Part shown: piece by piece, positions 1 to 22,723 of the stretch
Layout of the letters: every line of letters starts with the position of its first letter
Numbering within the stretch: the first letter of the stretch is position 1
Virus record (IMG/VR): IMGVR_UViG_3300042090_000565
Span: 1-22,723 of that record
Source: a virus
Direction: 5' to 3' (one strand)
DNA length: 22,723 nucleotides
Translations under genes and position numbers: made by a program
Notes under the pieces: model-generated
Seen by the model: the letters and a program-made list of their open reading frames with translations, nothing else
What the model was told of the DNA's origin: nothing
Databases searched by the model: none

Positions 1-1
1 C

Positions 2-271
2 AGCAAGAAACTTGCTGACCAAATCACGGAAATCATCCAGAAGATGGGAGATGCTTCTACGACCTGGGTGCGCAAGCCAAGCATCGCAAAGTTTCCGGAT
101 GGCCGTACCGCAAAGGCGCGGGTTGGCTGGATGGTCACGCGGCGCAAAGGTGTAAATACGCGGGGATGGACGGCAACTCGCGTCCCATATAGCGGACCGG
201 TTTGCTGCGTCTGCGTTCCCAATAAGTTTCTTTATGTTCGGCGCAACGGGAAAGTGGCATGGTCCGGAAAT
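2..271 (+). other. C-terminal splicing region of an intein inside the portal gene
   Basis: The segment ends with intein block F/G-like sequence: YSGPVCCVCVPNKFLYVRR followed by NGKVAWSGN. Asn269-271 is then directly followed by Thr (272-274), which would be the +1 nucleophile, and portal sequence resumes with TEGS. The penultimate residue is Gly instead of the usual His, a variant known in some inteins. The N-terminal splicing half and any homing endonuclease would lie upstream of the window. Confidence 0.75.
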
Positions 272-1771
272 ACGGAAGGTTCCGTCCCGGGCGTTGTGCA
301 AGTCGTGCCGCGCGGAACTTCCCCCGAACGCATCGAAGAAGCGATGGAGTGGATGAACTCGCAGCTCGCCGGCAATCTGGCGAAGCGCAATCAATGGCGC
401 CTGGTGCAGGGATTCAACGAGCCCGGCAAGCCGGACCAGATCGTATTTTCCAAAGAGACGCTGCTCGCCGGCATCTACGACGAAAAGCATATCCGCGAAA
501 TCGCCTATGGCTACGGCACTTCTCCGCAGCGTTTGATGAAGATGATTCGCACGGAAGGAAAATCCTCTTCCGATGCGGCCGAAGTCGAAGGCACGCTGCC
601 GTGGGTTTTGTGGGTCAAGGGCGTCATCGATTTCATCATCCAGCGCAAGATGGGCCTGGTCGATTATGAAATCGCGCTCAATCCCTACGCCGAGCCGGAT
701 CCGCTGAAGAACGCGGCCGCGCTGACCATGCTGGTGGGCAAAGCCATCCTCACGCCGAACGAAGCACGCAAGCGCGTGGGCGAAGAACTCCGGCCGGAAC
801 CGGAAGCCGACCGTCTTGGTGTCATAGGCGGAACAGGATTTATTCCTGTGGGCGTTGCTTCCGTTACGGCCGGGGTTATGGTGGGCGACGACGGCAACAT
901 CAAGCCGCATCCCGTGACGCCGACGCCTCCGCCAGAAAATCCTGGAGCCAAGGGTGATGCGAACCATAACGCGACGCGCTCCGGCACGCCGCCTCAACAG
1001 GCAGCCGGAGGCGGTCGTTCGACCGGAAGAAATACCGGTACGCCGAACGGAAAAGAAAGCCTCGACGGTAAAAAAAAACTTTCAAAGCGCGTCGGATCGC
1101 GTATTGAAGCGGGAGTATTGAGCCCGGAATCCCTGCAAGGCGTCTCCCGCGCCCAGGAAACCCTTCGCAAGATTTTTCAGAAACAAGTGAATGCCGCGGT
1201 CGCCAAATGCGCGCATTTGCACAAGGATGTGGCCATTGCGCTGACCAAGCGCAAGTTCGGCAACGTGCAGTTCAATCTCTCCGCGCCCGACGCGCAAAAA
1301 GTTCTGGCTATCCCCGTCGACGGCCAGGATCTGGCGCCAAAGGGTCGCGACATGCAGCCGCACTGCACGGTCCTGTGGGGTTTCCATCCCGAAGTCACCG
1401 GCGAGCAGATCAGCGCCATCAGCAAAGGCATTGGCGACATCGAAGTTTCCGTCCAGGATCTCGAAGCGTTTCCGGCCGGCAACGACGGCGTGCCGCTGGT
1501 CATTCGCGTCGAAAGCGAGAAGCTGCGGAAGCTGCGCGCCGATCTTGAAGTTCTCCCGCACACCAAGAGTTTCCCCGACTATCTCCCGCACGTTTGCGTG
1601 GCCTACCTCAAGCCGGAAGCCGATGCGCAAAAATACGTGACCGCCGGCAATCCGCTGAAGGGTGAAACCTTCCTGCTCAAGGAGCTGGTGCATTCGGGTG
1701 TAGACTACACCGTGACGCAGCTTGAAAAACTTCTTCTGCCCAGTGAACTGATCCGGAGGATGGAGAAATGA
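2..1771 (+). CDS. Portal protein C-terminal part (partial, intein-interrupted) fused to a 2H phosphoesterase domain
   Basis: The frame is open from the window edge, so the 5' end is missing; the first ATG at 44 is not a likely start. Numbering from that ATG, residues 1-76 look like the C-terminal end of an intein. Residues 77 to about 285 resemble the C-terminal half of HK97/SPP1-type portal proteins (TEGS, GTSPERIEE, LAGNLAKRNQWRL, ALTMLVGKAILTPNEARKRV). Portals form the dodecameric ring at the DNA-packaging vertex. About residues 290-350 are a Pro/Gly/Asn-rich linker. The C-terminal part, about 390-560, carries two 2H-superfamily motifs, H440-C-T and H516-V-C, 76 residues apart, as in LigT/2'-5' RNA ligase-like cyclic phosphodiesterases. 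The second motif has Cys where Thr/Ser is usual. The stop overlaps the next start (ATGA). The portal call is firm, the 2H call is good, and the substrate is unknown. Confidence 0.87.
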   Translation, partial: SKKLADQITEIIQKMGDASTTWVRKPSIAKFPDGRTAKARVGWMVTRRKGVNTRGWTATRVPYSGPVCCVCVPNKFLYVRRNGKVAWSGNTEGSVPGVVQVVPRGTSPERIEEAMEWMNSQLAGNLAKRNQWRLVQGFNEPGKPDQIVFSKETLLAGIYDEKHIREIAYGYGTSPQRLMKMIRTEGKSSSDAAEVEGTLPWVLWVKGVIDFIIQRKMGLVDYEIALNPYAEPDPLKNAAALTMLVGKAILTPNEARKRVGEELRPEPEADRLGVIGGTGFIPVGVASVTAGVMVGDDGNIKPHPVTPTPPPENPGAKGDANHNATRSGTPPQQAAGGGRSTGRNTGTPNGKESLDGKKKLSKRVGSRIEAGVLSPESLQGVSRAQETLRKIFQKQVNAAVAKCAHLHKDVAIALTKRKFGNVQFNLSAPDAQKVLAIPVDGQDLAPKGRDMQPHCTVLWGFHPEVTGEQISAISKGIGDIEVSVQDLEAFPAGNDGVPLVIRVESEKLRKLRADLEVLPHTKSFPDYLPHVCVAYLKPEADAQKYVTAGNPLKGETFLLKELVHSGVDYTVTQLEKLLLPSELIRRMEK

Positions 1772-2238
1772 AAAAAGATGATCTGAAGCGACTGGTTCCG
1801 CTATTTATTTTCGCCATGCTGTTCGTCATGTTCGTGCTCACCGGCTGCGGCAGCAAATCGCCGCTCGACTGGTGGCTGACGAAAAAGATCCTTCCACCCG
1901 CCATGCTCAAGGGATCCGTCAAGCAGGTCACGCCCGTTGTGATCACAACCACTTCCTGCCCGGCGCTCTATCTCAACACGCCGTATCAGTGCCAATTCAA
2001 CGCCACCGGAGGCACGCCGCCGTACACCTGGCAGATCACCATTACCGGATTGCCCGGGCTCACCGCGAACTCCGCTGGACTGGTGAGTGGAACCGTTCCC
2101 GCGTGTTCCGGCAGCGTGACGCTCAACTGCATCAGCTTGCCGAATCCGCCGGCCGTGCCGCAAGGTTTGCAGTTCCAGCTCGCCGACGGTCGCACGATTC
2201 CGATTACCGTTCTGCCTGGACCGAAGAAAGGCAGATAG
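1768..2238 (+). CDS. Small lipoprotein with a truncated Ig-like (He_PIG-type) domain
   Basis: This 156-residue protein has a classic lipoprotein signal: a basic N-terminus (MKKDDLKR), a hydrophobic stretch at residues 9-24 and the lipobox L24-T25-G26-C27. It should be lipid-modified at Cys27 and anchored to a membrane. From about residue 55, GGTPPYTWQI, LPGLTANSAGLVSGT and a final IPITVLP strand resemble a putative Ig domain (He_PIG family) common in bacterial surface proteins. The start overlaps the portal stop, which implies translational coupling inside the head operon. A membrane lipoprotein here is odd for a virion part. A role in superinfection exclusion is a reasonable guess by analogy with other phage lipoproteins, but nothing in the sequence proves it. 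The stop is UAG; reading through it would add 32 residues and end inside the next gene. Confidence 0.75.
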   Translation: MKKDDLKRLVPLFIFAMLFVMFVLTGCGSKSPLDWWLTKKILPPAMLKGSVKQVTPVVITTTSCPALYLNTPYQCQFNATGGTPPYTWQITITGLPGLTANSAGLVSGTVPACSGSVTLNCISLPNPPAVPQGLQFQLADGRTIPITVLPGPKKGR

Positions 2239-2320
2239 GCTCATGCCGTACAGCGAATCCACCGGCCACTGCGGAGAAAGCTTGACTCCGCTGCTATGAA
2301 GCGGTGGCACGGAGAGCAAT
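2239..2320 (+). other. Short intergenic stretch with a hairpin and an 18-codon reading frame
   Basis: The hairpin is GCGGAG (2271-2276) with CTCCGC (2286-2291) and a 9-nt loop containing AAGCTT. No T-tract follows, so it is not an obvious terminator. An ATG at 2243 opens an 18-codon frame beginning MPYSES, which resembles the MPYSDD start of the next gene. A GGAGAG Shine-Dalgarno sits just before ATG 2321. Confidence 0.35.
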
Positions 2321-3199
2321 ATGCCCTATTCCGATGATGGCGTGGACGTTCCAAAATATATCCATGGCGATAAGAAACGCCGGCAGTTCGCGCATGTTTG
2401 GAACAGCGCCTATCAGCGCGCCAAGGCCGAGGGCAAGAGCGATAAGGAAGCCGAAAGTTTTGCTTTCCGCGAAGCCAATGGAGTGACCAGCAAGGCTGCG
2501 CAAAAAGCGTTCGAGAAGCTGCTCGATGAATCGCGCACCGATTTTGCCAATGCCTGGGCCGACACGATCAGCAAAGCGATCGAGGACTTCTGGCTGGAAC
2601 TTCCGGCCGAAATCCGTCCCGTGCTCGAGGAAGCGGCCGCCAGCGGAATCGGTGCCGGCATGCTGCAGCTCGATGTTGCCGACGCAAAACTTTTATCCCG
2701 CGCAAAAGACGTTGCCGAAAAATACGCGCTCGAACGTTCCGGCGAATTGATCGGCATGACGCATGACGTAAACGGCAACCTGGTTCCCAATCCTTCGGCC
2801 CAATGGGTCATCAGCCAAACCACCCGCGAAAAAATCCGCGCGATTGTGGCCGACGCCTTGACCGAGGATCTTCCGCTCAGTGAAGTGCGCGAGAGGATCC
2901 AGGTGGCGCTCGCCGATGAATCCAGCGGCACCGGAATTTTTTCGGAAAACCGCGCCGCGAAAATTGCGGAAACTGAAGTGGCAAACGCGCAGAGCTACGG
3001 GCAGTTCGTGACCTGGCAAGGTTCCGGCGTCATCAAGAAGGTGACCTGGCAGACTTCCGAAGATGAAAAAGTTTGCGAAACCTGCGAAGGAAACGACAAT
3101 GTGACCGTCGAAATCGGCCGGCCTTTCCCCTCCGGCGACCTGTATCCGGGAGCCCATCCCTTGTGCCGATGCGTATTGGTGGCCACCGAATCCGATTAG
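2321..3199 (+). CDS. Head morphogenesis / minor capsid protein (SPP1 gp7 / Mu gpF family)
   Basis: This 292-residue protein is homologous in pattern to the minor head proteins that sit next to the portal and act in capsid assembly or DNA ejection. The first 55 or so residues (VPKYIHGDKKRRQFAHVWNS, then a helix rich in E, A and K) resemble a ChaB-like helical domain often fused to phage proteins. The middle is helical. The C-terminus has the usual metal-binding-like motif: C252-x-x-C255, then H279-P-L-C282-R-C284 near the end. A GGAGAG ribosome site supports ATG 2321. Position directly after the portal block matches other HK97-type phages. The stop is UAG; readthrough would add only 11 codons before a UAA inside the 49-bp repeat. 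Confidence 0.85.
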   Translation: MPYSDDGVDVPKYIHGDKKRRQFAHVWNSAYQRAKAEGKSDKEAESFAFREANGVTSKAAQKAFEKLLDESRTDFANAWADTISKAIEDFWLELPAEIRPVLEEAAASGIGAGMLQLDVADAKLLSRAKDVAEKYALERSGELIGMTHDVNGNLVPNPSAQWVISQTTREKIRAIVADALTEDLPLSEVRERIQVALADESSGTGIFSENRAAKIAETEVANAQSYGQFVTWQGSGVIKKVTWQTSEDEKVCETCEGNDNVTVEIGRPFPSGDLYPGAHPLCRCVLVATESD

Positions 3200-3221
3200 C
3201 CCGTTTCTCCTATTTTGACCC

Positions 3222-3270
3222 CCCTAAAAAAATAACTACCACTCGGTGGATTTTTCCTATACGGTTTTGG
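3222..3270 (+). repeat. 49-bp direct repeat, copy 1 (leader of the prohead protease gene)
   Basis: This 49-base stretch is identical to 20357-20405. It starts with CCCTAAAAAAATAACTACC, continues with a short palindrome CCAC-TCG-GTGG and a T5 run, and ends TATACGGTTTTGG. It lies between the head morphogenesis stop and the start of the protease gene. The sequence continues differently on both sides. Confidence 0.95.
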
Positions 3271-3284
3271 ACGTGGAACCAGAA

Positions 3285-4502
3285 ATGGAAAACTTCTCCA
3301 AGTTCATCCGATTCACCAAGGTCGATGCGGCAAAGCGCGAAGTGTCCGGCATCGTCACTGCGGAAGCTCCGGACAAGGACTTCGAAGTTTGCGATTACGA
3401 AAAATCGAAACCCTACTACAAAGCCTGGTCCGAAGAGTTCAACAAGGCCACTGACGGAAAATCTCTCGGGAATCTCAGGGAAATGCATAACCTTTCCGCG
3501 GTCGGCAAGGCGCTCGACATCCAGTTCAACGACGCCGAAAAAGAAATCACCATGACTTTCAAGGTCGTGGACGACAATGCCTGGAAAAAGTGCGAAGAGC
3601 GGGTGTACACCGGCTTCTCGCAGGGCGGTCGCAAGGTCGGAGAACAGATCCCCGATCCGGTTTATAAGAACTGCCAGCGGTATGTAGCGAATCCCGTGGA
3701 AGTCAGCTTGGTCGATAACCCCTGCCTCCCGGATGCGCATTTTGCGTACGTCAAGGCCGACGGCACGACCGAAATGCGGAAGTTCCTCAAGGTGGAACCA
3801 CCCGCGAGCGATCCGCGCATCGCGGCGCTCGAACAAGAGGTCAGCCTCTTGAAGGCAGCCAGCGCAGCTCCCATAACCACAACCCCCGTGACGCAGGAAC
3901 CAACGATTGAAACCGTAGCGAAGGCCAAGACGAAGAAAGTGGGCGGGAAGGATTTGACGGCAAGCGACTTTGCGTATGTGGGTGATCCGGACAAAACCGA
4001 GACCTGGAAGCTCCCCCTACATGACGCCAGTCATGTACGCAATGCTCTTGCGCGTTTCAACCAGACCAAGGGTATTCCGGCCGGTGAAAAGGCCAAAGTA
4101 CACGCCAAGATTGTGGCTGCCGCGAAGAAGTTCGGGATCGACGTGGCCAGCGAGCAGGTCAAGATCGTGGCCATCAAAGCGGCCATGCGCAAGGCCGCGC
4201 GCATCTACGTGAACAGCAATCTCGGCAAGGTTTCCAACGAGCATATTCTTTCGCTCGACATGGACATGGGCAAGCTGAACAAGGGCATGTGGGAAGTTTC
4301 GCGCATGGCTTGCACGCTCGAGGATGTGGCCTGCCTGGTTTTCGGCGTCGCCGCCGAGCAGGACTGGGAAGGCGATGAAGATTCGCCCTTGCCGGAAATG
4401 CTGGCGGATAACGTCGCGGCCCTGACGGAAACGCTACTCGCCATGGTCGAAGAGGAAACGAGTGAAATGCTGGCGCAGGTCCGTGGGCGGGTAAAAGCCT
4501 AA
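3285..4502 (+). CDS. Prohead (capsid maturation) protease with C-terminal DUF6582-like domain
   Basis: This 405-residue protein resembles XkdF/HK97 gp4-type prohead serine proteases, which cleave scaffold and capsid during maturation. Candidate catalytic residues are H68 in the REMHNLSAVGK segment and S112 in YTGFSQGG, at a spacing like that of the family, followed by NPVEVSLVDNPCLPDAHF. Residues about 220-286 (LTASDFAYVGDPD, TWKLPLHDASHVRNALARFN, AAAKKFGID) match a DUF6582-type domain. About residues 185-200 look coiled-coil. The last 120 residues are not recognised. I chose ATG 3285; a GTG at 3246 is in frame, but its first eight codons lie in the 49-bp repeat, which is non-coding in its second copy. 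The Shine-Dalgarno is weak. Confidence 0.82.
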   Translation: MENFSKFIRFTKVDAAKREVSGIVTAEAPDKDFEVCDYEKSKPYYKAWSEEFNKATDGKSLGNLREMHNLSAVGKALDIQFNDAEKEITMTFKVVDDNAWKKCEERVYTGFSQGGRKVGEQIPDPVYKNCQRYVANPVEVSLVDNPCLPDAHFAYVKADGTTEMRKFLKVEPPASDPRIAALEQEVSLLKAASAAPITTTPVTQEPTIETVAKAKTKKVGGKDLTASDFAYVGDPDKTETWKLPLHDASHVRNALARFNQTKGIPAGEKAKVHAKIVAAAKKFGIDVASEQVKIVAIKAAMRKAARIYVNSNLGKVSNEHILSLDMDMGKLNKGMWEVSRMACTLEDVACLVFGVAAEQDWEGDEDSPLPEMLADNVAALTETLLAMVEEETSEMLAQVRGRVKA

Positions 4503-4533
4503 CGATTTCGATTTTTTCGAGGGAGGAAAGAAA

Positions 4534-5253
4534 ATGAAACTTACTGAAGCTCAGGATCTCGAGAAGGCTGGCCATTCGATCGGCAACTTCTTCGCCAAGC
4601 AGGTGGAGGATCTCGAAAAAACACACAACTTCCATAAGGCCATGGCAGGTCATCATGGTGCTGCTGGCGCACAGCACACCGCTCTTGCCGCGCACAACAA
4701 GGGCATGGCGGAAGGCTTGGGGAAGGATCATGAGCTGCACGCTCACTTCCACAAGATCTCCGAGCACCACACCGCTCTTGCCGCGCACCAGAACGACATG
4801 TCCGGCCAGCACGCGGCGGAAGCCGAGAAGTGCAAGGCCCAGGTCGACGCCATGAAGGTGATTTCGGCCGAATGGGGCGGGACTCCCGCCGCCAAGGCTG
4901 CCGCTGCGCCCGGTTCTCCCGTGGATCTCAGCAAGGCCAACACCATCACGGAGAAGTTCCAGACCGTGACCGACGCGCTGGTGACCAAGGCTCTCGAACA
5001 GGTTTCGACCAGCAGCGCCGTCGGCGAAGTGCTGGAGAAGTTTGCTCTGGAGCAGATCAACAAGCTGATCGGCGAGAAGATTGGCGACAAGCTCGTCCCG
5101 TCGGCGATCTCGGCCGTCGCACCCACCCGTCCGGGGATCCGGCAGGTGCCGCGCGCCGGTGAGCAGCCGGTTTCGACGAAGCCGGCTGTCCCGCTGGAGT
5201 TTGCCAAGCTGGTCGACACGGAAGATGACGAGGAAAACGCCCGCATCGGATAA
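4534..5253 (+). CDS. Probable capsid scaffold protein, His-rich
   Basis: This 239-residue protein is not recognised by sequence. Its place between the prohead protease and the major capsid protein is that of a scaffold in many HK97-type phages. Residues 1-110 are helical and rich in His and Ala, with the segment HTALAAH occurring twice (about residues 49 and 80), encoded by an exact 21-bp repeat at 4675-4695 and 4768-4788. The C-terminal half is a charged helix followed by an acidic end (VDTEDDEENA). A strong GGAGG ribosome site precedes ATG 4534. The His-rich helix could bind metal, or simply be a surface pattern; there is no further support for a function. Confidence 0.65.
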   Translation: MKLTEAQDLEKAGHSIGNFFAKQVEDLEKTHNFHKAMAGHHGAAGAQHTALAAHNKGMAEGLGKDHELHAHFHKISEHHTALAAHQNDMSGQHAAEAEKCKAQVDAMKVISAEWGGTPAAKAAAAPGSPVDLSKANTITEKFQTVTDALVTKALEQVSTSSAVGEVLEKFALEQINKLIGEKIGDKLVPSAISAVAPTRPGIRQVPRAGEQPVSTKPAVPLEFAKLVDTEDDEENARIG

Positions 5254-5313
5254 GGCCACGGGCACGGCAGAGACTTTCAGGTTCGAACATTTCTGGAGTG
5301 ACAGGAGCGAAAG

Positions 5314-6993
5314 ATGAAACTCAATCAAAGCATGTATAAAGCCGCGATGACGGATGCACGTAACAACGTGGCGAAGGCAATGCCTCCTGGCTCGGAACTT
5401 GCCCAACTCATGAAGCGAGCCATGCCCAAGACGCTCGGAGGGGAAATCGACCCGAAGGACTGGGACTTTTCCCACCCGCTCGTCAAAGCGGTCGGCCGCC
5501 AACTGATCAAGGCGGGTCTGACCTCGAGCACCGGTTTTAACTTCTATGACCTGCGCGGTCCCGCGTATTTCATCTTTCCGTTGCTCACGCCATTCATCCA
5601 GAGCATCCCGCGCACCGGGCGCGTGAATGCCGGCGTCGGCACCGCGGCGCACTGGAAGGCCACGCGCAACCCGAACTCGACGTTCGTGTATGCCGGCGTT
5701 CTCGAAGGGCAGCGCAACGCCACCGCGACGCCGAACGAAATCGACTATTTGGCGACGTACAAAGAGCTCGGCATGGAAGGTGGGGAGACCTTCACGGCGC
5801 AGTTTGCTGGCGAAGGCTACACCGACAACTTGGCCGATGAGCATTTCCGCAACTTGGCTCGCCTGCGCCTCCAGGAAGAGATGATCACCCTGTGGGGCAA
5901 CAGCGGCACCGCTGCTGGCAACCTCGGCTATGCCCTGGGCCAGACCCCGAACGTCACGCAGACCTTGGTGACCACCACGGCCGGCACCCTCGGGACCGGA
6001 TCGAACGTCGTGTCCTGCTGCATCGCCATCACCCCGATGGGCATGAACCCCGGTGGGCAAGCGGGCTATGCCGCACCACCGAGCGTCTCGGGCAGCTTGA
6101 CCCCGAGCTATTCGCGCACCAACGCCGATGGCACCACGACCACCGTGGCCTGCGGTCTCGCGCAGGTTTCGAACGTCGCCGCCGTCACCACCACGACCGG
6201 CACGCAGCAGAAAGTCACCCTGTCGGTTCCGGCCGTCAAGGGCGCAGCGGGCTATGCCTGGTTCTGGGGCATCAACGTTTCCGCCGCGACCTCGAACTGC
6301 AAGCTCGGCGCCATCACCGCATGGCCGAACTACACCGTGGCCGGCGTCGCTGCCGGTACGCAGCTCGCCAACCTCACCGCGTTTGGCACCGACAACAGCT
6401 ATCAGGCGACCGACTTTGACGGCATCGGCACCTACGCCTTCCAGAACGGCTTGTGGACGGACATGAACGGCGGGTCGTTCACGCCAGCCGGCAACGGCCA
6501 AGTGGCGGAAATCGAATCCGACCTGGCCTATCTGTGGACCAACTTCCAGGCACAGCCCGATGCGATTTGGGTTTCGGCCGATGTGAAGGCTGCCCTCGAA
6601 TCGACGATCATCTTCAGCTCGACCGGGAACAACAGCTACATGTTCCAGGTCAGCCAGATGGAACAGCAGACCGGCATCCTGGGTGGCTTCATCATCACCG
6701 GGTACAAGAGCAAGTACTCGATGAACCTGTCGGGCGGCGACACCATCCCCATCCGGATCCACCCGATGTTCCCCCAGGGAACCATGCTGTATGACATCTC
6801 GAAGAACCCCTACCAGCACTCCCGGATTCCGGCCGTGCGCACCTTCTTGACGCAGAAAGACTACTACGCGATCGAATGGCCGATCGTGAGCCGCCAGTGG
6901 ACCTTCGGCACGTACGTCCAGGAAGTTCTGGCGCACTATATGCCTTGGGTCAGCGCCATCCGCACGGGCATCGGCCCCTTCGTCGCGCCTTGA
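5314..6993 (+). CDS. Major capsid protein with an internal Ig/FN3-like insertion
   Basis: This 559-residue protein sits directly after the protease and probable scaffold and is followed by a strong terminator, as expected for the most abundant head protein. The N-terminal part has a helical segment, then LRGPAYFIFPLLTPFIQSIP and TFTAQFAGEGY, compatible with an HK97-fold N-arm and E-loop. About residues 205-365 form a Thr/Gly/Val-rich insertion including VSGSLTPSYSRTNADGTTT and VKGAAGYAWFWGIN, which looks like an FN3/Ig-type domain displayed on the capsid. The fold resumes at DFDGIGTYAFQNG, and the C-terminal end (DYYAIEWPIVSRQWTFGTYV) is typical of capsid P- and A-domain strands. An AGGAG site precedes ATG 5314. 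Confidence 0.85.
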   Translation: MKLNQSMYKAAMTDARNNVAKAMPPGSELAQLMKRAMPKTLGGEIDPKDWDFSHPLVKAVGRQLIKAGLTSSTGFNFYDLRGPAYFIFPLLTPFIQSIPRTGRVNAGVGTAAHWKATRNPNSTFVYAGVLEGQRNATATPNEIDYLATYKELGMEGGETFTAQFAGEGYTDNLADEHFRNLARLRLQEEMITLWGNSGTAAGNLGYALGQTPNVTQTLVTTTAGTLGTGSNVVSCCIAITPMGMNPGGQAGYAAPPSVSGSLTPSYSRTNADGTTTTVACGLAQVSNVAAVTTTTGTQQKVTLSVPAVKGAAGYAWFWGINVSAATSNCKLGAITAWPNYTVAGVAAGTQLANLTAFGTDNSYQATDFDGIGTYAFQNGLWTDMNGGSFTPAGNGQVAEIESDLAYLWTNFQAQPDAIWVSADVKAALESTIIFSSTGNNSYMFQVSQMEQQTGILGGFIITGYKSKYSMNLSGGDTIPIRIHPMFPQGTMLYDISKNPYQHSRIPAVRTFLTQKDYYAIEWPIVSRQWTFGTYVQEVLAHYMPWVSAIRTGIGPFVAP

Positions 6994-7009
6994 TCTTAAC
7001 GGTCTAACC

Positions 7010-7043
7010 GGGACAGGGGTTTAACGACTCCTGTCCCTTTTTT
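7010..7043 (+). terminator. Rho-independent terminator after the capsid gene
   Basis: The stem GGGACAGG (7010-7017) pairs with CCTGTCCC (7030-7037), can be extended inward by three pairs including one G-T, and is followed directly by six T. It lies 16 bases after the capsid stop and closes the head operon. Confidence 0.93.
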
Positions 7044-7057
7044 CAAGGAGAGTCACC

Positions 7058-7321
7058 ATGCCAGCAACAGGAAATCCTCTAGGCGCGGATGCCCCCAACG
7101 TCCCCACTGCGGCACAGCTCGCCCAACTGGCGACGCTAAAGGCAGCCGCGGTGTCTGCCAAGGCCACCTACGATGCGATCGTGGCCCCTGTGACGGGATC
7201 TTTGCCGGTTGCCCAGGCCGCGTTGCTCAATGCGAACGCAGCCGTGACGCAGTACGAAGCCTACATCGCCGGTGGCCAGAAGCCCGGCATTATCGATGAA
7301 GGCGGGCCAAGCGTAGTTTGA
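7058..7321 (+). CDS. Small helical protein of unknown function
   Basis: This 87-residue protein is not recognised. It has a Pro-rich start (MPATGNPLGADAPNVP), an Ala-rich helical middle (AAQLAQLATLKAAAVSAKATYDAIV, then VAQAALLNANAAVTQYEAYI) and a flexible acidic/Gly end. An AAGGAG site 6 bases upstream supports ATG 7058. The helical pair could be a small virion or decoration component, since the gene follows the capsid gene, but it lies beyond the terminator. Confidence 0.6.
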   Translation: MPATGNPLGADAPNVPTAAQLAQLATLKAAAVSAKATYDAIVAPVTGSLPVAQAALLNANAAVTQYEAYIAGGQKPGIIDEGGPSVV

Positions 7322-7331
7322 TCGGGTCATC

Positions 7332-7562
7332 ATGTTGAACGGCTTTCCATCGCAAGTGGTGATTAGCTACACCGGGGGAACCGGTTCTCCGGTCACGGTG
7401 CAGTTGCCCATTCCGCAAAACGGCAGCGTCGCCGGAACTTCACAGACACAAGTCCCGATGGACTATACGCTGTATGTGAAAAATCTGATGTTGGCGGGCG
7501 GCTTTTGGAACGGCCTGGTGTTTGTGCCGTGGAGTCAAATCACTTCGATCACTGCGAGCTAA
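7332..7562 (+). CDS. Small beta-rich protein of unknown function
   Basis: This 76-residue protein is not recognised. It is rich in Val, Thr, Gly and aromatic residues in alternating strand-like patterns (QVVISYTGGTGSPVTVQLPI, MDYTLYVKNLMLAGGFWNG). It starts 10 bases after the previous stop with no clear Shine-Dalgarno. It is probably co-transcribed with its neighbours and may be a small virion protein. Confidence 0.55.
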   Translation: MLNGFPSQVVISYTGGTGSPVTVQLPIPQNGSVAGTSQTQVPMDYTLYVKNLMLAGGFWNGLVFVPWSQITSITAS

Positions 7563-7563
7563 C

Positions 7564-7749
7564 ATGTATATTCAGCCGGGAACGCCAAGCACTTCAGGAG
7601 TCAGCACCACGGTCTCGAATCCCCTGGTCGGCATCAGCCCCGTCGTGAACGGCGATGTTCTCAAGGTTTGTCCGACCGGCGTGCCGCCCACGAAGTATCT
7701 GGAACCGCTTTCCACGAAGGATTGGCCGAGCGCCGCGTTGCGGGGTTAA
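7564..7749 (+). CDS. Small protein of unknown function
   Basis: This 61-residue protein starts one base after the previous stop and begins MYIQPGTPSTSGVSTTVSN. It is Ser/Thr/Pro/Val-rich with no recognised motif, and its compact spacing supports it as a real member of the small-gene run after the capsid. An upstream in-frame ATG at 7522 lies inside the previous gene and is less likely. Confidence 0.5.
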   Translation: MYIQPGTPSTSGVSTTVSNPLVGISPVVNGDVLKVCPTGVPPTKYLEPLSTKDWPSAALRG

Positions 7750-7779
7750 GCCATTTTTCAGTTCATTTCTTTTACAAAC

Positions 7780-7808
7780 TTGCCCCGTTAGTTTCTTTCC
7801 TGTAGTAT
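7780..7808 (+). promoter_or_regulatory. Candidate sigma70-type promoter giving a leaderless transcript
   Basis: A -35-like TTGCCC (7780-7785), a 17-base spacer and a -10-like TAGTAT (7803-7808) end 7 bases before ATG 7816. Transcription would start at or next to the ATG. No Shine-Dalgarno precedes this gene. Confidence 0.45.
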
Positions 7809-7815
7809 TCCGTTT

Positions 7816-8304
7816 ATGGCATTAAAACGCAGGATCGTCCTCGACGATGCGCTGATTTCTACGCCGCCGGATCCCGTTATAGATGAAGTGTCGGAAGGCA
7901 CTCCACCCCACAGCAATCTTCTTCGGTTCCGCGATTCGCCCGCGCTCGATCCTATTCCCTATCCTGGCCGGCTTTCGGAATCCGACATCGCCTATCAGCG
8001 CCGGCTTTCGGAATCGATCGCTGCCGAGATTCCGGTCATGCTGCCGACGCCGGTACTCCAGACGCCGCTATCGCCGCGCATCGATGAAACGAAGCTCAAC
8101 ATCGACCGCCATCCGAATCTGCAACAGTTTGCCGACTTCAACGAGTTTTACGAGCTGGCGCGACTGGCCTTGCGCCCGAATCTGGATTGTAAGCTTTGCG
8201 GCGCTACGGATGGATTCGACGCCGACTTCGTGAACAGTTCGGTGCGTTGCAAGAAATGCAATCTGTCCATTCCGATGTCGCTCTTTCAGGAACAGTATCG
8301 ATGA
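7816..8304 (+). CDS. Zinc-ribbon protein of unknown function
   Basis: This 162-residue protein has a Pro-rich, probably disordered N-terminal two thirds, with a short internal duplication (GRLSESDIAYQ then RRLSESIAAE). The C-terminal end has C125-KL-C128 and C145-KK-C148, 16 residues apart, a standard zinc ribbon that would bind one Zn. Such ribbons mediate DNA, RNA or protein contacts. The gene appears to start a new transcript, with a promoter-like element 7 bases before its ATG and no ribosome site, and it precedes a glycosyltransferase. No specific role can be assigned. Confidence 0.7.
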   Translation: MALKRRIVLDDALISTPPDPVIDEVSEGTPPHSNLLRFRDSPALDPIPYPGRLSESDIAYQRRLSESIAAEIPVMLPTPVLQTPLSPRIDETKLNIDRHPNLQQFADFNEFYELARLALRPNLDCKLCGATDGFDADFVNSSVRCKKCNLSIPMSLFQEQYR

Positions 8305-8391
8305 AATCCTCCTACGGCAGGTTTTTGCTGCTTCCCTGCTGGAAGGGAATAGCGAAGCGGAGCAGCGTCAGATATTCCCAGGAGGATTGAA
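8305..8391 (+). promoter_or_regulatory. Structured leader that can mask the ribosome site of the downstream glycosyltransferase
   Basis: The Shine-Dalgarno stretch AGGAGGATT (8380-8388) is perfectly complementary to AATCCTCCT (8305-8313), directly after the previous stop. Inside this arm, GCTGCTTC (8327-8334) pairs with GGAGCAGC (8359-8366, one G-U). An alternative helix is GGGAAT (8345-8350) with ATTCCC (8374-8379). The nested arrangement could hold the ribosome site closed. Confidence 0.5.
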
Positions 8392-9417
8392 ATGCGGGTA
8401 GCACTCTTCACGATCAATAATTTCCTTGCCGGCACCGCCGCTACGTTTGGATACCGGGAGACGCTCGAACGCATGGGCCATGAAGTCCTGCCGGCGCGTC
8501 TCCCGGGCAACCAGGTGCAAGTCACGCCCGAGCTCCTGGCCGAATGCCCGACGATCGAACAGCTCATGGAATGCGACCTGGTGCTCAGTACGCATCACGA
8601 ATACGTCCAGCCCTGGCTCGAAGCGATGTACCCGTTCGCGGCCTGGGACAAACTCATGAGCAAAGTTCCCGTGCTCGCGCGGTTTGATGAATCCATGGAC
8701 CGCGGCGATCTGCTGCTTCCCCACCGCATGCCGGATCTTTTGCAGTGGGCGAAGCACTATTCGTTTCCGGCCGCCCAGGATGCCGACACCTACAACGGCC
8801 AATGGCTGCCCTTCGGAACCGATACGACCATCTTCAAACCTGGCACGCCGCTCCCTGAGAAAAAATATGACGTCGGCTTCATTGGCACGATGTATCCGAA
8901 GCGTCATGAATATCTGACCAAGCTGATCCAGTTCGCCGGCAGGAACACCAAGCTCTATGTCGGCAACGTCGCGGTCCAGGACATCGCCGGCGTCCGCTCG
9001 CGCGACACCGCGCTGCTCTTGGCCGACAACTATCGGGACATCAAGATTTTCTTTTGCTTCCCGCCGATCTCGCGGCTAGTGGTTTCGAAGATCCCGGACA
9101 TCATGGCCTGCGATACGCTCGTCCTGTATCCGCGTTTTCCCGGGGAAGCCATGGCCAAGAACTATTCCCCGTTTGAGCATGAGAAGCACATCGTCTATTA
9201 CGAACTCGGGTTTTTCGCCAACAACGGCAAACAGTTGCAATACTATCTCCAGCATCCCGAAGAGGCCGAGCGCATCGCCAAGGCGGGCGGCGAGCTGGTC
9301 CGCGCCGAGCACACCCTGGAGCAGATGATTCACAAGATGATGGCCTATGCCGGTGTTTTCGCGCCGAAGGAGGTTGCCCTTCTGCGGGGAGAATCCTCAG
9401 TAGACAACGGTGGATGA
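8392..9417 (+). CDS. Glycosyltransferase, CgeB-like / GT-B type
   Basis: This 341-residue protein starts with a Rossmann-like MRVALFTIN strand and a Gly/Ala loop. It has a central YDVGFIGTMYPKRHEYL motif typical of CgeB-like spore-protein glycosyltransferases, where the second GT-B domain begins. Later there are KIPDIMACDTLVLYPRF and EHEKHIVYYE segments, like the nucleotide-sugar-binding region of GT-B enzymes, and the conserved HPEEAERIAKAGGELV helix. It would transfer a sugar to an unknown acceptor: virion protein, modified DNA base or host glycan. The AGGAGG site is strong but may be sequestered by the leader. A second glycosyltransferase of a different fold is encoded at 10322. Confidence 0.78.
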   Translation: MRVALFTINNFLAGTAATFGYRETLERMGHEVLPARLPGNQVQVTPELLAECPTIEQLMECDLVLSTHHEYVQPWLEAMYPFAAWDKLMSKVPVLARFDESMDRGDLLLPHRMPDLLQWAKHYSFPAAQDADTYNGQWLPFGTDTTIFKPGTPLPEKKYDVGFIGTMYPKRHEYLTKLIQFAGRNTKLYVGNVAVQDIAGVRSRDTALLLADNYRDIKIFFCFPPISRLVVSKIPDIMACDTLVLYPRFPGEAMAKNYSPFEHEKHIVYYELGFFANNGKQLQYYLQHPEEAERIAKAGGELVRAEHTLEQMIHKMMAYAGVFAPKEVALLRGESSVDNGG

Positions 9418-9435
9418 TTTATCGAGAATGGACTC

Positions 9436-9678
9436 ATGCAGCCCGAAGCGCAAACCCTCCTGCTCAAAGACTGGCCCTACCAGCCCGTCAGCATCGCGTT
9501 GATCATCTACCAGCGCGAGCATGGCAAGAATCCCGCTTCGCTATGGGTGGGTTCGGCGCTCTGGAAGATCCTCCGGGACGCTTCCGACGCCGAAGAGTTC
9601 TATGCGGTCGGCCAGTTCCTGATCCGGTGGGAATCTTTCGGGATGCTCGAGCCCCACGAGTTCATGTTTACCGCTTGA
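9436..9678 (+). CDS. Small protein of unknown function
   Basis: This 80-residue protein is not recognised. It is rich in Trp, Leu and Ile (KDWPYQPVSIALIIYQREHG, WVGSALWKILRDASDAEEF) and looks like a compact helical domain. Start ATG 9436 has only a weak GAG ribosome site. Its last codons overlap the -35 element of the next candidate promoter. Confidence 0.55.
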   Translation: MQPEAQTLLLKDWPYQPVSIALIIYQREHGKNPASLWVGSALWKILRDASDAEEFYAVGQFLIRWESFGMLEPHEFMFTA

Positions 9679-9703
9679 CATCAATTCCTAAAAGTCTTAC
9701 CTT
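9675..9703 (+). promoter_or_regulatory. Candidate promoter with perfect TTGACA, giving a leaderless transcript
   Basis: A perfect -35 TTGACA (9675-9680), a 17-base spacer and a weak -10 TACCTT (9698-9703) place the transcript start at about 9710, exactly at an ATG. There is no Shine-Dalgarno before that ATG. Confidence 0.5.
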
Positions 9704-9709
9704 TAGCCC

Positions 9710-10141
9710 ATGAGCCGGTAGATTCCCAATATTGATCCCTACGTTTACCTCTTCATTCGGACGGACCTTTCCGTTCCTCAACAAATCATTCAGTCTGGCC
9801 ACGCGATCTGGTCGCTTTGCGCGTTGCGCGGCGAAACCGGCTGCCCGAACATCGTGCTGATCGGCCTGCCCAGCCTGAAGTCTTTGCAAAAAGCGGCGCA
9901 TAATATTCCTAAAAATATTCCGCGCTATGAGTGGCACGAGCCGGACTGGAACGAAGAGTTCACGGCCCTGGTCACGGCGCCGGTGCGCGGCGCGGACCGC
10001 GAGTATTTCAAGAAGTACCGAGTTTATGCTCCCGTAGCTCAACATCCAGAGTGCCTGACTCTAAATCAGGCGGATCTAGGCGAGAATCCTAGCGGGAGCA
10101 CCATTTTGCCGGGGAGTGCGGAGGCATCTGCGCGGGTTTAA
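9710..10141 (+). CDS. Peptidyl-tRNA-hydrolase-like (Pth2-type) gene with an in-frame UAG at codon 4
   Basis: The frame reads ATG AGC CGG TAG and then stays open to TAA 10139. After the amber codon (9719-9721) the protein has YVYLFIRTDLSVPQQIIQSG, HAIWSLCALRG, CPNIVLIGLPSLKSL and EWHEPDWNEEFTALVTAPV, ending in KKYRVY. This order (R-x-DL, Q...HA, a central VLIG strand, EPD...E.TA, AP) is like phage Pth2-type peptidyl-tRNA hydrolases, which free tRNA from stalled peptidyl-tRNA. No ATG, GTG or TTG lies between the amber and the domain; the next usual start, TTG 9824, would delete its first strand and helix. Expression should therefore need amber suppression, an ATT start at 9722, or an untested alternative; a pseudogene or sequence error is possible. 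The frame runs on through tRNA gene 10028-10103, which begins right after codon 106. Confidence 0.6.
10028..10103 (+). tRNA. tRNA-Sup (CTA), amber suppressor, class I
   Basis: All stems can be drawn: acceptor GCTCCCG/CGGGAGC (7 bp), D-stem GCTC/GAGT (one G-T), anticodon stem CCTGA/TCAGG with loop CTCTAAA, and T-stem CTAGG/CCTAG. The anticodon at 10061-10063 is CTA, which reads UAG. A discriminator A and an encoded CCA end (10101-10103) follow. The elbow is unusual: the D-loop AACATCCA lacks GG and the T-loop CGAGAAT lacks TTC. The gene overlaps the 3' part of the reading frame from 9710. Confidence 0.85.
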
Positions 10142-10166
10142 GTACCAGCCCCGGCACCAGTCTTGG

Positions 10167-10270
10167 GCGTCCGTAGCTCAGCGATAGAGCATCGGTCTCT
10201 AAAACCGACCTCGAAAGAGCAGCGAGTTTTAACTCGTTGGTCGCGGGTTTAAATCCCGCCGGACGCTCCA
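10167..10270 (+). tRNA. tRNA-Sup (CTA), amber suppressor, with a 34-nt variable region
   Basis: The acceptor is GCGTCCG/CGGACGC, the D-stem GCTC/GAGC, the anticodon stem TCGGT/ACCGA with loop CTCTAAA, and the T-stem GCGGG/CCCGC with loop TTTAAAT. The anticodon at 10199-10201 is CTA. The discriminator is T and the CCA end is encoded (10268-10270). The variable region 10209-10242 is 34 nt and folds into two hairpins: CTC-GAAA-GAG (10210-10219) and CGAGT-TTTA-ACTCG (10223-10236). The body resembles tRNA-Arg(TCT), as if that tRNA had gained an insert and a changed anticodon loop. Confidence 0.82.
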
Positions 10271-10307
10271 ACTTTTTAACCGCAATCTAGTGGTTGGGGT
10301 TTCGTGG

Positions 10308-10313
10308 TAACAT
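10308..10313 (+). promoter_or_regulatory. Candidate -10 element (TAACAT), leaderless spacing
   Basis: TAACAT lies 8 bases before ATG 10322, the same distance as the -10-like elements at 7803 and 9698 from their ATGs. No good -35 is visible at 16-18 bases upstream, and no Shine-Dalgarno precedes the ATG. Confidence 0.3.
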
Positions 10314-10321
10314 TCGGCTCG

Positions 10322-11182
10322 ATGAGCCTCAAAGGAAAGTCGCTGTACGTCCTCACGCCCATGTACGGTGGTGGGCTAACTCTCAACTATCATAACTCTT
10401 TCATGCAGCTCGGGTTCCTGTGCCGGGATCTTGGCATCGAGTTCGCTTGGAGCAACACCTGGAACGAATCGCTTATTTCCCGCGCCCGCAATCGTCTCTC
10501 CGACACGTTTCTCAAAGAATCGAACGCCGACTTCGCCTGCTTCATCGATGCGGACATTGGTTTCGATCCGCGCGACATCCTGGCGATGATGGAGCTCAAC
10601 AAAGACATTCTCGGCGTACCGTGCAGCAAGAAGTCGCTGCGCTGGGACCGCATCCAGGTGTCGATCGCGCGGCGCGTCATCGAATGGCTGACGTCGACGC
10701 CGAAGCCAAGCAACGTTGCGGTCGACGCGCTGGCTTACCAGTTCATGCAGAGCGGCCGGCAGTTCAGCTCCGAGGATCTCCCGCGCATCGGCGGCGATTT
10801 CGTTTTGAACTTTCCGAAGATGGAAAGCAACACCAAGACCATCGACCTGGCCACGCCGGAACCGATGAAGCATGTGGGAACCGGATTGCTGCTGGTCAAG
10901 CGCGGCGTCTTTGAAAAGTTCATGAAGGTCTATCCGAACCGCTGGTACGAGCCCCGCGCCGATGCCAATGCCTTGCCGGGACGGATCCACGATTTCTTCA
11001 AGGTCGGCGTCAACGAAGAAACCCGCGAGTACGATTCCGAAGATTACTGGTTTATCCACGATTGCCTGGCGATGGGATTCCAGGCACTGCTTTGCCCGTG
11101 GGTCAAGACCACGCACATGGGCACAACGACTTTCTATGGTGACATGCCAGCGGCTTTGGCGTGCGCGGGCTCGATTCTATAG
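10322..11182 (+). CDS. Glycosyltransferase, GT-A fold (phage GT2-like)
   Basis: This 286-residue protein starts with a KSLYVLTPMYGG strand-loop. It continues with the conserved NESLISRARNRLSDTFLKES segment and the metal-binding DxD motif D76-A77-D78 in FIDADIGFDP. A late KTTHMGTTTF motif supplies a likely third metal ligand. These are hallmarks of GT-A nucleotide-sugar transferases frequent in phages. The acceptor is unknown; virion protein or host glycan are options. ATG 10322 is preferred over the in-frame GTG 10304 because the protein core begins at MSLKGK. The stop is UAG (11180-11182), embedded in the next gene's AGGAGG site and in frame with it. Confidence 0.82.
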   Translation: MSLKGKSLYVLTPMYGGGLTLNYHNSFMQLGFLCRDLGIEFAWSNTWNESLISRARNRLSDTFLKESNADFACFIDADIGFDPRDILAMMELNKDILGVPCSKKSLRWDRIQVSIARRVIEWLTSTPKPSNVAVDALAYQFMQSGRQFSSEDLPRIGGDFVLNFPKMESNTKTIDLATPEPMKHVGTGLLLVKRGVFEKFMKVYPNRWYEPRADANALPGRIHDFFKVGVNEETREYDSEDYWFIHDCLAMGFQALLCPWVKTTHMGTTTFYGDMPAALACAGSIL

Positions 11183-11191
11183 GAGGCTGAA

Positions 11192-11635
11192 ATGGCCGGT
11201 GAAAAAGGGACCAGCAATTCAATCGGTTGGCTCGAACTTATTTTTCAAGCAACGGTTCTTGCGGCGATGAATACGCTCATTGCCAATGCGGGTTCGCCGT
11301 TGACGCAGCTCTATGTCAGCCTGCACAACGCGGATCCGACCGCAGCCGGCACGCAGAGTTCCAATGAAACGATTTACACGAACTATGCGCGCGTGTCCGT
11401 TGCGCGAACCAGCGGCGGCTGGTCGATTGCGGCCGAGACGGTCACGAACGTCGGGGCCATCAACTTCCCGCAATGCGGCGCCACGGGCGACACGATCACC
11501 TATGTCGGCGTCGGCACGGCTTCTTCCGGCGCGGGCGTGCTTTTGTGGGCGGGCCCACTATCAAGTTCACTGGCTGTGAGCAATGGCATCACGCCATCGT
11601 TTGCCGCTTCTTCGCTGACGATTACCGAGGGCTAA
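11192..11635 (+). CDS. Phage tail-fibre / virion surface domain protein
   Basis: This 147-residue protein matches a widespread small phage structural family. A helix (LELIFQATVLAAMNTLIA) is followed by LYVSLHNADPT, YARVSVARTSGGW, INFPQCGATGDTITYVGVG, LLWAGPLSSSLAVSNGITPS and FAASSLTITEG. Members are annotated as tail-fibre or baseplate-associated proteins. A strong AGGAGG lies 5 bases before ATG 11192. The gene follows the GT-A transferase by 9 bases and in the same frame, with only a UAG between. Confidence 0.7.
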   Translation: MAGEKGTSNSIGWLELIFQATVLAAMNTLIANAGSPLTQLYVSLHNADPTAAGTQSSNETIYTNYARVSVARTSGGWSIAAETVTNVGAINFPQCGATGDTITYVGVGTASSGAGVLLWAGPLSSSLAVSNGITPSFAASSLTITEG

Positions 11636-11636
11636 A

Positions 11637-13409
11637 ATGGCGGTTACACCGGGACAGATTCCGGTCACGCCGGGATCTGGCAAAACACTCGATACAGCCG
11701 AACTCACCGTAAACTCCACAACGGTAGAGCGCGAAGTTGTCGTCGTTGCGAGTCCCTCCACGCCGGGAAACTATGCCGAAGTCAACGCCAACAGCGCCTT
11801 GCAGGTTGCCGTCGTGGGTGGCGTCACGGCCCAGGACTTCAGCGATGCCGGAAACTCCAGCACCACGCCGCTTGCCGCGAATGCCGTATTCACCGGCATC
11901 TGGAAGAATGTGGCCGGGTTCGTTTCATTGGCGGTTGCCGTCGACACCGATCAGGTCAGCGCATCGACCGCGACGGCGGGATTGGTCATCAACTGGTCCG
12001 AAGATGGCGTGAACGTCGGCGATGCGGACATCACCTATGTCAATCTGCAGGATCTGACCACATCCACGCTCGGTGGCCAGACCTACGTTTTCCCGATCAA
12101 GCGGCAATACTACCAGCTCGTCTATACCAACGGCGCAACGGCACAAACCGTTTTCCGTTTGCAGACGATGATCAAGGTCAACCCGGTTGTCGGAACCTTG
12201 GTCGACCTCGATGACCAGATCACCGGGAACATGCACGGCAACATCGCCCGTTCGCTTTTGTTCGGCCGGCAGGGCTACAACTCCAACACATTCCAGGATG
12301 CAACGATCAAGGCCCCGCTGACGCCTCCGGTGGTGGGCGATCCCGCCCTGGTCGTCAGCATCTCCCCGACATGCCCGACGATTCCGCGCGATATGTTCGG
12401 CGACATGATTGCCACGCCGCGCTGGGATCAGTTTGAAATCAACTTCTCGCGCGGGCTCGACCCGACGCTCATCAATCCGACACTGGCCGGAACGGGATCC
12501 TACTCGATCGGCAACGGCGGCGCCACCCTTTCAACCGGCGCCTCGGCCGGCAGCTCCTGCAATTTCACGTCGACCGTCACGTTGCAATACATGGTCGCGC
12601 ACGAATGGTTTGGCTATCTGACGGGACTGTTTCCCTTGGGCGTTGCCGGCTCCCATTCCCGGGAAGGGTTCTGGAATCCAACGGACGGTTTTTGGGTGGG
12701 CTACGAAGGAACCACCTGGGGACTGAGCGTCATGCAGGGCGGCGTCGTTACACAGACCGCGCAATCCGCGATGAACGGCGATCCCTTGAATGGTACGGCC
12801 ACCTCGCAGTTCACGAGCGGCGGCATCCCGGTTGCCTGGAATCCGCAGAAGATCAATCTCTACCGTTTGCGCGGCGGCTGGCTCGGCACGGGCGTCGTGG
12901 TTCTTGAAATCGCCAATCCCGACGGCGGCTGGGTTGTGATGCACACGTTCCGCAATCCAAACTCGCTGACGACTTCCTACGCCTATTCGACCAACTGGTA
13001 CTTCCAAGCCGAAGTCTTGAACTCAACGAACGCGACCAACCTCTCGCTCTATATGGGTGGCGCAACGTTTGGCGCAGCCGATTGCACCTGGCGTCCCACG
13101 GATCCGTTCAATAACCAGACACAGCTCACCGGGACCACGCGATCGGCCGCTTTCGCGCAACAGCCGGCGAACGGTGCGGGCCAGGCCGCCGTGTTCTTGC
13201 CGGCGTTGATGGATCAGCTCCAGAATCTTTTTGTTTCAAACAAGACGCAGCAAAACGATCCGCTTCTGGAAGTACAGCGGCGCATACTGCTTGAGCTCAA
13301 AGGCATCCGGCTGGCGATGGTGCAGCTCGCGTGCGAAGGCGGCAAGGCGCGAGAATCCGATTTTGATCCGGCAAACTTCTTTTCCACGGGCGACGAAGCA
13401 ACAAACTAA
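11637..13409 (+). CDS. Large virion/fibre protein of unknown detail
   Basis: This 590-residue protein begins one base after the previous stop. It is rich in Gly, Thr, Ser, Val and Asn in beta-strand patterns. The N-terminal 220 residues resemble phage fibre or appendage N-domains (VVVASPSTPGNYAEVNANSA, LVINWSEDGVNVGD, YYQLVYTNGATAQTVFRLQT). The central part, about 265-480, has Trp/Gly-rich strands (HSREGFWNPTDGFWVGYEGT, PDGGWVVMHTF) like a receptor-binding or lectin-like beta-sandwich. The end is a helix (DPLLEVQRRILLELKGIRLA). Its location among surface-protein genes supports a fibre or receptor-binding role; the exact family is not recognised. Confidence 0.65.
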   Translation: MAVTPGQIPVTPGSGKTLDTAELTVNSTTVEREVVVVASPSTPGNYAEVNANSALQVAVVGGVTAQDFSDAGNSSTTPLAANAVFTGIWKNVAGFVSLAVAVDTDQVSASTATAGLVINWSEDGVNVGDADITYVNLQDLTTSTLGGQTYVFPIKRQYYQLVYTNGATAQTVFRLQTMIKVNPVVGTLVDLDDQITGNMHGNIARSLLFGRQGYNSNTFQDATIKAPLTPPVVGDPALVVSISPTCPTIPRDMFGDMIATPRWDQFEINFSRGLDPTLINPTLAGTGSYSIGNGGATLSTGASAGSSCNFTSTVTLQYMVAHEWFGYLTGLFPLGVAGSHSREGFWNPTDGFWVGYEGTTWGLSVMQGGVVTQTAQSAMNGDPLNGTATSQFTSGGIPVAWNPQKINLYRLRGGWLGTGVVVLEIANPDGGWVVMHTFRNPNSLTTSYAYSTNWYFQAEVLNSTNATNLSLYMGGATFGAADCTWRPTDPFNNQTQLTGTTRSAAFAQQPANGAGQAAVFLPALMDQLQNLFVSNKTQQNDPLLEVQRRILLELKGIRLAMVQLACEGGKARESDFDPANFFSTGDEATN

Positions 13410-13429
13410 GACTTTAGGAGAAAACGAAA

Positions 13430-14068
13430 ATGGCTCTCAACCAAGGCAACCAAGGACAGACTGGCAAGCAGGTCGGGCAGAACCTCACCGCATCCTTCGG
13501 AGAATATGCCGACACGCTCGTAACGGAATTGATGCCGCGCTACTACGAACAGGCGTATCGCGGCCAAACGTACTTCAACTCGATCACCAACGCGGCCGTG
13601 ACGGCATACTCCGGCGCCTCCGGCGGCACGCCTTTGCTCGGCGTGTGGAATCCCGCGAACTCCGGCAAGAACCTCATCATCATCCATGCCATGGTCTCCG
13701 TCTATACGGCGGCCTCGGCGGCCGGGACCTGCGCCTTTCGTCTCTACGCGGGCGTGACCGCGGCGATCACCGGCACACTGGTCAGCCCGGTTTCTTCCTT
13801 GACGTTTACGAGCACGGGCGGCGGTTCCGTGGCACGCGCTTCGCAGAACGCGGCGAACAGCTCGTCCACGGCGTTGACCTATATCAACACCATCGGCTCG
13901 TATTACTGGGCGACGGCGGCGGGCGCGGTCATGACCAACCCGTTGCTCTACGATTGCGCGGGCTCGCTCATCATTCCTCCGGGCTCGATGATTGGTCTTG
14001 GCGGGTCGGTTGCGCTGACGTCGGCCACTTACGATGCATTCATTCTGTGGTCGGAAGCCTTCATCTAA
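13430..14068 (+). CDS. Virion surface protein, paralogue 1 of a four-gene tandem family
   Basis: This 212-residue protein has the family plan: a short N-terminal NQGNQGQTGKQVGQNL tag, the conserved core GEYADTLVTELMPRYYEQAY-RGQTYF, a beta-rich middle (TPLLGVWNPANSGKNLIIIH), and the end YDCAGSLIIPPGSMIGLGGS. The core and end are conserved in all four copies while the central loops vary. GGAG precedes ATG 13430. It is probably a capsid decoration, fibre or adhesin subunit; the family is not named with certainty. Confidence 0.7.
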   Translation: MALNQGNQGQTGKQVGQNLTASFGEYADTLVTELMPRYYEQAYRGQTYFNSITNAAVTAYSGASGGTPLLGVWNPANSGKNLIIIHAMVSVYTAASAAGTCAFRLYAGVTAAITGTLVSPVSSLTFTSTGGGSVARASQNAANSSSTALTYINTIGSYYWATAAGAVMTNPLLYDCAGSLIIPPGSMIGLGGSVALTSATYDAFILWSEAFI

Positions 14069-14077
14069 AAGGGAAGC

Positions 14078-14719
14078 ATGTTGAATGTTCTTAACCAAGG
14101 ACAAATCAATAAAAGTCCCGGCGTCAATCTCGTCGCTTCGAGCGGGGAATATGCCGAGACGCTGACCACGCAGCTCCAGCCCCGGTACTACCAGAATGCG
14201 TACCGGGGTCAAACCTTTCTTACGGCCATCTCGAATGCGGCGGTGACCGCCTATTCCGGAGCGGCGGCGGGAACGCCGTTACTCGGACTCTGGAACCCTT
14301 CCTACAACGTCAAGAATCTCGTTCTTCTCCAGGCGGCAGCTTCGGTCTATACGGCAGCGGCCACAACCGCAGTCACCGTGGCATTCCGTCTGTACGGAGG
14401 ACCAACCGCGGCGATCACCGGCACGCTCGTTGCTCCCGTGAATGCTTTGACGTTGATTGGTGTCGCGGGGCAGGGCTCGATCGCGCTGGCTTCGTCAAAT
14501 GCCGCGAACACCGGCAGTAGTGCGCTCACCTACATCTGCACGATCGGATCCTACTACTGGGCCTCGGCACTCGAAGCGCAAAAAACCGACCCGATCATCT
14601 ACGATTGCGCAGGGGCAATCGTCATCCCGCCGGGTTCCATGATCGCGCTCGGCGGTTCGGTGGTTCCGACGACCGCAACTTTTAACGCATTTCTGATATG
14701 GGCCGAGGTGCCCATCTGA
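14078..14719 (+). CDS. Virion surface protein, paralogue 2
   Basis: This 213-residue protein begins MLNVLNQGQINKSPGVNL and carries the family core GEYAETLTTQLQPRYYQNAY followed by RGQTF, LLGLWNPSYNVKNLVLLQ, and the end YDCAGAIVIPPGSMIALGGS. A 65-base stretch (14144-14208) is almost identical to paralogue 3 (14788-14852, one difference). AAAGGGA precedes ATG 14078. The stop TGA overlaps the ATG of the next gene. Confidence 0.7.
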   Translation: MLNVLNQGQINKSPGVNLVASSGEYAETLTTQLQPRYYQNAYRGQTFLTAISNAAVTAYSGAAAGTPLLGLWNPSYNVKNLVLLQAAASVYTAAATTAVTVAFRLYGGPTAAITGTLVAPVNALTLIGVAGQGSIALASSNAANTGSSALTYICTIGSYYWASALEAQKTDPIIYDCAGAIVIPPGSMIALGGSVVPTTATFNAFLIWAEVPI

Positions 14720-15351
14720 TGGCGCCGCTTGCCGGCAACTCGGGACAGGTGGGGAAGCGGGTCGGCGATCAAATCACCGCGTCGCTTGGGGAATATGCCG
14801 AGACGCTGACCACGCAGCTCCAGCCCCGGTACTATCAGAATGCGTACCGGGGGAATGTCTATTTCAATTCAATAACGTCTGCTAATGGAACTGGTTACAC
14901 CGGCGCGGGTACGCCGCTTTTAGCGGTCTGGAATCCGACATACACGAAGAAAAATTTGATTGTCTTCAATGTGATGGCAGCCATCACGAGTTATGCTTCG
15001 AATGGCACTATCGTTGCCAGTTTATGGGGAGGCCCAACAGCATCAATCACCGGCACGCTCGTTCCCCCCGTCAGCGCGCTGACGCTGGTGAGTTCGATGG
15101 CCAATGGGTCAGTGGCGCGATGTTCGCAGAACGCAGCAACAACAGGCGCGAGCACCTTATCGTATATCGGCACAGTGACATCGTCTTACGGACCAGGAAC
15201 TTCGGTAGGTGCCTGTATGAGCCATGCCCCGGTTTATGATTGTGCCGGGCCTTTCGTTGTTCCGCCCGGAGCAATGATCGCTCTTGGTCAGACGCTTACT
15301 GGATCGTGGTGGTGGGATGCGTATCTCTCTTGGATCGAGGTCCCGGTATGA
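14719..15351 (+). CDS. Virion surface protein, paralogue 3
   Basis: This 210-residue protein begins MAPLAGNSGQVGKRVGDQI, then GEYAETLTTQLQPRYYQNAY-RGNVYFNS. The middle differs strongly from its neighbours (WGGPTASITGTLVPPVSALT). It ends YDCAGPFVVPPGAMIALGQT and a Trp-rich SWWWDAYLSWIEVPV. I chose ATG 14719 (overlap TGATG) because it aligns with the family starts; an in-frame ATG at 14698 lies within the previous gene. The stop overlaps the next ATG (ATGA). Confidence 0.7.
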   Translation: MAPLAGNSGQVGKRVGDQITASLGEYAETLTTQLQPRYYQNAYRGNVYFNSITSANGTGYTGAGTPLLAVWNPTYTKKNLIVFNVMAAITSYASNGTIVASLWGGPTASITGTLVPPVSALTLVSSMANGSVARCSQNAATTGASTLSYIGTVTSSYGPGTSVGACMSHAPVYDCAGPFVVPPGAMIALGQTLTGSWWWDAYLSWIEVPV

Positions 15352-15995
15352 ATCTCGGAAACCAGGGCCAAACTGAAAAACTGACCGGCGATCTATTGCC
15401 CGTTTCTTTTGGGGAATATGCCGAAGTTTTGGAAACGCAGCTCGAGCCGCGCTACTGCCAGCAAACCTATCGTGGGCAGAAGTTTTTTTACAGCGCCACG
15501 AATCTTTGGAGCATCACAACCTACACAGGAAATGCCGGCGGGACGCCATTTGTGGGACTGTGGAACCCTTCCTATACGGGAAAGAACTTGATCCTTCAGC
15601 ATATTTTTGCCGCGAGCTATAGCTATGGGGGCAACGTTGTGACATGCCCGGTCGCCCTCTATGGCGGCCCAACAAATGCGATTACCGCGGCGTCCAGCAA
15701 TCCGACAAATGCGCTGACTTTGATAACGTCCGGCAACAATGGCTCTACCGTGCGCTGTTATACGACCACGGTACTGTCGGGCAGCTCGGCGTTGGCTTAT
15801 ATTTGCTCTGCTACGTCTTTCTATACCGTGGCGACCGGAACCGGAATCGGATCGTCGATGCCGGCGACCATCTATGATGTGGGCGGCGCGATTGTTATTC
15901 CTCCCGGTTCAGCGCTTGCCCTCGGCGGCCCTGTGAGCGGCACGGATGGCGGCTACTACGACCTTTCGCTTTGGTGGAATGAAGTCCCAGTTTAA
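15348..15995 (+). CDS. Virion surface protein, paralogue 4
   Basis: This 215-residue protein begins MNLGNQGQTEKLTGDLLPVS and has the core GEYAEVLETQLEPRYCQQTY-RGQKFF, FVGLWNPSYTGKNLILQH, and the end YDVGGAIVIPPGSALALGGP with LSLWWNEVPV. It is the most divergent copy in its middle part. ATG 15348 overlaps the previous stop and aligns with the family start; longer upstream in-frame starts lie in the preceding gene. Confidence 0.7.
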   Translation: MNLGNQGQTEKLTGDLLPVSFGEYAEVLETQLEPRYCQQTYRGQKFFYSATNLWSITTYTGNAGGTPFVGLWNPSYTGKNLILQHIFAASYSYGGNVVTCPVALYGGPTNAITAASSNPTNALTLITSGNNGSTVRCYTTTVLSGSSALAYICSATSFYTVATGTGIGSSMPATIYDVGGAIVIPPGSALALGGPVSGTDGGYYDLSLWWNEVPV

Positions 15996-16006
15996 GGAGA
16001 ACACAA

Positions 16007-16390
16007 ATGCCTCTTACCGCATTGAACCAGCAAGGCCAGCCCTACCCCGTGATCTACGGCCACATCCTCTACACGGGATGGACGATCGTAGCGGTGGGCT
16101 CGACGATCATTGTGCCGAGCGCGCCACCGGGAATCTATCGCTATAGCGGCGTGCTGATTATCACCACGGCGCAGGCTTCCGATGCCATCACCGTCAACGG
16201 AATCTGGACGGACGATCTGCAGGCCGAAACCGTGGCGATTTTTAACGGCACGTCCACGGCGTCGACCGGTCAGTTCAGCGCGTCGATTTTGGCCGAGAAC
16301 ACGGCGACGGCGAACTTGAGCTACAGCGTCACGACCACGGCGACGAGCGCGGTGGCGAACCTGTATCTCGTGGTCGAGCGCATTTACTAG
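16007..16390 (+). CDS. Small virion-associated protein of unknown function
   Basis: This 127-residue beta-rich protein begins MPLTALNQQGQPYPVIYGHI. It shares a loose LNQQGQ start with the upstream paralogues but not their core. Strands such as GIYRYSGVLIITTAQASDA and LSYSVTTTATSAVANLYLVV suggest a small jelly-roll or fibre-tip domain. AAGGAGAA precedes ATG 16007. The stop is UAG; readthrough would add only four codons. Confidence 0.6.
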   Translation: MPLTALNQQGQPYPVIYGHILYTGWTIVAVGSTIIVPSAPPGIYRYSGVLIITTAQASDAITVNGIWTDDLQAETVAIFNGTSTASTGQFSASILAENTATANLSYSVTTTATSAVANLYLVVERIY

Positions 16391-16408
16391 GACGTTCAAG
16401 GATGAGGC

Positions 16409-18334
16409 ATGATTGCTGGAATCCTAGCCACACGCTCCACGGCCTCTGCGGTCAGTGGCGCAATCCGTGGTAAAGCGACCGTAACCGGAACGCTTGTCGG
16501 CATCGTTCTCCTGGCCGCAAGCGTCACGGGACACGCTTCGGCTTCCAGCACCCTCAAAGGCCATTCCACTTCTTCGGCCACGATTTCACGGCAAGCCACC
16601 GTCGCTGGAACGCTTGTCGGGAAAACTTCCCTCTCCGCTGCTGTCGCGGGACATGCTTCCGCTTCCGCAACCCTTCTCGGAAAGGGCACACTCGCAGGCG
16701 CGGAGTCCGGTCATGCCACCGTCGCGGCAACCGGCCTCGGCAAAGGCGCACTCGCAGGATCTTCGACAGGTCATGCCACAGTCGCTGGAACCGCAAAAGG
16801 CGCAGGCACGCTTGCCGGGGCGAGTGCCGGCCATGCAGCCGCTTCTGCCACGCTCAAAGGAACCGGCGTTCTTGCGGGATCCGCAACCGGCCATGCAGCG
16901 ATTACAGGCCTGCTTTCCCATGGTGCCGGAGCCTCGATCGCCGGGCATGCCACCGTCACTGGAACGCTGAAAGGCGCAGGCACGCTCGCTGGAGCGAGTG
17001 CCGGCCACGCCACAATCGCCGCAACATTGAAAGGGGCGGAAAGCAGCGCTGCCAGCATTTCCGGGCATGCGACTGTGGCCGGCACACTCACCGCCAAGGG
17101 TGCGCTCACGGGTGCGTCCACCGGCCATGCCACGGTGGGCGGCCAGCTCTCGCACGGGGCTAACGCGGGACTCTCTGGCCATGCTTCCGTTGCTGGAACA
17201 CTTAAAGGCGCGGGAGCGTTGTCAGGTGCGAGCTCCGGACATGCCGCGATCGCCGGCACGCTCAAGGGCGCAGAAAGCAGCAGTGCCAGCATCACTGGTC
17301 ACGCCTCTGTGGCCGGCACGCTTACCGCGAAAGCCGCGATCACAGGTTCCGCAACCGGCCATGCTTCCGTTTCCGGCCAGCTTTCTCATGGCGCAACCTC
17401 CGGAATCTCGGGGCATGCTGCGGTTAGCGGAACGCTCAAAGGTGCCGGTGTTCTCGCAGGATCTTCGACCGGTCACGGTTCACTTGCCGCAACGATCAAA
17501 GGCGCAGCTCCGATCGCGGGTGCCTCCGCGGGCCACGCGTCTATCGCCGCAAGCCTCGTCGGAAAAAGCGCAAGCACGTCCGGAATCTCCGGCCATGCCT
17601 CTTTGGTTGCGGCAGCTTCCGCGCACAGCAATTCGGCCAGCGCAATCACCGGCCGCGCGACCGTCACCGGAACGCTCAGAGGAACCGGCAACCTGGGCGC
17701 AGCTCCGGCCGGTAACGCGACCGTTAAAGCGACGCCGCAAATCGCCTCCAAGATTTCCGGCCATGCTTCCGTTTCCGGAACACTCCTCGGCAAAGGCGCA
17801 CTCGCGGGATCCCCGGCCGGCCACGCTTCGATCACCGCCTATCTGTCGCACGGTTCGACCGCTGTCATCGCCGGTCACGCCACGGTTACCGGAACGCTTT
17901 CAAAACTGGAACGCGCCACGGCAACGATCAATGGCCGCGCAACCGTTGCCGGAACGATGCAGGGCGTCGGCGTTCTTTCCGCGTCGATCTCCGGCCAGGC
18001 CGCGCCCGGCGGCACACTGACCGGAGCGGCACCGCTTGCTGCATCAATCTCCGGCCAGGCTTCCGTTGTCGCACCGATTCTCCCGCTGGTAGGGGGTGTC
18101 ATTGGAACCGGAAGTGAAAGTTCGGTCACCGGAAGCGAAACCGCAACAGCGACCGAGGGAACCAGTGCGGGAGCTTCGATCGCGGGAACCGGTGGCGCGG
18201 GTGCGGTCACGGGCGTGGGCAGCGTTTTGATTCCCTATGTTTATCCCGTTGGATTTTCCAATGCGTTCTATAATGGGGCGTTCGATTCCGCGCCGCCTCC
18301 GAATCTTGCGTTGAAAAAGAAGAGGAAAAGGTGA
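16409..18334 (+). CDS. Long repeat protein of about 20-residue GHA(T/S)-V-x-GTL units
   Basis: This 641-residue protein is built almost entirely of degenerate units of about 19-20 residues with the pattern GHAxVxGTLxGxGxLxGxS. It contains only small residues plus a regular His. A higher-order repeat of exactly 78 residues (234 bp) is marked by LSHG at 16913, 17147 and 17381; a further LSHG occurs at 17843. The last 100 residues leave the pattern and end in a basic tail (KKKRKR). The composition suggests a beta-solenoid or fibrous shaft, perhaps a head or tail fibre. AAGGATGAGG precedes ATG 16409. The function is not known. Confidence 0.72.
   Translation: MIAGILATRSTASAVSGAIRGKATVTGTLVGIVLLAASVTGHASASSTLKGHSTSSATISRQATVAGTLVGKTSLSAAVAGHASASATLLGKGTLAGAESGHATVAATGLGKGALAGSSTGHATVAGTAKGAGTLAGASAGHAAASATLKGTGVLAGSATGHAAITGLLSHGAGASIAGHATVTGTLKGAGTLAGASAGHATIAATLKGAESSAASISGHATVAGTLTAKGALTGASTGHATVGGQLSHGANAGLSGHASVAGTLKGAGALSGASSGHAAIAGTLKGAESSSASITGHASVAGTLTAKAAITGSATGHASVSGQLSHGATSGISGHAAVSGTLKGAGVLAGSSTGHGSLAATIKGAAPIAGASAGHASIAASLVGKSASTSGISGHASLVAAASAHSNSASAITGRATVTGTLRGTGNLGAAPAGNATVKATPQIASKISGHASVSGTLLGKGALAGSPAGHASITAYLSHGSTAVIAGHATVTGTLSKLERATATINGRATVAGTMQGVGVLSASISGQAAPGGTLTGAAPLAASISGQASVVAPILPLVGGVIGTGSESSVTGSETATATEGTSAGASIAGTGGAGAVTGVGSVLIPYVYPVGFSNAFYNGAFDSAPPPNLALKKKRKR
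16450..18080 (+). repeat. Tandem repeats inside the repeat protein (about 57-60 bp units; 234-bp higher-order unit)
   Basis: Units recur as GGNCAYGCN...GGNACNCTN. Two successive 234-bp higher-order units run from 16913 to 17380, and a third copy begins at 17381 and degrades. The DNA has diverged mainly at third codon positions, so the protein pattern is better kept than the nucleotides. Confidence 0.8.
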
Positions 18335-18338
18335 GCCA

Positions 18339-19346
18339 ATGATCACGATTCCGGTCAACACACAATGGGTTCTGACCTGGACCATTACGGATTCGAGCGG
18401 CAACCCCATCAACAGCGCGAACGTGGTCGCAACGCTGTACTCGGGACGCTCGCCGATGAATCCGATTGCCACGCCCGGCACGCCCGTGCCACCGATCGTG
18501 GATCTTCCGCTTACCTACGTCGCCAGCTCAAACGGGCAATACACTTCGGGAGGCATTCCCGGCACGCTCGATCCGGACCCGCAGACGAATTTCACCCTGG
18601 TCATCGATGCGAGCATCAGCGGTCAACAGCTCTATCACACCGAACAGCCGGTCTACATCGAGACCGTTGGCTCGCCGCTTGATCTGACGACCGTGGATCT
18701 TGCCAAGGGATTCATCAGCGGCAAAACACCCGGAGTCCCGGATCCCGACGACAGCCTGATTCAGTCCTGCATCACATCCTGGGGCACGGAATGGCTGAAT
18801 CGCACCGGCACCGGCGATCAGAGTGGCGACTTCCAGCAATCGCCATGGAACAGCGTCTGCACGTTTACCGATGTCTATGACGGCGCGGGCGGCAATCGCC
18901 AGTTTCTCCGCAACCGTCCGATTCAAAGCGTGATTTCCCTGACGATCAACGGGCTGCAGATTGCGGCCTCCACCGGCTATCCCGCACAAGGCTATTTGAT
19001 CGATGGCACGCGCAAAAGCATCTCGCTCCTCGGCGGACTGCTTGGCTGGAACAACCAGCTTTGGGCCTCTTGGCAGGCCGGACCGTATCACAAGTTTCGC
19101 GGCGGGCTTCGTTTTTGGGAAGGCACGCAGAACGTCACCGTGAACTATACGGCCGGCTATAACATCACGCCAGCCGATGTGACGGAATGCGCCAGCAAGG
19201 TTGTCTCCGTGAACTACAAGCGCAAGACGTATGTGGACGAGGAAAGTCGCGCGGTCGGCGGTGGTGGCGGCACCACACGTTTTCGCGGGTGGGACATTCC
19301 TCTGGAGTGCCAAGGGATCGTGGACCGATACACCAGGACGCTATGA
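18339..19346 (+). CDS. Head-tail connector (gp6-like) with N-terminal Ig-like domain
   Basis: This 335-residue protein has an N-terminal beta-sandwich-like part, about 1-110 (WVLTWTITDSSGNPINSANV, SNGQYTSGGIPGTL). From about 120 a connector-like part follows: LTTVDLAKGFISG, DPDDSLIQSCITSWGTEWLN, then FLRNRPIQSVISLTINGLQI and VTVNYTAGYNITPADVTECA. This order (helix, RNRPI-x-SV strand, YTAGY, helix) is that of gp6/gp15-type adaptors that dock below the portal. It is followed by gp10-like and terminator-like genes in the usual neck order. It overlaps the next gene by ATGA. Confidence 0.75.
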   Translation: MITIPVNTQWVLTWTITDSSGNPINSANVVATLYSGRSPMNPIATPGTPVPPIVDLPLTYVASSNGQYTSGGIPGTLDPDPQTNFTLVIDASISGQQLYHTEQPVYIETVGSPLDLTTVDLAKGFISGKTPGVPDPDDSLIQSCITSWGTEWLNRTGTGDQSGDFQQSPWNSVCTFTDVYDGAGGNRQFLRNRPIQSVISLTINGLQIAASTGYPAQGYLIDGTRKSISLLGGLLGWNNQLWASWQAGPYHKFRGGLRFWEGTQNVTVNYTAGYNITPADVTECASKVVSVNYKRKTYVDEESRAVGGGGGTTRFRGWDIPLECQGIVDRYTRTL

Positions 19347-19864
19347 TCAAAATACGTTTCACCTATGACAGTGCCTATGTGGACCGGCTTCGCACCGCTG
19401 GCCCGCGCGTCATCCATGCCTTGACCACGCGCATCAACGAACTCATGGTGCAGCTCTCGCGCTATATCATCGAAGAAAAACTGACTTCCGAACTGCATCC
19501 CTTCGCAACACAAGGCACAGAGTTTGACCGCACCGGGAAGCTGGAAGAAAGCGTTCATCCTTTACCAACCGAAATTCATGGAGCGACCATCACCTTTGGC
19601 GTTGGCGCGGCGGGCGGCGACGCTTGGTACGGACAGCTTTACGAAGCAGGACACGGGAGTTGGACGATCACCGCCGACCCGAATCGCGGCCGTCGCGCCA
19701 TGCTCAAGTTCATGCAGGACGGCAAGGAACAGTACCGCAGGTGGGTCACCCATCCTCCCATCAAAGCGACGCCCTTCATGGACGAGTCGAGGGAAGAAAA
19801 CATGGAAGATATTCGGGAAGAAATGCGGGAAGCCATTATCGAAGCAATCCGGGGTGGACGATGA
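19344..19864 (+). CDS. Neck protein, HK97 gp10-like
   Basis: This 173-residue protein has the gp10 family plan: an N-terminal helical part (VIHALTTRINELMVQLSRYI), then FDRTGKLEESVHPLP, strands (ATITFGVGAAGG) and the WYGQLYEAGHGSWTI region, then HPPIKATPFMDES and an acidic final helix. gp10-like proteins sit in the head-tail interface or tail completion complex. ATG 19344 overlaps the previous stop; longer in-frame starts upstream lie in the connector gene. The stop overlaps the next start. Confidence 0.78.
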
Positions 19865-20352
19865 TCGTAGCACGCGAAACAATCTCCGTTGCGCTTTTCA
19901 ATCTGCTGAAAGGCAACCAATCCTTGATGACGCTCTGCAAGACCATCACGCGCACGCCGATCATGTGGACCGACGTGGCCGACGCAAGCAAGCCGTTTCT
20001 CACGCTTTTCAAGGGCGGCCCCAAGACGGAAGGCTTCGAGCAGGCCCAGGAGCGCCGGATGGGCCTCACTCGCTATACGATCAGCTACAACCTCTGGCTG
20101 TACGTCGCGGTGAATCCCAGTGGCGTCATACTTCCAGAAACCCTGGTCAATAACATCGCGGACGGCATTGATGCGGCCATGCAAACCAATCTCTCCACGG
20201 GCGGTGTCATCGCGACGGCGCGCGGCGAACGGCAGACCTTGGGCGGCATCGTCAATAACGCCTGGATCGACGGCGGGAGCGAATGGAGCCGCGAGTTCTC
20301 CGACAACAACCTGGTGATGTTTCACCGAATACTGGTCGAAACCGGGGTCTAA
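19861..20352 (+). CDS. Tail terminator-like / minor tail protein
   Basis: This 163-residue protein begins MIVARETISVALFNLL. Its mixed alpha/beta content (KPFLTLFKGGPKT, GLTRYTISYNLWLYVAV, a long helix LVNNIADGIDAAMQ, and final strands REFSDNNLVMFHRILVETGV) and its place between gp10-like and tail-tube genes match tail-terminator proteins. ATG 19861 overlaps the previous stop by ATGA. Confidence 0.65.
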   Translation: MIVARETISVALFNLLKGNQSLMTLCKTITRTPIMWTDVADASKPFLTLFKGGPKTEGFEQAQERRMGLTRYTISYNLWLYVAVNPSGVILPETLVNNIADGIDAAMQTNLSTGGVIATARGERQTLGGIVNNAWIDGGSEWSREFSDNNLVMFHRILVETGV

Positions 20353-20356
20353 AACA

Positions 20357-20405
20357 CCCTAAAAAAATAACTACCACTCGGTGGATTTTTCCTATACGGT
20401 TTTGG
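20357..20405 (+). repeat. 49-bp direct repeat, copy 2 (leader of the tail-tube gene)
   Basis: This stretch is identical over 49 bases to 3222-3270 and in the same orientation. It ends 31 bases before ATG 20437 and starts 4 bases after the previous stop. The coding frame used in copy 1 is not usable here, so the copy is non-coding. Confidence 0.95.
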
Positions 20406-20436
20406 TGAAGCAGGTTGGTTCTAACAGGAGGAAGCG

Positions 20437-21219
20437 ATGCGTATATTCTTCGGATCCGGTCAACTCTTCGCACTGCCCGGTCCTTTTTTTGGCGGCACTC
20501 CAGGAACCGCACAGTCTCCGGTTTGGTTCGCGACGCTGCAAGACGTCGATGTGACCATCGACGCAACGATTAAGGAACTGCGCGGCAACACCCAGTTCCC
20601 GGAAGACACGGCGATCGCGGACAAAAAGATTACGTGGAAGGCAGGATCCGGCCGGTTCTCGATCGACGTTTTCAATAACCTCTACTTTGGCGACACGATT
20701 TCGACTGGCTCGTATTCCTTGGGGACCGGCGCCGGCACCGGCGTCCCGGTTGTCCAGGAAGCGGCCACGTTGAATGCGACGACCTACACGGTCGTGAACG
20801 CCACGCACTTCTCCGAAGACATGGGCGTGGTCTATGCCTCGAACCTGAACGGGTTCCAGCGCGTCACGACCGGCCCGACGGCGGGCCAGTACAGCGTCAA
20901 CGTCGCTACCGGCCAGTACACCTTCGCCGCGGCCGACAACGCCAAGGGCATCCTGGTGTCTTACCGGTACGGCGTCGCCAGCGGCCGCGTGCTGGTTGTT
21001 CAGAACCACGTCCAAGGGTGGGGGCCGTCGTTCGAGATGCTGCTCTCGCAGCCGTATCAGGAAATGACCGCCGGGATCCCGAACTATTTGGATCTCTATG
21101 CCTGCAAGGCCAACAAGCTGGCGCAGCCCCTGAAGCGCGTCGATTATTCCATCACCGACATCGAAGGTCAGGCGTTTGCGAACAGCGCCGGGTACATCGG
21201 AGAGTTCTATGAGGACTGA
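20437..21219 (+). CDS. Major tail (tube) protein
   Basis: This 260-residue protein has an N-terminal beta-rich part with the segment VWFATLQDVDVTIDATIKEL followed by a strand turn (RGNTQFPEDTAIADKKITWK), as in phage tail-tube proteins. A central insertion of about 110 residues follows (TYTVVNATHFSEDMGVV, GQYSVNVATGQYTF, ILVSYRYGV). It ends with YLDLYACKANKLAQPLKRVD. A strong AGGAGG lies before ATG 20437. Position after neck genes and before the chaperones fits. The second 49-bp repeat lies in its leader. Confidence 0.78.
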   Translation: MRIFFGSGQLFALPGPFFGGTPGTAQSPVWFATLQDVDVTIDATIKELRGNTQFPEDTAIADKKITWKAGSGRFSIDVFNNLYFGDTISTGSYSLGTGAGTGVPVVQEAATLNATTYTVVNATHFSEDMGVVYASNLNGFQRVTTGPTAGQYSVNVATGQYTFAAADNAKGILVSYRYGVASGRVLVVQNHVQGWGPSFEMLLSQPYQEMTAGIPNYLDLYACKANKLAQPLKRVDYSITDIEGQAFANSAGYIGEFYED

Positions 21220-21224
21220 GTAAC

Positions 21225-21243
21225 GGTTACTATCATAGTAACC
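21225..21243. terminator. Perfect palindrome after the tail-tube gene (candidate bidirectional terminator)
   Basis: GGTTACTATCATAGTAACC is a 9-bp perfect inverted repeat around one central base. It follows the tail-tube stop on the + strand and contains the HNH gene's stop codon on the - strand. A T-run is missing on both sides, so the terminator role is uncertain. Confidence 0.4.
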
Positions 21244-21933
21244 TTGTCGGCCCGTTCCAGTTGGCGACTCCCTTCTTGAGCATGTCTTGCATGTTATCAA
21301 GAGGAGTCCCAACAAAAAGATGCCCCAGGCGAACACAGCCTGGGGTATCGCATTTATGGAGCAATTTCATTCCTGCTGCGAGTTTCCGCTTGGCGATAAT
21401 GATCCAGTGAACCTTATGCGCAACCATCGTATGCCCGGATCCGCCGATTCCGAATAATCCATAGCCACATTGGTTTGTTGAACCAATCCAAAACCAACAG
21501 CCATGCGTTTTATAGACTTTGGCCCAAAATCTTTCCTCGAGCGTTTGAACCGCTTTGCGTTCCTTATGTGACCTTGCACCGCATCTAGTCCAATGCCTAT
21601 CGCCAAATGGATTCCTTCCTTTGGCGATCATATCGGCCATGTTCTCTGCCTGCGTTCCTAAATAAAGATGTTTCGGATTCGGGCATCCATATTGTCGCAG
21701 CGATGCAAAAGACACATGCTAAGCGGGATCGTCCTGCCATGTAGCATCCAGGAAACTGTGTGAGCATGCCGAAGTCCTTTGCTTGTAGCAATCTGGCCGC
21801 GCCCAAACTCGTCTTTATAAGCGGTCCAGATCCAGCATGGTCCGAGCTCCGGCCGATGCTTCGGGACCGGCCCATTTTTATCAACCTTTTTCCAAAATCT
21901 TTCTTTAAGAGTAGAATCGTCAGGGCAAGACAT
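21233..21933 (-). pseudogene. Tandem HNH endonuclease gene, frameshifted
   Basis: On the minus strand two reading frames together encode two HNH domains. The first (21933 downwards) has LKERFWKKVD, CWIWTA, RHAHTVSWMLHG and LLHRCDN, then breaks. The lost part, CPNPKHLYLGT followed by ENMADMIAKGR, continues in the other frame (21715-21233). The second domain is complete: LEERFWAKVYKTHGCWFWIG, AHKVHWIII, LLHKCDTPGCVRLGHLFVGT, DNMQDMLKKG. Comparison of the two domains suggests one base was lost around 21688-21690. Such genes are free-standing homing endonucleases. The first copy looks inactive; the second could still be made alone from ATG 21715. GGAG lies 7 bases before ATG 21933. Confidence 0.78.
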
Positions 21934-21959
21934 CGGGTTTCTCCGTAACTCGACTGTTG

Positions 21960-21988
21960 GGTGCCGTGAGTTTGAGGCTCACGGCACC
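21960..21988. terminator. Stem-loop upstream of the HNH gene
   Basis: GGTGCCGTGAG (21960-21970) and CTCACGGCACC (21978-21988) form a perfect 11-bp stem with a 7-base loop. With the palindrome at 21225 it brackets the HNH gene. No adjacent T-run is present. Confidence 0.45.
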
Positions 21989-22083
21989 TGCCATTGTATC
22001 CGCTTTTTGTTTGTCTTGACAGAGGTGGGTACGCGACCTAGTATCGTCACAGAACCAGTGAGATTGCATAACTGCCGTTTCAT
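21979..22083 (-). CDS. Possible 34-residue small protein
   Basis: On the minus strand, an AAAGGAG Shine-Dalgarno lies 5 bases before ATG 22083, opening a 34-codon basic frame (MKRQLCNLTGSV, ending KKRIQWQVP). Its stop lies inside the stem-loop before the HNH gene. Nothing resembles a known family. The good ribosome site is the only support; a plus-strand promoter overlaps it. Confidence 0.28.
   Translation of the reverse strand: MKRQLCNLTGSVTILGRVPTSVKTNKKRIQWQVP
22016..22044 (+). promoter_or_regulatory. Candidate sigma70 promoter for the tail-assembly chaperone operon
   Basis: TTGACA (22016-22021), a 17-base spacer and TAGTAT (22039-22044) point to the right, about 170 bases before ATG 22217. 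This would restart transcription of tail genes past the opposing HNH gene. Confidence 0.55.
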
Positions 22084-22216
22084 TGTTTCTCCTTTCGAGG
22101 GCGGTCTCGTCGTCATGGCCGCCCTTAAAATCAGTTCTCCGCTGTCCACGGTTGGCATCCCAAGCGGGAACGCCCGCAACCAACACAAACTCCCAAACAA
22201 GAAAGGAAAGTGATTC
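22045..22216 (+). other. Leader of the chaperone gene with one hairpin
   Basis: The leader contains AGGGCGG (22098-22104) pairing with CCGCCCT (22119-22125) across a 14-base loop. No other gene on the plus strand is convincing. GAAAGGAAAG precedes ATG 22217. Confidence 0.35.
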
Positions 22217-22561
22217 ATGCCGCGTATCCGTACGATTGAAATGGATGGAGTGATCGTGAAGATTTCCCCGCTCAGCTTTGATGAGGCCGAAGCCTATATC
22301 AAAGAGGGCAAGGCCATGGTCGAAAAGAAAGACCCGAAAACCTCGGATGACGAGTGGGCGGCGCGCACACTCGAATCCGTGGTTCGGACGATGAACAAGG
22401 CGCAGAACGGCTCCGGGGAAGCCTGGACCGTGAAGAAAGTTCGAGAAGAGTTCGACATGGTTCTGATCAACCGGATCTATCGGGAGTTCATGGACCTCAG
22501 CGGCTTGCTTCCCGCACCGTCATCCACGGGGGAAGCGACGGCGACATCGACTTCGCGCTGA
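22217..22561 (+). CDS. Tail assembly chaperone (gpG-like)
   Basis: This 114-residue protein begins MPRIRTIEMDGVIVKISPLS, then helices FDEAEAYIKEGKAMVEKK and VKKVREEFDMVLINRIYREF, ending in a Ser/Thr/Ala-rich tail. Size, position after the tail tube and an open -1 frame running past its stop match the gpG/gpGT chaperone pair that guides tail-tube and tape-measure assembly. AAAGGAAAG precedes ATG 22217. Confidence 0.65.
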   Translation: MPRIRTIEMDGVIVKISPLSFDEAEAYIKEGKAMVEKKDPKTSDDEWAARTLESVVRTMNKAQNGSGEAWTVKKVREEFDMVLINRIYREFMDLSGLLPAPSSTGEATATSTSR

Positions 22562-22723
22562 TTCGGTGTCGCATGGTGACGGCATTAAAGAAAGGTCCGG
22601 AAGAAGTAGGCGCAATGGATTTCCCGTTCGTGGTAGAGCTGCTCGATTACTGGTTGGAATGCCCTCCCGAACACCTACTGCTCCGGACCATGGCGCAGTA
22701 CGAAGGAAAGAAGAAAGCAGACG
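22531..22723 (+). CDS. Tail chaperone extension in the -1 frame (gpT-like, partial)
   Basis: The -1 frame is open from about 22350 to the window end. After the candidate slip site it encodes GSDGDIDFALIRCRMVTALK followed by DFPFVVELLDYWLECPPEHL. This looks like a real helical T-domain. A slip at G GGG GAA (22528-22534) near the end of the first gene would join the two. A separate start at ATG 22573 has no ribosome site. The gene runs off the window. Confidence 0.5.

Follow-up and report, generated by a model that had tools for sequence, protein, structure and literature searches.

A conserved in-frame stop codon at the start of phage Pth2-like genes, probably read by phage-encoded suppressor tRNAs

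The recoding of stop codons by phage tRNAs is already known, as is a synthetic circuit of the logic considered here, whereas a natural gated gene seems to be undescribed. In the suppressor-tRNA feed-forward "leak dampener" (Ho et al., PMC7969014), a gene carrying a nonsense codon is on only in the presence of a dedicated suppressor tRNA, and an opal (TGA) version was tested as well. Phages that use code 15 or 90 encode CTA or TCA tRNAs that decode a stop codon as an amino acid (PMC13037316). An early in-frame stop codon also controls the translation-related protein encoded by prfB (RF2), where the level of release factor is sensed via a +1 shift. The PTH2 proteins of jumbo phages have been proposed to act in tRNA repair or ribosome rescue (Iyer et al., PMC7824862; RaK2, PMC3622015). 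Finally, the paper on phage XacN1 reported two CUA tRNAs for which no target gene could be identified, and the Summit paper likewise describes a suppressor tRNA without an identified target.

The locus that we describe differs from each of the systems that it resembles. Unlike the man-made leak dampener, the phage gate is natural, is conserved across very distant phages, and has a tRNA-acting enzyme as its target. In code 15 and 90 phages the recoded codon occurs in many genes, whereas in the gated phages TAG is a normal stop codon and only one or a few gene starts are gated. The early in-frame stop is shared with prfB, but the phage gate uses a phage-encoded tRNA in trans. The jumbo-phage papers deal with the same protein family but mention neither suppressor tRNAs nor the gate. 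In the literature that we could search, we found no natural gene described as gated by the suppressor tRNA beside it; an earlier report is not excluded, since preprints and most subscription journals were outside our reach.

The stretch of DNA analyzed, referred to as the window, comprises positions 1 to 22,723 of the metagenomic virus contig IMGVR_UViG_3300042090_000565 from IMG/VR. Its relevant features are as follows.

9675..9703 (+): promoter-like element with TTGACA at 9675-9680, a 17-nt spacer, and TACCTT at 9698-9703, based on sequence and on the layout in relatives
9710..9718 (+): start codon and two leader codons (Met-Ser-Arg), present in the sequence as ATG-AGC-CGG
9719..9721 (+): the gate, an in-frame TAG at codon 4, conserved among homologous loci
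9722..10141 (+): open frame after the gate, with the Pth2-like domain at about 9740-10027 and a TAA stop at 10139-10141
10028..10103 (+): tRNA1, with a CTA anticodon and an encoded CCA end, lying within the 3' end of the Pth2 frame
10167..10270 (+): tRNA2, anticodon CTA, encoded CCA, U73, variable region of roughly 34 nt

An earlier note on the window, made from sequence alone, had pointed to the ATG at 9710, the UAG at codon 4, and the open frame beyond it, to the lack of any ATG, GTG, or TTG between the UAG and the domain, and to two downstream CTA tRNAs with encoded CCA ends. All of this held. The first potential start past the gate is TTG 9824, 35 codons on and already inside the domain. 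Its claim that a TTGACA element places the RNA start at the ATG held in the form "at or next to ATG 9710," a geometry from which leaderless translation is predicted. The same promoter layout recurs in loci L169, L175, and L182 and in cluster C mycobacteriophages; L169 (-10 box TAGAAT) and L175 keep the spacing of the window and have better -10 boxes. What the note had not remarked on is that the open frame continues through tRNA1. Nesting of this kind, with the first CTA tRNA beginning inside the Pth2 frame, is also found in L155, L165, L169, and L175. The closest relatives of the window (L169, at 60% identity, and L155, L165, L166, L175, and L172) are all gated. Frames with an early stop were listed by a mechanical scan of both strands of the window, and only the 9710 frame was compared with homologues.

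Both window tRNAs satisfy the criterion of a cloverleaf with a CTA anticodon and a CCA end. They match the Rfam tRNA model at 57.0 bits (tRNA1) and 59.8 bits (tRNA2), with a gathering score of 29, and have the same anticodon loop, CTCTAAA. ARAGORN reported tRNA1 and omitted tRNA2, probably because of the long variable region of the latter. In shape they are unusual: in tRNA1, the T-loop (CGAGAAT) is odd and the D-loop lacks GG, so that the usual elbow contacts are apparently absent, and the T-loop of tRNA2 reads TTTAAAT. A second CTA tRNA is also present in L155, L165, and L175, the last being 100 nt long and likewise carrying U73. Across plus-strand loci, all 103 of 103 suppressor tRNAs lie on the strand of the gene, at a median distance of 475 nt. 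ARAGORN found no CTA tRNA in the genome of L019 (357,873 bp), but a tRNA that it had missed, with the loop CCCTAAA (C33), lies at the orthologous place (approximately L019:8815-8905), and L019 was rejected as a gated phage lacking a CTA tRNA. The same candidacy of L039 was rejected after a CTA tRNA was located further away. Possibly, standard tools under-count suppressor tRNAs in gated phages. The gated fragments L034, L058, L060, L102, and L112 showed no CTA tRNA in the available sequence, their contigs being incomplete. An attempt to deduce the inserted amino acid from tRNA similarity was abandoned, as the CTA tRNAs are too diverse and resemble no single isotype.

The product of the window gene has a Pth2 fold, as the earlier note had supposed, although the structure itself is a model prediction and the enzymatic activity is inferred. 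The window domain on its own gave no match above threshold in Pfam. The assignment rests on three agreeing lines: PF01981 (PTH2) is matched by 63 of 74 aligned relatives (best, 1e-10); a family profile matched archaeal Pth2 structures in the PDB, with 2zv3 at 1.8e-7; and Foldseek, queried with the AlphaFold prediction for the window domain (mean pLDDT, 92.6), returned only Pth2-type structures among the ten best hits, including Bit1, with TM scores of about 0.62 to 0.75. Of the motifs of cellular Pth2 (GK..Q..HA and DAG.T), the Q, the HA, and the T of DAG.T are retained, whereas the GK segment is two residues shorter and EPD replaces DAG. As these two active-site stretches deviate from cellular Pth2, the fold does not fix the exact substrate. 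Annotators began several of these phage genes inside the domain, downstream of the true start, or missed them; standard gene callers miss or truncate such gated genes.

Conservation of the gate was assessed in homologous loci. The window protein alone found nothing in viral contigs, but alignment-based searches succeeded. A tblastn search against named phages yielded 21 records at 30 to 35% identity, and the first eight all showed an ATG, one or two codons, a TAG, and the domain; in many of them a Shine-Dalgarno motif precedes this ATG. Searches of IMG/VR and GTDB genomes gave 131 distinct loci, of which 129 were placed in a tree. With manual inspection, which covered HD fusions, double gates, and start codons close behind the gate, these comprised 86 TAG gates, 3 TGA gates, no TAA gate, and 35 ungated loci; the remainder were frame shifted (2), carried a TAG inside the domain (2), or were ambiguous (1). 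A strict rule, demanding a start no more than 10 codons before the stop and none between the stop and the domain, yielded 77 TAG, 3 TGA, and 0 TAA gates; in two TAG cases and one TGA case of this set, a GTG or TTG lies shortly after the gate. Going upstream from the domain, the first in-frame stop met is TAG in 86 of 89 gated loci versus 2 of 35 ungated ones. In the relatives the gate lies at codons 2 to 10, most commonly codon 3 (37/80), and a Shine-Dalgarno-like motif precedes the ATG in 43 of 80 gated loci. In-frame TAGs within the Pth2 domain, apparently internal gates, were seen in L160, L163, and L078 (codons 34, 55, and 33, respectively), that of L078 being its second TAG, and L022 and L023 have two TAGs ahead of the domain.

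With conservation in 86 of 129 homologous loci, a chance origin of the gate is excluded. A sequencing error, or a pseudogene whose start is gone, would be a natural suspicion for a metagenomic virus contig such as the window, but the same layout occurs in all of these loci and in the independently sequenced isolates GAP32, CBB, BF, ME3, XacN1, RAS14, Arash, and five mycobacteriophages. This explanation is all but excluded, and an error at 9719-9721 specifically, one of the refutations that the earlier note had named, is ruled out by the relatives.

Alternatively, ribosomes might stop at the UAG and restart at a nonstandard codon just behind it, such as ATT 9722, in which case the suppressor tRNA would be irrelevant. 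In favor of such reinitiation, ATT is the next codon after the gate in 26 of 80 loci, and GTG is the next codon in the mycobacteriophages. In most loci, however, the codon there is not a start codon (AAC in 11, AAT in 10, or ACA, GGT, GAA, and others), and no conserved start codon follows the gate. Reinitiation also leaves unexplained the choice of TAG, the use of TGA only together with a TCA tRNA, and the lack of TAA. We regard it as very unlikely, and a start at ATT 9722, a second refutation named beforehand, is disfavored.

The nucleotide that follows the gate (+4) is a purine in 78 of 80 cases compared with 163 of 360 terminal TAGs from 13 contigs or genomes of the gated family (p about 6e-21); +4U has been reported to lower readthrough (PMC5289835). 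Since related loci were counted separately and are not phylogenetically independent, p-values in this study are guides only. A readthrough signal in cis is not apparent, as no stable RNA fold was detected just after the gate in the five loci tested, with z-scores of -0.17 for the window and 1.37, -1.30, -1.67, and -0.84 for the others. The gate might also be one instance of a genome-wide reassignment of TAG (code 15, known from Lak and certain crAss-like phages), but this too is very unlikely. Code 15 phages do carry CTA tRNAs (PMC13037316), and the TAGs inside the domain in L160 and L163 and the second TAG in L078 could be read in this way. However, TAG still ends 8 to 24% of open reading frames of at least 80 amino acids in ten contigs or genomes, which shows that the code is not reassigned; four window genes end in TAG, and gates occur only at the start of a few genes. 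Given that TAG remains a terminator and no stable RNA structure follows the gate, the tRNA is a likelier signal than either a cis element or an altered code.

The best support for reading of the gate by the tRNA comes from three changes of TAG to TGA, each paired with a TCA (opal) tRNA. The TGA gates (..GAG TGA in L032, ATG AAG TGA in L079, and ATG GAA TCG TGA in L134) occur in three parts of the tree beside TAG-gated relatives, a topology that requires three independent changes. Each of these loci has a TCA tRNA, and ARAGORN found no CTA tRNA in their whole contigs (67.8, 123.8, and 172.5 kb). The match between gate codon and anticodon is significant (Fisher p = 1.9e-5), without correction for relatedness.

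Two further loci do look like +1-frame versions of the gate, recalling prfB. In L026, a four-base reading of TAGG is required to bring the ATG into frame with the domain, and about 530 nt upstream there is a tRNA whose loop, CGCCTAA, contains an unusual G33. In L080, reading TGAA as four bases makes the frame fit, and the only tRNA of the contig, just upstream, has the loop CTTTCAA. Bases 34 to 37 of these tRNAs (CCTA and TTCA, respectively) are complementary to the four-base gate. It is equally possible that they pair with the overlapping +1 codon (AGG or GAA). These cases are no more than a lead, because ordinary tRNA-Arg and tRNA-Glu share bases 34 to 37 and the pattern was noticed post hoc in only two loci.

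Comparison with named phages offers both support and difficulty. Klebsiella phage RaK2 and Erwinia phage Hallingskeid have, in their complete genomes, an ungated Pth2 gene with a plain ATG and no suppressor tRNA. Relatives with a sense codon and no suppressor tRNA had been named in advance as refuting the idea of a gate; they nonetheless fit the model, because these phages lack both the gate and the tRNA. In RAS14 and XacN1, a fusion of an HD domain to Pth2 is gated, and CTA tRNAs lie elsewhere in the genome. The gate thus offers a target for the suppressor tRNA of XacN1, but not for that of Stenotrophomonas phage DLP5, a relative of Summit, which has a CTA tRNA and in which we found no Pth2 and no convincing gate. 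All five cluster C mycobacteriophages examined show a leaderless (A/G)TG-TAG-GTG before an annotated peptidyl-tRNA hydrolase, with a CTA tRNA downstream, although here the GTG after the TAG might itself be the start.

The main weakness of the simple gating model is that it does not explain three ungated Pth2 clades that mostly have a CTA tRNA nearby. These clades, about 30 loci in all, are a marine "MNSYIYTFI" group, a "MKKLY" group, and a group with an N-terminal fusion, and they have an ordinary ATG start. A CTA tRNA is near the ungated Pth2 gene in 18 of 26 loci labeled UNG and 8 of 9 labeled UNGF. An in-locus CTA tRNA, present in 66 of 86 TAG-gated loci, consequently does not separate gated from ungated genes. 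Local scans of the marine and "MKKLY" clades for other gated reading frames showed no excess of TAG over TAA or TGA, and a second gated gene appeared in only some loci with an ungated Pth2 (L105, L108, L115, and L174). In these clades the suppressor targets may lie elsewhere, or Pth2 may be useful wherever a suppressor tRNA acts.

The latter thought leads to an antidote model, which accepts the same gate and remains possible. Pth2, made in proportion to suppression, would clear peptidyl-tRNA from ribosomes that overrun UAG stops. Consistent with this, Pth2 stays beside the CTA tRNA even in ungated clades, as if required wherever a suppressor is used, and the start-X-UAG leader doubles as a minigene. 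Minigenes are a source of peptidyl-tRNA drop-off. Against it, Pth2 is ungated in RaK2, Hallingskeid, and Aeromonas phage 65, the first two lacking a suppressor tRNA. Moreover, a tRNA whose sole role is production of its own antidote would leave the pair without net benefit, and a further target gene would be required.

Returning to the reading that we prefer, it is very likely that a phage suppressor tRNA is needed in trans for production of Pth2. The earlier note had inferred that the domain is made only when the phage tRNAs suppress the UAG; this is strongly supported by comparison, on the strength of the conserved UAG, the lack of a start after the gate, the three matched TGA/TCA switches, a context favoring readthrough, and RaK2 and Hallingskeid. 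The anatomy of the gate, its conservation, its covariation with the anticodon, and the absence of genome-wide recoding are shown, like the Pth2 fold. Charging of the tRNA, readthrough in cells, timing, and purpose are inferred, as there are no expression, charging, or mass spectrometry data. In the proposed mechanism, the ribosome would initiate at ATG 9710 and reach codon 4, the UAG. In the absence of the phage tRNA, release factor 1 (RF1) would terminate after three codons and no enzyme would be made. Once transcribed, processed, and charged by a host synthetase, the phage CUA tRNA would compete with RF1 and add one amino acid at the UAG, permitting synthesis of the Pth2 domain. Gene and tRNA would together form an AND gate, or coherent feed-forward arrangement, that yields a tRNA-acting enzyme only once the phage tRNA supply works. 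In the window, tRNA1 lies within the 3' end of the gene, and its excision would therefore truncate the mRNA before the stop codon. Conceivably, one transcript in this clade could become tRNA or message but not both, which might limit output.

The purpose is less certain than the gate. It may be a check on the readiness of phage tRNAs before a tRNA-repair enzyme is made, or a feedback against side effects of suppression; that the gene reports or times suppressor activity, as first suggested, is plausible but no more than an inference. We judge its most likely purpose to be the freeing of blocked or dropped-off peptidyl-tRNAs and hence the restoration of tRNAs during infection, and perhaps also the countering of host enzymes that block tRNA 3' ends. 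If the model is true, this is a natural gene switch in which nonsense suppression is the "on" signal and which reads out that a phage tRNA has been made and charged. It supplies a target for the suppressor tRNAs of a family that includes XacN1, RAS14, GAP32, CBB, ME3, and Arash and that likely extends to about 190 cultured cluster C mycobacteriophages. The gate/tRNA pairs (CTA/TAG and TCA/TGA) are ready-made orthogonal parts.

The gate is not confined to Pth2. Loci L027 and L118 have a gated, stand-alone HD-domain protein that is homologous to the gated HD-Pth2 fusion of XacN1 and RAS14, with 35 to 41% identity to the gated N-terminal half of the RAS14 protein, and a family of 80-amino-acid proteins is gated in seven loci, including L105 and L108, where Pth2 is an ungated fusion. 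The gated HD domain and 80-amino-acid protein indicate that the gate is not tied to Pth2 and point to a small gene set. A bolder reading, which we offer tentatively and suspect is rather more apt to fail than to hold as a whole, would see here a natural nonsense-suppression regulon shared by large phages whose hosts differ widely. A stop codon would keep a few tRNA-related genes (Pth2, HD domain, and 80-amino-acid protein) off, a dedicated phage tRNA would turn them on, codon and anticodon would co-evolve, and the +1-frame gates TAGG (L026, CCTA) and TGAA (L080, TTCA) would belong to the same scheme.

Some minor observations concern the neighborhood of these genes. In two Planctomycetota-associated contigs, the gene directly 3' of the gated Pth2 (L178:5397-5810 and L179:5390-5820; ..RWG(Y/F)(Y/H)(P/S)CS..) is itself TAG gated, and an ungated frame after Pth2 in the L080 contig (RWGFHPCS) resembles it. 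A TAG-gated frame of 244 codons with a Pth2-like beginning (INHKLIIITRRDLHPGYQAV..) lies upstream of the gated Pth2 in L083 (L083:1715-2450). Elsewhere in the window, 44-1771 encodes a portal-like protein (phrog_2662) whose C-terminal part appears to be a fusion, resembling 2'-5' RNA ligase/2H phosphoesterase and Acb1 anti-CBASS profiles at a sub-cutoff E value of about 1e-4. By eye, the start of this frame (44-290, ..VCCVCVPNKFLYVRRNGKVAWSGN-T..) resembles the C terminus of an intein truncated by the contig start. Positions 3226-3270 and 20361-20405 share upstream sequence and first codons (AAAAAAATAACTACCACTCG GTG, MDFSYTVL), like a copied start region. Four neighboring paralogous genes for similar "(Q)YY..YRGQ" proteins occupy 13430-15995, and a long protein made up of "GHATVTGTL" repeats comes after them, at 16409-18334.
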